Below are positions 1-64,000 of a DNA stretch of 64,000 nt, piece by piece. Position 1 is the first letter of the stretch. Each line of letters starts with the position of its first letter. The notes below the pieces were generated by a model. It did no database searches and was not told the DNA's origin. It worked only from the letters and a program-made list of their open reading frames with translations. Made by a program: the position numbers and the translations under genes. Source of the DNA: an uncultured Lachnospiraceae bacterium (lineage in GTDB: Bacteria > Bacillota > Clostridia > Lachnospirales > Lachnospiraceae); assembly GCA_944381515.1 (NCBI GenBank), contig CALWLM010000022.1, positions 1-64,000 on the forward strand, in the 5' to 3' direction.

Positions 1-170
1 GGTAAGCAGAAAGCTTGTTTTCCCGTTTTTTTGATGATTGAATTTATTCCAAACAGCATCTACTAAACATGGCTGCCTTACAGACAACGAATTTTTTTGC
101 TTCGGCATTTAATGCTAGAGTTATTACCCTATTCACTTTCAAATTAATAAAATTTAGCAGGAAAAAAGTT

Positions 171-500
171 ATGGGATTTTTTAACAAATTGTTTAAGGGA
201 CCGGAAATTGATATGGAAAAGAGTAATGCAAATAGGAAGAAAATGTGTACTTTATTTAACCATGTTGTAAAAGACGGGGACAATTATAGGCTGATTTTCG
301 GATATACTGAGGACGTGAGCCGCTTCAATTATGGATTTGTTCATGGAAGTAAAACGAAAATCGGAAATTTAATTGTGGGCTGGAACGAGGCCAGTCAAAC
401 AATTGTGGTCGTTCCCACGGTTCCCGAGCTTTCCGGCTGCGGTGACCCCATCTATTATCGCCGCTCCGAAATTCTGAAAGCCTTATATTTACTGGCTTAA
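171..500 (+). pseudogene. Truncated tandem copy of the 161-aa protein that follows
   Basis: This 109-codon frame begins with MGFFNKLFKGPEIDMEKSNA and is nearly identical over about 100 residues to the protein at 542-1027. After the shared RRSEILKA the copies part: this one ends at once with LYLLA and stop, while the second continues for about 55 residues. The start at 171 is chosen because it aligns with the start of copy two and has a purine-rich stretch (agcaggaaaaaag) before it; the frame is open further upstream but unsupported. The family is not recognised. The YRLIFGYTEDVSRFNYGFVH segment is shared, so any N-terminal domain is kept. It could be a non-functional duplicate or a shortened paralogue. 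It is AT-richer than the housekeeping genes further right. Confidence 0.6.
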
Positions 501-541
501 AGATTCCGAGAGATTATAATAAATGTTAAGGAGGACAAGTT

Positions 542-1027
542 ATGGGATTTTTTAGTAAGTTGCTTAAGGGTCCGGAAATTGACATGGAAAAAAGCAACGC
601 AAATGCAAAGAAAATGCGCGCTTTATTTAACCAGGTCGTTGAAGATGGGGAGAAATATAGGCTGATTTTCGGCTATACCGAGGACGTGAGCCGTTTCAAT
701 TATGGATTTGTTCATGGAGGCAAAACGAAAATCGGAAATTTAATTGTCGGCTGGAACGAGACCAGTCAAACGATTGTGGTCGTTCCCACGGTTCCCGATC
801 TTTCCGGTTGCGGCGATCCAGCCTGCTACCGCCGTTCTGAAATTTTAAAAGCCTACCGCAGCAAATACCCTACCGATGCTTTTATTATTTACCCCGACAA
901 AAAAGGGTATATCGGTATCAATGCCTATGACTGGCTGGAGGATGAAAAGCTGTATGTCTACGTGTCGCAGGATGAGGAGTTGGCCGCTTTTACCGACTTC
1001 TTTATGAACAGATTCGCAACAAAGTGA
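542..1027 (+). CDS. Hypothetical protein, full-length copy of the tandem pair
   Basis: A 161-residue soluble protein with no signal peptide or membrane segment. It starts at an ATG behind AAGGAGG (gttaaggaggacaagtt). I do not recognise the family. Visible features are a charged N terminus, a central beta-rich part containing KIGNLIVGWNE and TIVVVPTVP, and a C-terminal part (DAFIIYPDKKGYIGINAYDW) rich in aromatics that is missing from the truncated upstream copy. It lies 41 bases after that copy and about 185 bases before a DUF1266 gene on the same strand, so the three may form one accessory cassette. Small immunity-type or contact-system proteins of Firmicutes are often duplicated like this, but nothing in the sequence proves such a role. 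Confidence 0.75.
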   Translation: MGFFSKLLKGPEIDMEKSNANAKKMRALFNQVVEDGEKYRLIFGYTEDVSRFNYGFVHGGKTKIGNLIVGWNETSQTIVVVPTVPDLSGCGDPACYRRSEILKAYRSKYPTDAFIIYPDKKGYIGINAYDWLEDEKLYVYVSQDEELAAFTDFFMNRFATK

Positions 1028-1211
1028 AGGGACAAATGTCTTTGGGAGAAGTTGGAGCATTCCTGCCGTTTCTCGTGGCGGTATTTATATTTGGAAATCC
1101 GTAATTTCTTGATAAAAATAAACAAGATTAGGACGTATTAAAAAGCTATTTAAACGCCATCCGAAACATCCGGCATGGCATACTTTCCCACCTGACGAGG
1201 AGGACAAAAAA

Positions 1212-2393
1212 ATGATGGATATAAACGAAATTAGGAAACGGGCGCAGCAAGCCAGTGAGAGGGCCGCAGATGCGATGAAAAAGACTTTTGAGAAAAGCGA
1301 GGAACTGGTTAATAAAATCGAGGTTTCCAGTGATGAAAAAGAAGCATCTGCATCTGCCGCTGAGGCAGAGGAACAGATTCAGGCCAACACGGAGCGGCAA
1401 GTAGAAATTCTTGGTCAGCTATTAGGGGCCGATGGCCTGGCGCAAATGGCCGTCAACGAGGAACTATTACAAAAAATAGTAAATGAAAAAGTCGCCGAGG
1501 CTGCTTCTTCTACTACAGAAAACCTGATGGGGCAGCTGTTTGGAGAAGATATGGGCATACTCGCGGCGGCCCTGGAAATGCTGGAGATAGAGGATGCCGG
1601 CGAAGAGGATGAATCCGTATTAACTTTGGAGCTGGAGCAAAACCTTTTTACTGCCTTGGAAGAAACAATGGCCCGACTTGAATCCATTCCTGAGCCGGAA
1701 CCGATCCCTTACCAAAAAAATGATGAAAAGTGGGAACGCTTTGGCATCTTGCTGTCCGGTATTGTATCGACCCTTAACGGCCACGATCTGTATGGTATGG
1801 ATGTGGAGGCGCATACTCCTGTTATGGAACAGAAAGTCGTATCCCTTGTACGCCGCTCCTGGGGAATAAATGGCCGCAGCGATCTGCTGGATATGATCCG
1901 CTACTTAGCACAGGAGGGCTATATCCTGCGATATCAGCTCTATAGTGAGGCAGCCTCTCCAGAAGAACTGATGGACGAAACCATGGACGAGGATGACCGC
2001 GAGTCTGTCAGACGGGCATGGCGATTTGCCCAACGGTATAAAAATCAATATGCCCCTGGCTTTATGACCGGATGGGATATTGGACGGGCTGCAATGCTGG
2101 CCCGCTGGGGATGCTATTTAGGCTGGATCACAGAAAACGAGGCGGTTGGTATCCTCTGGGAGCTTTCACAAAAGGCTGCGGAGGAACTGCACAGCTGGCG
2201 TGAATTTGCTCAGTCCTATCTTTTTGGTGGTCTTATGTGGAAATTGCTGTGCGGTGACAGCTCTGCCGAAAGTTACTTAGGTTATATCGCAGACGCCGCC
2301 ACAGACCTTTTGATCGGAAAAGCAGAGCACGACAGCGGCCAATGGCGTGATTGCCCTTGGCCTGCACAGAGAAAAATCGGCTTCGTATTATAA
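1212..2393 (+). CDS. DUF1266 domain protein
   Basis: A 393-residue protein. Residues 1-60 are charged and probably coiled-coil (repeated A/E/K, KRAQQASERAADAMKK). Residues 60-160 are acidic and helical. The C-terminal 200 residues fit DUF1266, with the pattern RRAWRFAQRY, GWDIGRAAMLARWG, GWITENEAVGIL and WREFAQSYLFGGLMW. DUF1266 (E. coli YbeU/YbeR group) has no established activity and is often found near polymorphic-toxin or contact-dependent loci. The start has a strong site (gacgaggaggac) 7 bases before the ATG; a second ATG follows directly. No transmembrane segment is visible. The gene follows the tandem duplicated pair and may belong to the same acquired cassette, given the lower GC of this first 3 kb. 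Confidence 0.75.
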   Translation: MMDINEIRKRAQQASERAADAMKKTFEKSEELVNKIEVSSDEKEASASAAEAEEQIQANTERQVEILGQLLGADGLAQMAVNEELLQKIVNEKVAEAASSTTENLMGQLFGEDMGILAAALEMLEIEDAGEEDESVLTLELEQNLFTALEETMARLESIPEPEPIPYQKNDEKWERFGILLSGIVSTLNGHDLYGMDVEAHTPVMEQKVVSLVRRSWGINGRSDLLDMIRYLAQEGYILRYQLYSEAASPEELMDETMDEDDRESVRRAWRFAQRYKNQYAPGFMTGWDIGRAAMLARWGCYLGWITENEAVGILWELSQKAAEELHSWREFAQSYLFGGLMWKLLCGDSSAESYLGYIADAATDLLIGKAEHDSGQWRDCPWPAQRKIGFVL

Positions 2394-2997
2394 GTTCGTA
2401 ACTATATAAATCTACCATAAGTCTTTTGAAAACCTACCATTATTCAGCAGGCGCCAGCGGAAACGGTATATAAAAACACTGAGCTGGCGTCTGCGTTTAT
2501 GTATATGCGTTAATGTATGTGATTTTACCGAATATTTCTTCTACAATTACAGAATAAACTCTAACAATTCATGCGGAGCGCAATATATAAGACCAATATC
2601 CTCTAATCTTGAAGCATAACTAAATAAGAATCTAAAATAATTTTCTAATTCGGAGTAATATAACATAAAGTTGATTTTAGGGTTTTGCAATGCAAAAAAT
2701 TTTTATGGAACGGGGAAAAAGCTTTCTGTAATATTTCCGTGATACTGTGATACTTCTGTGATACATGGGAATTGGTTTACTTGCTGCGATTTGAGTAAGC
2801 TTAGATGCCATCGTCTATTTCATTGCCGATAGAAAGATAAGTTTGTTATAGACCTGACTATATTATACACCCATTTTATGGAATTGGAAACAGGTTTTTG
2901 GGTAAGTTTTCTATTTTTGTGAATTATTAGTAAAAACATGCCTCTGTATTCTTTAATGCCTTTAAAATGCATTTAAAAGCTGCTCCTGCACCTGCAC
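2394..2997. other. AT-rich intergenic region with one inverted repeat
   Basis: About 600 bases without a convincing gene. The only clear structure is an imperfect 12-bp inverted repeat (gcaggcgccagc at 2447-2458 and gctggcgtctgc at 2483-2494, one G-U type mismatch, 24-base loop), which could end transcription of the DUF1266 gene although the T-run after it is weak. The rest is AT-rich with several short T and A runs; I see nothing more in it. Confidence 0.4.
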
Positions 2998-3025
2998 AAA
3001 AAAAGAACAGACCATCAAGGTCTGT
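2998..3025 (-). terminator. Rho-independent terminator of tRNA-Leu
   Basis: On the minus strand a perfect 7-bp stem (ACAGACC / GGTCTGT, 5-base loop, 3007-3025) is followed by TC and then a run of seven T (complement of 2998-3004). It lies 24 bases past the 3' end of the tRNA gene. Confidence 0.9.
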
Positions 3026-3048
3026 CCTGATCTAATCTGAATTCGAAT

Positions 3049-3132
3049 GCAGTTGGAGGGACTTGAACCCTCACGAGCGTAATGCTCACATGAACCTGAA
3101 TCATGCGCGTATGCCAATTCCGCCACAACTGC
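3049..3132 (-). tRNA. tRNA-Leu (anticodon CAG)
   Basis: 84 nt. The acceptor arms GCAGTTG and CAACTGC pair perfectly. The anticodon stem is CATGA/TCATG around loop TTCAGGT, giving anticodon CAG, which reads CUG. The long variable arm (GAGCATTACGCTC) marks a class II tRNA, consistent with leucine. The T arm is GAGGGTTCAAGTCCCTC. The 3' CCA is not encoded. It reads CUG codons, which are frequent in this GC-balanced genome. Confidence 0.97.
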
Positions 3133-3156
3133 AGAGCACTTTCAAAGCGCTCTATT

Positions 3157-3185
3157 ATAATAATACCTTTCCCGCTAAATGTCAA
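3157..3185 (-). promoter_or_regulatory. Promoter of tRNA-Leu
   Basis: Minus strand TTGACA (3180-3185), 17-bp spacer, TATTAT (3157-3162), then about 25 bases to the mature tRNA 5' end. A TATAAT overlaps 3 bases further on. A consensus -35 and good spacing make this a likely sigma-A promoter. Confidence 0.75.
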
Positions 3186-3269
3186 GCGGTTTTTTAAGAA
3201 ATTTACCGGATCAATTATTCATCCATTTTTTGTAATTTTCTTGTGGTTTTCCCGCAGCCCACGCAGTCT

Positions 3270-4538
3270 TTACATTCCCCACACAAACCAGGTAAACAGA
3301 TATCCGGCCACCACGGCGGTCAGGGTAAAGGGTACGCCGACCCGCAGGAAATCTGAATTCTTCACCTCATAACCGGCCTTGCGCAGGATACCGATACCGG
3401 TAATATTGGCAGAAGCGCCTACCGGCGTCAGATTTCCTCCCAGCGTAGCTCCGGTGAGCAGGCCGAAATACAAAACGTAAGGCTCCACGCCCATCATGCC
3501 CGCCATTCCCTGTACCACGGGAAGCATCGTGGCCACATAGGGGATATTGTCGATAAAGGCGGAGAAAAACACGCTGGCCCAGACGATCAGCGTATAGGCC
3601 AAAAACAGATTATCGCCGCTGATCTTTACAAAGATGCCGGCCACCGCATCGATGACGCCTGCTTCGGTAATTCCTCCGATTATAATAAACAGACCGAACA
3701 GCAGAAGCAGAGTGGTATAATCGATATCTTTGATGGGTCTAAATACCTTCTTAATATCACGGGTGCGCAGATACGTATAGACAAGTCCCACCACCATCAG
3801 TCCCATGCAGATCAGTCCATTGGTGATCGAGGGCTTGTTGGGGATAAAGGAAGCGCAGATCAGCAGAACCACCGTTCCCACCAGCAATATGGTCGGCACA
3901 TAGTCCGTCACCTTCGCCCGCTCCGACACGCTCACGCTGCCGGTCTCCTTGCGAAACAGCCAAAGCAGAACGATGGCCGACAGCACAGCTCCCAGCTCCA
4001 CTGCCCAGAAAATACCCGGTTTCCCCTGAAACCAGAAGAAATCCAGAAAATCCATTCTCGCATAACCGCCCAGCAGAATCGAAGTGGTATCGCCCACCAG
4101 CGTGGCCGCTCCCTGCAGATTGGAGGAGACAGCGATGGAAATAATCACCGGCACGGGATTGATTTTAAGCCGTTCCGACACAGCCAGCGCCACCGGCGCT
4201 ACCATCAGCACAGTGGCCACATTGTCCACAAAGGCGGATACGATTCCGGCAAACAAAGCCAAAAACACCACCGCCCATTTCACATTCGGCGTACGCTCCA
4301 AAATCAGATCCGCCAGCAGCGAGGGCATATTCGAGTCAATAAAGAGAGACACGATTCCCATAGTCCCCGCAATCATCATCAGCACATTAAAATCCACAGC
4401 TCCCAGCACATCGCCCACAGGCAAAATACCGAGAAGAACAAAAAGCGCCGCAGAAATCAGCGCCACCCAGGCTCTCTTATCGGACAGAGCCAAAAGTCCC
4501 ACATAAGTAAGGATAAACAAAATCAATGCCAGTATCAT
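3270..4538 (-). CDS. ArsB/NhaD-superfamily anion/cation permease
   Basis: A 422-residue integral membrane protein with about ten to twelve hydrophobic segments. It fits the ion-transporter (IT) superfamily, ArsB/NhaD/SLC13-like branch: two inverted halves each carry a family signature, SAFVDNVATVLMVAPVALAV near residue 105 and SAFIDNIPYVATMLPV near residue 335, and each half has a polar hairpin loop (NLQGAATLVGDTTS; GGNLTPVGASANITG). Family members move arsenite, Na+/H+ or organic anions; the substrate cannot be read from sequence. Length is typical. The start has GAAAGGGAACG upstream. It has its own promoter-like sequence and sits downstream of hflX on the same strand, separated by about 200 bases, so it is probably a single-gene unit. 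Confidence 0.85.
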   Translation of the reverse strand: MILALILFILTYVGLLALSDKRAWVALISAALFVLLGILPVGDVLGAVDFNVLMMIAGTMGIVSLFIDSNMPSLLADLILERTPNVKWAVVFLALFAGIVSAFVDNVATVLMVAPVALAVSERLKINPVPVIISIAVSSNLQGAATLVGDTTSILLGGYARMDFLDFFWFQGKPGIFWAVELGAVLSAIVLLWLFRKETGSVSVSERAKVTDYVPTILLVGTVVLLICASFIPNKPSITNGLICMGLMVVGLVYTYLRTRDIKKVFRPIKDIDYTTLLLLFGLFIIIGGITEAGVIDAVAGIFVKISGDNLFLAYTLIVWASVFFSAFIDNIPYVATMLPVVQGMAGMMGVEPYVLYFGLLTGATLGGNLTPVGASANITGIGILRKAGYEVKNSDFLRVGVPFTLTAVVAGYLFTWFVWGM

Positions 4539-4609
4539 GTTTTTTCGTTCCCTTTCATTTGTAAACCTTTTCTTTTGCAGCCTTCACAAACCGAAAGCGC
4601 GACCCCTTT

Positions 4610-4638
4610 ATCATAGCATATGCTTCTTTAAAAGCCAA
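4610..4638 (-). promoter_or_regulatory. Probable promoter of the permease gene
   Basis: Minus strand TTGGCT (4633-4638), 17-bp spacer, TATGAT (4610-4615), 71 bases before the permease start. The -35 matches four of six consensus positions. Confidence 0.5.
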
Positions 4639-4662
4639 GCCAAAAATGACCTTTTTCGACAT

Positions 4663-4697
4663 AATTAAAGGACATTTCATTAGAATGCCCTTTAATT
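4663..4697 (-). terminator. Inverted repeat after hflX, possible terminator
   Basis: An imperfect stem of about 15 bp (AATTAAAGGGCATTC with GAAATGTCCTTTAATT on the minus strand, 4-base loop) lies 40 bases past the hflX stop and before the permease promoter. It lacks a good T-run, so termination is plausible but not certain. Confidence 0.4.
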
Positions 4698-4736
4698 AAC
4701 AAATATTCTGACAAAATATAAACAGGCGTCCGCTAA

Positions 4737-5972
4737 CTATACACGGTCAATAAACTCGATGGGAATATATCCCGTCACCGCCACTCCTTCATCCAGATAT
4801 TCTTCGCTGCAAAGCTGTCCGTATTTGCGGAAATACTGAGCCTTCCCCGCATCCCGATAGAGATAAAATCTTTCCACGTAGATTTTTCGCTGCCGCAGAA
4901 TATCCGAGAGCAGCTGGGATATATCCGGCAGCCCCTCTCCGGTGGCGGCGGAAATCCTGAGCGTATAGTCCGCCTGCAAATCCCGAATGTTCCGGTCGCA
5001 GCCAGGTCGGTCGCATTTATTAAACAGCGTCACCACCGTCTTGTCCGTGACCTCCAGGCTGCGCAGCGTCTCATAAACCACATGCATCTGCACATCCGCC
5101 TGCGGATTGGAGCAGTCCACCACGTGAAGAATGATGTCCGCATACCTGGCCTCCTCCAGCGTGCTCTTAAACGCCTCAATCAAATGATGGGGCAGCTTGC
5201 GGATAAAGCCGACCGTATCCGTCAGCAGTATGGACTCTCCCCCAGGCAGGGCGAGACTGCGGGTTGTGGGGTCCAGCGTTGCAAAAAGCTTATCCTCCGA
5301 CAAAACAGCCGCCCCTGTTAACGCGTTTAAAAGAGTGGATTTGCCCGCATTGGTATAGCCGACTATGGCGGCCACCGGCATATGATTGTTTTTTCGTTTC
5401 TGCCTCGTCACCGTGCGGTGGCGCTCAATGTCCTTCAGCTCCCCTTTCAGCCAGGAAATTCTCTCATGGATTCGCCGGCGGTCCACCTCCAGCTTGGTCT
5501 CGCCCGGTCCTCTGGTGCCGATGCCTCCGCCCAGTCGGGACAGCGACTCTCGCAGCCCTACCAGCCGGGCTGCCCGGTATTTCAGCTGCGCCAGCTCCAC
5601 CTGAATCTTCCCTTCTCTGGTAGTGGCCCTGGCCGCAAAGATGTCCAGAATCACCAGCGTTCTGTCCATCACCTTAACCTCCAGCATGGCTTCCAGGTTG
5701 CGAAGCTGAATCGGAGAAAGTTCATCGTCACAGATAATACCGGTGGCCTCGGTCTCCCAGATTTTGTCCTTGACCTCCTCAATCTTGCCCTTGCCAAGAT
5801 AGGTACCCGGGTCCGGCTGTTCTCTGTTTTGGATCACGCGTCCCACCGTCTCGGCTCCGGCCGTACCGGCCAGCTGCTCCAGCTCGTCGAGGCATTGCCG
5901 GGCGTCGTCCCCATCTGCCAGCTGCACCCCCACCAGGATCACTCTCTCCTTTGCCTGTTTTGTATCATACAT
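4737..5972 (-). CDS. hflX: GTPase HflX
   Basis: A 411-residue ribosome-associated GTPase that can split stalled 70S ribosomes. The N-terminal HflX domain ends in the family signature GGGIGTRGPGETKLEVDRRR. A coiled stretch follows, then the G domain: G1 GYTNAGKST, G3 DTVGFIRKLP, G4 NKCD. The frame is open 20 codons upstream of the chosen ATG, but only the ATG at 5972 has a site (GAGGTGAAAGG), and the upstream extension would run through a terminator hairpin (5990-6038), so the shorter form is preferred. Length is normal for the family. It is the last gene of the minus-strand group dut, TPR lipoprotein, hflX. Confidence 0.95.
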   Translation of the reverse strand: MYDTKQAKERVILVGVQLADGDDARQCLDELEQLAGTAGAETVGRVIQNREQPDPGTYLGKGKIEEVKDKIWETEATGIICDDELSPIQLRNLEAMLEVKVMDRTLVILDIFAARATTREGKIQVELAQLKYRAARLVGLRESLSRLGGGIGTRGPGETKLEVDRRRIHERISWLKGELKDIERHRTVTRQKRKNNHMPVAAIVGYTNAGKSTLLNALTGAAVLSEDKLFATLDPTTRSLALPGGESILLTDTVGFIRKLPHHLIEAFKSTLEEARYADIILHVVDCSNPQADVQMHVVYETLRSLEVTDKTVVTLFNKCDRPGCDRNIRDLQADYTLRISAATGEGLPDISQLLSDILRQRKIYVERFYLYRDAGKAQYFRKYGQLCSEEYLDEGVAVTGYIPIEFIDRV

Positions 5973-5989
5973 ACCTTTCACCTCTGCGC

Positions 5990-6038
5990 AAAAATCGAAA
6001 AAGGGACATGCTGCGGCGCATGGCGCCGGCACATCCCC
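5990..6038 (-). terminator. Terminator-like hairpin just upstream of hflX
   Basis: On the minus strand a GC-rich hairpin (inner stem CGGCGC/GCGCCG with outer GGG/CCC pairing, 6003-6038) is followed by TTTTTCGATTTTT (complement of 5990-6002). It ends only 17 bases before the hflX ATG and leaves no room for a promoter after it, so hflX must be transcribed through it or from a promoter inside or before it. Confidence 0.75.
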
Positions 6039-6055
6039 ATTCTGTCATTTGGTTT

Positions 6056-7207
6056 CTATCTGGTTCGCAGGAAAGCCATTTCCTTATCCAGCGCATCGCT
6101 GGTGCCATAAAGAGCCACATAGGACTCAAAGCTGGCAAGAGCTTCGGAGAACCGATCCAGCCGCTCATAGCACAGCGCCTGCATATAAAGCATCTCCCGC
6201 CGGTAGCTTCCTCCATCCAGCGCAAGGCCCTTGCCCAGATAATCCAGGGACTCTTCGTATTCCTCCATACTGAACATGCACATACCCATCTGATAATACA
6301 CGTCGGGATTCTCTCCCCCCTGCTCCAATGCCTGGGAGAGAGCCGCAGCACAGCTCTCGCTGTCGCCCTGAGCCTGATAGCACAGACCAATATAAATCAA
6401 AGTTTCCACATCCGCACTGTCCCGCACATACTCAAATTCTGCTAAAGCAGTGCTGTAATCTCCCAGCAGGAAATGGATCATTCCCCTGTATTTATGAGAG
6501 TCCGCCGTGTTATCCGCAATCGTCAGCGCATTCTGCAAATACTGCACGCCCGTATCCGTCTGCCCGGCTGCCGCCAGACGGTAATAGCAGTTCAGATACA
6601 GACTATAATCGGTGGGAGAAAGTTTCACCGCCTGATCCAGGTCCGCCGTACCGGCTTCGATGTCTCCTCCTCCTATTTTGGCCGCTCCCCGCAGATAATA
6701 TAACTGGGATTCTTCCCCTTTTGTTTCCAGAAGCACCGTGTAGGTCTCAATGGCGCCCTCGTAGTCGCCCCCGCGCATCTGCGTCTCGCCCCGATACAAA
6801 AGGATGTCATACTCTGCCTCGCTGACCCGGCCCGACTCACAGGCCAGGGCTGCATTGAACGCGCCTACGGCCTCGTCATATTTCTCCGCCTCCATGTAGG
6901 CAATGCCCTTACCCCGATAAGCGCTCTGGCAGCTCCCATCCAGGCGCAAGGCGCTGTCAAAGCAGCTTTGGGCGCTGTCATAATCCTCCAGCTCCAGATA
7001 GGCCATACCCTGATTGACATAATAATCCGGGTTCTGATTATCCGCCACAATGGCATTGGCAAAGGAATCCACCGCCTGGGAATAATCTCCGTTTGCATAG
7101 TTCGAAAGCCCCGCCTCATTATAGCTTCCCGCCTCCGAACCGCAGGCAGACATAAGCCAAACGCCTGCGCTGACCGCCGCCAGGGCTATCCATCTGCGAA
7201 TTCTCAT
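6056..7207 (-). CDS. TPR-repeat lipoprotein
   Basis: A 383-residue exported protein. Residues 1-22 form a lipoprotein signal (RR start, hydrophobic core, lipobox LMSAC). The remainder is a run of about nine tetratricopeptide repeats, shown by recurring patterns such as GLSNYANGDYSQAVDSFANA, GMAYLELEDYDSAQSCFDSA and GIAYMEAEKYDEAVGAFNAA. TPR lipoproteins act as protein-interaction scaffolds on the outer face of the membrane; the partner is not evident. It starts 14 bases after dut with a good site (AAGGAGGGCC) and is followed by a strong terminator before hflX, so dut and this gene probably share a transcript. Confidence 0.85.
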   Translation of the reverse strand: MRIRRWIALAAVSAGVWLMSACGSEAGSYNEAGLSNYANGDYSQAVDSFANAIVADNQNPDYYVNQGMAYLELEDYDSAQSCFDSALRLDGSCQSAYRGKGIAYMEAEKYDEAVGAFNAALACESGRVSEAEYDILLYRGETQMRGGDYEGAIETYTVLLETKGEESQLYYLRGAAKIGGGDIEAGTADLDQAVKLSPTDYSLYLNCYYRLAAAGQTDTGVQYLQNALTIADNTADSHKYRGMIHFLLGDYSTALAEFEYVRDSADVETLIYIGLCYQAQGDSESCAAALSQALEQGGENPDVYYQMGMCMFSMEEYEESLDYLGKGLALDGGSYRREMLYMQALCYERLDRFSEALASFESYVALYGTSDALDKEMAFLRTR

Positions 7208-7221
7208 ATGGCCCTCCTTTC

Positions 7222-7659
7222 TCAGCTGATCCCTGTGCTGCCAAAGCCGCCCCGGTCCGTCCCAGTTAAGTGCTCTGTTTCCTCAAAAGAGACCGGCGGC
7301 TGATTTTTCACAATTCGGAACTGGCAGATCCGGTCGTTTACATGGATACAGGTATCCTGCATGGCAATGGCAGGAAAATACCAGATGTCGTTGTCGCCGC
7401 AGTAGCTGCCGTCTACCACGCCCATGTGATTGGCCTGAATCACGCCAAAATTTTTAAAGGTACTGCTGCGGGGAACAATATGCGCCTCATAGCCCTCCGG
7501 CAGCTTCATGGCTACTCCCAGACTAATCAGGCGAAACTCTCCCTGCCGCATCTCCACATCCTCCGCTGCCCGCAGGTCAATCCAGTCCGACTTGCCGTCG
7601 ATATAACAGAGCTTGTCGATCCGATCGCTGACATAGCGAATCTGTATGGTTTCCTTCAT
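7222..7659 (-). CDS. dut: dUTP diphosphatase
   Basis: A 145-residue enzyme that hydrolyses dUTP to dUMP and pyrophosphate, keeping uracil out of DNA and supplying dUMP for dTMP synthesis. The trimeric dUTPase motifs are present in order: motif 1 around DLRAAED, motif 2 [10 protein letters not shown], motif 3 [14 protein letters not shown] with the catalytic Asp, motif 4 DRICQFRI, motif 5 RGGFGSTG. The frame is open 23 codons upstream, but that stretch is the 3' end of the RNase P RNA gene. The ATG at 7659 has AGGAG nine bases before it and gives the normal family length. It begins 27 bases after rnpB, with no terminator visible between them. Confidence 0.95.
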
Positions 7660-7685
7660 TTGTATATACTCCTGTTTTTTAATGC

Positions 7686-8036
7686 AGATGAGTGGAACGA
7701 TAAGCCGGGTTCTGTCGTGAATGATCATCTATCTAGGCCTGATGTTGCCACCAGGCTCCAGCGACCTACCCGAAAGCAGACGGGCCGCCTTATGCTTTCT
7801 GTTTGGTCTTGCTTCGGATGGGGCTTGCATGTGCCCGCCCTGTTACCAGGACGGCGGTAGTCTCTTACACTGCCTTTCCACCCTTACCTGACGAGTCAGG
7901 CGGTTTATTTCTGTTGCGCTATCCTTAGGGTCACCCCCACCGGCCGTTAACCGGCATCCTGCCCTGTGAAGCCCGGACTTTCCTCACCTGCCACCTTGCG
8001 GTGCCTGCAGCCGCGATCATTTGTCCCACTCATTGC
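7686..8036 (-). ncRNA. rnpB: RNase P RNA (class A)
   Basis: About 350 nt on the minus strand. Conserved elements are in the right order: GAGGAAAGTCCGGGCTTC near the 5' end (P4/J), GGTGACCCTAAGGATAGCGCAACAGAAA (split here by me as GGGTGACC and GCGCAACAGAAA), GGGTGGAAAGGCAG, and AGAACCCGGCTTAT near the 3' end, pairing back to form P4. The ends pair as P1 (ATGAGTGG with CCACTCAT), which sets the borders. This is the catalytic RNA that removes tRNA 5' leaders. A promoter lies upstream at 8044-8072. No terminator separates it from dut. Confidence 0.95.
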
Positions 8037-8043
8037 TTTACTG

Positions 8044-8072
8044 ATTTTAGCATAAAAAGCGGGGTTTGTAAA
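8044..8072 (-). promoter_or_regulatory. Promoter of rnpB
   Basis: Minus strand TTTACA (8067-8072), 17-bp spacer, TAAAAT (8044-8049). The predicted start, about 7 bases on (8036-8037), matches the 5' end inferred from the P1 stem. Confidence 0.75.
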
Positions 8073-8081
8073 CGAAGTTTG

Positions 8082-9755
8082 TCACCCCACCGGGAAAAGG
8101 CTTCCTCCAATAAATTCCCGCAGCAGAGAATTGCGCGGAATCTCCTCGCTGCCCACCGCCAGGAAATAGTCAAAGAACTTGAGGAGTCTCTTAGCCTCCT
8201 GATACTCCGGCGCATTCTTTGGCACGGAGAAAAGCAGCGGTTCCGCATAGGTCTTAAGAACCGACAGCTCATAGATCAGAGCCGAATTAAAGACCACGTC
8301 GGCGCTCTCCTGATAAGGAAAAATATTTTCCTCCTCCCCCCGCCGCACACTGTTCCAGCGGGCAATGGTCTCCTGGGCGGAAATGCCTCTGGTACGGGCA
8401 TCCCGGACAATACGGCGGATCAGCCGGCCATCGGTGGTAGGAATCCGGTTATGCTCGTCGATATTCAGCTGGGTCAGCGCGCTGATATAGATCCGGTAAC
8501 GGCAGTCGGCCGGCAGCCGATAGGTCAGCCGGTCGTTCAGGCAGTGGATGCCCTCAATTACCAGAATATCGTCAGGCGCCAGGCGCAGGGTGTTCCCAAG
8601 AAACTCCTGCTTGCCGGTGACAAAATTGTAGGTGGGAAGCTCTGCCTCCTCGCCGGCCAGCAGCGCGTTCATCTGATCGTTGAACAGCTCCAGATCAACG
8701 CATTCGATAGCCTCAAAATTATAGTTTCCATGCTCGTCCTTAGGGGCCAGCGTCCGATCCCGAAAGTAATTGTCCACCGCAATGGGATGAGGCGTCAGCC
8801 CATAGGTACGCAGCTGAATGGACAGACGGTAGGAGAAGGAAGTCTTTCCCGACGAGGACGGGCCGGCAATGAGAATAATTTTTTTGCGCCGGTCTCCCGC
8901 AATGGTCTCCGCAATCTGCGCCAGTTTTTTCTCCATCAGAGCTTCCTGAATCAGAATCAGGTCCCCCAGACCTCCCCGCACGATCAGATCGTTCAGATCG
9001 CCCACGGCGCCCACTCCCAGGCGGTTACTCCAGCGGTTGGATTCCTGCAAAGTGCGAAACAGCTTTTCCTGGGGTTCAAAAGGAGGCACCTGGGTCGGAT
9101 GTTCCTTTTCAGGCAGCTGCAGGACAAAGCCGTCCCCGTAGAGGTACAGGGCAAACCATTTCAGATACCCGGTATCCGGCACCATATAACCGTAATAATA
9201 ATCTTCAAATTCATTAATCCGGTACAGATTCACCTTGGAAACCCGGCGATAGGAGAAGAGCTTTTCCTTGTCCCGCATCCCATGGGCGCGGAAGATCTCC
9301 ACCGCGTCGTCGGTACTGACGCTGCGCTTCTCAATAGGAAGCTTCTGCTCCACCAGGCGGCGCATTCTCTCCTCCACCTGGCCCAAAAGCTCTGCATCCA
9401 GCGTAAAATCTCCCGACGGCTCCATATACAGACCCTTGCTGACAGAGAATTCCACCGTAAGCTTCTTTACACGGTCATGGCCAACCACATCGTAAAAAGC
9501 CTTCAGCGCCAGCAGCACGGCGCTGCGCTGGTAGGTCTGAATGCCGGGCCCATCCTTCATGGTCACAAAACCCAGCGCGGCATCCCGGTCGACGGTCTTA
9601 AACAGCTCGCAGAGTTTCCCATTGACCGTCACCAGAACAATGGGCGCGTCAAAATTCCCCTGATATCCGGCGGCGATCGTCTCATAGGATGTTCCGGCCG
9701 GATATTCCTGTGCCGCTCCGTCTATGACTAACCGATACGTTTTCTGTTCGCTCAT
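8082..9755 (-). CDS. Nucleoside (uridine-kinase-like) kinase with N-terminal TGS-type domain
   Basis: A 557-residue cytosolic protein. The N terminus (residues 1-65) resembles a ubiquitin-like TGS domain, followed by a threonyl-tRNA-synthetase-like linker region to about residue 250. The C-terminal part is a P-loop kinase of the uridine kinase/phosphoribulokinase group: Walker A AGPSSSGKTSF, VDNYF and a VIEGIHCL segment. Proteins of this build are annotated as nucleoside kinases in Clostridia, but the phosphoryl acceptor is unproven. The start at 9755 is preferred over the ATG two codons upstream because AGGAGG lies 8 bases from it but only 2 from the other. It follows the nif3-like gene by 14 bases, so it is the last protein gene of the housekeeping run. 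Confidence 0.85.
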   Translation of the reverse strand: MSEQKTYRLVIDGAAQEYPAGTSYETIAAGYQGNFDAPIVLVTVNGKLCELFKTVDRDAALGFVTMKDGPGIQTYQRSAVLLALKAFYDVVGHDRVKKLTVEFSVSKGLYMEPSGDFTLDAELLGQVEERMRRLVEQKLPIEKRSVSTDDAVEIFRAHGMRDKEKLFSYRRVSKVNLYRINEFEDYYYGYMVPDTGYLKWFALYLYGDGFVLQLPEKEHPTQVPPFEPQEKLFRTLQESNRWSNRLGVGAVGDLNDLIVRGGLGDLILIQEALMEKKLAQIAETIAGDRRKKIILIAGPSSSGKTSFSYRLSIQLRTYGLTPHPIAVDNYFRDRTLAPKDEHGNYNFEAIECVDLELFNDQMNALLAGEEAELPTYNFVTGKQEFLGNTLRLAPDDILVIEGIHCLNDRLTYRLPADCRYRIYISALTQLNIDEHNRIPTTDGRLIRRIVRDARTRGISAQETIARWNSVRRGEEENIFPYQESADVVFNSALIYELSVLKTYAEPLLFSVPKNAPEYQEAKRLLKFFDYFLAVGSEEIPRNSLLREFIGGSLFPVG

Positions 9756-9769
9756 CTGCATATCCTCCT

Positions 9770-10591
9770 TCAGAAATAACGGCAGGGATTGTCCACCGGG
9801 ACAGCGCTGACGCTGAGAGCCGGCAGCTGCTTTTTCAGATAAGATGTCATAAAAGGAATAAATATATGCTCCAGCCCATAATGACCGGCATCTATAATAA
9901 CAAGGCCCTCCGCCGCCGCATCGATGGCGTAATGGTAGGTGATGTCTCCCGTGATAAGGACCTGCGCCCCTGCCTGCAAAGCACGGCCGATTTCATCCTT
10001 GCCCGATCCGGGACAGACGGCAATCCGGCTGATTCTGCAAGTGCTCCCGCCTGCGCCGGCCGCTGGGCCTCCATTCGGTCCATAGACCGTCACCCCTTCC
10101 AGATCAAAGGCTTCCTTTACCCGGGCGCAGAGCTGCTCCAGGGAAATTCCGCCCTCTCCCCATTGCCCCACCACGCCGATTCCGTACGGGCCTTCCGCTC
10201 CTTGTCCGGTCACCTCCAGGGGAGAACGGCTGCGCAGCCCCAGACGGTCCGCCGCCAGATCGCCCATTCCGCCGGGGGCAATATCGAAATTCGTATGCAT
10301 GGCCACCAGACAGATATCATGATTCAGAAGCCGCAAAAGCCTGCGTCCGGCCAGGCTTTCATTTGTAATCTTTTTTATGGGGGCAAAAAGCAGGGGATGA
10401 TGGGTTAAAAGCAGGTCGCTGTCGTTTGCCACCGCCTCCTCCACCGCCCGGTCGTCGGCATCCAGAGCCACCGTGACCCGCCAGATCTCCTTGTCCATCC
10501 TGCCGGCCAGAAGTCCCACATTGTCCCAGTCGCAGGCATAGCTTTCATCGGCCAGCCGGTTCAATACCTTCAGTACTTCTCTGCACTCCAT
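9770..10591 (-). CDS. Nif3-like dinuclear metal-centre protein
   Basis: A 273-residue member of the NIF3/YqfO family, which forms hexameric toroids with two metals per subunit. Metal-ligand segments are visible: LLTHHPLLF (two His) near residue 62, MHTNFD near residue 97 and DAGHYGLEHI near the C terminus (His and Glu). The activity is uncertain; a GTP cyclohydrolase I link has been proposed for family members. The start has GGAGG 7 bases upstream and lies inside the end of trmK (22-base overlap), so the two are translationally coupled. The trmK-nif3 pair is conserved across Firmicutes. Confidence 0.92.
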   Translation of the reverse strand: MECREVLKVLNRLADESYACDWDNVGLLAGRMDKEIWRVTVALDADDRAVEEAVANDSDLLLTHHPLLFAPIKKITNESLAGRRLLRLLNHDICLVAMHTNFDIAPGGMGDLAADRLGLRSRSPLEVTGQGAEGPYGIGVVGQWGEGGISLEQLCARVKEAFDLEGVTVYGPNGGPAAGAGGSTCRISRIAVCPGSGKDEIGRALQAGAQVLITGDITYHYAIDAAAEGLVIIDAGHYGLEHIFIPFMTSYLKKQLPALSVSAVPVDNPCRYF

Positions 10592-11289
10592 CCTGCTTCC
10601 TCCATAATTTTGAGAGCCTGGCAGATAAAGGAGAGCTCCTCCTCCATCTCCCGCGCCCGTTTTCTCGTCTCCTCCTTGGGAGAGGCCGCCAGCTCCGGCA
10701 GCAGCTTCTCGCAGCGTTCCCCCTGCTTTTGAAGAAACTCTCCCAGCACCGGGTCTCCCCGTTCCAAAAGATCTCTGCCATAGAGATCGTCCACAACGCG
10801 GCCCGGCCGGTCCGTACCGTGAACCACCTGCATAACCGTGTAATACTTGCCGTCCTCCTTGACGAAGGCCTCTCTCCTGATTCGATAGCCGTTTTCCCGC
10901 AGGAAAACACGCACCCCCGGAATATCCGACTGGGGGGACAGGACAAAGCAGTTCACCGTTTCCGCCGTCTGTCTGCCTCTTTCCAATATATCCATCATCA
11001 GCGGGCCTCCCAGCCCGCTGATCACCACCGTATCCGCCTCTCCGGCGCCCAGTGCGTCGAGTCCGTCGCTTAAGCGCAGCTCGATGCGGTCCGAGAGTCC
11101 ATATTCCGCCACGTGCTCTGCCGCCCGGCTAAGGGGCCCGCTTCGCACATCCATGGCAATGGCGCTTACCGCCAGTTCATTTTTTACCAGATAGATCGGG
11201 ATATAGCCGTGATCGGTCCCCACATCAGCCACCCGGCCGCCCGGCGGCACAAAGGAAGCTATGGTCAAAAGCCTCTTCGACAATATCAT
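10570..11289 (-). CDS. trmK: tRNA (adenine(22)-N1)-methyltransferase
   Basis: A 239-residue SAM-dependent enzyme that makes m1A22 in tRNA. The N-terminal Rossmann part has the SAM-binding motif VADVGTDHGYIPIYL near residue 20, and VVISGLGGPLMMDIL near residue 88 carries the family's GMGG-like motif (here GLGG). A C-terminal helical part follows. The length is normal. The start at 11289 has AAGGAGACG upstream. It lies 35 bases after rpoD and overlaps the nif3-like gene, as in Bacillus, where the same order is found. Confidence 0.93.
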   Translation of the reverse strand: MILSKRLLTIASFVPPGGRVADVGTDHGYIPIYLVKNELAVSAIAMDVRSGPLSRAAEHVAEYGLSDRIELRLSDGLDALGAGEADTVVISGLGGPLMMDILERGRQTAETVNCFVLSPQSDIPGVRVFLRENGYRIRREAFVKEDGKYYTVMQVVHGTDRPGRVVDDLYGRDLLERGDPVLGEFLQKQGERCEKLLPELAASPKEETRKRAREMEEELSFICQALKIMEEAGWSAEKY

Positions 11290-11324
11290 TCTTACGTCTC
11301 CTTATCCTTACTCTCCCCGGCCCC

Positions 11325-12242
11325 TCATTCCAGGAAATCTTTGAGTCTGCGGCTGCGGCTGGGATGACGCAGCTTGCGCAGCGCCTTGCCCTCAATCTGG
11401 CGAATCCGTTCCCTGGTCACGTTAAAGCGCTGTCCTACCTCCTCCAGCGTGCGCACATGGCCGTCATCCAGTCCAAAGCGCAGGCGGATCACCTGCTGCT
11501 CTCTGGGACTCAAAGTTTTCAGAACTTCTCCCAGCTGCTCCCGCAGCACAGTCATGGCGGCCTCATCGGCCGGTACCGAGCCCTGCTCATCCTTGATAAA
11601 ATCGCCCAGATGGGTGTCCTCCTCGTCCCCTACCGGCGTCTCCAGAGATACCGGTTCCATGGCGAATTTTTGGATTTCATAGACCCTCTCCTCGGTAATA
11701 CCCAGTCTCTCGGCCAATTCCGCGGCCGTAGGCTCCCTTTCCAGCTCCTGGGTCAGCGCCCGGGCGGCGCGGGTCAGACGATTGATATTTTCCACCATGT
11801 GCACCGGAATCCGTATGGTACGGGACTGATCTGCGATGGACCGGGTCATGGACTGGCGTATCCACCAGGTAGCATAGGTGCTGAATTTAAAGCCGCGCCG
11901 GTAGTCGAACTTCTCCACCGCCTTCATCAGCCCAATATTTCCCTCTTGAATCAGATCCAGCAGCTGCAGACCATGTCCTGTGTAGCGTTTGGCAATACTG
12001 ACCACCAGCCGCAGATTTCCCTCTGCCAGCCTCTTTTTGGCCTGCTCGTCTCCCGCCTCAATCCGCTGCGCCAGCTCAGCCTCCTCCTCCGGAGTCAGGA
12101 GCGGAATTTTCCCTATCTCCTTTAAATATGCGCGGACCGGATCGTCGCTCTCCTCCTGTACATCGATCACCTCGTCGCTCTCCAGCAGCGGGATCTCCTT
12201 CTCATCGGTATCCGTCAGGGGTCTTTCCATCTGTCCGCCCAT
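11325..12242 (-). CDS. rpoD: Primary RNA polymerase sigma factor, short N terminus
   Basis: A 305-residue sigma-70 factor. Region 1.2 starts at [20 protein letters not shown] (about residue 35). Region 2 has [31 protein letters not shown] and [16 protein letters not shown]. Region 3 and region 4.2 ([20 protein letters not shown]) are intact. The protein is about 65 residues shorter than typical sigma-A: only about 33 residues precede region 1.2, so the autoinhibitory region 1.1 is nearly absent. No in-frame start exists upstream within the 92 bases before dnaG ends. The start used has GGAGAGGAG; the ATG four codons later is possible. It forms the classic block with dnaG. Confidence 0.95.
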
Positions 12243-12334
12243 GCGTCTCCTCTCCGGACGCCCATATCGTGCCCGCCATGGCTCCCTGCCCGGCTGGCCT
12301 CCTGCGTCCTGCTGATCTCGTTTTCATTCTCTCC

Positions 12335-14146
12335 TTAATCAAAAGAAATATGCAGATTTGCCAGAGCCGCCCTTTGTTTTATGATTTCTGAAAGCTCTGC
12401 CACGCCTATAGCGGCGGCGGCAGCCGCATCCAGACTGTTTTTCTTTACCCGGACTACCGTCTCCTGAAATGCCTTGGCCTGTTCCTCCTTGGTCATGGTA
12501 TCCGGCAGTCTGGTATTAAACAGGGAGGCCACCTCCTTATATTCGTCGGCATCGTTGATAAAGCGGTTGACAATGCCCGCCGGGTTTACCAGTCCGCTCT
12601 CCAGCTGCTCCCACAAAAGCTCCGCCACCCTCCGGCAGAGTCCATCGGTAAAATCCTGCGGCACAAGAAGCTCCCGTATCTTCTGATACAGCTGCGGACG
12701 CTCCGACAGCCAGGTCAGCAAAAGCTTTTGGGAGGTACGGCTGCCGTCCTCCTTTTCTCTGCGCCCTTTGCGGGGAACAGCGCCCTCTCCTGCGCCTGCG
12801 CCGGTTCCCTCCTGCGTCATACGCGCCTCTCCCGCCCGGACACTCCGGCCGGTGAATCCCGTTCTGCGAGCCTCCTCCACCACCATCTGTCTCATGCTCT
12901 GCACCGGAATGCGATATTCCTCGCAGACAGCCTGGAGATAATTGTCCCTCTCCAGCTCCGACGCAAAACCGCACAATCTGGCCGCCACAGCCCGATGAAA
13001 GGCCGTCTTGCTCTCCGGATCTCTCATATCATAGCCCGTCTGAAGCTGCGATATCTCATAGAGGAAGCTTCCCTGAGCCTCCTCGATTCTTTTGCGAAAT
13101 TCATCGGCTCCCAGATTTTTGATAAACTCGTCCGGGTCCTTATAGGGCTTCAGATTCAGTACTTTCACCGTCATCCCCGCTTCCTTCAGAATGGGGATAG
13201 CCCGCAGCGCCGCCTTGACTCCCGCGGCGTCGCTGTCATAGGTCAGTACAATCTGACTGGTATAGCGTTTCAGAAGATTGGCCTGTCCCTGGGTCATGGC
13301 CGTTCCCAGGCAAGCCGCCGCATTGGTAAAGCCGGCCTGATGCAGGGAAATCACATCCATATAGCCCTCGCAGATCAGGATATAGGGTTCCCGGCTGTTT
13401 CGGGCTATATTGAGGCCGTAGAGATTGCGGCCCTTGTCAAACACCCGGGTCTCCGGTGAATTCAGATACTTCGGTTCCCCCTGTCCCATGACCCGGCCGC
13501 CAAAGCCGATGATCCGGCTGTTCACATCCATGATGGGAAACATGACCCGGTTCCAGAACTTGTCGTAGGCTCCCCTTTCCTCGATCTTTACCAGACCGGT
13601 TTCTTTGAGGATGGCGTCATCGTAGCCCTTTTTCTTCAGGTACTGATACAGATCATTCTCATAGGGATTGGAGTAGCCCAGACCGAAATGGCGGATGGTG
13701 TCGTCGGAAAGTCCGCGGCCGGTCAGATAACGGTAAGCCCTCTGCTCCCGGTCCATCTTCATCTGATAATAAAAATACCGTCCCGCCTCCTTATTGATCT
13801 CCAGAAGGCGGGAACGAAGATCTGCCTCCCTCTTCTCTTCGGCAGTGGCCTCCCGTTCAGGCAGGGCAATCCCCGCCCGGTCCGCCAGATATTTGAGCGC
13901 CTCAGGGAAGGTGTAATTCTCATATTCCATCACAAAGGTGATCACATTGCCCCCTGCATGGCAGCCAAAGCAATAATACATCTGCTTGCCTGGGGTCACC
14001 GAAAAGGATGGGGTCTTTTCATTATGAAACGGACAAAGTCCGAAATAGGTGCTTCCTCTCTTGGTCAGCCGAACATACTGGCCTACCACATCCAGGATAT
14101 CGTTTCTGGTGCGCACCTCCTCCACCAGCTCCTCCGGATAGTACAT
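12335..14146 (-). CDS. dnaG: DNA primase
   Basis: A 603-residue primase that makes RNA primers at the replication fork. The N-terminal CHC2-type zinc finger is intact (CPFHNEKTPSFSV, then CFGCHAGG, residues 38-65). The catalytic core follows with the TOPRIM motif ILICEGYMDVISL near residue 258 and the acidic LTYDSDAAG near residue 307. The C-terminal third, including a basic low-complexity linker (about 430-460), leads to the helicase-interaction domain. Length is normal. Order dgt-dnaG-rpoD on one strand with gaps of 26 and 92 bases suggests a macromolecular-synthesis operon. Confidence 0.97.
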   Translation of the reverse strand: MYYPEELVEEVRTRNDILDVVGQYVRLTKRGSTYFGLCPFHNEKTPSFSVTPGKQMYYCFGCHAGGNVITFVMEYENYTFPEALKYLADRAGIALPEREATAEEKREADLRSRLLEINKEAGRYFYYQMKMDREQRAYRYLTGRGLSDDTIRHFGLGYSNPYENDLYQYLKKKGYDDAILKETGLVKIEERGAYDKFWNRVMFPIMDVNSRIIGFGGRVMGQGEPKYLNSPETRVFDKGRNLYGLNIARNSREPYILICEGYMDVISLHQAGFTNAAACLGTAMTQGQANLLKRYTSQIVLTYDSDAAGVKAALRAIPILKEAGMTVKVLNLKPYKDPDEFIKNLGADEFRKRIEEAQGSFLYEISQLQTGYDMRDPESKTAFHRAVAARLCGFASELERDNYLQAVCEEYRIPVQSMRQMVVEEARRTGFTGRSVRAGEARMTQEGTGAGAGEGAVPRKGRREKEDGSRTSQKLLLTWLSERPQLYQKIRELLVPQDFTDGLCRRVAELLWEQLESGLVNPAGIVNRFINDADEYKEVASLFNTRLPDTMTKEEQAKAFQETVVRVKKNSLDAAAAAAIGVAELSEIIKQRAALANLHISFD

Positions 14147-14172
14147 ACAAACGCCTCTTTCTAATTCCAGAA

Positions 14173-15177
14173 TTACTTCCAGGATCTGGGGACATAGAGT
14201 TCTTCAAACAGAGAGATCGCATAGCCGTCGCTCATTCCCGCTATGTAGTCGCAGACCACCCTTTCCTCCGAATCCCCTCTCTGTTCCATCAGCTGCAAAT
14301 ACTCGGCAGGCAGCTCCTCCGGCTTGTCCATATAGTGATGAAACAGACGGATCAAAAGCTCCTTTGCCTTGCGGTCCTCCCTCTTGGGAATGGAATTCAG
14401 ATACAGATTCTCAAACATATAGACCCGCAGAGCCTTCATAGCCTTCTCCATGTCGGTGGACATAATAATGGAAGGCCGGTTCATGCTGTTTTGAATCACA
14501 TCATGAATCAGCGTATTGAGCCGCTCCCGGACCGAATGTCCCAATACATCGGTCATCTCCCTCGGCAGATTCTCCTCCGACATAAGGCCGGCCCGAATGG
14601 CGTCGTCAATATCGTGATTGATATAGGCAATCTTGTCCGACAGCCGTACCACCTGCCCCTCCAGCGTGGAAGGATGACCGCTGGTGCGATGATTGAGAAT
14701 GCCGTCTCTGACCTCCTTTGTCAGATTCAGCCCCTGGCCCTTCTTCTCCAGCACCTCCACCACCCGCACGCTCTGCTGATAGTGGGCAAAGCCATCGCTG
14801 CACACCGAATCCAGTGCCGCCTCGCCGGCATGGCCAAAGGGAGTATGGCCCAGGTCATGCCCCAGAGCAATGGCCTCGGTCAGATCCTCATTGAGCCGCA
14901 GCGCCCTGGAGATGGTTCTGGCGATCTGGGACACCTCCAGCGTATGGGTCAGCCTTGTGCGGTAATGGTCGCCTTCCGGCGCCAGAAACACCTGCGTCTT
15001 GTGCTTCAGCCGCCGAAAAGACTTGCTGTGAAGAATTCTGTCCCGGTCCCTCTGATAATCGGTGCGCATATCGCACTTCTCCTCGGGCCTGTCCCGGCCG
15101 GCCGTATTCTTCGCCAGAGAAGCATAGGGACTCAGCGTCCTTTCCTCCAGCTCCTCCAGATTCTCACGAATCGTCAT
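14173..15177 (-). CDS. dgt: dGTPase-like deoxynucleoside triphosphate triphosphohydrolase
   Basis: A 334-residue HD-domain enzyme of the dGTPase family, which splits dNTP to deoxynucleoside and tripolyphosphate. The HD signature is spread over RTRLTHTLEV near residue 75 and GHDLGHTPFGHAGE near residue 107, with YINHDIDDA later supplying further metal-site residues. Length matches the short dGTPase-like group of Firmicutes. The start has AGGTGA upstream. It sits 26 bases before dnaG, an arrangement common in Clostridia, which links dNTP level control to replication priming. Confidence 0.9.
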   Translation of the reverse strand: MTIRENLEELEERTLSPYASLAKNTAGRDRPEEKCDMRTDYQRDRDRILHSKSFRRLKHKTQVFLAPEGDHYRTRLTHTLEVSQIARTISRALRLNEDLTEAIALGHDLGHTPFGHAGEAALDSVCSDGFAHYQQSVRVVEVLEKKGQGLNLTKEVRDGILNHRTSGHPSTLEGQVVRLSDKIAYINHDIDDAIRAGLMSEENLPREMTDVLGHSVRERLNTLIHDVIQNSMNRPSIIMSTDMEKAMKALRVYMFENLYLNSIPKREDRKAKELLIRLFHHYMDKPEELPAEYLQLMEQRGDSEERVVCDYIAGMSDGYAISLFEELYVPRSWK

Positions 15178-15303
15178 CCTATCACCTGCCCTCTCTTACA
15201 GTAAAAAACCAAACGGGTAAAACAGCATGGGTTCCTCCTGCGGCAGTGGGAAAACGGGCGAACTTACAGCTTTCACTATCATTGTATTCCGAAGCGTCCC
15301 GGA

Positions 15304-15603
15304 TTATGAATTCTGCACCTGTTTTTCTTCCGCCGCAGCCTTTTCCACCAGGCGAATCTCCACCGACATGCCCATACTCTCCGCCAAACGCACCAGCATG
15401 TCCACCGTAGGATTATAGCGGCCGGTTTCAAAACGGGTGATGCCGGGACGCTTCATTCCGGCAGCCGCAGCCACATCCGCCTGCGTCAGCTTCTTTCTCT
15501 TGCGGCAGTCCACATACTGTCTGGCAATCTCCTGTCTGAGCTTCTTCTGCTCCTTCTCCACGATTATTGCCGTCTCTTCCGAAAACACTGCGTAACCTTC
15601 CAT
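15304..15603 (-). CDS. XRE-family helix-turn-helix regulator
   Basis: A 99-residue protein with a single HTH_3 domain at about residues 25-85 (KRKKLTQADVAAAAGMKRPGITRFETGR), preceded by a short helical stretch and followed by a charged tail. The start at 15603 is chosen because AGAGGAG lies 5 bases before it; ATGs up to 24 bases upstream lack this. It lies 20 bases after the deacylase-like gene. The arrangement resembles the HTH half of HigBA-type modules, but no toxin gene is adjacent, so it is called only as a DNA-binding regulator. Confidence 0.8.
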   Translation of the reverse strand: MEGYAVFSEETAIIVEKEQKKLRQEIARQYVDCRKRKKLTQADVAAAAGMKRPGITRFETGRYNPTVDMLVRLAESMGMSVEIRLVEKAAAEEKQVQNS

Positions 15604-15623
15604 CTTTTCTCCTCTCATCTTGC

Positions 15624-16166
15624 TCACCCTTCCTGTACTTTTATCAGCATCGGCTCATGGCCGAACTCTTTTAATATCCTGTCCGTCAAATCCGATACCC
15701 GCAGCCGCAGGCTGGTGGTGTTCACACAGGGATGGCAGCCGAAAAATTCTCCGCGGAGAATATCTTCGTCCATCAAAAGCTGTACCCTGCTCCCGCTGTC
15801 ATTCATCAGTCCCAGCACGCTCACCGATCCCGGAGAAAGATCCAGAAATCGCTCCATATATTCCTTTGGCCCGAAGGAAAGTCTGGCGCTGCCGATCTCC
15901 TTTGACACTTCGGCGGTGCGAAACCTCTTGTCCTCCCGCAGCATCAGCAAATAAAACTGGGTCTGCTGCCGGTTGCAGAGAAAAAGGTTCTTGCAGATCA
16001 CCGCATCCAATATCCGGTCAATCTCCAGGCAGTCCTCCATTGTCATTGCCGGCGGATGATCCACATATTCGTAGGCGATCCCCAGCCTGTCCAAAAGCTC
16101 GTAGACCCGCTGTTCCCTCGGCGTACGCCGGTCCGCGTCGGCCGGTCTTCCCGCTGTCCGTCTCAT
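15624..16166 (-). CDS. Prolyl-tRNA deacylase-like (YbaK/ProX) protein
   Basis: A 180-residue protein with the YbaK/aminoacyl-tRNA editing fold, matching the stand-alone ProX group that clears mischarged Ala-tRNA(Pro). Visible features are EYVDHPPAMTMED near residue 35, KNLFLCNRQQTQFYLLML near residue 60 with the substrate-site Lys, and GSVSVLGLMND near residue 115. The C-terminal FGCHPCVNTTSLRL closes the fold. Length is standard. The start is the first ATG after a GGAAGGGGA site. The downstream XRE gene follows at 20 bases and may be co-transcribed. Confidence 0.85.
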   Translation of the reverse strand: MRRTAGRPADADRRTPREQRVYELLDRLGIAYEYVDHPPAMTMEDCLEIDRILDAVICKNLFLCNRQQTQFYLLMLREDKRFRTAEVSKEIGSARLSFGPKEYMERFLDLSPGSVSVLGLMNDSGSRVQLLMDEDILRGEFFGCHPCVNTTSLRLRVSDLTDRILKEFGHEPMLIKVQEG

Positions 16167-16308
16167 TCTTTTGTCCCCTTCCTGCTGTCCGTCCTCGCCG
16201 AATCACCCGCTATGATTCTGTGAACATCTATGTATCTTATTTTATCCTATTGTTCCGTCTTCGTCAATTCTTTCCACCAATTTATAGATAAATGGGGGTT
16301 CAAAACCA

Positions 16309-16845
16309 TCAAATTTCTCCATCCAGCCAGATCTCCAGTACCGTATCTGTCTCATCGGGCAGACCAGGCGAAGCGGAAAGCTTTACAAAGGCCATATCCG
16401 GGTAATTTCCCCTGGCATCTGGCCCCACATTGAGCAGAAGATTTCCGTTTTTGCTGACGCACTCTACCAGCCTGCGAATCAGCGTAACCGCGGACTTATA
16501 GTTTTGGTCCATCCTGCAATATCCCCAATGATCATTCATGGTGACGCAGGCCTCCCATAAAAGCTCCCGTCCCTCCTCGTCCCGCAGCCCCTCCGCCCGA
16601 AAAGCATCCAGGACCTCCCGCACAATATCGCGCCCGCATGGGGTGTTTGTGGACTTAAAATTGGTGAGGGCGCTGTCAAACAGGCAAAAGCCATCGTGGT
16701 GCTTGGCCGTAAAGACCACATATTTCATGCCGGCACCCTTGGCGGCTCTGGCCGGGATCGCATACAGTCCCCAATGGATAAACATGCCAAACCGCGCCTC
16801 CCGGTACCAACGGGTTCTTTTTTCGTAAGCTTCTCGATCAAACAT
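16309..16845 (-). pseudogene. Internally deleted alpha-L-fucosidase (GH29) remnant
   Basis: The 178-codon frame reads as stitched pieces of a GH29 alpha-L-fucosidase normally over 400 residues long. Residues 1-30 match the N terminus (KRTRWYREARFGMFIHWGLY). Next comes AAKGAGMKYVVFTAKHHDGF, which in intact enzymes lies about 50 residues further on. After LDAFRAEGL it jumps to MNDHWGYCRMDQNYKSA and NGNLLLNVGPDARGN, which belong far downstream; the stretch carrying the catalytic nucleophile Asp is gone. A last jump leads to a C-terminal piece. All joins stay in frame. The start has AGGAG 9 bases upstream. Lacking the nucleophile, it cannot be a normal fucosidase. Confidence 0.85.
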
Positions 16846-16928
16846 AGACTCTTTCTCCTGTAATATATTGTATGGAACCTTCTCTTTACAGGAATTATAA
16901 TGGGACAATAATGCCTTGACAAGCACAG

Positions 16929-16977
16929 TAAAATCCCCTGTTTTGCACTGCCTGAAAAGGCGCCCAAAACAGAGGAT
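16929..16977 (-). terminator. Terminator of the CMD/flavodoxin pair
   Basis: On the minus strand a 13-bp outer stem (ATCCTCTGTTTTG with CAAAACAGGGGAT, one G-U) encloses a small inner stem (GCCT/AGGC) and is followed by TTTT. The mismatch is a wobble only in minus-strand RNA, which supports this direction. It lies about 70 bases past the flavodoxin-like stop. Confidence 0.65.
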
Positions 16978-17044
16978 CTGAAAGGAGGGGAAACAATCTA
17001 TTCTAAATTCAGTCAGTCGTCTTGTAAAACATTACCCAGGCTCA

Positions 17045-17497
17045 TCACCCAAGCTTTTGGGCAATAGCTCTGGCCTCGCCGGAATTGCTGGCCATGCCTA
17101 CGTACTCCATTCCATACATCCGGGCAAAACGGCTCATGGTATACTCGGCCTTTTCCAACATCCAAGGCTCCGGAGCCGCTCCCTGAAAGAGGAAAACAAA
17201 TTTTCTTCCCGATAACTCGCCGGACCGGATGGGTCCATAGAAACGATCCAGCAGATTGCGGACGGAGCCGCACATATTATGCCAGTAAACCGGCGAGCCG
17301 ACAACAATGATGTCTGCCGCCTTCATCCGGCTCACAATCTCGTCAAACTGATCGTCGTCAAACTTCTGTCCATAGCTGTAAAGCTTATAGTCCACCAGAT
17401 CAAGGGTCTCGTAAGCTCTGCCATCTAAAAGCTCCGAGGCCAGTCTGGCCGTATTGCCCTTTTTATTGGGGCTCCCATTGATAAACAAAACGCTCAT
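17045..17497 (-). CDS. NADPH-dependent FMN reductase / flavodoxin-like protein
   Basis: A 150-residue flavodoxin-fold protein. The FMN phosphate loop is FINGSPNKKGNTARLA near residue 4, and the segment IVVGSPVYWHNMCGSVRNLL near residue 64 forms the second flavin-contact loop. Such proteins reduce FMN or quinone-type substrates with NAD(P)H. Its site (GGAGG) lies within the last codons of the preceding CMD gene, only 3 bases separating the frames, so the two are translationally coupled. A flavin reductase next to a CMD protein suggests joint work on an electrophilic or peroxide-type substrate, but the substrate is not evident. Confidence 0.85.
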   Translation of the reverse strand: MSVLFINGSPNKKGNTARLASELLDGRAYETLDLVDYKLYSYGQKFDDDQFDEIVSRMKAADIIVVGSPVYWHNMCGSVRNLLDRFYGPIRSGELSGRKFVFLFQGAAPEPWMLEKAEYTMSRFARMYGMEYVGMASNSGEARAIAQKLG

Positions 17498-17500
17498 CTC

Positions 17501-17824
17501 TTATTCCTCCCCATACACTTCTTCAATCAGTCCAAAAGTGCTCCATGCCTTAGGCCATCCACAGTAAAAAGCCAGCTGCGTTACAATTTCCACGGCCTCC
17601 TCCTTTGTAATACCATGAGCCTTGCCCAGAGCCAGATGAGATTTCAGCTGAGGATATTGTCCCGCCGAAAAAAGCGCCGCAATGGTGATCATGCTTCTGT
17701 CGCGGGCGGACAGCTGTTCCTCCCTGGACCACACCTCGCCAAACAACACATCGTCATTGAGCTGTGCAAACTTTGGAGCCAGCTTTCCCAGCTTGTCTCT
17801 TCCTGCCGTCTGTTTTTCCGCCAT
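17501..17824 (-). CDS. Carboxymuconolactone decarboxylase (CMD) family protein
   Basis: A 107-residue AhpD-like protein. The CMD core is recognisable (DRSMITIAALFSAGQYPQLK and HGITKEEAVEIVTQLAFYCG). It has only one cysteine in the active-site region (FYCGW), not the CxxC pair of AhpD peroxidases, so it fits the gamma-CMD-like group of unknown reaction. The start has AAGGAAA upstream. It precedes the flavodoxin-like gene with 3 bases between them. Confidence 0.87.
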   Translation of the reverse strand: MAEKQTAGRDKLGKLAPKFAQLNDDVLFGEVWSREEQLSARDRSMITIAALFSAGQYPQLKSHLALGKAHGITKEEAVEIVTQLAFYCGWPKAWSTFGLIEEVYGEE

Positions 17825-17910
17825 TTATTTCCTTCCTTTCCGCCGCTTTTTTAGCGGCACTGTCCTTGTATTTTACAGGTTGATTCTTATATATTCATTC
17901 ACCGCCGCAT

Positions 17911-18865
17911 TCACTGCCAAATCCAGCAAAGTCCATTATAAAAATATTCCATCGCATATTCGCCGCTGTGTGTGCCTCCCTCCTGCTCCAAAAAATACAG
18001 GTTGCCATCACGCTCATTATCGGCATATCGAAACGTTCCGTCGTCCACCGCCGCCATAGCCTCTATCTGCGCCCGAAATGCAGAGTAGGCAAAGTCATCG
18101 GTACCCGATGCCGCAAAAATAAAGAAGTCGTTCCACGAATGTCCCAAATCGCGAACCATATCGGCCATATATTCTCCATCCGTCGTGAGATTGCCGCTGG
18201 AGGGCATGAAATAACGGAAATAGTCCAGACAATACTGAAATGTTCTCCACGTAGCCACAGAACCCATGGAAAAACCGCAAAAAGCACGATGATCCCGTGA
18301 TGCGGCAATCCCCTCCGGCGTCGTATCCGCAGCGTAGGTACTGTAAGCGCCCTCCACTGCGGGAATCAGGTCCCCGATCAGTTCATTGTGATAATTGTCC
18401 GTCAGCTGCAGCGCCAGAGAATAATCTGAACTGTCCGTTCCACTGGTGTTGTTGTAGGTAGGACAGACCACAATCATCGGCGCAATCTTCCCATCCGCCA
18501 TGCATCAGATAAAACACATTGTAGGAATTATCCTCTGTATAACCATAAGGGAGATAAACAATGGCCCTCTTGTGCAGTACCTGCGTCTGCTGATCGTAGG
18601 TCATAGACTCGTAGGTATCATAGGTAAGCTCCGTCAGTGTCCCCGGATATTCTGATTCCGTAAAATACTCCGCCGGAATCGACGCAAGCTCTTGCGGAAG
18701 TTTTCTTATCAGCTCATTCTCTGACGTCGTATTACCGTCTGCGGCACTATCCGCCGCAGTATCCGCCAAAGCCGTTGCTTTCTCCTCTGTCGCCTTACTC
18801 TTCGCACAGCCAGCAGCCAGAAGAGCCGCTGCTATAATGACTGCCAGCAGTCCATATCGATTCAT
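17911..18865 (-). pseudogene. Frameshifted esterase lipoprotein (alpha/beta hydrolase, esterase D-like)
   Basis: Two frames together make one protein. The first (18865 down to about 18500) has a lipoprotein signal (lipobox LLAAGC), a linker rich in Ala/Asp/Glu, then RAIVYLPYGYTEDN and VFYLMHGG, the start of a secreted esterase. The second frame (about 18501 down to 17911) continues as MADGKIAPMIVVCPTYNN, with the nucleophile motif GFSMGS and a C-terminal EGGTHSGEYAMEYFYNG carrying the likely His. The two meet at CATGGCGGATGG: about 25 residues normally between HGG and the ADGK segment are missing and the frame is lost. All catalytic segments are still present, so the break is recent. Confidence 0.88.
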
Positions 18866-18955
18866 CTGTTTCCTCCTGCCGGTTTTTCTACATTATAAGA
18901 CAGATGAAGCCTCTAAGGAAGTCTCATTTTGTTTATGGTTATTTACCGAAAGGTT

Positions 18956-20719
18956 TCAACCGGTTCCCCTCCCCGCAAAGCCCGGCAGACTGCTGCGGAC
19001 GCAGAGAGCTCCGTAGCCTACGCGCCGGTTGGGGTATTCCTGGGCAGAGATGCCCAGCTGTCTGGCCCCTCGAATCAGATAAGCCTTGACCTTTTCGCCG
19101 TACAGATAGGGGTCGTTTCCCTTCACGATTCCCCACTCCATCAAAAGGGCCGCCCCGCCGGTCACAAAGGGAGCCGCAAAGGAGGTTCCGGTCCGGGCGC
19201 TGTAGCCTCCTCCGGGGACCACTGTAATCACATCTACGCCGGGCGCCGCCAGCTCCGGCTTTACCAGATCCAGGCTGCGCAAAAATCCACGCCCCGAAAA
19301 ATCCGCATAGGTATCGTTCCTGCTGTCATAGGCTCCGACCGTAATGGCGCGAATGGCGGTGGACGGAATTGTCAGCGTCACCTGGGGACTGCGGCGCAAG
19401 AACTGAGTTCCCCGGTTCAAAAGGGATGCCCCCGGCAGCCACAAATTATACCTGCCGTCTACAATTCGCCGCGGAGTCAGCCGAAATTTCCATACGCCGC
19501 TGTCCAGGTAAGTGTTCTCCGGCAAAAAATCCACAAATATCTCCTGACTGCGCGTGTAGGGCTTCGGTTCTCCATAATACAAAAGGATTTCCACGCCGCC
19601 CAGATGATACCGCGCAGTCCCCAGCTCCGGTATAAAAGGGCCGACCACGGCTCCCGACGGCGCAATCAGCTCCACTGCAAACTCATCCGCATAGGATTTC
19701 CAAAGCTGCACCGACAAACCGGTCTCATAAACGCCGACGGACATTTCCACCGTCTGGCTGCCCTCATCCCCCGGCACCGGCGCGGCCAGCGTTCCGGCGT
19801 AATGCCCTGCCGTCCCGCCTTCGTTCCCGCTGCCGATCACAATGCAGTTGGACGAAAATCCGGCCGCTTCGTCGATGAAAGTCTCCAGCAGTGAATCGCC
19901 GTCATGGGAACCATAGGTATTGCCGATACTGATGTTCACCGCTACCGGTCGTCTCAGCTCGATTCCTTTTCGCAGCACATAGTCGAGTCCCCGCATCAGC
20001 TGTGTTGTGCGGGGAAAGGACCGGGCCCCTGCCGTCCCCAGCTTTACAATGAGCAGATCGCTCTCCGGAGCCACCCCTCTGTATCTGCCTGTTTCCGGAC
20101 TGCCCGCTCCTGCGGCTATCCCGGCCACCGCCGTCCCATGCCCCGACAAGTCTCTGCTGGGTACCAGGCGAAATCTCTCTTCCTCACTCTCAGCAGCCAG
20201 CGCGGCATCAATTTCCTCGCCGGTAAACTCTCTCTCCAGCGTCTGATCCCAAAGAAAAAGGATTCGGGTCGTCCCGTCCGGATTGCGAAAATCCGAAAGA
20301 CTGTAATCAATACCCGAATCCAATATGGCCACCAATATTCCCCGTCCAGTCAGCCCTTCCATCTGTCCCAACGCCGCGCCCGGCTGCAGGGAATCGATGC
20401 AGGAAACTGCCCGTCCGTTTTCCACCTCGTAGAGAAGCTGCTTGGGCTTTTCCACATATTCTACTTCCGTCAGGGCTGCCAGGGCGTCGATCTGCTCCCG
20501 GGGAAGCCACACAATGGCATAGCCCCCCAGCAAAGTTTCCACCCGGGCTCCGGGAAGAGCCCGGATCGCCTCCGCATCACCATGGTAGCGTACAATCAGC
20601 TCCCAGCTGCCCTCTTCCTCATCGTATCCTGTCTCCAATACCTCGCTCCGCTGCCGCTCCTGCTCTGTCGCACTGAGCGCCAGATTCAGCAGGTTTTCAA
20701 ACTTCTGACTTTCACTCAT
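18956..20719 (-). CDS. Subtilisin-like S8 serine protease (Csp-like)
   Basis: A 587-residue S8 peptidase without a classical signal peptide. The N-terminal ~100 residues look like a prodomain (LIVRYHGDAEAI). The triad is complete: Asp in VAILDSGIDYS (134), His in SGHGTAVAGIA (194), Ser in GTSFAAPFV (about 525). A large insert between His and Ser is typical of the clostridial Csp/bacillopeptidase-like group, members of which process spore-cortex lytic enzymes. A germination role is therefore possible but unproven here. It lies 97 bases after the transaldolase-like gene. It is intact, unlike its downstream neighbours. Confidence 0.88.
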   Translation of the reverse strand: MSESQKFENLLNLALSATEQERQRSEVLETGYDEEEGSWELIVRYHGDAEAIRALPGARVETLLGGYAIVWLPREQIDALAALTEVEYVEKPKQLLYEVENGRAVSCIDSLQPGAALGQMEGLTGRGILVAILDSGIDYSLSDFRNPDGTTRILFLWDQTLEREFTGEEIDAALAAESEEERFRLVPSRDLSGHGTAVAGIAAGAGSPETGRYRGVAPESDLLIVKLGTAGARSFPRTTQLMRGLDYVLRKGIELRRPVAVNISIGNTYGSHDGDSLLETFIDEAAGFSSNCIVIGSGNEGGTAGHYAGTLAAPVPGDEGSQTVEMSVGVYETGLSVQLWKSYADEFAVELIAPSGAVVGPFIPELGTARYHLGGVEILLYYGEPKPYTRSQEIFVDFLPENTYLDSGVWKFRLTPRRIVDGRYNLWLPGASLLNRGTQFLRRSPQVTLTIPSTAIRAITVGAYDSRNDTYADFSGRGFLRSLDLVKPELAAPGVDVITVVPGGGYSARTGTSFAAPFVTGGAALLMEWGIVKGNDPYLYGEKVKAYLIRGARQLGISAQEYPNRRVGYGALCVRSSLPGFAGRGTG

Positions 20720-20816
20720 TTAACCGGCCCGCCCTTTTCATGTCATAAGCAATCCCTTGCTTTATCCATTCTATGATGGCAGGACGGATAATTGAACTTT
20801 TTCATCCGCGCTCCCG

Positions 20817-21491
20817 TCAGCGCTCCATGGTCGCCCCCTGTCCGCACAGTCCCTCAAAATCTTTCACAAACCGGGCCGCTCTGGCAGCGGACAGATCGCT
20901 CTTTAGCAGTCCTTCCAGCACCTCCGGTACGACGGTGACTATGGGGATACCAAAGGTGATAAGCTGCTGCACCTGATAGGTGTTTTTAAAGCTGGCCGCC
21001 AGCACCTGCGTCTTGATCGCCTGCGTCTCAAAGGTCTCATGGATGGTCTCCGCCACTGCCACTCCGTCAAAGCCGGCGTTTTCAATGGAATTGACATAAG
21101 GAGCCACAAACGCAGCGCCTGCATGGGCCGCCAGCACCGCCTGCATGGGAGTGAAAACCACGGTAGCCGTCACCCGCACTCCGTCGAGGGCCAGCCTTTT
21201 GATAGCTTTTAATCCCTCCGGCAAAACCGGCACCTTGATGCAGGTATTCTGCCCCAGGCAGTCTAATATGGAACGTGCCTCCCGGAGCATCCCTTCCGCA
21301 TCCGGCGACACCACCTGGACATGAAGATCCGCCTCCGGCCCGATAAAGGCGCGAATCTTTTTCAGCGTCTCATAGGGCTCCTCGCCCTGAGCTGCCAGAA
21401 TCGCCGGATTGGTCGTCACTCCGTCCAGAGGGTAATACTCGTACAGTCTGCGGATCTCATCGAGCCCCGCGTAATCTATCAGCAGTTTCAT
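20817..21491 (-). CDS. Transaldolase / fructose-6-phosphate aldolase-like protein
   Basis: A 224-residue TIM-barrel enzyme of the TalC/FSA group. The N terminus DGVTTNPAILA carries the TTNP signature near residue 27. The Schiff-base lysine is expected in CIKVPVLPEG near residue 85. GVRVTATVVFTPMQA and APYVNSIE follow as in the family. Members interconvert sugar phosphates or cleave fructose-6-phosphate to dihydroxyacetone and glyceraldehyde-3-phosphate. The start at 21491 has AGGAG 8 bases upstream and gives the family length; the frame is open 13 codons further. It follows yggS by 26 bases. Confidence 0.88.
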   Translation of the reverse strand: MKLLIDYAGLDEIRRLYEYYPLDGVTTNPAILAAQGEEPYETLKKIRAFIGPEADLHVQVVSPDAEGMLREARSILDCLGQNTCIKVPVLPEGLKAIKRLALDGVRVTATVVFTPMQAVLAAHAGAAFVAPYVNSIENAGFDGVAVAETIHETFETQAIKTQVLAASFKNTYQVQQLITFGIPIVTVVPEVLEGLLKSDLSAARAARFVKDFEGLCGQGATMER

Positions 21492-21517
21492 TTCATTCTC
21501 TCCTTCTGCGTCAAACA

Positions 21518-22225
21518 TCAAGGCTTCCACTCCGGCATTCCGTGAGGTCTCTCGCCAAATATGGCCGTTCCTACCCGCACAATGGTAGCTCCCTCGCTGA
21601 TAGCCGTCTCAAAGTCGTGGGTCATACCCATGGACAGCTCCTTCATCTCCACGCCCGGCAGATTTAAGGCTGCAAGTTCGTCTCTGAGCTCGCGCATCCG
21701 ACGAAAGTAAGGGCGATTAGCCTCCTCATCCCCCGGCGGAGCGATGGTCATCAGCCCCCGAACCTTTACCCGGTCAAAGGCCGCTGCCTCGCAGAGCAGG
21801 GCCCGCGCTTCCTCCGGCGCCACGCCTCCTTTGGTTTCCTCCCCGCCGATATTGATTTCCAGAAGAACCTGCACCGTCACATTTTTCTTCTCCGCCTCTT
21901 TCTGGATCGTCTCTGCCAGCTTTACGGAATCCACTGAATGAATCAGGCATACGGGGCTGCCCACCAGATATTTGACCTTATTGCGCTGCAGACCGCCGAT
22001 AAAATGCCAGTGATTCTCCCCCGGTATTTCCTCCATCTTACGGCACAGATCCTGAACCTTATTTTCTCCAAAATCCCGGACGCCGATCTCCATCAGCTCC
22101 CGAATCATCTCCGGCGGCTTGGTCTTGCTGACAGCCACCAGCGTCACCTCGTCCCGGCTGCGGCCGGCTCTCTCACAGGCCGCTGCCACGCGGGCCTCCA
22201 CCTGTCTGTAATTTTCTGCCATCAT
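21518..22225 (-). CDS. YggS/PLPBP-family pyridoxal-phosphate homeostasis protein
   Basis: A 235-residue PLP-binding protein with the alanine-racemase-like TIM barrel. The PLP lysine is in LVAVSKTKP near residue 35. Other family marks are FGENKVQDL, HFIGGLQRNKVKYL, LLEINIGGEETKGG, ELSMGMTHDFETAI and GTAIFGER. The protein controls free PLP and affects amino-acid pools; it has no known catalytic turnover. In many Firmicutes it lies near division genes, but here it is followed by a transaldolase-like gene. Two ATGs are adjacent at the start; the first is used. Confidence 0.92.
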   Translation of the reverse strand: MMAENYRQVEARVAAACERAGRSRDEVTLVAVSKTKPPEMIRELMEIGVRDFGENKVQDLCRKMEEIPGENHWHFIGGLQRNKVKYLVGSPVCLIHSVDSVKLAETIQKEAEKKNVTVQVLLEINIGGEETKGGVAPEEARALLCEAAAFDRVKVRGLMTIAPPGDEEANRPYFRRMRELRDELAALNLPGVEMKELSMGMTHDFETAISEGATIVRVGTAIFGERPHGMPEWKP

Positions 22226-22308
22226 TTTTGTTTCCTGCCTTTCCCTATCATCTTAGCCAGATCGAAGGACAAAGTCAAGACACTTCTATAACAGACTTCC
22301 CGCTTAAA

Positions 22309-22362
22309 ATCTGCCTTCCCTTTAAGATCTGCCTTCCGTTCATGATCTGCCTTCCCTTTAAA
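22309..22362. repeat. 18-bp tandem repeat, three copies
   Basis: Three head-to-tail 18-bp units (consensus ATCTGCCTTCCCTTTAAG at 22309, 22327, 22345; the middle one differs at a few positions), with a decayed fourth before them. They lie just upstream of yggS and end inside the remnant reading frame on the minus strand. There are no spacers. Confidence 0.85.
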
Positions 22363-22560
22363 AGCGAATGATCACATTAAAAGCCCTGTTCGAGTCGGAC
22401 GCCATCTGGATTGCCTCTGCGAACCCGGCGGGACTTTCCCCTTCTCCAGGGCTTCGATCTTTTGCGGAATCAGATTGTCATACCGCTCTGCCGCCGAAGC
22501 GGCATCGTCTGCGAGGAGGAAATGATGTTTTATTTCGTTGGATTCCAGGCCAGCTTTACC
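22358..22560 (-). pseudogene. Decayed reading frame of unknown family
   Basis: Two minus-strand frames in succession look protein-like. The first contains HHFLLADDAASAAERYDNLI and KIEALEKGKVPPG. Past about 22430 the sensible continuation is in another frame (GFAEAIQMASDSNRAF, ending at a TAA at 22358-22360, within the last repeat unit). This suggests a gene remnant with a single-base shift. I do not recognise the family. It overlaps a second candidate on the plus strand, so only one of the two may be real. Confidence 0.3.
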
Positions 22561-22722
22561 ATGATACTGCGGCGCTGGGCTGACCGGCACTGCAAAGAGA
22601 GCCCACTGCAAAGAGAGCCTCGAACAGATGGCCCAGGTGATCTGGAACGCTCTCCCCTTTATCTGGCGGGAGCAAATTCAAGGGGAGGAACGCCTCCAAA
22701 AAGACAGGACATGAAGAACTGA
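22522..22722 (+). pseudogene. Small ORF frameshifted by a 16-bp tandem duplication
   Basis: It starts MMFYFVGFQASF behind GAGGAGG. As written the frame runs to 22722 with an odd Pro/Arg-rich tail. If one of the two identical 16-bp copies at 22588-22619 is removed, the frame instead continues as LEQMAQVIWNALPFIWREQI and ends at 22714, giving a plausible 58-residue protein. The family is not recognised. The restored tail is helical with aromatic residues, unlike the present tail, which supports a recent disruption. Confidence 0.45.
22588..22619. repeat. Perfect 16-bp direct duplication
   Basis: CACTGCAAAGAGAGCC occurs twice with no gap (22588-22603 and 22604-22619). Sixteen is not a multiple of three, so it shifts the reading frame of the small ORF around it. 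Confidence 0.95.
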
Positions 22723-22835
22723 AATTCCCTCTTGCTTTTTCCCGTCGCATTTGCTACAGTGGTCTTGCAGGATCTGAGTAATCGCAGGACTTGAGCGATT
22801 CACGATTATTTTAGGAAAGAACGAGGTAACGTAAA

Positions 22836-23144
22836 ATGAGCTTTGATGAGGAACGGGATACCATCACCCTGACCTTTGACGATGGCACCGAGGCAGAATG
22901 TCTCGTGTGGGGCTTTGTAGATGTGGACGGCCAGAGCTACATCTCCCTTCTGCCCATGGAGGAAGAGGACGATGAGGAAGGCGGCTGCTATCTCTACCAG
23001 TACGATGAGGATGAAAACGGTGAGCCCATCCTGGGATATATCGAGGACGACGCGCTGTTAGACCGGGTAATCGACGCTTTTGATAAGATGTTCGACGAAG
23101 AGGAATCCGAGTACGACGAGATCGTAACCGAGGATGAGGAGTAA
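22836..23144 (+). CDS. DUF1292 protein
   Basis: A 102-residue very acidic cytosolic protein of the DUF1292 (YrzB-like) family: TITLTFDDGTEAECLVWGFV, DVDGQSYISLLPME and a C-terminal half with long Asp/Glu runs. Its function is unknown. In Firmicutes it often lies near mltG/yrrL or ruvX genes, but here it is a single-gene unit with its own strong terminator. The start has GAGG 9 bases upstream. Length is normal. Confidence 0.88.
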   Translation: MSFDEERDTITLTFDDGTEAECLVWGFVDVDGQSYISLLPMEEEDDEEGGCYLYQYDEDENGEPILGYIEDDALLDRVIDAFDKMFDEEESEYDEIVTEDEE

Positions 23145-23184
23145 AGCAGCAGTTGCGGCTGAATATGCGCAAGACAAGCTAAAG

Positions 23185-23226
23185 GACGCTCGAAAAATCT
23201 TACCTGATTTTTCGGGCGTCTTTTTT
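23185..23226 (+). terminator. Terminator of the DUF1292 gene
   Basis: A 15-bp stem (GACGCTCGAAAAATC with GATTTTTCGGGCGTC, one G-U, 6-base loop) followed by six T. Confidence 0.93.
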
Positions 23227-23232
23227 ACATGA

Positions 23233-23277
23233 TATCGGAGTTTCAGATGTCGGATTTCCAGATGTCGGAATTTCAGA
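23233..23277. repeat. 15-bp tandem repeat, three copies
   Basis: Three head-to-tail 15-bp units, consensus TGTCGGAATTTCAGA, at 23233, 23248 and 23263 with one to three differences. They follow directly after the DUF1292 terminator in non-coding DNA. Confidence 0.85.
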
Positions 23278-23316
23278 TAACGAACAACACCACAAGAATT
23301 ATTGTATTGTTTTTTA

Positions 23317-23340
23317 GAGATGTTGATAAATCAACATCTC
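23317..23340. other. Perfect 11-bp inverted repeat
   Basis: GAGATGTTGAT and ATCAACATCTC separated by AA. It lacks a T-run on the side needed for minus-strand termination. It lies about 50 bases past the 117-aa gene stop. It could be an operator, a protein-binding site or a remnant of a small mobile element. Confidence 0.7.
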
Positions 23341-23389
23341 CAGAAAACATTATATCAAAACGCAAGCTTGAAATTTTTTACAGTTACAA

Positions 23390-23743
23390 TCATTTACTGT
23401 TCCGCCATCTCGGCCGTACCTGCTGCATCCGCGCTGCCAGATACTGCTCCAGGCCCTTGGTTTCAAATCTGGGGACATAATTTTTCTGCATGAAACGAAT
23501 CTCCCGCTGGGAGGCCGGATGAAAGTTCTGCGCGGATATCCGGCCTCTCACATCATACAAACCGTGCTCAAAATATAAGGCGCAGTGCTCCTCCAGCCGG
23601 TTGATCATCAGCACCGAGTCCTGAATCCCCTGGTGCAGCAGATTTGCCAGCCAATAACAGCCTCCGCTTAAAAACAGCCGCTCCCAGCCCGCCTGTGAAA
23701 AATACTCCCTCAAAGCGTCTATAATCTTTCTGTAATAATCCAT
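23390..23743 (-). CDS. Hypothetical protein (117 aa)
   Basis: An intact 117-residue soluble protein with a well-formed composition: DYYRKIIDALREYF, then GGCYWLANLLHQGI, MINRLEEHCALYFEHGLYDV and REIRFMQKNYVPRFETKGLE. I recall similar proteins in Lachnospiraceae but cannot name a family. No strong ribosome site is visible before the ATG at 23743; upstream, an open frame ending FTNDVNNELPMVRWY stops 8 bases before it, so it may once have been translated by coupling to a gene now mostly deleted. It sits in the decayed region between cfa' and the 15-bp repeats. Confidence 0.6.
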   Translation of the reverse strand: MDYYRKIIDALREYFSQAGWERLFLSGGCYWLANLLHQGIQDSVLMINRLEEHCALYFEHGLYDVRGRISAQNFHPASQREIRFMQKNYVPRFETKGLEQYLAARMQQVRPRWRNSK

Positions 23744-23823
23744 ACATCAATACCATCTGACCATTGGAAGCTCATTGTTTACATCGTTGGTGAACAGGAT
23801 CTGATGCAGGTCGATAATCCCGT

Positions 23824-24069
23824 TCATAAAGGTCGCCGCGCAGGCGCACAACTGCCGCTCACCTCAATATCTCCATTCATATACGCTTCGCCCAAAGCAA
23901 TGGAAGTGCTCTCCATCAGCTCGCCCAGAGACGGCACCTTATGAAAGGTAACTGAAAATTCCGGTTCTCCTTCTCCGATCAAATGCTTTTCCCCATTTAA
24001 AATGATCTCAAAGGAGTGCGCATCGAATTTCTCCATGAATTTTATAAATTCGTTTTCCACAAGTCCCAT
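23824..24069 (-). pseudogene. Truncated cyclopropane-fatty-acid synthase gene (cfa')
   Basis: The first 70 of 81 codons match the N terminus of cyclopropane-fatty-acyl-phospholipid synthase: GEGEPEFSVTFHKVPSL and STSIALGEAYMNGDIEV, after which intact enzymes continue GDLYEAL and so on for about 320 more residues including the SAM site. Here the frame ends in an unrelated SGSCAPARRPL and stop; a GDLYE reading is still visible shortly after in another frame. Then comes the end of a different reading frame. The enzyme domain is missing, so it is inactive. The start has AAGGAG 9 bases upstream and a MerR-type promoter (24165-24195). Confidence 0.82.
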
Positions 24070-24164
24070 ACTGCGGTCTCCTTTCTGCCAAATTCCAAGA
24101 TGTCATAATAAATATAGAAACGTAACATCTCCTTTATAACAGGATTATTGCACGTTTTACCATC

Positions 24165-24195
24165 AGTCTAAACTCTATTACTGTAATAGAGTCAA
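24165..24195 (-). promoter_or_regulatory. MerR-type promoter with 19-bp spacer and palindromic operator
   Basis: On the minus strand TTGACT (24190-24195), a 19-bp spacer, then TAGACT (24165-24170). A perfect inverted repeat with 10-bp arms around one base (arm ACTCTATTAC, 24172-24192) fills the spacer. This is the design of promoters activated by DNA distortion by MerR-family regulators. It drives the truncated cfa gene and lies 113 bases from the divergent MerR gene, which is the obvious regulator. Confidence 0.85.
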
Positions 24196-24307
24196 TAAGA
24201 TATCTGTGAAGAATTTGTTAGACAAGAACCGCAGAAAACGTTATAATTACTTCGTTTTCCTGTTTCTTTCTTGTTTCGTGAATACTAAATAGGAGATATC
24301 GTTAGCA

Positions 24308-25036
24308 ATGGCAAAGGAATATCTGACCATCCGCAGATTTGCGCAGCTGCTCGGAGTCAATATCAATTCACTCCGCTATTATGAGAAACTAAAAATCCTG
24401 GTTCCCGCATGGATTGACCCGCAAACCAAATATCGCTACTACCTGCCGGAGCAGCTTATCACCCTGGACACGATTCTGCTGTGCATACAGCTTGGAATCC
24501 CTTTGAAAACGCTTCGGGAATACATGGATGAAAACGGAAATTTAAATGAAAAGGTCATTTTAGAAAAAGGAAAAGAAATGATGTTATCGCAGATTTCCGA
24601 ATTGCAGCAGGGAATTGAACTTACAGAATTTCAGATTAACAGCATAGAAGAGAATCAAAAATACAGCGATCAGAATGGAATTTACTCCCGCCGGATAAAG
24701 GAACGCTATCTGATTGAAACCCCTTTTAACGGAGACTTTGGCGCTCTGCATGAAAAAGAAATGGCAGGCATTGTAATCCGCCGCGAAACCGCTCCGGCTG
24801 CCTATTCCTTCTTCGTCCAGGTCCTTCACCCGGACTGTCAGGACAGCAGAATCATTCATATCCCCGAAACAGAGTTTTTGTGCAGGCAGCTGGACATAAC
24901 ACCGGAGATGGATCTTTTGGAAATCCTGCGAAAGGATTTTGACGCGGACCAGCTGAAGCTGGCCATCGTCGCCAATATGCCTCTGGCCAAAACCAGCTTT
25001 AACAGCTGGCACAGCGAGATACAGGTCCCCGTCTGA
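24308..25036 (+). CDS. MerR-family regulator (BltR/BmrR-like)
   Basis: A 242-residue regulator. The N-terminal winged HTH is at residues 5-75 (TIRRFAQLLGVNINSLRYYE, then KYRYYLPEQL). A coiled-coil dimerisation helix follows (about 80-120, SQISELQQGIELTEFQIN). The C-terminal ~120 residues are an effector-binding part of no clear match. A MerR-type operator lies between it and the divergent cfa' gene. Its original target seems to have been a cfa operon, now destroyed. GGAG lies 12 bases before the ATG, further than usual. A paralogue of similar build is at 46225. Confidence 0.88.
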   Translation: MAKEYLTIRRFAQLLGVNINSLRYYEKLKILVPAWIDPQTKYRYYLPEQLITLDTILLCIQLGIPLKTLREYMDENGNLNEKVILEKGKEMMLSQISELQQGIELTEFQINSIEENQKYSDQNGIYSRRIKERYLIETPFNGDFGALHEKEMAGIVIRRETAPAAYSFFVQVLHPDCQDSRIIHIPETEFLCRQLDITPEMDLLEILRKDFDADQLKLAIVANMPLAKTSFNSWHSEIQVPV

Positions 25037-25066
25037 CCGCCGCCCTATGCCCATCCTATGCCCGCT

Positions 25067-27064
25067 CTATGCCAATCCGCTCTCTTTCACAAACCGGGAC
25101 TCGCTCTGCGGCCGGTGAAAGCGCTCGGCTGTATAGCTGATATGCAGCCTTTCCTTGGCCCTGGTCATGGCCACATAGAAAAGACGGCGTTCCTCCTCCA
25201 GGGCCTCCGGCGTCTCCGCCCTCTTGTAGGGTGTGATTCCCTCATTGGCATCGGCCAGAAATACCACGGGAAATTCCAGACCCTTGGCTCCGTGCATGGT
25301 CATAAAACGAACGCTGTCCTCCATCTCTGTTTCCGGAGACATATTGCGGGCAGCGCGCATCGCTCCCCTTTCCTCCGCATCCAGCTGCCGCCCCACATAG
25401 GCCAGCCATTCCGCCCCGTTTCGGCAGCCGTCGGCCGTCTCCTGCAGCTGCTCCGCTATCTCGCAGAGACGCCCCTCGCCAGTCTTATCCAGCTCTTCCA
25501 GATACTCATCGTACCCCATATAACGGCGCAGATGGCTGATCGCCGCATAGGGCGGTACCTTTTTCAGCAGAGCCAGATCATAGGAAAGCCGGTCCAGCTG
25601 ATCCAGGCGCCGTTCATCGTCCTCGTAATAGTCGAAGAGATCATCCAGACTGACCGCTTCGCGGCCCAGGGCGCTGCGGCTTATGTACCTTTCCGGATGG
25701 CTGATGACCCTCAGCCAGTCGGATCGTCTGGTGCTGCCTGCCGCTGCCGCCAGATAAGCGCAGAAATCCCGGCAGATAAAGTGACTGTAAATGCCGCCGG
25801 ATCCCCCCTTCACCTGCACAGGAATCCCTCTGCTTTCCATCAGTCTGAGCAGCTGGGCAGGATTGCGGTTGGTGCGATAGAGGACAGCCATCTCACTGTA
25901 GGAGAGTCCCTCCCGGTGATATTTCAGGATTTTTTCTATAATAGCCTCGTTTTCCTCCCGAAGAGTCGGATATGCGTCGGTTGTCACTGCCGCCCCGCAG
26001 CCAAACAAACCTGACGTCTTGTCCTTTTGACCTGCTTTATCTTTTTGGCCAGCCTTGCCTTTTTGACCTGCCTTATCCTTTTTTGCCGCCTTAATCTCCT
26101 TGGGCAGACGGTTTTCATTGCAGCCAATCAGACGGCCGGCAGCCCTCACAATATCCGGATGGCAGCGATAATTGATATTCAGCAGATACTGCTTTGCTTC
26201 GGGATAGGTATGCAGGAAATCCCGCATTCTCTCCGGCGCAGCTCCCCGAAAGCCATAGATAGACTGATCATCGTCTCCTACCACCATCAGATTATTCTCA
26301 GGTCTGGCCAGAAGCTCGGCCAGCTGACACTGAATCCGGCTGCTGTCCTGATATTCATCGATCAGGATATAACGGCAGCGTTCCTGCCAGATCTCCAGGA
26401 TGTCCGGCCGCTGCGTAAATAGCTCCAGGCAGCGGGAAAGCATATCGTCAAAATCCAGCTTTTTTCTGCTTTTGAGCAGTTCCTGATAGCCGCGAAACAG
26501 GGCGGTAAACTCCTGAGAAGAGCAGCTGTTTGGCCGGTAGTCCTCCGGACTTATCCCATTTCCCTTCACATCGCTGATCTCCTTTAATACCTCCTGGTAC
26601 CAGCCCTCCCGGTCATGATAGATTCCCAGCCCCTTTGACACTTCTTCCAGCAAAGCTGCCTTGGCAGCTCCCTGCACCACGCTTCCTCCGTCGTAACCGC
26701 CGCTGTAGCGCAGAATCTGAAAGAAGGCAGAATGAAAAGTCCCAAAGAGCACCTGGCGGCCTGCCGCCAAAGCAGAGCGGACAGACTCCCCCGATGAAAG
26801 GTACGCCAAAGAACCGGCCTCATCCCGACCAGTTTCCAGCTCCTCTTGTATTCTCTTAAAAAACCGCTCCCGCATCTCCAGGGCGGCTGCTCGGGTGAAG
26901 GTAAGCACCAGAATATTTCTGGCCGGAACCCCTCTCTTAATCAGGCTCAGGATACGCTCCACAATGACTGTGGTCTTGCCGGAGCCGGGGCCGGCCAGTG
27001 TCAGGCATGGCCCGTCGAAGTGGGCGATCGCCTGACGCTGTGCCTCGTTGAATTGTCTTGTCAT
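25067..27064 (-). CDS. UvrD/Rep-type superfamily 1 DNA helicase
   Basis: A 665-residue SF1A helicase. Motif I is LAGPGSGKTTVIVERI (residue 24), Ia VLTFTRAAALEMR, II LIDEYQDSS, III GDDDQSIYGFRGA, IV INYRCHPDIV, V FMTMHGAKGLEFPVVFL, VI LFYVAMTRAKERL. At 665 residues it is shorter than PcrA/UvrD (about 730) and lacks the C-terminal Tudor-like extension. Just after motif IV the protein has three KAGQKD-type units encoded by an 18-bp tandem repeat, an odd insertion in the 2B-side linker. It follows gltX by 43 bases. The start site is weak (GAGGAA 13 bases upstream). Confidence 0.93.
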   Translation of the reverse strand: MTRQFNEAQRQAIAHFDGPCLTLAGPGSGKTTVIVERILSLIKRGVPARNILVLTFTRAAALEMRERFFKRIQEELETGRDEAGSLAYLSSGESVRSALAAGRQVLFGTFHSAFFQILRYSGGYDGGSVVQGAAKAALLEEVSKGLGIYHDREGWYQEVLKEISDVKGNGISPEDYRPNSCSSQEFTALFRGYQELLKSRKKLDFDDMLSRCLELFTQRPDILEIWQERCRYILIDEYQDSSRIQCQLAELLARPENNLMVVGDDDQSIYGFRGAAPERMRDFLHTYPEAKQYLLNINYRCHPDIVRAAGRLIGCNENRLPKEIKAAKKDKAGQKGKAGQKDKAGQKDKTSGLFGCGAAVTTDAYPTLREENEAIIEKILKYHREGLSYSEMAVLYRTNRNPAQLLRLMESRGIPVQVKGGSGGIYSHFICRDFCAYLAAAAGSTRRSDWLRVISHPERYISRSALGREAVSLDDLFDYYEDDERRLDQLDRLSYDLALLKKVPPYAAISHLRRYMGYDEYLEELDKTGEGRLCEIAEQLQETADGCRNGAEWLAYVGRQLDAEERGAMRAARNMSPETEMEDSVRFMTMHGAKGLEFPVVFLADANEGITPYKRAETPEALEEERRLFYVAMTRAKERLHISYTAERFHRPQSESRFVKESGLA
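26024..26077. repeat. 18-bp in-frame tandem repeat inside the helicase gene
   Basis: Three 18-bp units (26024-26041, 26042-26059, 26060-26077) encode three lysine-rich hexapeptides in the pattern (D/G)KAGQK. The units differ at a few third-codon positions, so they are not newly made. Confidence 0.9.
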
Positions 27065-27107
27065 GCTGTCTGCATTTCCTCATTCGAATTGTCCTGGAAT
27101 GATCCGC

Positions 27108-28574
27108 TTATGCTGTCTGCAGATCCGCCTCCAGCTTCTCTATGGCCGCCCGAATCCGGCGCAGGGACTCCTCCCGACCCAGAACGGACAAAATCTCCGT
27201 AGCGCCTGCCGGCGTCATCTGCTTGCCGGACAGCGCCGTGCGGATGGGCCACATGATATACCCCACCTTATAGCCCTTCTCCTCGCCATAAGCCTTTAAC
27301 ATCGCATAAAGGGCATCGTTGGAATAGTCCTCCTGCTGCTCCAGCAAAGGCAATACCTCGTTAAGCAGAGACAGAGAGCTCTCCTTGGTGGTCTTCATCT
27401 TTTTGTGGATGTACATGGAGCAGTCATACTCCGGAACCTCCTCAAAGAAGTCCACATGATCCCGAATGTCGGGGAAAATCTCAATACGGGTCTTCACCAT
27501 TGCCGCGATGGTACGCAGATCCAGATCCCTGTGAATCACCTCTTTCAGGTAAGGCTCCGCCATGGAATAAAATTTCTCAAAATCCATCGCCTTCAGATAC
27601 TCGCCGTTCATCCATTTGAGCTTCGTATAGTCAAAGACCGCCGGAGACTTGGAAATATGATGATAGTCAAACTTGGCGATCAGCTCGTCCATGGACATGA
27701 TCTCCTGATTATCCTCAGGACTCCAGCCCAGAAGGGCAACAAAATTGACGATGGCTTCCGTCACAAAGCCCTGCTCCAAAAGATCCTCAAACGAAGAATG
27801 ACCGCAGCGCTTGGACAGCTTTTTGTGCTCCTCGTCCGTGATCAAAGGACAGTGCACATAGGTCGGCACCTCCCAGCCAAAGGCCTCGTAGAGACGATTA
27901 TACTTGGGCGAGGAGGACAGATATTCGTTGCCTCTCACCACATGGGTGATGCCCATCAGATGATCGTCCACCACATTGGCAAAATTGTAGGTGGGATAGC
28001 CGTCGGACTTAATCAGAATCATATCGTCCAGCTCCGCGTTGTCCACCGTAATATCTCCGTAAATCTCATCATGGAAGGTGGTAGTCCCGGTGGTGGGATT
28101 GTTCTGGCGGATTACATAGGGCTTGCCCGCCGCCAGGTTGGCCTCCACCTCCTCCTTGGACAGATGCAGGCAGTGCTTGTCATAGACTGTGATCTCCTTG
28201 CCCGCCACCTCGGTGCGCAAAGATTCCAGCCTCTCCTTATCGCAGAAGCAATAATAGGCCTCGCCCTTCTCAATCAGTTTCTTTGCATATTCCAGATAAA
28301 TACCTGCCGCCTGCCGCTGGCTCTGTACATAAGGGCCGCAGCCGCCATCCTTGTCCGGTCCCTCGTCGTGAACCAGTCCAGTCTCTTTCAGGGTCCGATA
28401 TATAATATCCACAGCCCCCTCCACATAGCGCTCCTGATCCGTATCCTCAATGCGCAGCAGGAAATCTCCTCCCTCATGCTTTGCAATCAGATAGGCATAC
28501 AGCGCCGTGCGCAGATTTCCCACGTGCATCCTGCCGGTGGGACTGGGCGCGAAACGGGTTCTCACTTTGCTCAT
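27108..28574 (-). CDS. gltX: Glutamyl-tRNA synthetase
   Basis: A 488-residue class I synthetase that charges tRNA-Glu (and in bacteria without GlnRS also tRNA-Gln). The HIGH-equivalent is [16 protein letters not shown] near residue 10, and the KMSKS-equivalent is KKLSKRCG near residue 250. [14 protein letters not shown] and [20 protein letters not shown] are also typical. The start at 28574 has GAGGAG upstream and removes a five-codon extension. It is followed by the helicase gene at 43 bases, so the two may be co-transcribed. Nothing unusual is seen. Confidence 0.96.
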
Positions 28575-28736
28575 AGCTCTACTCCTCAACTCCTTAACAC
28601 ATTTTTACGCTGTTCAAAGGGAGGCTTACGCCCTCCGCCCCACTATCATACCCGCATTTGGGCAAAAAGTCCAGCCCTGACCGCTGAATTTGCACGGGCA
28701 AAACGAAAGAAAATAACGGATAAAAAGGATGATGGA

Positions 28737-28765
28737 TAGAAATCTGCCCTTGGCAGTGCTATAAT
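28737..28765 (+). promoter_or_regulatory. Probable promoter of the small lipoprotein gene
   Basis: TAGAAA (28737-28742), 17-bp spacer, consensus TATAAT (28760-28765), 53 bases before the start codon. The -35 box matches four of six positions. Confidence 0.5.
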
Positions 28766-28818
28766 AAAATAAAAAACAGGCCGGCAAATTTCGATGGAGA
28801 AAAAGGAGATACACCCAT

Positions 28819-29208
28819 ATGAAAAAGTTAATGGCTTTAACTTTAATGATCGTCTGTGCCATGGGGCTGATAGGATGCAAAAAAGAAGAAACTCACTCGA
28901 TAAGAATTACCGTTCCCGCCGGAAGTACAGAGGAATTTGTGTTTTCGGATGAAGAAATTTCTCCCATTAATAATGAAATTACAATATCCGCGGGCGATGG
29001 ACTGGGCGATACGGCCGTTGTATTAGAACCTGTCGAAGCCAAGGAAGAAAATGTATACGAACCTACATATCTTACGCCAGGCATGCCGGTCGAAATGGAA
29101 GCAGAAAAAGGCGCATGGTTCAAAATCGGAATTTCGCTCCGGAACGATTCCGATACAGATAAAGTTGTTTATGTTGAAGTCAAAGGAGTTGAAGTTCGTA
29201 TTGAATAA
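28819..29208 (+). CDS. Small lipoprotein of unknown function
   Basis: A 129-residue exported protein. Residues 1-20 form a lipoprotein signal (KK start, hydrophobic core, lipobox LIGC). The mature part is acidic and beta-rich (SIRITVPAGSTEEFVFSDEE; GAWFKIGISLRNDSDTDKVV), suggesting a small immunoglobulin-like or sandwich fold. The start has AAGGAG 9 bases upstream and a TATAAT-type promoter. I do not recognise the family. A second small gene follows after 49 bases. Confidence 0.75.
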   Translation: MKKLMALTLMIVCAMGLIGCKKEETHSIRITVPAGSTEEFVFSDEEISPINNEITISAGDGLGDTAVVLEPVEAKEENVYEPTYLTPGMPVEMEAEKGAWFKIGISLRNDSDTDKVVYVEVKGVEVRIE

Positions 29209-29257
29209 TAGTTTTTCATCCAGCAAACAGACACTCTCCGGCAAGGAATATCAAACT

Positions 29258-29758
29258 ATGAGCCAGGCAGAGGACAATTATTATTTGGACAAGGAAAGCC
29301 TGAATGGCATAGGCGTCATTCTTCGGGGGAAGAATATCGTCCTTACCGGGGTATCCGTTCACCAGGAGTCCGTACGGTATCGTGAGAACGATGCATTGAC
29401 TCCCTTTTTAAAAGAAGATTTTTATTTTTTCTTCGATGATGAAAAGCCGCATCTGAACTTTTATGCAGTTCCCGCCATTCTGGTACTGGGATATGACAGC
29501 GCCGGCGGTTATTTTGCAGCGACAGACGATGACTTTTCCTTCGAGGAAAATTTTCCCTTATTTTATATTTCAGCCCAGAAGCAGGCCTACTTTATCACGG
29601 AAGAAAGCAGTCGGTTTTTATCCGGAGAATACCGCTGGCAAAAGGATCTTAGGCCTGCCGACCGGATCAAAATCTATGAATCGAGACAAATGGCAGAAAA
29701 AGATTTTGAGATTCACGATCGACTCAAGCATCCGGTCTACTGCCGCAGCTCGCGATAG
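29258..29758 (+). CDS. Hypothetical protein (166 aa)
   Basis: A 166-residue soluble acidic protein, rich in Phe and Tyr (FYFFFDDEKPHLNFY, GGYFAATDDDFSFEENFPLF). The frame is open upstream into the preceding gene; the ATG at 29258 is taken as the start because it comes after that gene's stop, though its ribosome site (AAGGAAT, 12 bases away) is only fair. No signal peptide or known motif is seen. Its 3' end overlaps the convergent MATE remnant by 22 bases. It may share a transcript with the lipoprotein gene. Confidence 0.55.
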   Translation: MSQAEDNYYLDKESLNGIGVILRGKNIVLTGVSVHQESVRYRENDALTPFLKEDFYFFFDDEKPHLNFYAVPAILVLGYDSAGGYFAATDDDFSFEENFPLFYISAQKQAYFITEESSRFLSGEYRWQKDLRPADRIKIYESRQMAEKDFEIHDRLKHPVYCRSSR

Positions 29759-30183
29759 GTCCGTCCAATTAAAACGGCAGCAATCAAAAAGGTCAGAACA
29801 TCCGATACCGGCATGGAATAAAGAACTCCGTCCAAGCCAAAGAATACCGGCAGAATCAGGGCGAAACCTACGCCGAATATAATTTCACGCACCATGGACA
29901 AAAGTGTGGAAGCCATAGCTTTGCCCAAGGATTGCAGATAGATAAAGGTACCCTTGTTGACACAGGCCAGAATCATCATGCACAGATAAACGCGGAACAC
30001 CTTGACGGCAAATTCTGTATAATATGTGCTCTCATTGCTTGCTCCAAAGATAGCGATCAGCAGGAGGGTAAACAGCTTTCTCGCCCTGTCCTTGCGGCCC
30101 GCGCTCATATTGTAACCCACTACGGGAATGCAGTCGGCCGCCAGTCCAATGGCTATGGAAATAGCGATCTGGAAAAACTTCTA
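29737..30183 (-). pseudogene. MATE transporter remnant
   Basis: The frame gives the C-terminal part of a MATE multidrug/Na+ efflux pump: KFFQIAISIAIGLAADCIPV, VGYNMSAGRKDRARKLFTLL, then IFGASNESTYYTEFAVKVF and LDGVLYSMPVSDVLTFLIAA. A stop codon closes the frame at about 30184, so the N-terminal half (about 230 residues) is gone. Between FTLLLIA and IFGASNE about 20 residues found in intact pumps are also missing in frame. It cannot form a transporter. An intact MATE gene is at 47291. Confidence 0.87.
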
Positions 30184-30199
30184 CCTCCATTTGACGACT

Positions 30200-30255
30200 A
30201 AAAAGAAAGACGAGCGGCCTTTTAACTGAATTTACGCAGATAAACGCCACTCGTC
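30200..30255 (-). terminator. Terminator of the response-regulator gene
   Basis: Minus-strand stem GACGAGTGGC / GCCGCTCGTC (one G-U, loop about 27 bases) followed by TTTCTTTTT. It lies 55 bases past the regulator stop. Confidence 0.8.
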
Positions 30256-30310
30256 ATATCTTATATTATACATTTTTTTGAAATTTTTGCAAAGGCAATT
30301 TTGCACAAAA

Positions 30311-31009
30311 TCACCCCTGCGGATTCGCCTCAAAACGGTATCCTACCCGGGGGACCGTCTGGATATAACGAGGCTCCGACGGATTCTTTTCTATCTTTTT
30401 GCGCAGGTTTCTCACATGAGAAAAGACAGTGCGCAAATCGCCGCAGCTGGGTTTCTTCCAGATATAATGATAGATCTCCTCAAAGCCCAGCACCGTACCC
30501 TGATGGTTCCAAAAATATACCAAAAGTTCAAATTCCGTGGGTGATAAGGCGATTCTTTCGTCTTCCCGCATAAGGGCATGTTCTTTCATGGATAGCACAA
30601 AAGGCCCAAAAGAGATATCCTCCGCCAAAGGGGCGCCTCCCATATTCATCCTTCTCAAAACAGCCTCCATGTGGGCCTGCAGCACCGGATAGCGGAAGGG
30701 CTTGGTCAGATAATCGTCACCGCCCATCCGCATGGCCCGGACGATGGTTTCCTCATCGTCCAGGCAGCTGATAAAAATAATCGGACAATACAAAGTTTTG
30801 CGAAGCTGGACGCAAATATCGATTCCATCTATTCCTGGCAGCATAATATCCAGCAAAATCAGGTCAAAGCTCTGCTGGCGCACCGCCTCATAAGCCTCGG
30901 CCGCATCATGAGCCACCACCGTGGAATAGTCGCCGATTTTATTCAGGTAATGCAGCAGGATATCACAGTTTTCCCGGTCATCCTCCACCAAAAGCACTCT
31001 GTATTGCAT
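30311..31009 (-). CDS. OmpR-family response regulator
   Basis: A 232-residue two-component regulator. The receiver domain (1-120) has the acidic pair VEDD, the phospho-acceptor Asp in LILLDIMLPG (residue 54), and Lys in YLTKPF. The winged-helix DNA-binding domain (about 135-230) has LSPTEFELLVYFWNH and ends VGYRFEANPQG. It is the last gene of the group kinase, flavoprotein, regulator on the minus strand, 80 bases after the flavoprotein. Two perfect 11-bp direct repeats before the flavoprotein gene (33250-33271) fit the binding pattern of this regulator class. A terminator follows. Confidence 0.93.
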   Translation of the reverse strand: MQYRVLLVEDDRENCDILLHYLNKIGDYSTVVAHDAAEAYEAVRQQSFDLILLDIMLPGIDGIDICVQLRKTLYCPIIFISCLDDEETIVRAMRMGGDDYLTKPFRYPVLQAHMEAVLRRMNMGGAPLAEDISFGPFVLSMKEHALMREDERIALSPTEFELLVYFWNHQGTVLGFEEIYHYIWKKPSCGDLRTVFSHVRNLRKKIEKNPSEPRYIQTVPRVGYRFEANPQG

Positions 31010-31089
31010 CTCTCTTCTCCGCCTTCTTTCCCCGCCTTCTTCTGTCCGGCCCCAAAAGCTTCCAGCTTACGCTTTTCGTTCGCCTTATT

Positions 31090-33120
31090 TTATTCCAGGG
31101 CCGCTGCATGAGCGCCGGCAATCCGGCCGGAGGTAAAGGCATAACCCTGAGCCACGCCGCCGTAATTGGTATAGCCCTTGGTATTCGTAAACAAAACGCC
31201 CATGGAATCCGTTCCCACCGCGTAGAGTCCCTCGATCACCTCGCCGCTTTCATCCAGCACCTGCATATCCGCATTTACGTCTAAACCGCCGCAGGTACTG
31301 TAAATATAAGGAGCTCCCGTTACCGCAATGTAATACTCGCTCTCCAGTCCCACAGCTCCCAGACGTTCAAAATACTCCGCCGGCTTGCCAAACTCATCCT
31401 CTCCGCCGGCCGCCGCCGCATCGTACTGCTCGATGGAAGCCGTCACATTGGCCAGATCCATCTTCTCATTGCCGATGGCCTCCACCAGACCCTCCAGCGT
31501 ATCCGCCTTGTAAATAAAGCCTCTCTCGATTCCATCCTCCAGGACAGCGTCAATATTGGCAAGAGGAGTGTCCGCCGTCACGCCGCCCTGACTCAGATAC
31601 CGCCCGCTGGCGTTCATGGAGAAGCCCTGCTCTCTCAGGATATCGATCTGCTCAGCCGACAAAATCGTATAATATTTTGCCCCATTGTTAAAGGCGTTCA
31701 TGGCAATGGTATTCTCCGCCAGGAAACGGCTTCCGGTCTGATCCACAGCCATGACCTCGCCGGAGCAGACAAGACCGTAGGGAATATCATTATCCATGGG
31801 GTCCTCAAAACTGGTGGTAATCATGTAAGGCGCTACAAAATGGGACATGGGAGGCATATCGATATTATATACAGCAGCCCCTGTATCCAGGGCCATCTGG
31901 ATGCCCGCCCCGTCATTTTGAGCCATGCCATAGAGTCTCCAGGCTTCTCCCAGATACTCCTCCTGCATCTGGCTGCTGCCGCCGAAGCCGCCGGTGGCCA
32001 GAATCACCGCGTCTGCATGAATGGTAACCTGGGTGCCGTCCTGCTTAACTGCCTTTACCCCGGTCACGCGGCCATCTTCCACAATCAGCTCCGTGCCTTC
32101 GGTCTCCAGCATATATTGACCGTTCCATTCCTTTTCATAGGCTTCATAGGCATTGGCAAAGAACTGCTCCGTCAGCTCCTTGCCGCCGGAATAGGAGGCA
32201 AAAATACCCCATTTTCCGCCGACAAAACCTTTGGCCGGCTCAAATTCAAAGCCATAGGAGGTAAGCCAGTCCAGTGTTTCGCCAGATTCATCGATCAGCT
32301 CCCGGATTATATCCGTCTTGGCATGCTGGACGCCGTCCACCGTAGTGTAGCTGGTCCAGTCCTCATAGAGAGCCTCCCCGTCTACCAGCTCCTCGCCGGC
32401 TTCCTTGACACGGGTCTCTCCGGAGATGGGATCAGCCCACTCTTCATATTCCGCTTCCACCTGGCTGGGAGCATTGACCGTCATCGGGCCGGAGGTTATG
32501 GCGCTGGTGCCGCCCCATTTGCCCGCCTTATCAATGGCCATGACGGAAGCTCCATTTTCTGCCGCGCTCAGTGCCGCCGCCGTACCGGAACCGCCCATTC
32601 CTACCACAGCTACGTCCACCGTATACTCCTCCGTCTCTGTGGACTGCTCTAAGGGCGTCTGCATCAGGGACAGATCTGCTCCTGCCTGCTCCAGGCAGTC
32701 GCTGACGGCGCTTCGCACAGCCATGGAGGTTGAGGTTGCTCCGGTGACCGCATCTACTGCCAGCGTCTGGTTTTCAATGATTCGGGGAATCATATATTTC
32801 TCCACCATCTGAGGCATGCCATTCGTCTCCCCGTTTTCTCCAATGGCAATCGATACGATCTGATTATCCTGAATCTCCACCGTAACCTGTACCATCTGGG
32901 TCAGATTAAAGCCCCTGGCCTCAGCCTCGTAGGTGCCGTCCTTCATGACAAGTCCTTCTTCGGTCTCCGTCTGGACGTCTGTCTGGGACTGCGTTTCCGT
33001 CTGGGCGCCGGTCTGCTCTGCCGCCGTTGTCCCGTCGGCCGTTCCCGGATTTCCAGAACAGCCGGCGAGCAGCATAGCTGCCGCCAGAAGGGCTGCTCCC
33101 GCTCTCATTCCTTTTTTCAT
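31090..33120 (-). CDS. Exported FMN/FAD flavoprotein reductase (fumarate/urocanate reductase-like)
   Basis: A 676-residue lipoprotein: residues 1-21 form a signal with lipobox LLAGC, followed by a Thr/Glu-rich linker. An FMN-binding domain (about 55-135) has DAVTGATSTS, the DxxTGAT motif where ApbE links FMN to Thr. The FAD-binding-2 domain starts at VDVAVVGMGGSGTAAALSAA (Rossmann) and continues with GGTSAITSG and VILATGGFGG, ending IYSTCGGLDVN and GLYAVGTDSMGVLF. This is the layout of extracytosolic flavin reductases that pass electrons to fumarate, urocanate or enoates; the acceptor is unknown. The start at 33120 has GGAGG; the frame opens 13 codons earlier. It lies between kinase and regulator genes. 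Confidence 0.9.
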   Translation of the reverse strand: MKKGMRAGAALLAAAMLLAGCSGNPGTADGTTAAEQTGAQTETQSQTDVQTETEEGLVMKDGTYEAEARGFNLTQMVQVTVEIQDNQIVSIAIGENGETNGMPQMVEKYMIPRIIENQTLAVDAVTGATSTSMAVRSAVSDCLEQAGADLSLMQTPLEQSTETEEYTVDVAVVGMGGSGTAAALSAAENGASVMAIDKAGKWGGTSAITSGPMTVNAPSQVEAEYEEWADPISGETRVKEAGEELVDGEALYEDWTSYTTVDGVQHAKTDIIRELIDESGETLDWLTSYGFEFEPAKGFVGGKWGIFASYSGGKELTEQFFANAYEAYEKEWNGQYMLETEGTELIVEDGRVTGVKAVKQDGTQVTIHADAVILATGGFGGSSQMQEEYLGEAWRLYGMAQNDGAGIQMALDTGAAVYNIDMPPMSHFVAPYMITTSFEDPMDNDIPYGLVCSGEVMAVDQTGSRFLAENTIAMNAFNNGAKYYTILSAEQIDILREQGFSMNASGRYLSQGGVTADTPLANIDAVLEDGIERGFIYKADTLEGLVEAIGNEKMDLANVTASIEQYDAAAAGGEDEFGKPAEYFERLGAVGLESEYYIAVTGAPYIYSTCGGLDVNADMQVLDESGEVIEGLYAVGTDSMGVLFTNTKGYTNYGGVAQGYAFTSGRIAGAHAAALE

Positions 33121-33223
33121 TCTGTCTTCCTCCTTTTTATCTCCGGCAATCCCCGGCATTTTGCGCCTTTTCTTTGCGCAGCCGTTATTTCCTTTTCCCG
33201 GCCCGGGGACTTCCGTTGTGAAT

Positions 33224-33271
33224 AGTATATCACAGCCGGCTGAGAAGACCGTTGAAATTTCGTTGAAATTT
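33224..33271 (-). promoter_or_regulatory. Promoter with tandem 11-bp direct repeats before the flavoprotein gene
   Basis: On the minus strand AAATTTCAACG occurs twice with no gap (33261-33271, then 33250-33260), directly after the kinase stop codon. Twenty bases on lies TATACT (33224-33229). The hexamer 17 bases before it (ACGGTC) is a poor -35, partly inside the second repeat. A poor -35 overlapped by 11-bp-phased direct repeats is the usual design of promoters activated by OmpR-family regulators, and such a regulator is encoded two genes on. Confidence 0.75.
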
Positions 33272-35230
33272 TCACATCGTTTCCTGTTCCCCTGCTTTTA
33301 TCTCTTCTGAGAAAAGGGGCAGCTCGATTCGCATCAATGTTCCCCCGCCCGGCGCATCCTCTGCCTCCAGACTGCCGCCATGCAATTCCAGCAGGGAATG
33401 ACAGATCGACAGGCCCAGGCCCGTCTTTCCGCCGTCTCCTTTGCTCTCATAGCGGACAAACAGCCGCTTCTTTTGTTCCTCACGGATTCCGGGACCCTGA
33501 TCCTGCACAGTCACGGTGCATCGGTTCTCCTCCGTCCGCTGATCTATGCGGATTCGGCCGTTTTGGGGACTGTAGCGGACCGCATTATCCAGGATATTGT
33601 CAAAAACCTGCTTCAGACGGAACCGGTCGCCCTCCAGATAACACGAATCCGTCTCCGTCTCAACTTCCACGCAGAGCTCCTTTGCCTTTCCCTCCGCCTC
33701 CGCCTCCGCATCCTCCCCTACCGTTCGGAGAAGCTCGCAGATATCAAAAACCGTTTTTTCCAGCTTCAGTCTCCCGTCCTCCAGCCGGTATATCAGAAAC
33801 ATATCGTCCGTAATTTTGCCGATATACTCCGCCTTGCGGTCCAGCGTATCCAGGTATCTCTTCTGCTCCTTGGTCGGCTGGGGCAATGCGTCCCGCAAAA
33901 GATCCAGATAGCCCTCGATGGCAAAAAGCGGACTGCGCAGATTATGGACCATATCCGTCATAAAGCGCTGGCGGTTGTCCTGTATGCGCATCAGCTCCTC
34001 GTTGGCACGGCGCAGCTCATCTGTCTGCCTGCGCACCTGCCTCTCCAGATTGACCGACAAAAGATCGGCCTCACGGAACTTTTTGCCATACTTCATGCAG
34101 GTGGCCAGAGCAAAGGCCACAATATAGGCAAACCGCATATATTGGGCCGGCATGATCTCAATATCCACTACTCCCTGGGGAATAAAGCCTCCGTACAGCA
34201 AAAGATAAAACAGTTCGTTTCCAAACGCCAGCATACAGCCGGTCAGAATCACCGGCGCCTCCGGCATCTTTTTCAAAACGCCGGTTCCCAGAATCCATGC
34301 CTGCAAAGCCATATAAAAAAAGTAGGACGTCTGAATCCAGCGGTTGCTGTACTCCGGCCAGAAGAGGCAGCCCAGGGCCGTCATCGCCGCGGCCGCCGGT
34401 ACGGCCCGGTTCATCCAGGGCATCGCCGTCCCCGGCACAAGCTGACGGCAGACATAGTAGTTAATAAACCCCAGCTGCCGGTAGAAAACCGTAGACCCCA
34501 GATGAAAAAAGGACATGGCCGGATGGCGGGGAATCAGCAGGAAATGAGCCAGCTCTGCCAGGGTAGATGCGGCCAGCAGCAGCAGATAACCTTCACTTCT
34601 CTTTGGAAGGTACAGGGCCAGACACATAAGAATCAGCATCCCGCACAGTCCCACTGCAATCATATCCAGTATCATCCAGCGATTCTGAATTTCCCGCAGC
34701 TCGGCCTGATTTCCCAGAATCATCCCCTGATACACGTCGTAAATGGAGGAATTGGTTACCTGAAGAACCACCTCTATCCTGGTCTGCTCCGTATAATCGA
34801 CAATCCGATAGATCTCTCCGGCAGAAAGCCCGCCCTCCTCTCCGGCCACCTCCCTCCCGTCGAGCCAGAGGCGGCTGCCATGGGGACGGGGAAGCAAAAA
34901 ATACCAATCTTCTCCCTCTCCGATTTCCAGGCAAAAAGTATAAGTATAGCCGCGCATTTTGCGAATATACTGGATGTCTTCCACCTCCGTGCCCGGGCAG
35001 CCTTCCAAGTCCCCTGGCTCCAGGGCTCCGTCAAACCGGAGCCATCTGCCGGTCAGAATAAAAGGCCCGCTCTCAGCCCGCAGATTCCGCGCCTCAATCC
35101 GCCCGTCCTGTACGGCGAGCACCGGCGTATGAAAATTAAGCCATCCAAAAATTACCACTACAAAAAGCGGGATGCCGGCAAGCAACGCCAGTATCCCGCT
35201 CTGTCTTCTTTGTCTTTTTTCTCTTTCCAT
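33272..35230 (-). CDS. Membrane sensor histidine kinase (7TM-DISM-like)
   Basis: A 652-residue kinase. One N-terminal membrane segment (about 13-31), an extracytosolic domain of about 150 residues (sandwich-like, ending SSIYDVYQGMILGNQAELRE), then six or seven membrane segments (about 185-390) and a coiled coil (READLLSVNLERQVRRQTDE). The H-box is MTDMVHNLRSPLFAIEGYLD near residue 425. The ATPase has N-box FDNILDNAVRYSPQNG, G1 QDQGPGI and G2 GLGLSICHSLLELHGG. The build matches the 7TMR-DISM receptors, which may bind small extracellular ligands. The partner is the regulator at 30311. It starts 72 bases after icd. Confidence 0.92.
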   Translation of the reverse strand: MEREKRQRRQSGILALLAGIPLFVVVIFGWLNFHTPVLAVQDGRIEARNLRAESGPFILTGRWLRFDGALEPGDLEGCPGTEVEDIQYIRKMRGYTYTFCLEIGEGEDWYFLLPRPHGSRLWLDGREVAGEEGGLSAGEIYRIVDYTEQTRIEVVLQVTNSSIYDVYQGMILGNQAELREIQNRWMILDMIAVGLCGMLILMCLALYLPKRSEGYLLLLAASTLAELAHFLLIPRHPAMSFFHLGSTVFYRQLGFINYYVCRQLVPGTAMPWMNRAVPAAAAMTALGCLFWPEYSNRWIQTSYFFYMALQAWILGTGVLKKMPEAPVILTGCMLAFGNELFYLLLYGGFIPQGVVDIEIMPAQYMRFAYIVAFALATCMKYGKKFREADLLSVNLERQVRRQTDELRRANEELMRIQDNRQRFMTDMVHNLRSPLFAIEGYLDLLRDALPQPTKEQKRYLDTLDRKAEYIGKITDDMFLIYRLEDGRLKLEKTVFDICELLRTVGEDAEAEAEGKAKELCVEVETETDSCYLEGDRFRLKQVFDNILDNAVRYSPQNGRIRIDQRTEENRCTVTVQDQGPGIREEQKKRLFVRYESKGDGGKTGLGLSICHSLLELHGGSLEAEDAPGGGTLMRIELPLFSEEIKAGEQETM

Positions 35231-35302
35231 ACTTTTCTCCGTCCCACAGCCCTGACGGCCGGTTCCCGCGCCGGCCGCCGGACTATGTACCGGCTGCCGG
35301 CA

Positions 35303-36517
35303 TTACTCGGCCAAAAGCTTTTCCAGATTTTCGCGAATCTTCGCAATAAACTCTGCGCTGGTCAGGGTCTTGGCCCCCTCTATGGTAGTGATGATTGCCA
35401 GATCCTTTGTCATCTGGCCGGATTCGATGGTGTCAAGCGTCGCCTTTTCCAGCTTGCCGGCAAAGGACTCCAGCTCCGTCAGACCGTCCAGCTGCCCTCT
35501 CTTGCGCAGGGCGCCGGTCCAGGCAAAGATGGTCGCCACCGGATTCGTGGATGTGGCCTTGCCCTCCAGGTGCTGATAATAATGGCGCTGCACCGTTCCA
35601 TGGGCCGCCTCGTATTCAAACTTGCCGTCCGGAGAGACCAGCACCGAGGTCATCATGGCCAGAGAACCAAAGGCCGTGGCCACCATATCGCTCATCACAT
35701 CCCCGTCATAGTTTTTGCAGGCCCAGATATAACCGCCCTCAGACTTAACCACCCGCGCCACCGCGTCGTCGATCAGCGTATAAAAATAAGTAATTCCCGC
35801 CTGGGCGAACCGGTCTGCATACTCCCGATCGTATATCTCCTGGAAAATATCCTTAAACGTATGATCGTACTGCTTGGAAATCGTATCCTTGGAGGCAAAC
35901 CACACGTCCTGCTTCGTATCCAGACCATAGTTAAAGCAGCAGCGGGCAAAGCTCTCAATGGACGCCGTCGTATTGTGCATCCCCTGAACGATTCCGGAAC
36001 CATCGAATTCATGAATCAGGCTGCGGGTCTCGCTGCCGTCCGCCGCCGTATAAACCAGCTCGCACTTACCCGGACCGGGGATCTTCATCTCCACCGCCTT
36101 GTACACGTCGCCGTAGGCATGGCGGGCAAGGGTAATCGGCTTCACCCAGTTTTTAATATAAGGCTCGATTCCCTTCACAATAATAGGAGCGCGAAAAACC
36201 GTTCCGTCAAGCAATGCCCGGAAGGTGGCATTGGGACTCTTCCACATCTGAGAAAGATTGTACTCCTTTACTCTGGCCGCATTGGGCGTAATGGTAGCGC
36301 ATTTAACCGCCACTCCGTATTTTTTCGTAGCCTCGGCCGCATCCACCGTCACCTGATCCTTCGTCTCCTCCCGATGGGGAAGTCCCAGATCATAATATTC
36401 CGTCTTCAGCTCTACAAAAGGGGTGAGCAGCTCGTCCTTAATCATCTGCCACAATATCCTGGTCATCTCATCGCCGTCCATCTCAATGATGGGGGTCGTC
36501 ATTCCAATCTTTCCCAT
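35303..36517 (-). CDS. icd: NADP-dependent isocitrate dehydrogenase (type II, dimeric)
   Basis: A 404-residue enzyme converting isocitrate to 2-oxoglutarate with CO2 and NADPH. It belongs to the eukaryote-like dimeric group: [19 protein letters not shown] at the N terminus, substrate loop [29 protein letters not shown], the active-site [20 protein letters not shown] and the metal site [16 protein letters not shown], with NADP recognition around [13 protein letters not shown]. Such enzymes are found in many gut Clostridia with a partial TCA path feeding glutamate. The start at 36517 has AGGAGG 9 bases upstream; the frame opens 8 codons earlier. It has a perfect consensus promoter. Confidence 0.96.
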
Positions 36518-36608
36518 TGGGCAAAACCTCCTATCTCTCATGGTTCACGCCGCCTTACAACGCGTTTTGTCATTTTATGAACCGGCCATACCGCCGCTCA
36601 TGTTAATC

Positions 36609-36637
36609 ATTATACCGGCTTTGATACATCCTGTCAA
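36609..36637 (-). promoter_or_regulatory. Consensus sigma-A promoter of icd
   Basis: Minus strand TTGACA (36632-36637), 17-bp spacer, TATAAT (36609-36614), both hexamers perfect. It lies 91 bases before the icd start codon, between icd and the TPM gene. Confidence 0.88.
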
Positions 36638-36653
36638 AAAGAAATCCCCAGGC

Positions 36654-37463
36654 CTAGAAGCTGTGACCGCCGCCTCCTCCGCCGCCACCGCCGCTGCTGC
36701 CTCCGGAGCTGCCGCCGGAACTGCCGCCGCTGCTTTTGACCGGGTCGTAACGCCGGGTCTCCCCTGTATATATCACCTCCGGCTCCGTATTGGCAAAAGA
36801 GGTCTGCGCCGACCGAAATACATTTTCCGTACTGGCTCTCTTAAGCCGCGACGCATAGCTGACAATGGCAAAATTGATAATAAAGGCCAAGATCAGAGCC
36901 AGCAGGGCATTGCTGATATACTTCATCGGCTGGGCAATCCGCCCTCCCTCCAGCAGGGTAAAGATCTGCCGGTATGCCTCAGCCGCGCAGGAATAATAAT
37001 CCGCCGCGCTGGCATAACGGTATACATTGTCCGTAATGGTCTCCGCCCTTGCGTCGGTAACCGTCTCGTATACATTTCCATGGGAAAAAATATAAATATT
37101 GCGGTTATCCATATCCACCACAAAGATCGTACCGCTGCCGGAACCAAAAAGGTCATAATAATACTCTCTGGCAAAAGAAGCGGTTGAACTCCCGTTGTAA
37201 TCGACCGATACAAAGGCTGCGCTTCCATAGGCGGTAATCGGCCTCATCTCCTCGATCAGCGCCTCTTGCTCTGAATCGCTGAGCAGATCCGCTTCATCGT
37301 CCATCACAACCTCATAGCCGGTCTCCGGGTCCGTATATTCCGTGCTGTAGGCCAGAGCCTTGCCCGACGTCAGAAAAAGCAGGAGAAACAGCGCAAACGG
37401 CAGGGCCAAAATCCGTCCGGCCTCCAGCATCTCTTTTCTGCCCTTTATCATGCGATCACGCAT
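36654..37463 (-). CDS. TPM-domain membrane protein with Gly/Ser-rich tail
   Basis: A 269-residue protein. A signal/anchor segment (about 15-40, LALPFALFLLLFLTSGKALA) precedes an extracytosolic TPM domain (about 45-165; DDEADLLSDSEQEALIEEM, GSGTIFVVDMDNRNIYIFSHG). One membrane helix follows (about 185-203, NALLALILAFIINFAIV), then a cytosolic tail ending in SGG repeats and GGGGGGGHSF, as is common in this family. Of the two ATGs, the one at 37463 is favoured, with GGAGG 8 bases upstream. It overlaps the end of the zinc-ribbon gene by 8 bases. TPM proteins are linked to photosystem repair in plants; the role in anaerobes is unknown. Confidence 0.87.
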   Translation of the reverse strand: MRDRMIKGRKEMLEAGRILALPFALFLLLFLTSGKALAYSTEYTDPETGYEVVMDDEADLLSDSEQEALIEEMRPITAYGSAAFVSVDYNGSSTASFAREYYYDLFGSGSGTIFVVDMDNRNIYIFSHGNVYETVTDARAETITDNVYRYASAADYYSCAAEAYRQIFTLLEGGRIAQPMKYISNALLALILAFIINFAIVSYASRLKRASTENVFRSAQTSFANTEPEVIYTGETRRYDPVKSSGGSSGGSSGGSSGGGGGGGGGHSF

Positions 37464-39093
37464 TTTCATCCCCTCCTCTCTTTTCCAGCTGCGGAAGTTT
37501 GCGGGTAGTCAGCTGATTGTGCTCTTTAATAATATCAAAAAAGGACCAGATTACGCACGCCAGAGAAACCGCCGCTCCTATGTAATAATACAGATCCGAT
37601 ACGGGTCTGAGGATTAAAATCGCGAGAGCAATAACAATGGCCGCTGCCGGTTTGTACAGATTCTTCCATTTTTCCTGCATCGGCGCGGCATAAATCTCCT
37701 GTTTTGCGCGCCGCCTTGCCGGCTTCTTTTTCGTGGTTCCCATTATAAGCTTGGCTACCACAATAAACCAGACGAAGGCCAGGATCATGCTGCCGCCTGC
37801 CGAGCCAAATAGCCCCGTTGACAAAAGCATGGCCATGGCGGACATGGACAGAGTCATCACTGCAAAAATCAGAAGCATCCGAAGCAGCGAGCTGCCAAAG
37901 CCGGAACCGCTCTCTGTCGTCTTCGTCTTCCTCCTCCATCTTCTTCCTTCTTTCGCCGTAGACTGCAGGCCCTCATCGTCCAGCTGATTTTCCCTGGTAT
38001 AGATCCGGTTGCACTGGCGATTGGATACAAACAGACAAAACAGAGCCAGGACAATGGCAAAAATCAGAGCCTTGGTGGGAGTAAGGGTTAAAAACAAATT
38101 TAAAAGGAAAAAGATAGGAACCGCCAGAATCAACGAGCCCAGCAGATATTTCTTCAGGTCGATGGGCAGATCCGCCGCCACCCGGCCGGTCTGTCCATTG
38201 ACGACGGCATAGCTGATCCGGCTTCCATCGTGACTGCGGCAGCCCAAAAACCACACCGGAAACATTCCCAGTTTTTCCTCTGTTTTCCGGGGACGGAACG
38301 CATCCGCCATGTCGCTCTCGTCCACATTGTATTTGCGGTAGACCGAATTTCGGACCGCCTGCGACGCCACATACTGGCCCGCCGTCTGCAGCGCCTGATC
38401 GCTGTAGACATAAGATTCCACATTGCCTTTGTCAGCGTAAAAACCGCTGAGATAAGCCGGTTCAAATTCCTTGCCTTCATGGATATCAAAGGGCGCTATG
38501 GCGCCGCTTAAATTATCTGCAAAGGTGGCGGAGGCGTCATAGGACAGTCCCCGGCAGGAGGCCGTCAGATGAGATTCCAGCCGGTAATGCTTCGTATACA
38601 CATAGTCTCCCCGACGCCGGGACTGCCTGCCTTTTACACGGTATCGGTCGTCCTGCTCAAAAGAATAAATCCAGTAAGGCATATAGATGCCGCGAAACCG
38701 TTCGATCTGCGTATCCTGCTTCATGCTGGAAGGAGCAAACAGCGCCTTCTTAAGCGTTCGCCTGTAGGCCTTCTCGCATTCCTCCTTCGTCACCTTAAAA
38801 GGGATTACATAATCCGGGCAATCCTCTTCCTCGATCCGGCTGGCAAACAGCACCGAACCGCCGCAGTAGCTGCAGAATGTGGCTACCGTCTCATCGGTGC
38901 TTAACAATTCCGCGCCGCAGTCGGGACAGGTAAATACATGAGCGCTGTAGGTGGGACGCATTTTGGGCGCAGCCTGCTTTTCTCCCCCGGCTTCGGCGCC
39001 GGCCTCCTCCTCCCTTCCGCAAAATCCGCAGACCAGTTTTTGCCGGTCTGGATCAAATTTCATCTCCGCTCCACATTGGGGACATTTGTACAT
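37456..39093 (-). CDS. Zinc-ribbon membrane protein
   Basis: A 545-residue protein. The N terminus has two zinc ribbons: CPQCG/CGFCG (residues 4-25) and CPDCGAELL/CSYCGG (about 55-78). A large soluble part follows (SSMKQDTQIERFRGIYMPYW and so on), with the C-terminal half holding four to six membrane segments (about 320-370, 415-460, 490-535). Proteins of this type are often paired with TPM-domain proteins in Clostridia, as here (8-base overlap, so coupled translation). The pair may form one membrane complex; the function is not established. The start has GGAGGAGG upstream. Confidence 0.82.
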   Translation of the reverse strand: MYKCPQCGAEMKFDPDRQKLVCGFCGREEEAGAEAGGEKQAAPKMRPTYSAHVFTCPDCGAELLSTDETVATFCSYCGGSVLFASRIEEEDCPDYVIPFKVTKEECEKAYRRTLKKALFAPSSMKQDTQIERFRGIYMPYWIYSFEQDDRYRVKGRQSRRRGDYVYTKHYRLESHLTASCRGLSYDASATFADNLSGAIAPFDIHEGKEFEPAYLSGFYADKGNVESYVYSDQALQTAGQYVASQAVRNSVYRKYNVDESDMADAFRPRKTEEKLGMFPVWFLGCRSHDGSRISYAVVNGQTGRVAADLPIDLKKYLLGSLILAVPIFFLLNLFLTLTPTKALIFAIVLALFCLFVSNRQCNRIYTRENQLDDEGLQSTAKEGRRWRRKTKTTESGSGFGSSLLRMLLIFAVMTLSMSAMAMLLSTGLFGSAGGSMILAFVWFIVVAKLIMGTTKKKPARRRAKQEIYAAPMQEKWKNLYKPAAAIVIALAILILRPVSDLYYYIGAAVSLACVIWSFFDIIKEHNQLTTRKLPQLEKRGGDENA

Positions 39094-39266
39094 CCTTACC
39101 CTCCTCCTTTTATAATGGTCCTGCAGGCAGCTGCCCTTAAACCGGCTTCACTTCTCCGATAATTCTCCGGCAATTCTCAGCCGGTTCACAACAACTGCTT
39201 TATTTCATTGTATTATATCATATGTGCGCCTGAAAGGTCTATGAAAAAACCTGCCCGTCCCACCGA

Positions 39267-39350
39267 TTGACCTGCGCCCCCATTTTGTGCTAAACTGTAA
39301 GCGCTGGCGGCAGTGCTGCGGCTCTCCTGGCTGCATACCGTACTGCCGCC
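39267..39350 (+). promoter_or_regulatory. Promoter and leader hairpin of the DUF3990 gene
   Basis: TTGACC (39267-39272), 18-bp spacer, TAAACT (39291-39296), then within the leader a perfect 9-bp inverted repeat (GGCGGCAGT at 39306-39314 and ACTGCCGCC at 39342-39350, 27-base loop). The hairpin ends 22 bases before the ATG and no T-run follows, so it may affect translation or mRNA stability more than termination. Confidence 0.65.
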
Positions 39351-39372
39351 GATATGGAAAGGAGTCTTATAC

Positions 39373-39837
39373 ATGGGCACAATGACGGTATATCACGGCA
39401 GCTATACGGCAGTGCCAAATCCCAGAATTATCATAGATACGCAGACAAAGGATTTCGGACCGGGGTTTTACTGCACCTGCATACGCAGACAGGCTCAGGA
39501 ATGGGCCATGCAGCATACCACTCCCACTGTCTCTACTTACTCCGTCCAAATATCTCCCGATTTGAGCATACTGGAATTTGAGGGCATGACGGAGGAATGG
39601 CTCGATTTTATCATTGCCTGCCGCAGCGGCAGACCTCACGGCTACGATATCGTGACCGGCCCCATGGCCAATCATCAGATTGCTTCCTTTGTCTGCGGAT
39701 ATCAGAACGGAAGCCTCTCCCGCGAACAGTTTCGCGTTCTGGCAGAGCTTGACCATCCCACTCACCAGATTACCTTCTGTTCTTCCCAGGCTCTCAAATG
39801 CCTGACCTTTATAACCAGCGAAAAAGTAACCCTTTGA
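39373..39837 (+). CDS. DUF3990 protein (putative ADP-ribosyltransferase-like fold)
   Basis: A 154-residue cytosolic protein matching DUF3990: MTVYHGSYTAVPNP at the start, DFGPGFYCTCIRRQAQEWA, then GYDIVTGPMANHQIASFVCG and HQITFCSSQALKCLTFI. The early YHGS plus GFY pattern recalls the H-Y-type ADP-ribosyltransferase fold, but activity in the family is unproven. DUF3990 genes often occur in small operons of gut Firmicutes with DUF3791-type partners; none is seen here. The start at 39373 has AAGGAG 8 bases upstream. It lies 53 bases before a DUF815 ATPase on the same strand. Its leader carries a strong hairpin. Confidence 0.8.
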   Translation: MGTMTVYHGSYTAVPNPRIIIDTQTKDFGPGFYCTCIRRQAQEWAMQHTTPTVSTYSVQISPDLSILEFEGMTEEWLDFIIACRSGRPHGYDIVTGPMANHQIASFVCGYQNGSLSREQFRVLAELDHPTHQITFCSSQALKCLTFITSEKVTL

Positions 39838-39890
39838 CCGCCAGGCCGGGCAGCTCCCGGCTTTCCCACTGACAAAAGGCAGACCAGCTT

Positions 39891-41237
39891 ATGTACCGAA
39901 TTATATCCAGACTTTTAATCTACGGCGACATGCCTGCGGATTCCATCCTGATGCAGCTTGGCGACATCTTCCGCCGCCTTGAGGATCACAGCCAGACCAG
40001 GGAAGAGCTTCGCACCCGGGTCTTCACCCAGATCAAGCGGCTGCTCAAGCTTGCCACCGACTATGGTTTCGACGAAAACCTGTGGCAAAACTACCTGACC
40101 TACCTGCTGATTACCGACGAAAATCCCTTCAGCCTTACCTGTGAAAAGGTAGGAGCCGGAGACGGCAGTGTCAATCACTTTGCTCTGGGCGATTTTCAGG
40201 CCTTCATCGATCTGTTTCATTTCGACTTCTCCGGAATTGAGAGCGAACTGGACGTCGACTGTTTTTCCCTGATCACCCATTACCGGGCCATCGTCAAGAA
40301 GGAACGGATGTACAACAAAAATGTCAGCGATAAGGTGCGCAGCTTAAGCCGCAGCCTGGCCTGCGCCGCCGGCGCCGATGATTTTTTCCGCCTGGTCACC
40401 GGCTTTTACCGGGATTACGGCGTGGGGATGTTCGGTCTGAACAAAGCCTTCCGCATCGCATCCAAGGGCGAAGAGGAGGTCTCCATCTTCCCCATCAACA
40501 ATATGGATTCCGTTACGCTGGACGATCTGATCGGCTACGAACATCAGAAAAAGCAGCTGATCGACAACACGCTGGCCTTCGTAGAGGGCCGCAGCGCCAA
40601 TAACGCCCTGCTCTATGGGGATGCCGGCACCGGCAAATCCACCAGCATCAAGGCCATCGTCAATGAATTCTACGATCAGGGTCTGCGGATGATCGAAATT
40701 TACAAACATCAGTTTAAGGATCTGTCCAACGTCATCGCCCGGATCAAAAACCGGGGTTACCGCTTTATCATCTATATGGATGACCTCTCCTTCGAGGAAT
40801 TTGAAATCGAATACAAGTTTTTAAAAGCCGTCATTGAGGGTGGTGTGGAAACCAGACCGGACAACATCCTGATCTACGCCACCTCCAACCGCCGTCATCT
40901 GATCCGCGAAACCTGGGACGATCGAAACGACATGGAGCATGGCGGCGATATCCACCGCTCCGATACTCTGGAGGAAAAGCTGTCCCTGGCCAGCCGTTTC
41001 GGCTGCAGCATCTGTTATCTGAAGCCTTCGCGGCAGGAATTCGACAAGATGGTCGTACAGCTGGCCCGACGCAGAGGGCTGGATATAAGCAGGGACGAAC
41101 TGTTAAAGGAAGCCAACCGCTGGGAAATCCGCCACGGCGGCATCTCCGGCCGGACGGCCGCACAGTTTATCAATTATCTGGCCGGGAATCCTCACTGCAT
41201 CCGGCAAACCGGTCTGAAAGAAAGCGCCTCGGAATAA
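39891..41237 (+). CDS. DUF815-family AAA+ ATPase
   Basis: A 448-residue protein. The N-terminal ~200 residues are helical with no known motif. The AAA+ part (about 205-440) has Walker A ALLYGDAGTGKSTSIKAI near residue 240, Walker B RFIIYMDDLSFEEFEIEY near 287, sensor ILIYATSNRRHLI near 325 and an arginine-rich end (HGGISGRTAAQFINYL). This matches DUF815, stand-alone ATPases widespread in Clostridia and Proteobacteria with no defined client. The ribosome site is weak (AAGGCAG, about 11 bases). It may be co-transcribed with the DUF3990 gene. A terminator overlaps its stop codon. Confidence 0.9.
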   Translation: MYRIISRLLIYGDMPADSILMQLGDIFRRLEDHSQTREELRTRVFTQIKRLLKLATDYGFDENLWQNYLTYLLITDENPFSLTCEKVGAGDGSVNHFALGDFQAFIDLFHFDFSGIESELDVDCFSLITHYRAIVKKERMYNKNVSDKVRSLSRSLACAAGADDFFRLVTGFYRDYGVGMFGLNKAFRIASKGEEEVSIFPINNMDSVTLDDLIGYEHQKKQLIDNTLAFVEGRSANNALLYGDAGTGKSTSIKAIVNEFYDQGLRMIEIYKHQFKDLSNVIARIKNRGYRFIIYMDDLSFEEFEIEYKFLKAVIEGGVETRPDNILIYATSNRRHLIRETWDDRNDMEHGGDIHRSDTLEEKLSLASRFGCSICYLKPSRQEFDKMVVQLARRRGLDISRDELLKEANRWEIRHGGISGRTAAQFINYLAGNPHCIRQTGLKESASE

Positions 41238-41257
41238 TTCCGGGCGCTTATTCTTTT
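41222..41257 (+). terminator. Terminator overlapping the DUF815 stop codon
   Basis: Stem AAGCGCC-CGGAA / TTCCGGGCGCTT with a one-base bulge and the TAA stop codon in the loop, followed by ATTCTTTTT. Confidence 0.85.
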
Positions 41258-41289
41258 TATCTCTCTATTACGAACCGCAAGAGTATCTC

Positions 41290-42039
41290 TTATTCGTAAT
41301 GTACCACGTCTACCCAGCGCTTCAACAGCTCCATCTCCTCCGGACGCTTTTTGGTCAGCTGAGCGGCAGCCACCAAGGGCAGCCAATTCTGAACATAATT
41401 TTTCTCCGTGTGCGATTTTTCGCAGAATATATCCATATACATAGACGCCCATTCCGGGTTTTTCAGCACCAGAAGCAGGTAGGTGCGGGCAGCGTCCGCG
41501 CTGGCGTTGCCGCGGCTGGCATGTACCCAGTCCACCAGGTGCATTTCGCCGTCTTTGTCCACAATGATGTTGGCCGGACAAAAATCTCCATGGCAGAGCT
41601 TTACATGGCGAGGCATGCTATTCAGCTGTGTCAGCAGCTCATAGCGGGTAATCTCGCTGATCTCATCCAGCTCGCTGATCTGACGGCTCATCTTTTCCTG
41701 GAGGCTCCCCAGCAGAGCGCAGCGTTTGCTGTGCATCTCCATCTGCAGATCCACCATCTGCTCCATCAGCTCCTTCACCCGTTCCGGCTCCCGCGTCATC
41801 ACCGCCTCCAGATTCTCGCCCTCTACATACTCCTTGGTGATAGCCCAGCGCCCGTCCTCGATCACCGATACCGCCAGAATCTTGGGCACGTTCAGCCCCA
41901 GTTCCTCTACCCTGGCGTTGCTCAGAGCCTCGTTGAGTACCTCCGCTTTGGGAAATCCGATATCAAAGACCTTGATCAGCGTATTGCCCTCCCGGTATAT
42001 CTCATGTTTACCTTCTGCAATCTTTATTCTTTCAGCCAT
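41290..42039 (-). CDS. Aminoglycoside-phosphotransferase-fold kinase
   Basis: A 249-residue APH/choline-kinase-like protein. The N-lobe has GNTLIKVFD (Lys of the ATP site, near residue 23). The catalytic loop is LCHGDFCPANIIVDKDG near residue 148 (Brenner HGDxxxxN), and the metal Asp is in HLVDWVHAS. The substrate is not evident; related proteins phosphorylate aminoglycosides, choline, homoserine or fructosamines. It is not a known resistance type from what can be seen. It is a single gene, convergent with the DUF815 gene; a start with GGAG is at 42039. Confidence 0.85.
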   Translation of the reverse strand: MAERIKIAEGKHEIYREGNTLIKVFDIGFPKAEVLNEALSNARVEELGLNVPKILAVSVIEDGRWAITKEYVEGENLEAVMTREPERVKELMEQMVDLQMEMHSKRCALLGSLQEKMSRQISELDEISEITRYELLTQLNSMPRHVKLCHGDFCPANIIVDKDGEMHLVDWVHASRGNASADAARTYLLLVLKNPEWASMYMDIFCEKSHTEKNYVQNWLPLVAAAQLTKKRPEEMELLKRWVDVVHYE

Positions 42040-42182
42040 GACAGCTCCTCCTTTCGGTGAGAATTGTTTTTGTCATGTCTTTATCTTATCATTTTTTTCT
42101 GTAAACTTCAATATTCTTTTTCCCTTTGTTTTCGTGATTATAAACCTTTATAACATCTTAATGGGTTTTTCTTTTGGGCGCC

Positions 42183-42236
42183 TTGACGAAATCAAAGTCC
42201 GACAGTATACTCATATTTAGATTTGTATCTAAATAT
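42183..42236 (+). promoter_or_regulatory. Promoter and operator-like palindrome of the hydrolase gene
   Basis: TTGACG (42183-42188), 17-bp spacer, TATACT (42206-42211). Directly after the -10 is a perfect 10-bp inverted repeat (ATATTTAGAT at 42213-42222, ATCTAAATAT at 42227-42236, 4-base loop), covering the expected start of transcription. Its position fits a repressor site; the cognate regulator is not in the neighbourhood. Confidence 0.8.
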
Positions 42237-42290
42237 TGTTTCAAGGGGCGGACCGCTTTTTTGGCGTCTGCCGCCTGCGGGAGGAATCTT

Positions 42291-43787
42291 ATGAAGCATG
42301 GTATTTTGTTTATCTCTCTTCTTCTCATTCTGACTCTTCTTACCGCCTGTTCCGGCCCGTCCGGGGATGTATCTGCCGCCGAATCCTCATCGGCTGACGT
42401 ATCCCAGGCGGCTCAGGAGGAAACCTCCGGCCCAGAGCAGAGCTCTGCCTCTTCTTCGTCAGGCGATGCACAGCGGCAGGCCAGCCTGGAGCAAAGGGCC
42501 AGGGAGCTGGTTGCTCTGATGCGTGAGGGTGATTTTGACAGTGTGGCAGCTCAATTCAATGAGCAGATGGCCGCAGCGCTGACTGCCGACGCTTTGAAAG
42601 AGGGCTGGGATTCCACGGTGCTTCCTCTGGGCGCCTATGTAAATACCCTGTCAGTAAGCAGCGTTCTGGACGGGGAGAACTGCCTGGTTTCCGTTATCGA
42701 CGAATATGAGGGAAACGGAATTCTGGTACAGATCAGCTTTGACGGCAGCGACGCCATTCAGGGACTGTGGATTACCTATCAGGATCTCACAGGTATAACG
42801 GGAGAGATTCCTTCCGCACCGGAAGGCGTTGTTGAGGAGGAAATCTCCATAGAAGGAGACCCCGCCTATCCGCTGGCAGGCACCCTGACCCTGCCGGAGG
42901 GGACAGACAATCCTCCCGTTGTAATCCTTATCCACGGCTCCGGTTCATCCGACCGCAATGAGACCATCTCCGGCAACACGCCCTTCCGTGATATCGCCTG
43001 GGGACTGGCCGAACGGGGAATCGCTTCCATCCGCTACGATAAGCGCTACTACACTTACCCGGACGCCGCCTCTGATCCTGCCTCTGTCACCATTGAAGCA
43101 GAGGTTTTGGAGGATGCAGACGCCGCCATCGCTCTGGCCATGGCAGACGACCGCCTGGATCACAGCCGTGTCTACATTCTCGGACACAGTCTGGGAGGAA
43201 TGCTGACCCCCGCCATCGCAGCCAGTCATCCTCAGCTGGCCGGCGCCATATCCATGGCCGGAAGCCTGCGCAAACTCTGGGATATCTCCTACGATCAGAA
43301 CATGGCTGCCGCCGAAGCGGCCAGACCGAATCTTTCCGAAGATGAATCCTTTATCCTGAACATGCAGCTGGCACAGGTGGAGTCCGATGTCGCCGCGCTC
43401 AATGAGCTTTCCGAGGCAGGTCAGCTAAAAGACCTCTCCGCCCTTCCGGAAGATATGACACCCGATACCCTCCTGTTAGGAATCCCCCTCTCCTACTGGG
43501 CGTCTCTTGACCAGTACTGCGGCATGAATTTTATCGATGAGGTTACAATGCCCATGCTGATCCTCCAGGGTGACGCCGATTTCCAGGTCTACGCCGATGT
43601 GGATTATCCGCTGTGGCAGGAAGCTCTGGCTGGACGGGACAATGTAACCTTTCACCTTTACGAGGGCTTAAATCATCTGATGATGCCTTCCCAGGGACGG
43701 CAGGACATCAGCGAATATGCCGTTAAAAACCAGGTCAGCGGCGAAGTGATCGACGATATCGCCGCCTTCATCACAACGGCATCGTAA
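42291..43787 (+). CDS. Secreted alpha/beta hydrolase lipoprotein with DUF3887 domain
   Basis: A 498-residue exported protein. Residues 1-20 are a lipoprotein signal (lipobox LTAC). A Ser/Ala/Glu-rich linker (20-60) leads to a DUF3887-like domain (about 65-165; LEQRARELVALMREGDFDSV, ALKEGWDSTVLPLGAY). The hydrolase follows (about 205-498): oxyanion region VVILIHGSGSSDRNE, nucleophile Ser in YILGHSLGGMLTPA, Asp in LILQGDADFQV and His in EGLNHLMMP. The substrate is unknown; acyl esterase or peptidase-like activity fits. The start at 42291 has GGGAGGAATC upstream. A terminator follows. It has a well-formed promoter with an operator. Confidence 0.9.
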   Translation: MKHGILFISLLLILTLLTACSGPSGDVSAAESSSADVSQAAQEETSGPEQSSASSSSGDAQRQASLEQRARELVALMREGDFDSVAAQFNEQMAAALTADALKEGWDSTVLPLGAYVNTLSVSSVLDGENCLVSVIDEYEGNGILVQISFDGSDAIQGLWITYQDLTGITGEIPSAPEGVVEEEISIEGDPAYPLAGTLTLPEGTDNPPVVILIHGSGSSDRNETISGNTPFRDIAWGLAERGIASIRYDKRYYTYPDAASDPASVTIEAEVLEDADAAIALAMADDRLDHSRVYILGHSLGGMLTPAIAASHPQLAGAISMAGSLRKLWDISYDQNMAAAEAARPNLSEDESFILNMQLAQVESDVAALNELSEAGQLKDLSALPEDMTPDTLLLGIPLSYWASLDQYCGMNFIDEVTMPMLILQGDADFQVYADVDYPLWQEALAGRDNVTFHLYEGLNHLMMPSQGRQDISEYAVKNQVSGEVIDDIAAFITTAS

Positions 43788-43834
43788 GTCCCCTGGTAAG
43801 TCTCCTGCCGTGCATTTTTTTACAGCGGCACGGC

Positions 43835-43883
43835 AAAAAACGCGGCAGACATCCGCCTGAAGCAGGGATGTCCGCCGCGTTTT
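43835..43883. terminator. Bidirectional terminator
   Basis: Stem CGCGGC-A-GACATCC with GGATGTC-C-GCCGCG, 11-base loop, flanked by AAAAAA on the left and TTTT on the right. It serves the hydrolase gene (plus) and the FMN-binding lipoprotein gene (minus). Confidence 0.9.
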
Positions 43884-43940
43884 GCATTTTATGATGCCAG
43901 AACCCCAAAATCGTGCGTTCCGGGTCCCAGGGTTAAAATA

Positions 43941-44459
43941 TTACTGAGCCGAAGCCTGGGACAGGCAGTCCTGCACGGCTTCAATAACGGCTTCGCTGGT
44001 AATCGTCGCACCGGATACAATGTCCACATCCGCAGACTGTGCCTCCAGGATAGCCTCCTGCAGCTGCTCTGCCGCCTCCACGCCAATGCCGGCCGTCTCA
44101 TTGGAAGCGTCAATGGTCACATCGCTGATAGCGCCGCTCTCATCGATCGTTACGGTCACCGTCAGCTCGCCCATGCCGGTGGCTGTAGCCGTATAAGTGC
44201 CTGCCGTGTAAGATCCGGCAGCCTCGCCTCCCGCCGTCTCCTCTTCCTGGGTTTCACCGGCTGTGGTTGCAGGCTCCTCCGTCTCGGCCTCGGTAACTGC
44301 TTCCGTTTCTGCCTCCGTAGCTGCCTCCGTAGTCGCTGCCTCTGTCTCAGCGGCAGTAGTAGCCGCTGCCGTAGTCTCTGTAGTTCCAGACGAGCATCCG
44401 GCCAGCGCCAAAACGCAGACAGCCGCCAGCGCTGCGGAAGCAAATCTTCTAATCTTCAT
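43941..44459 (-). CDS. FMN-binding domain lipoprotein
   Basis: A 172-residue lipoprotein. Residues 1-22 form the signal (lipobox LALAGC). A long Thr/Glu/Ala-rich linker (23-80) is made of short repeats such as TEAATEAATEAE. The C-terminal FMN-binding domain (about 85-170) has GELTVTVTIDESGAISDVTI and DIVSGATITSEAV, the DxxSGAT motif where ApbE attaches FMN to Thr. It would act as an extracytosolic electron carrier tethered to the membrane. The start at 44459 has GGAGG upstream. It is a single gene. It may supply electrons to reductases such as the flavoprotein at 31090, which is inference. Confidence 0.9.
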   Translation of the reverse strand: MKIRRFASAALAAVCVLALAGCSSGTTETTAAATTAAETEAATTEAATEAETEAVTEAETEEPATTAGETQEEETAGGEAAGSYTAGTYTATATGMGELTVTVTIDESGAISDVTIDASNETAGIGVEAAEQLQEAILEAQSADVDIVSGATITSEAVIEAVQDCLSQASAQ

Positions 44460-44559
44460 GTCGTCAATTCCTCCTCTTTTAGATAATGAAAATAAATTAT
44501 GAAAAGCCTTCAAGGGCTTGTGTAGAATATAGCATAAAAATCTTATATTGACCATACAT

Positions 44560-44601
44560 CTCACATTTATTTGACACTCTTGTCACGGAATCCTCACATT
44601 T
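44560..44601 (-). promoter_or_regulatory. Direct repeats upstream of the FMN-binding lipoprotein
   Basis: AAATGTGAG appears twice on the minus strand (44593-44601 and 44560-44568), with start points 33 bases apart, close to three helical turns. Related GTGAC words lie between and just before. Downstream a TATATT with a weak -35 (TGGTCA, 17-bp spacer) precedes the gene. This suggests an activator site. Confidence 0.4.
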
Positions 44602-44721
44602 TGGTCACAATTAACTGTCTATTTTTTAACACTTCCTCTATATCGACATTTTCCCTGATATCTCCAAATCAAAAAACCTCCCTCCTTTCTCACAACACTG
44701 GCATTCCGGAGCTTTTACCCC

Positions 44722-44750
44722 TTGCATAATCTTCCATCCTGTTATAAAAT
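44722..44750 (+). promoter_or_regulatory. Promoter of pfp
   Basis: TTGCAT (44722-44727), 17-bp spacer, TAAAAT (44745-44750), 55 bases before the pfp start. The stretch between this and the divergent lipoprotein gene (44460-44721) is AT-rich and holds the direct repeats noted separately. Confidence 0.7.
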
Positions 44751-44805
44751 AAAGCCAGGTATGCAAACCAGCATCAATCTAAAACATACAATAAGGAGTG
44801 GAATT

Positions 44806-46032
44806 ATGAGCAAGAAAAATGTAATCGTCGGCCAGTCGGGCGGACCTACTTCCGTTATCAACAGCAGCCTTTACGGCGTCGTGACGGAAGCCATGAAGCA
44901 TCCGGAAGAAGTGGGCTGTGTTTACGGCATGGTCAACGGCATCAAGGGCTTTTTGGAGGGCAAGAAGATTGTTCTGTCCGATATGTCCGAGGAGGAGCTC
45001 AAGATTATGCAGTCTACCCCCTCTTCCTACCTGGGTTCCTGCCGCTTCAAGCTGCCTGAGGATCTGTCCGATCCGGTGTTCCCTCAGCTGATGAAAGAGC
45101 TGGAGGAGCTGAACGTAGGCTACTTCTTCTATATCGGCGGCAATGACTCCATGGATACCGTCAGCAAGATGTCCCGTTACGCTGCCAGCGTAAACAGCCC
45201 CATCCGTTTCATTGGCGTGCCCAAGACCATTGACAACGATCTGATCTGCACCGATCACTGCCCCGGCTATGGCAGCGCTGCCAAGTATGTGGCCGCTACC
45301 TGCCGCGAGATCAGCCTGGACGCCGGCGTATACGGTTCCAAGTTTGTCTCCATCGTTGAAATCATGGGCAGACATGCCGGCTGGCTGACCGCTGCCTCCG
45401 TCCTGGCCCGTAAGTTTGAGGGGGACAACCCGGTTCTGATTTACCTGCCTGAGACCGTATTCAGCATCGACTCCTTCCTGGCTGATGTGGAAGAGGCCTT
45501 CAAGAAGACCAACAACGTTATGGTCGCCGTGTCCGAAGGCGTACACGATGCAGAGGGCAAGTTTATCTGCGAGTATGCCACCGCCGACATTGCCGTTGAC
45601 AACTTCGGCCACAAGTCCCTGGCCGGTACCGCTGCCTACCTGGCAGATCTGGTAAAGCAGAAATTCGGCTGCAAGGTTCGTCCCATTGAATTCAGCCTGC
45701 TGCAGCGCTGCGCTGCTCACCTGTCTTCCCTGACCGACGTAACCGAGGCCGCTACCGCCGGCTCCGAGGGCGTCAAGGCTGCTCTGGAAGGCGAGACCGG
45801 TATCATGATCGGCTTCAAGAGAGCCGAGGGCGAAGAGTATCACATCGATTATGTCCGCGTGGATGTAAACGAGGTCTGCAATCAGGAGAAGCCTTTCCCC
45901 GCCGAGTGGATCACCAACGGCGGAAGAGATGTGGGCGAGGGCTACGTTAAGTACGCTCTGCCTCTGATCCAGGGCGCTTCCCCTGTTCAGTATGAGAATG
46001 GTCTGCCTGTATACGCTTACATGCACGACTAA
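44806..46032 (+). CDS. pfp: Pyrophosphate-dependent 6-phosphofructokinase
   Basis: A 408-residue glycolytic enzyme that phosphorylates fructose-6-phosphate reversibly. N-terminal VGQSGGPTSVINSSL is the nucleotide-loop equivalent. The diagnostic segment is YIGGNDSMDT (residues 110-117): Asp after GGN is the mark of PPi use, where ATP enzymes have Gly. PKTIDNDL is the catalytic segment and IMGRHAGWLTA binds sugar phosphate. The length fits the clostridial PPi group. The start has AAGGAG 8 bases upstream; the frame opens 28 codons earlier without a site. Its codon use is strongly biased to a few codons, as in highly expressed genes. A strong terminator follows. Confidence 0.95.
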   Translation: MSKKNVIVGQSGGPTSVINSSLYGVVTEAMKHPEEVGCVYGMVNGIKGFLEGKKIVLSDMSEEELKIMQSTPSSYLGSCRFKLPEDLSDPVFPQLMKELEELNVGYFFYIGGNDSMDTVSKMSRYAASVNSPIRFIGVPKTIDNDLICTDHCPGYGSAAKYVAATCREISLDAGVYGSKFVSIVEIMGRHAGWLTAASVLARKFEGDNPVLIYLPETVFSIDSFLADVEEAFKKTNNVMVAVSEGVHDAEGKFICEYATADIAVDNFGHKSLAGTAAYLADLVKQKFGCKVRPIEFSLLQRCAAHLSSLTDVTEAATAGSEGVKAALEGETGIMIGFKRAEGEEYHIDYVRVDVNEVCNQEKPFPAEWITNGGRDVGEGYVKYALPLIQGASPVQYENGLPVYAYMHD

Positions 46033-46102
46033 ATTGCAGAAGTCATTTAAACGGATTATCTTTTCCGTTTGATGAATTAATCCAAATTTATTCCCAGTAT
46101 TT

Positions 46103-46145
46103 AAGGGGGCTTTTCACTGCGTTTACAGCGAAAAGCCCCCTTTTC
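46103..46145 (+). terminator. Terminator of pfp
   Basis: Stem AGGGGGCTTTTC-CTG / CAG-GAAAAGCCCCCT with single-base bulges, followed by TTT. A strong rho-independent terminator. Confidence 0.93.
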
Positions 46146-46224
46146 ATGTTTCCTTTTTCATATCTCCATACCGCGCCTGTCTGATATCTTTGCGGAAACC
46201 TCTTGACTCTCCCATTATGGTATA

Positions 46225-47073
46225 CTATAAGATAGTGGTCGCGTCCTCTGACCTCATTTGACGTGGATATTTATCCGGCACAGAACACCGCAGCTCAAAA
46301 AGCGGGGCGGAGGTGTCGTTGACGGCCGAAATGGCCTCCACCTCCATAACTATCGTATCACGATCCGGAGCAAACAGGTCCAGGAAAAGCTGAAGAGCCT
46401 TCATGATATCGCTCTTGGATGACTGAGCAAAAACATACCGGGAGGCCGGCAGCTTCATCCATCCCGGCAAATCCTCGCGGCTCTCCTTGCCCGTATCCAC
46501 ATCCAGAAAAATATATCGACTGGTCTGCCCCCTTTTAGATATCATCAGCAGACCGCAGTCATATCCAGGCTTTAGCTCTTCCTGCTCCAGCTGCTCGAAG
46601 AGCTGATTTAACGCCCGGTAATATTCCACCGTATTCTGGGCCCCCGAATAAGGACGCACCAGACAGTTTTTCTCCGGGAGGAGAAAAACCCTCTCCCCCT
46701 CGCCGCGCTGAATGCGCTGCGTGCGAAGCAGTTCTTCCTGTACCTGATGCAGGAAATTCAGCCGGTCCTGAATGCTCTGAATCTTGGCATTGGCCAGCTC
46801 TGTTCCTCTGGCCAGCAGCTTGCCAAAATAAATCTCTCTGTTTTCTGAGCCTGCAAACTCCGGAAACTGCTTTAAGGGAATATCCAGATCGACGCACAGC
46901 TGAATAGCATCTACCACATGCAGCTGAGAAAAGGAATAATACCGGTATTTTGTATCCGGGTCTACATAAGCCGGCGGCAAAATACCAATTTTATCATAGT
47001 ATCGCAGGGATTTGATATGCACGCCGGTGAGCTTTGACAAGGTGCCGATTGACAGAAGCTTGGTTTTATCCAT
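46225..47073 (-). CDS. MerR-family regulator
   Basis: A 282-residue regulator. The winged HTH (residues 8-75) has SIGTLSKLTGVHIKSLRYYD and DTKYRYYSFSQLHVVDAIQL. A dimerisation helix follows (about 85-125). The C-terminal ~150 residues are probably a GyrI-like drug-binding domain (YIFLDVDTGKESREDLPGWM). The start at 47073 has AGGAG 8 bases upstream; the frame opens 11 codons earlier. It lies divergent from a cytidylate-kinase-like remnant and an intact MATE pump, so control of drug efflux is a reasonable inference. It resembles the MerR gene at 24308. Confidence 0.88.
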   Translation of the reverse strand: MDKTKLLSIGTLSKLTGVHIKSLRYYDKIGILPPAYVDPDTKYRYYSFSQLHVVDAIQLCVDLDIPLKQFPEFAGSENREIYFGKLLARGTELANAKIQSIQDRLNFLHQVQEELLRTQRIQRGEGERVFLLPEKNCLVRPYSGAQNTVEYYRALNQLFEQLEQEELKPGYDCGLLMISKRGQTSRYIFLDVDTGKESREDLPGWMKLPASRYVFAQSSKSDIMKALQLFLDLFAPDRDTIVMEVEAISAVNDTSAPLFELRCSVPDKYPRQMRSEDATTIL

Positions 47074-47162
47074 GAATCGCTCTCCTGTATCATTTTTAAG
47101 ATCCATCAGACCACAGAGCCATAGTCTCTGCCCTCATTATATTATAATTGGAGGAGGTTATT

Positions 47163-47294
47163 ATGTCAAAAATCATCACAGTCAGCCGCCAGTTTGGCAG
47201 CGGCGGTCTTTCCATCAAAAAGATCGCTCCCCTGATCGCCGGCTATGCCAAGAGCTGGCTGGAGGAAAACGATAGAAAGGACGAAAAACTATGA
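47163..47294 (+). pseudogene. Mini-remnant of a cytidylate-kinase-like gene
   Basis: A 43-residue frame starting behind GGAGGAGG. The first 15 residues, MSKIITVSRQFGSGG, are the P-loop start of the cytidylate-kinase-like family (about 200 residues), which would continue REIG plus a full kinase. Here it passes directly to LSIKKIAPLIAGYAKSW and a charged end, in frame, so the middle is missing. Its TGA overlaps the ATG of the MATE gene (ATGA). It keeps its ribosome site and may now serve as a leader ORF coupling translation of the pump. Confidence 0.7.
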
Positions 47295-48637
47295 ATTCTG
47301 CAGCTCTGTTTTCCCGGACATCGCCTCTTAAACTTTTTTTCCTGGCCTCCATTCCGGGAGCCATCAGTATGCTGGCCTCAGCCCTGTACCAGACCATAGA
47401 CGGCGTATTCGTGGGACAATATTTAGGTTCCACAGCCTTTGCCGCCGTCAACCTGGCCATGCCCTTTGTTATTATCAACTTTTCACTGGCTGATCTCATC
47501 GGCGTTGGCTCGTCGGTTCCCATTTCCATCAGCCTGGGCCGGAAGGAGGAAAAGGAGGCCTGCAATATTTTCACCTGCGCCTGCCTGATGATTTTCGGTA
47601 CCGGTATTCTGATCGGCCTCCTGCTCTATGGAGCCGCTCCCCTGCTGATCCGGCTGATGGGAGCCGAAGGCGAGTTTGCCGATCTGGCGGTACAGTATAT
47701 ACGGGTATACGCTCTTTGCTCGCCTGTAACCACCATTGTCTTTGCCATGGACAATTTTTTGCGCATCTGCGGCTATATCCGCGGCAGTATGTTCCTCAAT
47801 ATCCTGATGTCAGCCTTAAGCGCCGTACTGGAATTCCTGTTTTTGGGCGTCTTCCACTGGGGCGTATGGGCGGCCGCCCTGGCTACCTGCTCCGGTATGG
47901 TAGTCTGCGCTCTCCTGGCTCTGATTCCCTTTATTCGGGGCAAATCCATTCTGCGCTTTGTGCGGCCCCGCTTCCGTCTGGCAACAATCCGCCAGATTAT
48001 CTCCTGCGGCAGCCCTAATTTTCTGAATAATATTGCCGGACGTATCACTTCCATCCTGCTAAACGCTATTCTGGTACGCGTAGGCGGGGAGAACGCCGTT
48101 TCCGTTTACGGCATTCTGATGTACACCGACGGCTTTATTCAGCCTCTCCTCTACGGTATGTGCGATTCTCTGCAGCCGGCAGTGGGATATAACTGGGGAG
48201 CGGGGAAATATTCCCGGGTCCGTGCCATTGAAAAGTGCTGCTTTACTGCCAGCGCCATCGTCTCCGTGCTGTCCGTCCTGGTCATCGCCCTGCTTCCCCG
48301 TCAGATTACCCTTTTATTCATGGGCGACGCAGGAAGCAATATAATCGCCATGGCGGTCCCTGCCCTGCAGCTGTTCAGTCTGACCTACGTCACCCGCTGG
48401 CTCTCCTTTGCCACCCAGAGTTATATGCTGGCCATCGAAAAGCCCATGCCGGCCTCTGTGATCTCTGTATCCACAGCCCTGATTTTCCCGGTAATCCTGG
48501 TGGTTCTTCTGTGGCCTCTGGGCCTGACAGGCATCTGGCTGAATTTCGCCGGCACTGCCGTCCTGGCCGCCGTGCTGTCCGTCATCATCCTGATTCGGCT
48601 GCGTCCGGAGCTGTCCCGGGCAGACGCCCAGGGCTGA
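47291..48637 (+). CDS. MATE-family efflux transporter
   Basis: A 448-residue pump with twelve hydrophobic segments in two halves. The first half has SIPGAISMLASALYQTIDGV and VGQYLGSTAFAAVNLAMPF; the second has SCGSPNFLNNIAGRITSIL, PLLYGMCDSLQPAVGYNWGA and GKYSRVRAIEKC. It matches the Na+- or H+-coupled multidrug exporters of gut Clostridia. The ATG overlaps the stop codon of the 43-residue mini-ORF (ATGA), implying coupled translation. A divergent MerR gene is 217 bases upstream. Another MATE gene, at 29737, is a remnant. Confidence 0.93.
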   Translation: MNSAALFSRTSPLKLFFLASIPGAISMLASALYQTIDGVFVGQYLGSTAFAAVNLAMPFVIINFSLADLIGVGSSVPISISLGRKEEKEACNIFTCACLMIFGTGILIGLLLYGAAPLLIRLMGAEGEFADLAVQYIRVYALCSPVTTIVFAMDNFLRICGYIRGSMFLNILMSALSAVLEFLFLGVFHWGVWAAALATCSGMVVCALLALIPFIRGKSILRFVRPRFRLATIRQIISCGSPNFLNNIAGRITSILLNAILVRVGGENAVSVYGILMYTDGFIQPLLYGMCDSLQPAVGYNWGAGKYSRVRAIEKCCFTASAIVSVLSVLVIALLPRQITLLFMGDAGSNIIAMAVPALQLFSLTYVTRWLSFATQSYMLAIEKPMPASVISVSTALIFPVILVVLLWPLGLTGIWLNFAGTAVLAAVLSVIILIRLRPELSRADAQG

Positions 48638-48729
48638 CATACGGACCCAAACTTTGTTTTTTATACAAGAATTCGCTGAACAATTGATTTTTGTTTCATA
48701 ATTTAGCGGAACACCTGATGTATACACAC

Positions 48730-48776
48730 AAAAAGTCCGAGGAGCGTCTGATCCGCACGCCTTCCCCGGACTTTTT
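48730..48776. terminator. Bidirectional terminator between the MATE and HPr-dehydrogenase genes
   Basis: Ten-bp arms AAAAAGTCCG and CGGACTTTTT with a 27-base loop that can pair partly. A and T runs on both sides serve both convergent genes. Confidence 0.85.
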
Positions 48777-48809
48777 CATTCTGCTATTTTGTTCAGTCTA
48801 TTATTCCAT

Positions 48810-50105
48810 TTACTGCGCCTTTACCTCTGCACTGCCATAGTCGTTGCCCTCATTGAAATTGCGGGCGTTTTCCATGGTCTCAAAGGCGATAGCCTGCAGC
48901 GCCTCTCTGGTAAAAAAGGCCTGATGGCTGGTCATCACCACCTGCGGAAACATCAGCAGTCTGGCCGTTATATCGTCGGTGATGGGAATATCGCTGCGGT
49001 CGGTATAGACATTATTGTCCTCTCCCTCGTAGACATCCAGAGCCACCGCGTGAAATTTGCCCTTCTTCAGGGCGGCAATCAGAGCCTCGTTATCGATCAG
49101 ACCGCCGCGGGCTGTGTTGACAAGCATAACCTGGTCTTTCATCAGCGCAATGGTCCGCTCATTGATCAGATGATAGGTGGACGGAAAGAGGGGCGCATGC
49201 AGGGAAATCAGATCGGCCTTGCGAAACAGCTCTTCCTGCTCCACATAAGTCAAAAGGCCTTCGTCCACCAAAGCCTGATTGGGATAGGCGTCCCATCCCA
49301 GCACCGTCATGCCGTATCCTTTGCAGATCCGGGCCATGCAGACACCGATCTTGCCGGTTCCGACAATACCGGCCACCTTGTTGTGCAGATCCAGTCCCAG
49401 CAGGCCGCTTAAGGCAAAATTATTATCCTTCACCTTGTTGTAGGCCTTGTGCAGATGACGGTTGGCCTCCTGAATAATAGCCATGGCATGCTCCGCCACA
49501 GCGTAAGGGGAGTAGGCCGGCACCCTGAGCACCGTGATCCCGTACTCGGCCGCCGCCTTCAGATCCACATTGTTAAATCCGGCACAGCGCAGCAGGATCA
49601 GCCGCACTCCATAGTCATGGAGCTTTTCCACCACCGGCCGGGACACATTGTCGTTGACAAAGACGCAGACTGCGTCATAACCCTCGGCCAGCCCCGCCGT
49701 CTCCGGTCCCAGATTCGAGGTAAAATATTTGATATCCGAATTGTAAGTTCCTTCACCCTTGTCCTTTGTCAGTTCGCTGAAAAAGGTTTTGTCGTAATCC
49801 TTGGTGCCAAAAAAAGCAATCTTCAGCAAAGAGGCCGTTTTCTTTTCGTTAAATTCTCTGGCAATCACTTCTGCCAGAGCCTTTTTGGCCTCTTCCTCGT
49901 CCGCTCCCTCGATCCGTATCGTCAGGATGTCTCCCTTTCTGGCTGCCAGACCCAGCAGCTCCAGCACATTGCCGCCGTCCGCCGTTTTGCCGTGAAGGCT
50001 CACTGTCACCGCACTTTTAAAACCCACACAGCACTGGGCAAAAAGGGCACAGGGACGGGCATGAACACCCAGGGGATTGGTTACTTCATAAATGATCTCT
50101 CTCAT
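48810..50105 (-). CDS. HPr domain fused to D-lactate/2-hydroxyacid dehydrogenase
   Basis: A 431-residue fusion. Residues 1-90 form an HPr-like PTS phosphocarrier domain: PLGVHARPCALFAQ puts His at position 15, the phospho-site, followed by the conserved ARP; at position 46, where Firmicute HPr has the regulatory Ser, there is Asn (TADGGNVLEL). Residues ~95-431 are a D-isomer 2-hydroxyacid dehydrogenase: NAD site AGIVGTGKIGVCMARICKGY, Arg in VNTARGGLIDN, Glu in DVYEGED and His in TSHQAFFT, closest to D-lactate dehydrogenases. The start at 50105 has GGAGGAG; the upstream extension lacks a site. It links D-lactate formation to PTS phosphorylation, a role that is inferred. It is convergent with MATE. 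Confidence 0.9.
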   Translation of the reverse strand: MREIIYEVTNPLGVHARPCALFAQCCVGFKSAVTVSLHGKTADGGNVLELLGLAARKGDILTIRIEGADEEEAKKALAEVIAREFNEKKTASLLKIAFFGTKDYDKTFFSELTKDKGEGTYNSDIKYFTSNLGPETAGLAEGYDAVCVFVNDNVSRPVVEKLHDYGVRLILLRCAGFNNVDLKAAAEYGITVLRVPAYSPYAVAEHAMAIIQEANRHLHKAYNKVKDNNFALSGLLGLDLHNKVAGIVGTGKIGVCMARICKGYGMTVLGWDAYPNQALVDEGLLTYVEQEELFRKADLISLHAPLFPSTYHLINERTIALMKDQVMLVNTARGGLIDNEALIAALKKGKFHAVALDVYEGEDNNVYTDRSDIPITDDITARLLMFPQVVMTSHQAFFTREALQAIAFETMENARNFNEGNDYGSAEVKAQ

Positions 50106-50223
50106 AGGCTCCTCCGATCTGGGGCAAGGACGCGCGCCGGCGGCAGCATATCCTGACCGCAGCGGTACATAAACCGCCCGCCCTCCCCATGGCTGGCTAC
50201 AGGTTACTATTACTGCTCCGCTC

Positions 50224-51924
50224 TTACTGCTCCATCCTGCGTGCAAGCTCTTCGGCCAGCTCTGCCTCGGCAGCTTTCGCAGCAGCCTGGTCCGGCGCTG
50301 ATACGCAGATGTATGCCTTAATCTTTGGTTCCGTACCAGAAGGACGAATCACCACAGAGCCTCCTCCCTCCAGCGCAAACCGCAGCACATCGGAGGGGGG
50401 CAGACCATCAATGCCGTCCCGGTAGTCTTTTCGTTCCGTAATTTGTATCCCGGCAAAGATCTCCGAACTCTCCCGCAGACTCTTCATAATCTCCTGCATC
50501 CGGACAAAACCGGCCGCCCCGGGAAAGCTGTAGGAATGCAGAGTATTCAGACAGAAGCCATATTCTTTATAGAGCTCCATCAGCCGGTCATACAGAGCAA
50601 CTCCCCGGCTCTTATACCAGGCAAACATCTCACAGATCAGCAGGGAGGCCACTACACCATCCTTATCCCGAACGTAGGAGCCGCTCAAATAGCCATAGCT
50701 CTCCTCAAAGCCAAAGACAAAATCCTCTGCCCTGCCCTCTCGCTCCAGCCTTCCAATCTGCTCGCCGATATATTTAAATCCGGTCAGCACATTGATGCAG
50801 CCAACTCCATAGCGGGCAGCAATCCGCTGCGCCATATCGGTGGTGACAATGGTCTTGATGAAGACCGGATTTTCCGGCAGCCTTCTCTGCTCCGCTCTCC
50901 TGGCACAAAGGTAATCCAGCAAAAGCATCCCCGTCTCATTGCCGGACAAAAGGACATGCCTTCCCTCCGGCCCCTTCACGGCGATACCCACCCGGTCGCA
51001 GTCCGGGTCCGTAGCCAGAACCAGCTCCGCATCCTCTCTGGCAGCATACCGGATTCCCAGTTCCATGGCCTCCCGAATCTCTGGATTCGGGTAAGGGCAA
51101 GTGGGAAAGCTTCCGTCCGGCTCCCGCTGCTCCTCCACCACGGTAATATTCCCGTAGCCATTCTCCTTTAATGTGCGCAGCACAGGCTTTAAGCCTGTCC
51201 CGTTAAGAGGAGTATAGACGATGGATACATTTTTGTCAATATTTTCCTCTGCCGTCAGCACAGACTGCTCCGACACCCGGCGGACATACTCTGCATACAC
51301 ATCCTCACCGATCAGACGGATCTGTCCTGCCGCCAGTCCTTCCTCGAAGGAGGATAGCTCCTCTGCGCCAAACATTTCCTCGGCCTCAATTCGGGCCAGG
51401 ATCTGGGCCGCAGCCTCTTCCGTAATCTGGCAGCCGTCGGGGCCATAGACCTTGTAGCCATTGTACTCCGCCGGATTGTGGGAGGCTGTCACCATGACGC
51501 CGGCGGCACAGCGCAGCTGCCGCACCGCAAAAGAAAGGCAGGGCGTGGGCATCAGCTCCGGGTATATCCAGGCCTCAATACCGGCGCCGGCAAATACCTG
51601 GGCCGAAATCCGTGCAAAAAGATCCGAATGAATCCGCGAATCATAACTGATGGCTATTCTTCTTTCGCTGGGAGCAAAATTTGCCTTCACGTAGGCAGCC
51701 ACTCCTCTGGCTGCCCGCGCCACCGTATAGACATTCATCCGGTTGGGCCCGGCTCCCAGGATACCGCGCAGTCCGCCTGTTCCAAAAGACAGATCCTTGA
51801 AAAAAGCGTCCTCCTTTTTCTTCGGATCATCCTTCATCGCCTGAAGCTCGTCTGCAAGCTCGTCATTCTCTGCGGCGCAGGCCACCCATTGTTCATAGCG
51901 CTTTTCTATTTCTTCTCTGTTCAT
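50224..51924 (-). CDS. Phospho-sugar mutase (phosphoglucomutase/phosphomannomutase)
   Basis: A 566-residue alpha-D-phosphohexomutase. The active-site serine loop is VMVTASHNPAEYNGYK near residue 145. The metal loop is LATDPDCDRVGIAV near residue 310. The sugar loop is VFGFEESYGYLSG near residue 405, and the phosphate site is VVIRPSGTEPKIKAY near the C terminus. Length fits the clostridial group that acts on glucose and mannose phosphates. It follows manC by 41 bases, so it likely supplies mannose-1-phosphate for GDP-mannose. The family alone does not decide between glucose and mannose. Confidence 0.93.
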   Translation of the reverse strand: MNREEIEKRYEQWVACAAENDELADELQAMKDDPKKKEDAFFKDLSFGTGGLRGILGAGPNRMNVYTVARAARGVAAYVKANFAPSERRIAISYDSRIHSDLFARISAQVFAGAGIEAWIYPELMPTPCLSFAVRQLRCAAGVMVTASHNPAEYNGYKVYGPDGCQITEEAAAQILARIEAEEMFGAEELSSFEEGLAAGQIRLIGEDVYAEYVRRVSEQSVLTAEENIDKNVSIVYTPLNGTGLKPVLRTLKENGYGNITVVEEQREPDGSFPTCPYPNPEIREAMELGIRYAAREDAELVLATDPDCDRVGIAVKGPEGRHVLLSGNETGMLLLDYLCARRAEQRRLPENPVFIKTIVTTDMAQRIAARYGVGCINVLTGFKYIGEQIGRLEREGRAEDFVFGFEESYGYLSGSYVRDKDGVVASLLICEMFAWYKSRGVALYDRLMELYKEYGFCLNTLHSYSFPGAAGFVRMQEIMKSLRESSEIFAGIQITERKDYRDGIDGLPPSDVLRFALEGGGSVVIRPSGTEPKIKAYICVSAPDQAAAKAAEAELAEELARRMEQ

Positions 51925-51965
51925 ATATTAAGATAAAACCTCGATCCCTTTATCCTGTGATTCAT

Positions 51966-53291
51966 TCAGTCCTGGGACAGCTCCAGGGGATATTTGTGTT
52001 TATCATGGACGCTGATGTCATGTCCCAGCTGAACCTCGATAATCTTAAGTTCCGTCTCCGCCTGGATTGTATGGCGGCAGCCCGCCGGCATACGGATCAC
52101 CGTCCCCGGTTCCACCTGCTGTCTCCGTCCGTCCACCACGGCCCAGCCGCGGCCCTCAATTACGGTCCAAACCTCGTCGCGCAGATCATGGCTGTGATAA
52201 TTCATGCCATGGCCAGGATTCAGCGTTACCTTGATCGTCAGGCTGTCTTCCTCCACATCCAGGATCATAAAGCTGCCCCAGGATTTCTCGGCAAACATCA
52301 CTCTCTGCTCAATGCTGTCCACAAAGGGCTTGATGTAGCTGGACTGATCCTTGTCCGAGACCAGGATGCCCTCGGCGCTGGCTGAAACCACCACGTTTTT
52401 CAGTCCCATACACAGTACCGGCACATTAAGCTCATTGATAACGCTTAAGTTCTCACAGCTGTCATTAAACAGGGCCTGTCCGATCACCGGTTCGCTCATC
52501 TCCTCGGTCAGCGTGTTCCAGGTGCCCAGATCCTTCCACTGGCCGTCAAAACGCATAACCTGGATCTCTTTCTCCTGCTCCGCCACCGCATAGTCAAAGC
52601 TGATCTTTTGCAGACTTTCATATTTATCGTAGAGATCCTGATAATCTGTAAAATCGATCTTTTCATGGGCTTTTTCCAGCACGTATTTCAGCTTATATGC
52701 AAAGACGCCGCCGTTCCACAGAGCTCCTTCGGCAATATAGCGCCGGGCCGTCTCCTGGTCAGGCTTCTCTTTAAAGGTTTTGACTGTGCTGATCTCTCCC
52801 ATGTCATCCGGAATAATATAGCCGTATTTCTCGCTGGGATAGGCGGGAGCAATCCCCAGGAGCACCAGGTTGGCCTCTCCTTTTTCGGCCTGCCTGCCCA
52901 GACGGCAGATGGCCTCAAAATAGTCCTCATTCACATAGGGGTCCACCGGGCATACTACTACAGCCTCCTCCTCAGATACCCCGCGGACATCGCGAAGATA
53001 GGCGGTGGCCAAAGCGATGGCCGGGAAAGTGTCTCTTCTGGCCGGCTCCACGCTGATGCCCACCGCGTCCCCCAGCTGATTGTGAATGGCGGAGACCTGC
53101 GTCTTGGAGGTAGCGATGGTCACCTCTGCCTGGGGGTCCGCTTCCTTGATCTGACGGTACACCCGCTGCACCATGGACTCATACACTCCGTCCTCCCGCT
53201 TAAATATCTTGATAAACTGCTTGGAACGGATATCATTGGACAGAGGCCACAGCCTCTTGCCCGAGCCTCCGGACAACAATACGATATTCAT
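51966..53291 (-). CDS. manC: Mannose-1-phosphate guanylyltransferase
   Basis: A 441-residue enzyme making GDP-mannose from GTP and mannose-1-phosphate. The N-terminal nucleotidyltransferase has the signature LLSGGSGKRLWPLSNDIRSK near residue 5, with FKEKPD near residue 170. The C-terminal part (about 340-430) is a type II mannose-6-phosphate isomerase-like cupin with VTLNPGHGMNYHSHDLRDEV, so it may be bifunctional. The start has AGGAG 6 bases upstream and the frame begins 9 bases after fcl ends. It lies in the block gmd, rfbD, fcl, manC, mutase. Confidence 0.93.
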   Translation of the reverse strand: MNIVLLSGGSGKRLWPLSNDIRSKQFIKIFKREDGVYESMVQRVYRQIKEADPQAEVTIATSKTQVSAIHNQLGDAVGISVEPARRDTFPAIALATAYLRDVRGVSEEEAVVVCPVDPYVNEDYFEAICRLGRQAEKGEANLVLLGIAPAYPSEKYGYIIPDDMGEISTVKTFKEKPDQETARRYIAEGALWNGGVFAYKLKYVLEKAHEKIDFTDYQDLYDKYESLQKISFDYAVAEQEKEIQVMRFDGQWKDLGTWNTLTEEMSEPVIGQALFNDSCENLSVINELNVPVLCMGLKNVVVSASAEGILVSDKDQSSYIKPFVDSIEQRVMFAEKSWGSFMILDVEEDSLTIKVTLNPGHGMNYHSHDLRDEVWTVIEGRGWAVVDGRRQQVEPGTVIRMPAGCRHTIQAETELKIIEVQLGHDISVHDKHKYPLELSQD

Positions 53292-53300
53292 AAGTCTCTC

Positions 53301-54245
53301 CTATCTCTCCGCCCGCATGGGGTTGTGGAGGAAATCATCGTAGGCCAGCTGAATTCCATCGACCAGCTCCGTCTTATAGGTCCAGCCAAGATTTTTAAGT
53401 TTGGTAACATCCAAAAGCTTGCGGGGCGTACCGTCCGGCTTGGTTGGATCCCATTTGATCTCTCCCTCGTAGCCGATAACCTTCGCCACCAGCTCCGTCA
53501 GCTCCTTGATGGTCAGCTCCTTGCCGGTGCCCACGTTTACCGTTTCGTTGCCGGAGTAATTGTTCATCAAAAACAGGCAGGCGTCAGCCAGATCATCCAC
53601 ATAAAGGAATTCGCGCAGCGGTGTTCCGGTTCCCCAGCAGGTGACCTCTGTAAGCCCCTGTTCCTTGGCCTCGTGGAAGCGGCGGATCAGCGCCGGCAGC
53701 ACATGGCTGTGGGTGGGATGATAGTTGTCGTTGGGCCCATACAGGTTCGTGGGCATGGCCGAAATATAATCCGTACCGTACTGGCGGTTCAAAAACTCGC
53801 AATATTTCAGACCGGAAATCTTGGCCAGGGCATAGGCCTCGTTGGTCTTTTCAAGCTCCGAGGTCAGCAGGCAGCTCTCCGGCATGGGCTGAGGAGCCAT
53901 CCGGGGGTAAATGCAGGAGGAGCCAAGAAACAGTAATTTCTTGCAGTCGTTCTGCCAGGCGGAGTGAATTACGTTCATCTCCAGGATCATGTTGTCATAC
54001 ATAAAATCGGCCAGAGCGCTCTCGTTGGCCACAATGCCGCCTACCTTGGCCGCCGCCAAAAAGACATAATCCGGCTTTTCCGCCGCAAAGAACTCTTCCA
54101 CATCTGCCTGACGGCACAGATTCAGCTCCTTATGGGTACGGGTAATAATATTGTGATATCCCGCTTTCGTGAGGGCGCGGACAATGGCGGAGCCCACCAT
54201 TCCCCGATGGCCCGCCACATAGATTTTTGCGTCTTTTTCCATCAT
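53301..54245 (-). CDS. fcl: GDP-L-fucose synthase
   Basis: A 314-residue short-chain dehydrogenase that epimerises and reduces GDP-4-keto-6-deoxymannose to GDP-L-fucose with NADPH. The N terminus [18 protein letters not shown] carries the NADP site. The catalytic Ser is in [10 protein letters not shown] and the Tyr-Lys pair is in [31 protein letters not shown] is diagnostic for GDP-fucose synthase. It is followed by manC after 9 bases. With gmd it completes the two-step path from GDP-mannose. Two ATGs are adjacent at the start; the first is used. Confidence 0.95.
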
Positions 54246-54263
54246 CGCAATGTACCTTCTTTC

Positions 54264-55199
54264 TTATCCTATCATTTCATCCTTTATGCCGTTCTCGCCG
54301 TCCCAGCGAAGAAAGAATTCGTGGAGAGCCTCCTGCCAGGGCCGAACCGGATTGCCCACGGTGCAGCGCAGCATCCGGTTGTCGAGAGCGCTCCAGGCCG
54401 GACGGTCCGCCGATTCCGGATGCATCTCTTTATATTGGATGCTGGTCACCGGAGCCACCGACGCATCCACGCCGCCCTCAGAGACGATGGCAGCGGCAAA
54501 ATCATACCAGGAACAGATCCCCTCTCCGGTGCAGTGATAGACGCCGTACTCCTGTGTGCAGGACAGCATCAAAAGCACATGGGCCAGATCCACTGCATTG
54601 GTAGGATTCCCCATCTGGTCGTTTACCACCTGAAGCTTTCCCGTTTTTTTCGCCGCATTGTAAATGGTCTTGACGAAATTTTTGCCGTAATAGCTGTAGA
54701 GCCAGGCTGTGCGCACAATAAAGGCGCGGCTGCAAAACTGCTCCACATATTTTTCACCCAGCAGCTTGGTAGTGCCGTAAGCGCTGATGGGACCGGTGGC
54801 CGCAGCCTCGTCCAGAGGAATCCCTCCGTTTTCTCTTCCGCTGAACACATAGTCGGTGGAGACATGGACCAGCTTGGCTCCCACCTTCTCGCAGGCGATG
54901 GCCAGATTGCGGGGGCCTACTGCGTTGGCCTGAAAAGCCGTATCGTGGTTGACCTCGCAGCCGTCCACATTCGTATAGGCCGCGCAGTTGATGACAATAT
55001 CGGGGTGGAACTGCTCCACAAAGGCCACCGTATCGGTGAGCCGCGAAATATCCAGCTGCGGCAGATCCACCGCCGCCACCTCAGCCCCTTTCAGGGCGTC
55101 CGGAATGGGGCCAATCTCGCTTTTTCCCAGGCGGAGCTGCTTTTGAATCTCCGTGCCCAGCTGCCCCTTCTGTCCGGTGATCATAATTTTCATCTTCAT
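54264..55199 (-). CDS. rfbD: dTDP-4-dehydrorhamnose reductase
   Basis: A 311-residue extended short-chain dehydrogenase, the last step to dTDP-L-rhamnose. The NAD(P) site is MITGQKGQLGTEIQKQL. VDLPQLDIS, VINCAAYTNVDGCE, VHVSTDYVFSG and YGTTKLLGE (Tyr-Lys) are the family marks, with RTAWLYSYYGKNFV and NDQMGNPTNAVDLA later. It sits between gmd and fcl, 18 bases before fcl, so it is part of the same block, yet no rmlA, B or C gene is visible here. It may draw substrate from elsewhere or act on the related GDP-sugar. Confidence 0.92.
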   Translation of the reverse strand: MKMKIMITGQKGQLGTEIQKQLRLGKSEIGPIPDALKGAEVAAVDLPQLDISRLTDTVAFVEQFHPDIVINCAAYTNVDGCEVNHDTAFQANAVGPRNLAIACEKVGAKLVHVSTDYVFSGRENGGIPLDEAAATGPISAYGTTKLLGEKYVEQFCSRAFIVRTAWLYSYYGKNFVKTIYNAAKKTGKLQVVNDQMGNPTNAVDLAHVLLMLSCTQEYGVYHCTGEGICSWYDFAAAIVSEGGVDASVAPVTSIQYKEMHPESADRPAWSALDNRMLRCTVGNPVRPWQEALHEFFLRWDGENGIKDEMIG

Positions 55200-55259
55200 T
55201 TATTCTCCTTTGCAAAGCTTTGCTGCCCGGAGCTCTCGCCCCGGGCTCACAAACAGATA

Positions 55260-56318
55260 TTACAGATGGGCATATCTCCAGTCTTCGCTGGATTTGCCCG
55301 TGATATGCAGCACATCGGAATTTACCATCATTTTAACCAGGCCCTCGAAATCCGTCTTTCTCTTCCAGCCCAGCTCCGTCTCCGCCTTGGTGCAGTCGCC
55401 CCAGAGGAATTCCACCTCGGCCGGACGGAAGAACTCCGGGTCCACATCCACCAAAAGCCGGCCGGTATTGGCGTCGTATCCCTTCTCGTCAACGCCTGTA
55501 CCCTCAAAGCGGATATCGATACCCACCTCCTTAAAGGCAGCCGTCACAAACTCCCGAACGGTATGGGTCTGATTGGTGGCCAGCACATAATCGCCGGGCT
55601 CATCCTGCTGCAGCATTCTCCACATGCCCTCCACATAGTCGCCGGCAAAACCCCAGTCTCTCTTGGCGTCCATGTTGCCCAAAGACAGCTTTTCCTGCTT
55701 GCCCGCCAGGATATTGGCCACAGCCAGAGTAATCTTGCGGGTTACAAAGTTCTCGCCGCGGCGGGGAGACTCATGATTGAACAGGATACCGTTGCAGGCA
55801 AAGAGACCGTAGGACTCCCGGTAGTTGACCGTGATCCAGTAGGAGTAGAGCTTGGCGACTCCATAAGGGCTCTTGGGATAAAAGGGCGTCTTCTCGCTCT
55901 GAGGCGCCGTCTCCGGAATACCGCCAAAAAGCTCCGAGGTGGATGCCTGGTAGTAACGGATCGGCAGGCCGCTCTCCTTAATGGCCTCCAGCAGGCGCAG
56001 GGTGCCTACGCCGGTGGCTTCCGCTGTGTACTCCGGCACGTCGAAGGACACGCCTACATGGGACTGGGCCGCTAGATTATAAACCTCGGTGGGCTTAAGC
56101 TTCTCCACCAGACGGGCAAGGTTGCTGGAATCCGTCAGATCTCCGTAGTGAAGATGAACCTTGGGGTTTTTGATCAGATGAGCAATCCTCTCATCGTTTC
56201 CAGCCGTGCTGTGGCGGCGGATAATGCCGTGTACTTCGTAGCCTTTATCAAGCAGCAGCTCCGTCAGGTAAGAGCCGTCCTGTCCGGTAATACCGGTAAT
56301 CAGTGCAATTTTCTCCAT
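55260..56318 (-). CDS. gmd: GDP-mannose 4,6-dehydratase
   Basis: A 352-residue enzyme turning GDP-D-mannose into GDP-4-keto-6-deoxymannose. The NADP site is [64 protein letters not shown] and [13 protein letters not shown] (Tyr-Lys) follow, with [17 protein letters not shown] and the GDP-binding part, as in the family. The start at 56318 has AGGAG upstream; the frame opens 41 codons earlier, across the promoter. It heads the minus-strand sugar block and is divergent from the AraC regulator. Confidence 0.96.
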
Positions 56319-56371
56319 CTCTGTTTCTCTCCTTGTAATATTTTGTTTTCGACAAAAAACTTCCATGTGCC

Positions 56372-56400
56372 AGTATACAGTGCTATAATATTTTTTGCAA
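56372..56400 (-). promoter_or_regulatory. Promoter of the gmd block
   Basis: Minus strand TTGCAA (56395-56400), 17-bp spacer, TATACT (56372-56377), 54 bases before the gmd start. It drives gmd and probably the whole nucleotide-sugar group. Confidence 0.75.
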
Positions 56401-56453
56401 CGGTTAAACTTGCTTAAAAACAGTAAAATATTGCTGCGCATTTTTACACGCCG

Positions 56454-56483
56454 TTACGCTTTTATGTCTTACGCTTTTATGTT
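56454..56483. repeat. 15-bp direct repeat before the AraC gene
   Basis: TTACGCTTTTATGT plus one base occurs twice with no gap (56454-56468, 56469-56483), followed by a decayed third unit (TTTATCCTTTTATC). It ends about 20 bases before the ribosome site of the AraC-family gene and could be a regulator site or slippage product. Confidence 0.75.
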
Positions 56484-56512
56484 TTTATCCTTTTATCAAC
56501 GGGAGGTTTATT

Positions 56513-57394
56513 ATGGCCGCAGAATTTCAGTCCTTCTCCTCCGTCGGAATCTGTGAATCCCGGCGGCGTATGCATACGCCCAGTCCCTTTGCCCGCTCCT
56601 GCCTGTTCTATGTCCAGGAGGTGGGCGTATTAAAGAGCATTCAGAGTCATCTGTGCAAAAGAGACGGTCTGGACTCCTTTCTCTTTGTTCTGGTAAAAAG
56701 CGGCAGCGGCCGCATCACTCATCAGGGCGCCGTCCATACCCTGCGGGCAGGAGACTGCGTTCTCATTGACTGCAGCCGTCCCTACTCGCACCAGAGCAGC
56801 GAAAACGAGCCGTGGGAGCTGATGTGGATTCACTTCAACGGTGTCACGGCCCGTTCTTATTATTCCTATTTTATCAAAAATTTCCCTTCCGGAATCTTCC
56901 ACACCGACGACACCACCGCCTTTGTTTCTCTGATCTGGGAGCTTTTGGATGTGGCGGCCCGCAAGGATCGAACGGCAGAATTAATTTCCTCCAAGCTGAT
57001 CACCGATGTGCTGACTCTCTGCTTCACCGTGCCTCTCCAAAAAGAACTCTCCGACCGAGAAAGCTCCGCCGGCAAAATGCTGGCCGTCAAGGAATATATC
57101 GATGCTCACTTTGCAGAGAAGCTTACCCTGGACGAGCTCAGCGAGCGTTTCTTTCTCAGCAAGTTCCACCTGTCCAGAGAATTCAAAAGAGTCTGCGGCG
57201 TCACCGTGGGCAGCTATATCCTGACCCAGAGAGTCAATTACGCCAAGGAGCTTCTGCGCTTCAGCGACAAAAGCATCGAGGCCGTGGCCGCCGGCTGCGG
57301 CCTCGCGGACAGCAGCTATTTCAACAAAGTCTTCAAAAAATCCGAGGGAATCTCCCCCTCCCGCTACCGCCAGCTGTGGGCCAGACGCAGCTGA
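56513..57394 (+). CDS. AraC-family transcriptional regulator
   Basis: A 293-residue regulator. The N-terminal cupin (about 15-130) has DSFLFVLVKSGSGRITHQGA and WELMWIHFNG, typical of sugar-sensing AraC proteins. The C-terminal double HTH (about 190-290) has LTLDELSERFFLSKFHLSRE and SIEAVAAGCGLADSSYFNKV, ending KSEGISPSRYRQL. The start has GGGAGG 7 bases upstream. It is divergent from gmd, so it may control the nucleotide-sugar genes; more often such proteins act on sugar-uptake genes, so the target is open. A 15-bp direct repeat lies in its leader. Confidence 0.9.
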   Translation: MAAEFQSFSSVGICESRRRMHTPSPFARSCLFYVQEVGVLKSIQSHLCKRDGLDSFLFVLVKSGSGRITHQGAVHTLRAGDCVLIDCSRPYSHQSSENEPWELMWIHFNGVTARSYYSYFIKNFPSGIFHTDDTTAFVSLIWELLDVAARKDRTAELISSKLITDVLTLCFTVPLQKELSDRESSAGKMLAVKEYIDAHFAEKLTLDELSERFFLSKFHLSREFKRVCGVTVGSYILTQRVNYAKELLRFSDKSIEAVAAGCGLADSSYFNKVFKKSEGISPSRYRQLWARRS

Positions 57395-57464
57395 CGGCCG
57401 GCTCATCGCCGGCCGCCCTGCCCTTCCTGCCGTCTTGCCGCTTATGTCTATCCTGCCGTATCCT

Positions 57465-59837
57465 TTAGCCCTCGTAGATGCTTTTAAGCTCCGTTCCCGG
57501 ATAGAAAAACTGCAGAATCTCTTCACAGCTCATGCCCTGAGATGCCATGGTCTTGGCTCCGTTCTGACTCATTCCCACACCATGTCCATAGCCTCCGCCG
57601 TAAATCTGATAGCCGGTCAGGTTATCTCCCTCCCGAACCTCCTCCAGGCAGATAAAGGCGCTGGGCAGAGAACTCATACCGTCCACAGCAGAACCGTCCT
57701 TTTTGGTAATCACATAGTCCCGGCTTCCCAGGTAGGAACGGACATTACCCTGGCGCAGCAGCCGGATCGTAGCCTCCGTACCCTCAATAAGCATCTCCGA
57801 GACGATTCCCCCGGCCCCTCTGGCCGTCACCGTCATAGAGGTCACAGCCCCAATGGAGGAAATAGGCTGCTGCACAAACTCGCCGCTCTCATCCTGCACC
57901 AGTACATAGGCGCTTCCATCCTCCCCCAAAGCTGCCAGGGACTCATTGATTGCGTTGGACAGGGTGGTAAGGTCCGCATAGAGATTCCAGCGGTACCAGG
58001 CGAAATCCGTATCAAAGGTCTCATAATCCGGATTTTTAATAAAGGCCCGGAAGGTCTCCTCATCTGTCAGGTCCGGCTGTTCATCGGACAGGCTCAGCAT
58101 TCTTGCAATCAGATAAGGATATTCCGCCGGGGAGCTCCCCCAGATGGAAGTATCCGTAGAGCTGCCGCAGGTGGTGGAAGAATAGTAGGCCGTAATCACA
58201 TCGCCTCCATAGGTCAGCACACGGCCGGCCGTCTCCATAACCGCCTGGGAGCACAGTTCCTTCTCATCGGAATTGTTGTAGACCTGATACTTGGTTGTGT
58301 CGTCCACATGGGCGCCCTGATCCCTGCAGGCATTGGCCCGGATCTGATTATAAGCATAGCTTCTGGCGCAGACTGCCTGAGCCTTCAGCGCTTCCAATCC
58401 ATGTCCTGCCGGCATTTCGCTGGGCACCACCCGGCACAGATAGTCCTCCAGTCCCACCTCGTTGACCACCAGAATCTGTCCCTCGTCCACAGCCAGTTCT
58501 ATACTTCCCTTGTAGCTGGGCACACCGTAGCTTCTCTCCAGAGAAGTGATACGAATTTCAGCGTCGGATTCTACGATTATTCTTCCCCTCTCAAACTCAG
58601 CGCTCTCCGGCGTCACCGTAAAATCCATACCCGCCGGCCACTCAGAAGTCTCTCCGTCTATGGTAATGCGCAGAGGGGCGTCGCTTGCCAGTGAGACCGT
58701 ATCATGACCGCTCCCCGCAAACCCATTATTGGAAATCAGCACGCGGATGGTCTCCACATCGATATTTTCCAGTGCCAAGGCGCCGCAGATCTCTCCGTCT
58801 GCCACAATAAATTCATGAACGCTGTAACCCACCACAATATCCGCCAGAGACCTAAGCTCCAGCCCATCATATACTTTGTATACACGGACCGAATCGGACA
58901 CCGGCACCTTTCCATAGCCCTGGATCTCGATATAATCGGAACGGACCGTCAAAACCTTGCCGGCAATTCTGTCCCGCTTCACTGCAATATGGGTCACCTG
59001 CCCCTCCTCCAGAGTGAGATCCGCCAGTACGTTCTGGTAATCGCCGGACAGCCCCGCCACAGCAAAATCCCGGTAAAAGCCTTCCATAAAAACAGAAAGA
59101 TCCTCCGCCGTGCTGCCGTTTAACCACACATTCTCATAGATCACCGTGGTCTGCGTAACCTCCAGCACGTCTAAAAGCTCTCTTCCCAGGAAACGTACCT
59201 GGACGGTCCGGTCTATGTAATCTTCCATGGCAAAGCCGCCGTAAAACAGCTGTCCCTCACTGGTAGAAACCCGTCCTGCCGGAATATCCACAGTCTGATC
59301 GGTACCATATACCGTGATCTCTGTCATCTGATAGGATTCACACCCCAGGGCCTGTACCAGCTCCTCAAAGAAATCCCACCATTCCTGCCGCGACAGCGGG
59401 CGGTCATCCCATTCTCCCGAAGCCGCTCTGCGGTCTAAAAGCGCCTGGCCGGTCAACCGCCCATCGGCATTCAGTCCTTCCACCAAAAGCCGCACCTGTC
59501 TCCAGGTCAGATCCCTCTGCGCCGCCGTTTCGTAAGAAGCCTCCCCGGCAGAATCCTCTCCGCCGGACTCCCAGTAGCCACGGCTCACCAGATATTCTAT
59601 ATAGGGCTCATACCAGGCAGTTCCCTCCTCATAATCCGGCAGGGTCTCATCGGCCTCTCTCCTGGCAGTGTCTGTCAGAAGACTGGCCGCCGCCTTCGCT
59701 GCATAGGCCTGCGCTATACTGCCCGTCTCCTCCTTTCTGCCGGAGGGGAAATAGACAATCCACATCAAAACTCCAGCCGCAGCAATCAGGAGCACCGCAG
59801 CCAAAGCCGCCTTTTTTCCCTTCGCGTCTCTTTTCAT
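57465..59837 (-). CDS. SpoIID/LytB-domain protein
   Basis: A 790-residue membrane-anchored protein. One N-terminal membrane segment (about 9-28, AALAAVLLIAAAGVLMWIVY). Residues 30-430 are a long beta-rich region of no clear match. The SpoIID/LytB domain spans about 440-780: VVNEVGLEDYLCRVVPSEMP, GLEALKAQAVCARSYAYNQI, TTCGSSTDTSIWGSSPAEYP and GGGYGHGVGMSQNGAKTMAS. SpoIID is a lytic transglycosylase acting on peptidoglycan stripped of stem peptides during engulfment; LytB-like relatives are amidase modifiers. It is much longer than SpoIID (about 340), so it is the extended clostridial form. The start has GGAGG. Terminator and 6S RNA lie upstream. Confidence 0.9.
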   Translation of the reverse strand: MKRDAKGKKAALAAVLLIAAAGVLMWIVYFPSGRKEETGSIAQAYAAKAAASLLTDTARREADETLPDYEEGTAWYEPYIEYLVSRGYWESGGEDSAGEASYETAAQRDLTWRQVRLLVEGLNADGRLTGQALLDRRAASGEWDDRPLSRQEWWDFFEELVQALGCESYQMTEITVYGTDQTVDIPAGRVSTSEGQLFYGGFAMEDYIDRTVQVRFLGRELLDVLEVTQTTVIYENVWLNGSTAEDLSVFMEGFYRDFAVAGLSGDYQNVLADLTLEEGQVTHIAVKRDRIAGKVLTVRSDYIEIQGYGKVPVSDSVRVYKVYDGLELRSLADIVVGYSVHEFIVADGEICGALALENIDVETIRVLISNNGFAGSGHDTVSLASDAPLRITIDGETSEWPAGMDFTVTPESAEFERGRIIVESDAEIRITSLERSYGVPSYKGSIELAVDEGQILVVNEVGLEDYLCRVVPSEMPAGHGLEALKAQAVCARSYAYNQIRANACRDQGAHVDDTTKYQVYNNSDEKELCSQAVMETAGRVLTYGGDVITAYYSSTTCGSSTDTSIWGSSPAEYPYLIARMLSLSDEQPDLTDEETFRAFIKNPDYETFDTDFAWYRWNLYADLTTLSNAINESLAALGEDGSAYVLVQDESGEFVQQPISSIGAVTSMTVTARGAGGIVSEMLIEGTEATIRLLRQGNVRSYLGSRDYVITKKDGSAVDGMSSLPSAFICLEEVREGDNLTGYQIYGGGYGHGVGMSQNGAKTMASQGMSCEEILQFFYPGTELKSIYEG

Positions 59838-59873
59838 TCATTCCTCCATCCGTGATTTTGATCTTATGAAACA

Positions 59874-59905
59874 AACGAAAGAGGCAGCAATACTGCCGCC
59901 TCTTT
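59874..59905 (-). terminator. Terminator of the 6S-like RNA
   Basis: Minus-strand stem AAAGAGGC / GCCTCTTT enclosing GGCAGTATTGCT, followed by CGTTTGTTT. It ends the RNA gene just before the SpoIID-like gene. Confidence 0.8.
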
Positions 59906-60115
59906 ATCTTTTGTATAGCCCCAGAATGCCGGTCCCTGCGTTTTGACGCCTAGCATACACGCCAGGTGGGTTTCCGCAAATAAACTTCTGCCTTCCACTC
60001 GTACGGAGGCCTGACATCCGCTTAAAGATATAGGAATCCCTTATGTCAAACTGTAGGTTCAAAAAAACAGGGGTATCGAACATCCCAGGTCGCTACACAA
60101 CCTCTCTTTGACACT
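59874..60115 (-). ncRNA. ssrS: Probable 6S RNA
   Basis: About 240 nt including the terminator, without a reading frame, behind its own promoter. The 5' part has TGGGATGTTCG and the 3' part GGCATTCTG, which pair over nine positions and match the closing stem of 6S RNA (E. coli GAGATGTTCG and GGCATCTC). Inside are TTTTGAACCTACAG, GGAAACCCACC and CGTCAAAACGC, giving a long rod with an open centre. 6S RNA binds the sigma-A holoenzyme and mimics open promoter DNA in stationary phase. Other structured RNAs are possible but tmRNA and SRP signatures are absent. Confidence 0.7.
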
Positions 60116-60120
60116 ATCTG

Positions 60121-60149
60121 ATTATACACCAATTCATCTTACTTGGCAA
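60121..60149 (-). promoter_or_regulatory. Promoter of the 6S-like RNA
   Basis: Minus strand TTGCCA (60144-60149), 17-bp spacer, consensus TATAAT (60121-60126). The predicted start is near 60114. It begins directly after the deoB stop codon. Confidence 0.82.
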
Positions 60150-60153
60150 GAGG

Positions 60154-61314
60154 CTAGACAATCTGATTCAGGAAACTGGTTCCATCCACATCTCCCGCCA
60201 CGCCAAAATAATCCAGGATCGTGGCTGCAATATCCGCAAAGGTCGGTCTCGTTCCAATATTGCTCCCCGCTTTAAGAGGCGCGCCCGCCATCACCAGAGG
60301 AATATACTCGCGGGAATGATCTGTGGACGGGGTGGCCGGATCGCAGCCGTGATCCGCCGTTATCATCAGAATGTCCTCCTCGCCCAGCAAAGCCAGCATT
60401 TCCGGCAGCCGTTCGTCAAAATAGGTCAGCGCCTTTGCATAACCGTCTACATCATTTCTATGACCATAGAGCATATCGTAGTCCACCAAATTGGTAAAAC
60501 ACAGACCGTCAAAGGAATCCTTCATCCGCTCAATGGTCCGGTCGATGCCCTCTGCATTGCTGGCGGTACGAACCGTGGAGCTGATGGATTTGCCTGCAAA
60601 AATATCATAGATCTTGCCAACGCCCCGGGTCTCATAGCCTGCCCGGGCCAAAGCATCCAGCATGGTCTCCTTGGGCGGCACCAAAGAATAATCGTGGCGT
60701 CTGGAAGTGCGCTTAAAAGGATATTCCCCTTCAAAAGGTCTGGCGATAACCCGTCCCACGCCGTAAGGTCCCTGGCAAATTTCTCTGGCAATCTCACAGA
60801 TACGGTAAAGCTCCTCAATGGGGATCACACTCTCGTGAGCCGCAATCTGAAGCACGCTGTCGGCGGAGGTATAGACGATCAGAGCTCCGGTGCGCATATG
60901 CTCCTGCCCGTAATCCTTGATGACTTCGGTGCCGGAGTAGGGCTTATTGCAGAGGATATCCCGTCCTGTCCTTCTTTTCAGCTCATCCAAAAGCTCGTCG
61001 GGGAAGCCGTCCGGAAAAGTAGGCATGGGATTCTCCGAGATCAGTCCGGCAATCTCCCAGTGTCCCGTGGTAGTATCCTTCCCCTTGGAGCTCTCCGCCA
61101 GACGGCCAAAGGCTCCCGCAGGCGAAGGCTCCGGCTGCGCCCACTCCATACCGTCAATATTGAAAAGTCCCAAGCGTCTCATGTTGGGCATGGAAAAATA
61201 AGGGCTCGCCGCAGCGGCCCGCACGGTATTGCTTCCTTCGTCGCCATAGAGCGCCGCATCCGGCAATTCGCCGATCCCTACGCTGTCAAGCACAATCAAA
61301 AAAACTCTCTTCAT
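60154..61314 (-). CDS. deoB: Phosphopentomutase
   Basis: A 386-residue Mn-dependent enzyme interconverting ribose-1- and ribose-5-phosphate (and deoxy forms) for nucleoside salvage. It is of the alkaline-phosphatase superfamily: MKRVFLIVLDSVGIGELPDA (metal Asp) at the start, DTTTGHWEIAGL with the phospho-Thr, CFTNLVDYDMLYGHRNDVDG, and the metal site ILMITADHGCDPATPSTDHS. The start at 61314 is chosen as GGAGG lies 8 bases upstream; other ATGs precede it. Length is normal. It is a single-gene unit. Confidence 0.96.
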   Translation of the reverse strand: MKRVFLIVLDSVGIGELPDAALYGDEGSNTVRAAAASPYFSMPNMRRLGLFNIDGMEWAQPEPSPAGAFGRLAESSKGKDTTTGHWEIAGLISENPMPTFPDGFPDELLDELKRRTGRDILCNKPYSGTEVIKDYGQEHMRTGALIVYTSADSVLQIAAHESVIPIEELYRICEIAREICQGPYGVGRVIARPFEGEYPFKRTSRRHDYSLVPPKETMLDALARAGYETRGVGKIYDIFAGKSISSTVRTASNAEGIDRTIERMKDSFDGLCFTNLVDYDMLYGHRNDVDGYAKALTYFDERLPEMLALLGEEDILMITADHGCDPATPSTDHSREYIPLVMAGAPLKAGSNIGTRPTFADIAATILDYFGVAGDVDGTSFLNQIV

Positions 61315-61384
61315 CACCATTTCCTCCATGATAACCATTCTGTCACTGTGATGCTCTAATTATACACTACTTTGTCTTTTCGCG

Positions 61385-62179
61385 CTACCGCAAAAACTCC
61401 GTCATGTTTTTTCGATACCACAGCGGCAGAAGCCCCCGCTGAAGCTTGGGATTGGTCCGGGGCTCTATGGCAATATGCTGCACAAAGGTCCGCCACAGCG
61501 CGTCCCACTCTTCCTTTGTCTCTCTGCCGCGAATCATCTCCTCCCAGCCGCTCTCCACCGTATCCATCATATACCAGGGACCACCGGCCGGATGTACGGC
61601 GGCCTTTCTCCGGTTTTCATCATAGATCAGCCAGTTTTCCCCCGGCATCCGCCCGGCAAAATGGGGAGCTATTACAGGAAGCACATGGCATTTGGGCGCA
61701 ATTCTGGCAAACAGCACGCCGTTGTCCCAGGCTGCAAAGCGGGTAAAGCCCAAAAACAGGTGACTTTCATTCGCCGCTTTGCGGGCAAGCTCAAACACCC
61801 GGCAGACCGCCGTATCCTGCAGGCGGTCCGTCACCCCTCTTCCCACGCGAAATCCCCTAAGCACAAAGCGGTACACCGCGTCGGCACGGTCCTGTGCAAA
61901 GGATAAGGAAGCCCGGTAGGCGCCCAGGCAGGCCTCCTCGGATATCCGCCGGCGCACCATCTCCAGCATCTGCCGCGCCTTTTTCTCATCCCGGTCTACA
62001 TGTAAATAGCGGGCAAAGAGAGAAGGCTGAAAATTCTCCCCTTCTATCTCCAGAGCCGCCCCCTCTCCGCTCATGCTAAAAAGACAGGCCTCGTACACCG
62101 CGCTGAATATATCCTCCGGCTCCGGTCCGCAGGTAAAGGTAAGGACCGTATCCGGCCCGCCATGAAGATTCTCGTTCAT
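61385..62179 (-). CDS. TIGR03915-family DNA metabolism protein
   Basis: A 264-residue protein of the TIGR03915/DUF4130 family, always found next to the TIGR03916 radical-SAM protein. Visible marks are PEDIFSAVYEACLFS, DEKKARQMLEMVRRRI, HLFLGFTRFAAWDNGVLFA, RMPGENWLIYDENRRKA and WRTFVQHIAIEPRTNPKLQR. The fold resembles uracil-DNA-glycosylase-like proteins and a role in DNA repair has been proposed by context. The start at 62179 has GGAGG 6 bases upstream; the ATG two codons before is too close to the site. It lies 13 bases after the radical-SAM gene. Confidence 0.88.
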   Translation of the reverse strand: MNENLHGGPDTVLTFTCGPEPEDIFSAVYEACLFSMSGEGAALEIEGENFQPSLFARYLHVDRDEKKARQMLEMVRRRISEEACLGAYRASLSFAQDRADAVYRFVLRGFRVGRGVTDRLQDTAVCRVFELARKAANESHLFLGFTRFAAWDNGVLFARIAPKCHVLPVIAPHFAGRMPGENWLIYDENRRKAAVHPAGGPWYMMDTVESGWEEMIRGRETKEEWDALWRTFVQHIAIEPRTNPKLQRGLLPLWYRKNMTEFLR

Positions 62180-62192
62180 TCCCATCCTCCTC

Positions 62193-63749
62193 TCACAGCT
62201 GTCCTGTCAGACTGGACCGGCAGTCCTCCACTGTGGGAACCATGTCCAGATGCATATCGTCAAAAAGAGAGAGCTGGCGGTAGTCCTCCCCTCCATGCTC
62301 CACCCGCCAGTTCTTCTTCCGGTTCTGATCTGCCAGACAGCCCGCGATAAAACTCTCCTCCAGCCGGACAGGCCGGTACATCTTTCCGGCGCAGGTAATA
62401 AAATAATGGGCCCGCTTCAGCACCACCCCCATCTTTTTCAGATCGGGAAAATCCAGGCAGGCGGACCGTCTGGCGCGGATAATCCTCCGGGCGGATTTGA
62501 CTCCGATCCCCGGCACCCGCAGAAGGGTCCCGTAATCCGCCCGGTTCACCTCCACGGGAAAACATTCCAGGTGACGCACAGCCCAGTCGCACTTGGGGTC
62601 CAAAAGCACGTTAAAATTGGGCCGGTTCTCGTCCAGGAGCTCCCCTGCCTCAAAGCCGTAAAAGCGCAGCAGCCAGTCCGCCTGATATAGGCGGTGCTCC
62701 CGAAGAAGAGGCGGTCTCGTCCCCACCGCCGGCAGCAGGCTGTCGTCATTGAGCCCTACATAAGCGGAGTAAAATACCCGTTTCAGATCAAACTTCTGAT
62801 ACAGGGCCTCTGCCACCGATAAAATCTGATAGTCCGTCTCCGGTGTGGCCCCAATGATCATCTGAGTGCTCTGCCCCGCCGGAACAAAGCGCGGACGCTC
62901 CCCCTTTGCCAGATCTCTGCGCAGTCCCGGCCCCGCCTCCAGAGGCGGCAGAGAGCTGACAGAAGGCAGCTGAAACGCCGTCTCGCCAAAACCGCCTTTC
63001 TGGCCAGAATCTCTAAGACCGCCGCCAAAACCGCCGGTCAGGGCCGGACTGTTCCAGTGTTCTCCCGGCCTGCCGTCTTCAATTCTGCCAGGTATTCTCC
63101 CTGACGCCCTGCCGTCGGTCAGCAGCAGTCTTTCCTCGCAGATTCCCCGCTGGATCTGGCGCATCGGCATCAGGATGGACCTGCGGCTCTTATGAGGCGC
63201 CAGACTCTTAAGCCCCTGGGCCGTGGGAAGCTCCAGATTGACGCTCATCCGATCCGCCAGATATCCCACTCTCTCAATTAACTCCGGCGACGCTCCCGGT
63301 ATGCCCTTGACATGGATATACCCCCGAAAGCCGTATTTCCTGCGCAGAAGACTCAGGGCCTCATATATCCGTTCCATGGTGGCGTCCGGACTCACCGCCA
63401 CACCGGAGCTCAGGAAAAGCCCCTCAATATAGTTGCGCCGGTAAAATTCCATGGTCAGCGTGCAGATCTCCTCCGGCGCAAAAGAAGCGCGTTCCACATC
63501 ATTGGAACGGCGGTTGATGCAGTACCTGCAGTCATAGACGCATTCATTGGTCATCAAAATCTTCAGGAGGGAAATGCAGCGGCCGTCCGCCGCAAAGCTG
63601 TGACAAATCCCGCAGGCCGCCGCGCTGCCCAGAGCATGAGCCGCCCCCTGCCGGTCCACGCCGCTGGATGTGCAGGCCGCATCGTATTTGGCCGCATCCG
63701 ACAATATCTCCAGCTTTCTCTGCAATGGCAGCTCCTTCTCCACCAACAT
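62193..63749 (-). CDS. TIGR03916-family radical-SAM DNA repair/modification protein
   Basis: A 518-residue protein. The radical-SAM cluster motif is NECVYDCRYCIN (Cys70, 74, 77); a second Cys pair lies at CGICHS (46-49). LFLSSGVAVSPDATMERIYE and HVKGIPGASPELIERVGYLA form the barrel. RFVPAGQSTQMIIGATPETD follows. A helix-hairpin-helix (LLRVPGIGVKSARRII) and a C-terminal basic part fit DNA binding. The family is about 415 residues; here residues 208-284 are a Gly/Arg/Pro-rich insertion between MRQIQRGICEERL and the conserved RPRFVPAGQ. The start at 63749 has GGAGG. It is preceded by two LexA boxes. Confidence 0.88.
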   Translation of the reverse strand: MLVEKELPLQRKLEILSDAAKYDAACTSSGVDRQGAAHALGSAAACGICHSFAADGRCISLLKILMTNECVYDCRYCINRRSNDVERASFAPEEICTLTMEFYRRNYIEGLFLSSGVAVSPDATMERIYEALSLLRRKYGFRGYIHVKGIPGASPELIERVGYLADRMSVNLELPTAQGLKSLAPHKSRRSILMPMRQIQRGICEERLLLTDGRASGRIPGRIEDGRPGEHWNSPALTGGFGGGLRDSGQKGGFGETAFQLPSVSSLPPLEAGPGLRRDLAKGERPRFVPAGQSTQMIIGATPETDYQILSVAEALYQKFDLKRVFYSAYVGLNDDSLLPAVGTRPPLLREHRLYQADWLLRFYGFEAGELLDENRPNFNVLLDPKCDWAVRHLECFPVEVNRADYGTLLRVPGIGVKSARRIIRARRSACLDFPDLKKMGVVLKRAHYFITCAGKMYRPVRLEESFIAGCLADQNRKKNWRVEHGGEDYRQLSLFDDMHLDMVPTVEDCRSSLTGQL

Positions 63750-63827
63750 AAAAAAAACGCCTCCGTTCTCTGCAAAAAGAGACTGCCGGCCTCTCCTCCG
63801 GCGTCTCCGGGACTGCTGCGGTTTTAT

Positions 63828-63897
63828 CGAACGTATGTTCGCTATAATCGTAGCACAGTCAGGCAGAAAACGCAAGCGTTTTCAGAACGTATGTTCT
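63828..63897 (-). promoter_or_regulatory. SOS promoter with two LexA/DinR boxes
   Basis: CGAACGTATGTTCG (63828-63841) and AGAACGTATGTTCT (63884-63897) match the Gram-positive LexA box (CGAAC-N4-GTTCG type), the first perfectly. Between them on the minus strand are TTGCGT (63870-63875), 17-bp spacer, TACGAT (63847-63852). One box covers the start region and the other lies upstream of -35. A perfect 8-bp inverted repeat (GAAAACGC/GCGTTTTC, 63866-63883) overlaps the -35. Confidence 0.92.
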
Positions 63898-63915
63898 GTT
63901 TTGGAATCTATAGAA

Positions 63916-64000
63916 TTACCTATAATCTCTCTGGCCCTCCAGAGCCCGCCTTGCCAGCTCGACAGCCCCCAGAATACCCTGATTGCCCCTGAGGCTGGCC
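63916..64000 (-). CDS. C terminus of a ROK-family protein (partial)
   Basis: Only the last 28 codons are in the window; the gene continues past the right edge. The end ASLRGNQGILGAVELARRAL resembles the C-terminal LGN-xAG-xxGA-xxLA helix of ROK-family sugar kinases and glucokinases. Kinase motifs are not visible, so identification rests on this short segment. The gene ends 19 bases before the upstream LexA box, on the same strand as the radical-SAM gene. Confidence 0.55.
   Translation of the reverse strand, partial: ASLRGNQGILGAVELARRALEGQRDYR

Follow-up and report, generated by a model that had tools for sequence, protein, structure and literature searches.

A putative operator ahead of an exported flavin reductase gene flanked by two-component genes in a Lachnospiraceae genus

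The locus studied here raises two questions: whether an exported flavin reductase of an uncultured Lachnospiraceae bacterium is controlled by the two-component genes that lie on either side of it, and what compound the enzyme might reduce. We analysed a stretch of 64 kb (the window) of the host genome (G000, 2.9 Mb in 167 contigs), whose closest named relatives are Lachnospiraceae metagenome assemblies. A two-component switch for a reductase is already known in kind, as TorSR, TtrSR and DcuSR are two-component systems controlling terminal reductases. Our limited literature search found no publication on an operon like the present one, which does not imply its absence from print, and the reductase arsenals of gut bacteria are reportedly the subject of one main published study.

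The locus and its sensor kinase

The gene order, repeats and promoter reported at 30311-35230 in an initial annotation made from the sequence alone were all confirmed. The ORFs for a histidine kinase, an exported FMN/FAD lipoprotein and an OmpR-type regulator follow one another in this transcription order, all on the minus strand, and their Pfam domains agree with these assignments. The features are:

33272-35230, minus strand: membrane sensor histidine kinase, 652 aa (HisKA at residues 420-486, HATPase_c at 534-639)
34709-35128, minus strand: kinase residues about 35-174, predicted to form an extracytoplasmic beta-rich domain (AlphaFold model, Foldseek)
34061-34708, minus strand: kinase residues about 175-390, predicted to form a helical membrane bundle (model; sub-threshold 7TMR-DISM_7TM match)
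33250-33271, minus strand: putative regulator box, two tandem copies of AAATTTCAACG with the core TTTCAAC-N4-TTTCAAC (repeat and conservation)
33224-33232, minus strand: extended -10 TGATATACT, no -35 (TGnTATAnT in six of six loci)
31090-33159, minus strand: exported flavoprotein ORF, likely start at 33120 (lipobox LAGC, FMN_bind, FAD_binding_2)
32734-32745, minus strand: flavinylation motif TGAT, residues 139-142, within FMN_bind (sequence, homologue alignment)
30311-31009, minus strand: response regulator of the OmpR/PhoB type (232 aa), encoded after the flavoprotein (Response_reg and Trans_reg_C)

The regulator carries both domains expected of the OmpR/PhoB type above their cut-offs (PF00072, 87.8 bits; PF00486, 80.9 bits), and its DNA-binding half is nearly invariant in five species. 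A search for the kinase in 145 genomes (E ≤ 1e-60) found it in six, the host genome counted, all from one genus, and the flavoprotein (E ≤ 1e-150) occurs in the same six of the seven genomes of that genus. Wider searches found nothing beyond the host genome, neither for the kinase among 392 genomes of the order (E ≤ 1e-45) nor for the flavoprotein among 391 genomes of the class (E ≤ 1e-140). We compared the window with the loci of five relatives (L039, L041, L042, L043 and L050). The window and the first four of these share the order kinase, flavoprotein, regulator; L050 has the kinase and the flavoprotein, and its stretch ends ahead of the possible regulator position.

Residues 1-402 of the window kinase match no Pfam family above its cut-off. 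An AlphaFold model of moderate confidence built from six sequences predicts a beta-rich outer domain followed by a helical bundle, with a mean pLDDT of 65.9 over the 403-residue sensor half. The initial annotation had called this sensor 7TM-DISM-like, a description that stands in part: the predicted succession of outer beta-rich domain, helical membrane bundle and cytoplasmic histidine kinase resembles that of 7TMR-DISM sensor kinases, and the Pfam model 7TMR-DISM_7TM (PF07695) is matched over nearly its full length, but its score is below the cut-off of 29 both in the window (9.5 bits) and in L042 (16.2 bits), and no match is reported for the L041 kinase. Structural matches of the bundle reach Z 11.9 to 12.9 (best VIA-align Z 12.9, rmsd 4.7, 209 aligned residues), values said to be usual for helical bundles, and we drew no conclusion on family from them. 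A Foldseek search with the sensor model returned no match at E ≤ 0.001. The sensor half is matched by no other protein of the host genome, where 21 further hits to the kinase all start at residue 318 or later.

In L041 an isocitrate dehydrogenase gene ends 9 bp ahead of the kinase, and in L043 a different ORF overlaps the kinase start; both layouts fit a kinase that would be expressed together with its upstream neighbour. Like TorSR, TtrSR and DcuSR, the locus combines a sensor kinase and a regulator with a respiratory-type reductase; unlike in these systems, the sensor is a beta domain with a helical bundle in the model, and the enzyme is a flavin lipoprotein. The initial annotation supposed that the kinase senses the extracellular electron acceptor, and it may do so. 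The three genes stand together in five of five fully readable loci, and the only second box seen in the genus (described below) precedes another exported gene of ene-reductase type. A serious alternative, to which we would still give less than an even chance, is that the kinase responds to a cue other than the substrate, such as a glycan, the redox state or the state of the envelope, with an outer domain that may be a beta-sandwich of sugar-binding type. This would accord with the weak Foldseek matches of the outer domain, among which are GH2 glycosidases (the best of them at E 0.043).

The tandem box and its promoter

Directly after the TGA of the kinase, identical 11-mers occupy 33250-33260 and 33261-33271, and they form the only perfect tandem 11-mer of the window. 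Mononucleotide shuffling of the 300 bp ahead of the flavoprotein ORF, repeated 20000 times, never produced a perfect tandem 11-mer, and this 22-mer with up to three mismatches is expected 0.00 times per window. Since a lone 11-mer is no rarity when one mismatch is tolerated (1.18 expected versus 2 found per window), the signal resides in the tandem pair. The initial annotation had suggested a search for such pairs in the rest of the genome; across the 2.9 Mb, TTTCAACG-N3-TTTCAACG occurs exactly once, has no copies at one or two mismatches and 17 at three, a reversed control pattern giving nine matches.

The promoter had been described as having a good -10 and a poor -35. The -35 part holds, with at most two of six matches to TTGACA at spacers of 16-18 (by eye, in the window), and the -10 part needs amending: the hexamer TATACT at 33229-33224 is preceded by a TG at 33232-33231 that had been overlooked and that makes it an extended -10. 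A consensus promoter scan in which a -35 was obligatory did not include this promoter among its results. A Rex/CRP-like palindrome noticed by eye near the -10 is absent from the other loci and was dropped.

Absence of the repeats from orthologous loci would have spoken against an operator, and the opposite was found: each of the six loci from the genus has TTTCAAC-N4-TTTCAAC once in its stretch, on the coding strand. When 350 bp surrounding the box were aligned with MAFFT, 19 of the 22 box columns were identical in all six loci versus 26 of the 216 other gap-free columns outside the -10, some of these 26 falling in the ribosome-binding site and in codons of the signal peptide. The distance from box to -10 is constant throughout, and TGnTATAnT is likewise found in every locus, with the TG one base ahead of the hexamer in each copy; the -10 is a perfect TGATATAAT in L041, L042, L043 and L050 and the weaker TATACT in the window and L039. 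The kinase stops ahead of the box in the window, L039, L041 and L050. In L042 and L043 its frame traverses the box, each in another frame, and the L042 stop codon overlaps the -10. Protein coding does not explain the conservation of the box, because L042 and L043 read it in two different frames; as the same bases are kept whether they are protein-coding in either frame or non-coding, the box is a DNA signal. The conservation of the neighbourhood is in part shared ancestry, since the six species belong to one genus.

The spaced pattern together with the -10 was also searched in 397 genomes of the family, where the three exact matches all come from this genus (G000, G005 and G006). Three matches with two mismatches outside the genus (L067-L069) were taken as chance, the reversed control pattern having given four. 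This draw of genomes was without G001, G003 and G004, and the box search was therefore repeated on all seven genomes of the genus: at up to two mismatches, five have one place, G001 has two and G002 has none. The first place in G001 contains an overlapping third half-site, and its half-sites at 3354-3384 were counted as one place.

Tandem half-sites with an 11-bp period are a known arrangement in the OmpR family, WalR recognizing a box of the CiaR type. The geometry of the present box is that of the CiaR consensus, NTTAAG-N5-TTTAAG (PMC4938410). Unlike for CiaR and WalR, the half-site is TTTCAAC, and five of the six kinase-bearing genomes have a single place, with two in G001 (within two mismatches). 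A box near the -35 is in the usual activating position for OmpR/PhoB-type regulators, and activation of the reductase gene by the linked regulator is plausible. Alternatively, the regulator may be a repressor whose box covers the -35 region of the extended -10 promoter until a signal relieves repression. The box, at about -54 to -33, does overlap the -35 position, and it could serve repression because an extended -10 promoter, here perfect in four of the six loci, needs no activator. We regard this reading as rather unlikely, given the usual activating position just mentioned, the weaker -10 of the window and L039, and a regulator gene lying downstream of the controlled promoter, an arrangement that suits positive feedback.

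The flavoprotein and its active site

As judged from the sequence, the likeliest start of the flavoprotein is 33120 (MKKGMRAG, behind AAGGAGG) rather than 33159. Its reading frame carries a lipobox, LAGC, and the segment VTGATSTS at residue 138, in which T142 is invariant among 16 homologues. This segment belongs to the TGAT motif class, [S/T]GA[S/T], of flavinylated FMN_bind proteins, and the same source describes flavinylated extracytosolic fumarate-reductase-like enzymes that combine FMN_bind with FAD_binding_2, among them Listeria FrdA and Shewanella UrdA (PMC8238504). The window enzyme has the features of this class, namely an export signal, an FMN_bind domain with the motif, and FAD_binding_2, and it probably carries covalent FMN. 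Further likenesses are ApbE elsewhere in the genome and the many paralogues per genome; unlike FrdA and UrdA, it has its own two-component genes in front and behind, and its Arg/His/Arg residues are replaced (see below). A separate small FMN_bind protein (PF04205, 60.8 bits) is encoded at 43944-44465 of the window, minus strand, and in one relative an ApbE (FMN transferase) gene lies close behind the regulator on the opposite strand (L043:7838-8917).

The best solved-structure matches of the flavoprotein are UrdA and Fcc3, and we take His504 and Arg544 of Fcc3 to be the numbers that match 520 and 560 of UrdA. UrdA holds the substrate carboxylate with Arg411, His520 and Arg560, variants at either arginine (Arg411, Arg560) have no activity, and Arg411 is the counterpart of the Fcc3 proton donor Arg401/402, according to PMC7921117. 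We aligned a profile of 16 homologues to Fcc3-type structures; a structure model of the flavoprotein was set aside (mean pLDDT 43.2), and the active-site assignments rest on this alignment. At Fcc3 R402, H504 and R544 the window enzyme has C465, S621 and N665. The orthologue in L042 has Ala at the first of these carboxylate-binding positions, and in those of L039 and L043 the second is occupied by Gly. As an internal positive control in the same alignment, the paralogue L089 keeps Arg/His/Arg and L077 keeps the last two.

The initial annotation had proposed to assay fumarate, urocanate, cinnamates and similar acceptors. These are now disfavoured and make poor first guesses, because all are acids and the Arg/His/Arg set is lost; an alternative mode of carboxylate binding is possible. 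That the enzyme is nonetheless a conventional reductase of fumarate, urocanate or cinnamate, as its fold family and its matches to UrdA and Fcc3 could suggest, seems to us improbable in view of the C/S/N replacements, which a paralogue aligned alongside does not have, and of a score of 126 bits versus a cut-off of 285 with the NCBIfam flavocytochrome c model. The best NCBIfam model is that of the vinyl phenol reductase VprA (NF053717), with 179.8 bits over the FAD part, a likeness that is far under the curated cut-off of 600.

Controls, a second box and the proposed circuit

Two controls lack both the pair and the box. In G002, of the same genus and 84% complete, we found no kinase (E ≤ 1e-60), no flavoprotein (E ≤ 1e-150) and no box within two mismatches. 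L040, from a contig labelled Christensenellaceae, encodes an 81% identical flavoprotein at 5019-7043 among unrelated genes, with no match to the kinase or the regulator in its 12 kb and, within 600 bp upstream of that gene, a best box match that has four mismatches out of 14; either the enzyme gene was transferred alone or this is a binning error.

The second place in G001 (one mismatch; L042:5578-6025) comes after the regulator gene and a hairpin that by eye looks like a terminator, and TGATATAAT follows it one base nearer than usual. The gene after it, cut by the contig end, has a twin-arginine signal (PF10518, 29.5 bits) and, by eye, a lipobox; over the N-terminal 114 aa its product matches longer proteins encoded by relatives (44% identity to L131). 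These have Oxidored_FMN and Pyr_redox_2 domains, and their best models, far below cut-off, are bilirubin reductase, mycofactocin-associated OYE and BaiCD. As these relatives are OYE-type, the sole extra site would precede another exported enzyme of a C=C-reducing family. This second target is a single case from one genome with an incomplete gene, and it stays tentative. The homologues L129-L131 have no box upstream (best five to six mismatches of 14), and the host genome has no homologue of the exported OYE-type gene at E ≤ 1e-6.

The initial annotation had read the phased repeats as the operator of the linked OmpR-type regulator, and the box is now well supported as such a putative operator ahead of the reductase gene by its presence in six of six loci and its absence from G002 and L040. 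Binding of another regulator, with the neighbouring pair acting elsewhere, is very unlikely: 21 other places of the host genome resemble the catalytic part of the kinase, so that further regulators are at hand, but box, kinase and flavoprotein are jointly present or missing in seven of seven genomes of the genus, the box is nearly unique per genome, and the L040 flavoprotein is without the box as well as without the pair.

As a full circuit, we think it reasonably probable that the locus works as a local two-component switch dedicated to a single flavin reductase of the cell surface. An upstream promoter would drive the kinase gene, probably together with the preceding gene, and a signal on the external side of the membrane would lead the kinase to phosphorylate the OmpR-type regulator. 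The phosphorylated regulator would bind its two TTTCAAC half-sites 11 bp apart and assist RNA polymerase at the extended -10 promoter that has no -35. Because the box lies behind the kinase and ahead of the flavoprotein and regulator genes, presumably one operon, the regulator would control its own gene and not that of the kinase; as the regulator gene follows that of the reductase, both products would rise in a positive feedback while the kinase would not. The lipoprotein reductase, with its probable covalent FMN and its FAD domain, would deliver electrons to an unsaturated compound, probably one not bound via a carboxylate. The operator reading is thus much strengthened and the suggested substrates should change; activation and acceptor sensing are hypotheses.

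The host genome has 59 FAD_binding_2 matches, 28 of which cover at least 270 of 414 positions. We surveyed the neighbours in 30 of its regions and one of G004, scanning 30 selected ORFs, one of them from G004. Among the scanned ORFs of the host genome, LysR regulators lie near at least six FAD_binding_2 genes, MerR near at least five, and TetR and a PucR-type helix-turn-helix near at least one each; OmpR-type pairs stand near two such genes besides that of the window, and the remaining scanned neighbours are unrelated. A scan for exact 7-base repeats with a period of 10 or 11 found none upstream of L090, a two-component-linked paralogue, or of L083 and L073, and a 10-bp repeat upstream of L074. 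At L075:15930-19994 (G000 C116) a flavoprotein gene lies beside a convergent OmpR-type pair whose kinase has a DUF4118 sensor, its upstream region being beyond the contig end.

The genome has two ApbE genes, one of them next to an Rnf-like cluster. RNF clusters with a multi-flavinylated RnfG are described in PMC8238504. The cluster, at L103 (G000 C75:18000-34000), encodes RnfC, RnfD, ApbE and two proteins that each contain three FMN_bind domains; where RnfE and RnfA would be expected, two ORFs have no Pfam match and are perhaps in wrong frames. It is a plausible candidate electron source for extracellular reductases.

More speculatively, and with only a modest chance of being right, the lineage-specific sensor might detect a non-carboxylate unsaturated gut compound (steroid-, tetrapyrrole- or plant-phenol-like) and induce the surface reductase and, in at least one species, a second exported enzyme of OYE or bilirubin-reductase type under the same box. 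In that case, compounds of a class so far not known to serve as acceptors would be respired under the control of a sensor. Genomes such as this one encode dozens of flavin reductases of unassigned substrate, and here one member of a large arsenal appears to have a dedicated switch. A clean putative operator with a dedicated sensor offers a handle, as the inducing compound would point to the substrate, and the missing carboxylate-binding residues suggest that a screen for inducers should not begin with fumarate, urocanate and cinnamates.

What the first reader, a model, noticed from the sequence alone, without database searches (positions are those of the whole stretch)
48810..50105. HPr phosphocarrier domain fused to D-lactate dehydrogenase, with Ser46 replaced by Asn
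The sequence shows an HPr-like domain in the first 90 residues and an apparently complete 2-hydroxyacid dehydrogenase behind it in one frame. The phospho-His is at position 15 (GVHARP). Position 46, the site of HPr kinase control in Firmicutes, is Asn. Known: HPr-His15-P is made by Enzyme I from PEP and read by EIIA and PRD regulators; Ser46-P drives CcpA repression. Inference: the dehydrogenase could be allosterically governed by PTS phosphorylation, tying D-lactate output to PEP/pyruvate, while being blind to HPr kinase.
Basis: partly seen in the sequence, partly recalled or inferred. Interest (0 to 1): 0.85.

Follow-up and report, generated by a model that had tools for sequence, protein, structure and literature searches.

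The report
HPr sugar-transport switch fused to lactate dehydrogenase
In some gut and rumen bacteria, the small sugar-uptake phosphate-carrier protein HPr is permanently joined to the enzyme that makes D-lactate, which probably lets the state of sugar uptake control fermentation directly; the fusion is real, old and conserved, but its effect on the enzyme has not been tested.

Summary
Window 48810-50105 (minus strand) encodes 431 residues: an HPr domain (1-84; Pfam E 3e-21) and an LdhA-type D-lactate dehydrogenase (94-431; E 1.6e-49), with His15 and Asn46 as stated. It is not an assembly artefact: 80 genomes hold relatives, nearly all full length (60-95% identity), including cultured Sharpea, Eggerthia and Floccifex. 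The fused dehydrogenases form one clade (support 100): one fusion event, then patchy spread (11 of 348 Lachnospiraceae genomes). His15-Ala16-Arg17 is invariant (80/80) in an otherwise variable domain with dN/dS 0.02-0.17. Position 46 is Asn in 66, Asp in 11, Ser in 2, Glu in 1; free HPrs nearby mostly have Ser. Linker sequence varies, but its length is fixed in 76/80. The genome has Enzyme I, HPr kinase and an ordinary Ser46 HPr, and no L-lactate/malate-type dehydrogenase. One genome keeps a similar HPr gene just upstream of an unfused D-LDH gene. Best reading: a built-in PTS switch on D-LDH, phosphorylated by Enzyme I and blind to HPr kinase. Phosphorylation and its effect on catalysis are inferred. 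Baileyella intestinalis has only an Enzyme I remnant yet keeps the fusion, a real counter-observation. No held paper describes this fusion.

The parts
48810..50105 (-). HPr-D-lactate dehydrogenase fusion gene, 431 aa plus stop
50110..50115 (-). Shine-Dalgarno-like GGAGGA before the ATG
   Evidence: read from sequence
49854..50105 (-). HPr domain, residues 1-84 (beta-alpha-beta-beta-alpha-beta-alpha)
   Evidence: Pfam PF00381 E 3e-21; PDB HPr matches E 3e-14; predicted secondary structure and pLDDT about 85-95
50061..50063 (-). His15 codon, predicted phosphorylation site; invariant 80/80
50055..50057 (-). Arg17 codon, HPr active centre; invariant 80/80
49968..49970 (-). Asn46 codon in place of the regulatory Ser46 (N66 D11 S2 E1 in 80 rows)
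49827..49853 (-). Linker, residues 85-93: variable in sequence, fixed in length
48813..49826 (-). LdhA-type D-lactate dehydrogenase domain, residues 94-431
49344..49361 (-). GTGKIG dinucleotide-binding motif, residues 249-254; Asp272 at the end of the second strand favours NAD
49107..49109 (-). Catalytic Arg333 (Arg235 of E. coli LdhA), 80/80
49020..49022 (-). Catalytic Glu362 (Glu264 of LdhA), 78/80
48924..48926 (-). Catalytic His394 (His296 of LdhA), 80/80
48730..48776 (.). Inverted repeat with T run in the gap between the fusion gene and the convergent MATE gene; likely shared terminator
   Evidence: read from sequence; not reported by the scan
50224..51924 (-). Upstream neighbour on the same strand, phosphoglucomutase/phosphomannomutase; not a conserved neighbour of the fusion elsewhere

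Best explanation
The protein is a D-lactate dehydrogenase with a built-in PTS sensor. Shown by sequence: a complete LdhA-type D-LDH carries an N-terminal HPr domain whose active centre (His15-Ala16-Arg17) has been kept without exception, while Ser46 has been replaced, mostly by Asn or Asp. Inferred: Enzyme I, made in the same cell, phosphorylates His15 from PEP. When PTS sugars flow in, the phosphate drains away and PEP/pyruvate falls; the unphosphorylated HPr part then favours an active dehydrogenase. When PTS flux is low, His15~P lowers activity. Asn and Asp, like Ser, can cap the helix that starts at residue 46, so the fold is kept while the site used by HPr kinase is lost. The switch would therefore stay readable by Enzyme I at high glycolytic flux, when much ordinary HPr is Ser46-phosphorylated and is a poor Enzyme I substrate. 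The fixed linker suggests the two domains work in a set geometry. Confidence that the HPr part is a phosphorylation-dependent regulator of its own dehydrogenase: about 0.55. Confidence in the direction (unphosphorylated = active): about 0.35.
For: Fusion intact in about 80 genomes, including isolates. His15, Ala16 and Arg17 80/80, while mean column entropy of the HPr domain is 1.55 bits against 0.65 for the LDH. HPr dN/dS 0.02-0.17 in 16 close pairs with a defined value. Single origin with no HPr loss seen inside the fused clade. Length from residue 80 to 98 is 19 in 76/80, although linker entropy is 2.6 bits. Own genome: Enzyme I, HPr kinase, Ser46 HPr beside Enzyme I, no PF00056 L-LDH/MDH. 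Enzyme I in 25 of 26 fusion genomes. A separate HPr gene directly upstream of a D-LDH gene in G036, that HPr being closest to fused HPrs. LctP-family lactate permease adjacent in 7 loci in three arrangements. Precedents: unphosphorylated HPr lowers the Km of pyruvate kinase A for PEP in Vibrio vulnificus (PMC5987630); HPr binds PykF and PfkB in E. coli (PMC8167557); HPr-Ser46-P is a poor Enzyme I substrate (PMC12445079).
Against: No biochemical evidence. Baileyella intestinalis keeps the fusion, but its assembly has only a ~250-residue Enzyme I remnant lacking the HPr-binding half, and no free HPr was found; the HPr domain of Baileyella and its nearest relative (a MAG also without an Enzyme I match) is still constrained, dN/dS 0.05. 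Gly54, usual near His15, is not conserved here. The monomer model cannot show a partner interface, and no coordinates were available to measure exposure of His15.
Confidence: 0.55

Rival explanations
1. Docking or channelling. The HPr domain mainly brings D-LDH to Enzyme I (which releases pyruvate from PEP) or to membrane PTS permeases, so that lactate formation sits where pyruvate is made; phosphorylation is incidental to catalysis.
For: Keeps the HPr active centre with His15/Arg17; Enzyme I present in 25 of 26 genomes.
Against: The fixed linker length is more than a tether needs; Baileyella has no intact Enzyme I to dock to.
Confidence: 0.17
2. Phosphocarrier with a passenger. The HPr domain hands phosphate to a particular EIIA, as in multiphosphoryl transfer proteins, and the dehydrogenase only rides along.
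For: Active-centre residues fully kept.
Against: No recurring PTS permease or PRD-regulator gene recognised among the largest neighbour families of 81 loci; most genomes have other HPrs; the LDH domain is the more conserved half.
Confidence: 0.1
3. An Enzyme-I-independent role. The HPr fold acts as a structural or ligand-responsive part of the dehydrogenase, with His15/Arg17 binding an anion (such as a phosphorylated sugar, PEP or phosphate) rather than carrying a phosphoryl group.
For: Baileyella and its relative keep a constrained HPr domain without a detectable intact Enzyme I; Gly54 is not conserved.
Against: Enzyme I is present in 25 of 26 genomes; the Baileyella remnant suggests that the loss may be recent.
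Confidence: 0.13
4. A vestigial or neutral fusion: HPr sits there without function.
For: The HPr half evolves faster than the LDH half.
Against: His15-Ala16-Arg17 80/80, dN/dS 0.02-0.17, never lost inside the fused clade in the sample, fixed linker.
Confidence: 0.03

Closest known systems
HPr (PtsH), phosphocarrier of the PEP:sugar phosphotransferase system
   Same: Fold elements, His15, Arg17, Pro18 in 78/80; sequence match to HPrs of known structure over residues 1-85
   Different: Covalently part of a metabolic enzyme; Ser46 replaced by Asn/Asp; Gly54 not conserved; conserved Cys26 where free HPrs have Ala or Ser
LdhA-type fermentative D-lactate dehydrogenase (E. coli, P. aeruginosa, F. nucleatum)
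   Same: About 45% identity, catalytic Arg/Glu/His, NAD motif
   Different: N-terminal HPr domain; small insertions near residues 113-122 and 283 relative to most unfused enzymes
Regulation of pyruvate kinase by HPr in trans (Vibrio vulnificus PykA; E. coli PykF)
   Same: HPr acts on an enzyme of the PEP/pyruvate node (literature: PMC5987630, PMC8167557)
   Different: Separate proteins there, covalent here; different enzyme; regulation here not yet shown
Multiphosphoryl transfer proteins (FruB/FPr, HPr-EI and EIIA-HPr fusions)
   Same: HPr as one domain of a larger protein (PMC2405797)
   Different: Those fuse HPr to other PTS domains; here the partner is a fermentation enzyme
Crh (catabolite repression HPr)
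   Same: A divergent HPr paralogue specialised for regulation
   Different: Crh loses His15 and keeps Ser46; this domain keeps His15 and loses Ser46, the mirror image

Membership tests
HPr family (PF00381, TIGR01003) | Profile match over the curated cut-off | tested here: met
   Pfam 75.7 bits against 23; TIGR01003 68.6 against 47.9
HPr family (PF00381, TIGR01003) | His15 and Arg17 active centre | tested here: met
   80/80 rows
HPr family (PF00381, TIGR01003) | HPr fold | tested here: met
   Secondary-structure order of HPr at pLDDT about 85-95 in the aligned model and sequence matches to solved HPrs; no fold comparison of this domain alone was run
HPr family (PF00381, TIGR01003) | PEP-dependent phosphorylation by Enzyme I | not testable with these tools
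   Enzyme I present; needs biochemistry
HPr regulated by HPr kinase (Firmicutes HPr, Crh) | Ser at position 46 | tested here: not met
   Asn46 in the window; Ser in only 2 of 80 rows
LdhA-type D-lactate dehydrogenase | 2-hydroxyacid dehydrogenase domains with catalytic Arg, Glu and His | tested here: met
LdhA-type D-lactate dehydrogenase | Closest relatives by sequence and fold are fermentative D-LDHs | tested here: met
   Best PDB sequence matches E 1e-91 to 1e-95; best Foldseek matches P. aeruginosa, F. nucleatum, Salmonella and E. coli D-LDH
LdhA-type D-lactate dehydrogenase | Reduces pyruvate to D-lactate with NADH | not testable with these tools
   Supported only indirectly by adjacent LctP-family permease genes in 7 loci
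Multiphosphoryl transfer proteins | HPr fused to Enzyme I and/or EIIA domains | tested here: not met
   Only HPr and dehydrogenase domains found

The most novel reading that the evidence does not exclude
A previously undescribed one-protein control device: the fermentation enzyme itself reads PEP/pyruvate through PTS phosphorylation of its own HPr domain, and has been disconnected from HPr kinase by systematic replacement of Ser46. It arose once, probably by fusion of neighbouring genes, and then spread among gut and rumen Lachnospiraceae, Erysipelotrichia and Eubacteriaceae-like lineages.
Probability: 0.45. Interest if true: 0.85.

Novelty: new variant of a known kind. Interest (0 to 1): 0.68.

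Why it matters
If true, it would be a direct covalent link between sugar uptake and the choice of end product in gut and rumen bacteria, and a natural example of a PTS phosphoprotein domain built into a metabolic enzyme. Sharpea azabuensis, whose genome holds the fusion as the only LdhA-type enzyme found here, is the species whose D-LDH gene was reported 12-fold up in low-methane sheep (PMC5069950); that the reported gene is this fusion is my inference. The question whether and how HPr phosphorylation changes an enzyme at the pyruvate node becomes testable on one purified protein with one point mutation.

Tried and rejected
Assembly or frameshift artefact: rejected (80 genomes including isolates). 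Wrong start codon: rejected (conserved Met and ribosome-binding site). Chance similarity: rejected. Vestigial domain: largely rejected. Rex-like and cre-like operator sites upstream of 80 loci: no useful enrichment, Rex 2 of 80 against 0.4 expected, cre none. Conserved operon partner: none across 81 loci; the phosphoglucomutase neighbour in the window is local. Promoter scan near the gene: nothing. Single-sequence model of the HPr domain alone: low confidence (pLDDT 57), not used for fold comparison. HPr-domain tree: too few columns to place the G036 split HPr with support. Literature searches for the fusion: nothing found in the held library, which lacks most subscription journals.

Full report
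What is there. The finding's coordinates are exact. On the minus strand, 50105 down to 48810, one frame encodes 431 residues from an ATG with a GGAGGA ribosome-binding site. Pfam finds PTS-HPr at residues 6-82 (E 3e-21) and both domains of D-isomer 2-hydroxyacid dehydrogenases behind it (E 1.6e-49 and 5.5e-30), all over their cut-offs. Residue 15 is His in GVHARP and residue 46 is Asn, aligned to Ser46 of B. subtilis HPr.

It is not an artefact. A scan of one genome per species returned 80 loci with a relative, nearly all full length, at 60-95% identity. They include cultured strains: Sharpea azabuensis DSM 18934, Sharpea porci, Eggerthia catenaformis DSM 20559, Floccifex porci, Eubacterium pyruvativorans i6, Baileyella intestinalis and Lachnoclostridium An131. 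By record title they fall in Lachnospiraceae, Erysipelotrichaceae, Coprobacillaceae and Eubacteriaceae, with two MAGs labelled Selenomonadaceae. In Lachnospiraceae the fusion is patchy: 11 of 348 genomes sampled, one copy each; an even sample of 398 genomes of the phylum found it in two more besides the window's own.

The dehydrogenase. Its best matches of known structure are fermentative D-LDHs of E. coli, Salmonella, P. aeruginosa and F. nucleatum, about 45% identical. The catalytic Arg333, Glu362 and His394 correspond to Arg235, Glu264 and His296 of LdhA (numbering from general knowledge) and are kept in 80, 78 and 80 of 80; Asp272 and the GTGKIG loop point to NAD. The own genome (98.4% complete) has no PF00056 L-LDH/MDH-type enzyme; it has one further D-LDH candidate, a VanH-like dehydrogenase below all curated cut-offs. 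In 7 loci a lactate permease of the LctP family lies next to the fusion: divergent in five, and directly downstream or upstream on the same strand in one each. This supports lactate as the product but does not prove it.

The HPr domain is under selection. Across 80 rows (the window's protein and 79 relatives) Gly13, His15, Ala16, Arg17, Leu48 and Leu53 never change, although the domain as a whole is variable (mean entropy 1.55 bits against 0.65 for the dehydrogenase). dN/dS is 0.02-0.17 for HPr and 0.005-0.06 for LDH in close pairs. In a structural model built on 43 of these sequences the HPr domain has pLDDT about 85-95 and the secondary-structure order of HPr. The linker is variable in sequence but not in length: residues 80 to 98 span exactly 19 positions in 76 of 80. 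A loose tether would be expected to gain and lose residues, so this favours a set geometry between the two domains (inference).

Position 46. It is Asn in 66, Asp in 11, Ser in 2 and Glu in 1. Of 26 free HPrs, from this and related genomes, 22 have Ser there, and the HPr encoded beside Enzyme I in the own genome also has Ser. Asn, Asp and Ser all cap helices well, so the helix that starts there can be kept while the hydroxyl used by HPr kinase is lost (inference from general knowledge). HPr-Ser46-P is a poor substrate for Enzyme I and is the CcpA co-repressor (PMC12445079), so losing Ser46 would keep this domain readable by Enzyme I when ordinary HPr is not, and out of CcpA signalling (inference). 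It is the mirror image of Crh, which loses His15 and keeps Ser46; the own genome even has a Crh-like protein with Glu at 15, near HPr kinase.

Origin. On a tree of the dehydrogenase domain the fused proteins form one clade (SH-aLRT 100), sister to unfused enzymes of the same family; two other genomes of the window's own genus (G005, G006) carry a distant unfused enzyme instead. In genome G036 an HPr gene ends about 105 bases before a D-LDH gene, each with its own ribosome-binding site. In 348 family genomes that HPr's best matches are fused HPr domains, ahead of any free HPr, and its dehydrogenase is on the unfused side of the tree. The simplest reading is that a gene pair came first and the fusion second; the HPr tree is too short to prove it.

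Is the PTS there? The own genome has Enzyme I, HPr kinase and other HPrs. Enzyme I is present in 25 of 26 other fusion genomes. The exception matters: the Baileyella intestinalis assembly holds only an internal piece of Enzyme I (residues about 213-466) in a long contig and no detectable free HPr. Its fusion still has His15, and between it and its nearest relative (a MAG, also with no Enzyme I match) the HPr domain has dN/dS 0.05. Either the loss is recent or the HPr domain has a role beyond Enzyme I.

Mechanism. HPr is known to act on enzymes of the PEP/pyruvate node in trans: unphosphorylated HPr lowers the Km of Vibrio vulnificus pyruvate kinase A for PEP (PMC5987630), and HPr binds PykF and PfkB in E. 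coli (PMC8167557). The most likely role here is the same principle made permanent: the HPr domain reports PTS flux to its own D-LDH, with the unphosphorylated state (sugar flowing in) as the active one. The domain, its conserved active centre, the lost Ser46 and the presence of Enzyme I are shown; phosphorylation, its effect and its direction are inferred.

Novelty. HPr fused to other PTS domains is well known (PMC2405797). No paper in the held library describes HPr fused to a dehydrogenase, but that library lacks most subscription journals, and the architecture is probably visible in domain databases. I rate it a new variant of a known kind.

Noticed in passing
L093 (G036:C24), minus strand; HPr gene from 2838, D-LDH gene from about 2475: Separate HPr gene directly upstream of a D-LDH gene, with Arg17 kept, Pro18 replaced by Cys and Gln at position 46: a possible pre-fusion arrangement.
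   Followed up: partly
L179 (G773:C12:145500-153500), about 3520-4281: Baileyella intestinalis holds only an internal fragment of Enzyme I, next to what looks like a truncated sugar-hydrolase gene; its PTS seems to be decayed.
   Followed up: partly
HPr domain residue 26, window 50028-50030: Cys26 is kept in 78 of 80 fused HPr domains, where free HPrs mostly have Ala or Ser; reason unknown.
   Followed up: no
L081 and L085, residue 362; L080, L081, L085 and L087, residue 249: In the Eubacterium pyruvativorans group the catalytic Glu is Gln in two members, and the first Gly of the NAD loop is Thr in four; the enzyme may differ in activity there.
   Followed up: no
L098:1495-1752 (own genome, C15): Crh-like HPr paralogue with Glu at position 15 and Ser46 kept, after a WhiA-like gene and near HPr kinase.
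   Followed up: no
L002:1366-2433 (own genome, C84): VanH-like D-lactate dehydrogenase, 320 bits to the general VanH model but below its cut-off of 540; probably an ordinary 2-hydroxyacid dehydrogenase.
   Followed up: partly
L040, L057 (Ser46); L076 and L084 (Pro18 changed): A few fused HPrs have Ser at 46 or a changed Pro18; useful natural variants for testing.
   Followed up: no
L052, L057: Two fusions sit in MAGs labelled Selenomonadaceae (Negativicutes); transfer, misbinning or mislabelling not resolved.
   Followed up: no
window 44722-54245: The fusion lies among phosphofructokinase, MerR regulator, MATE exporter, phosphoglucomutase, mannose-1-phosphate guanylyltransferase-like and GDP-fucose synthase-like genes.
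   Followed up: partly
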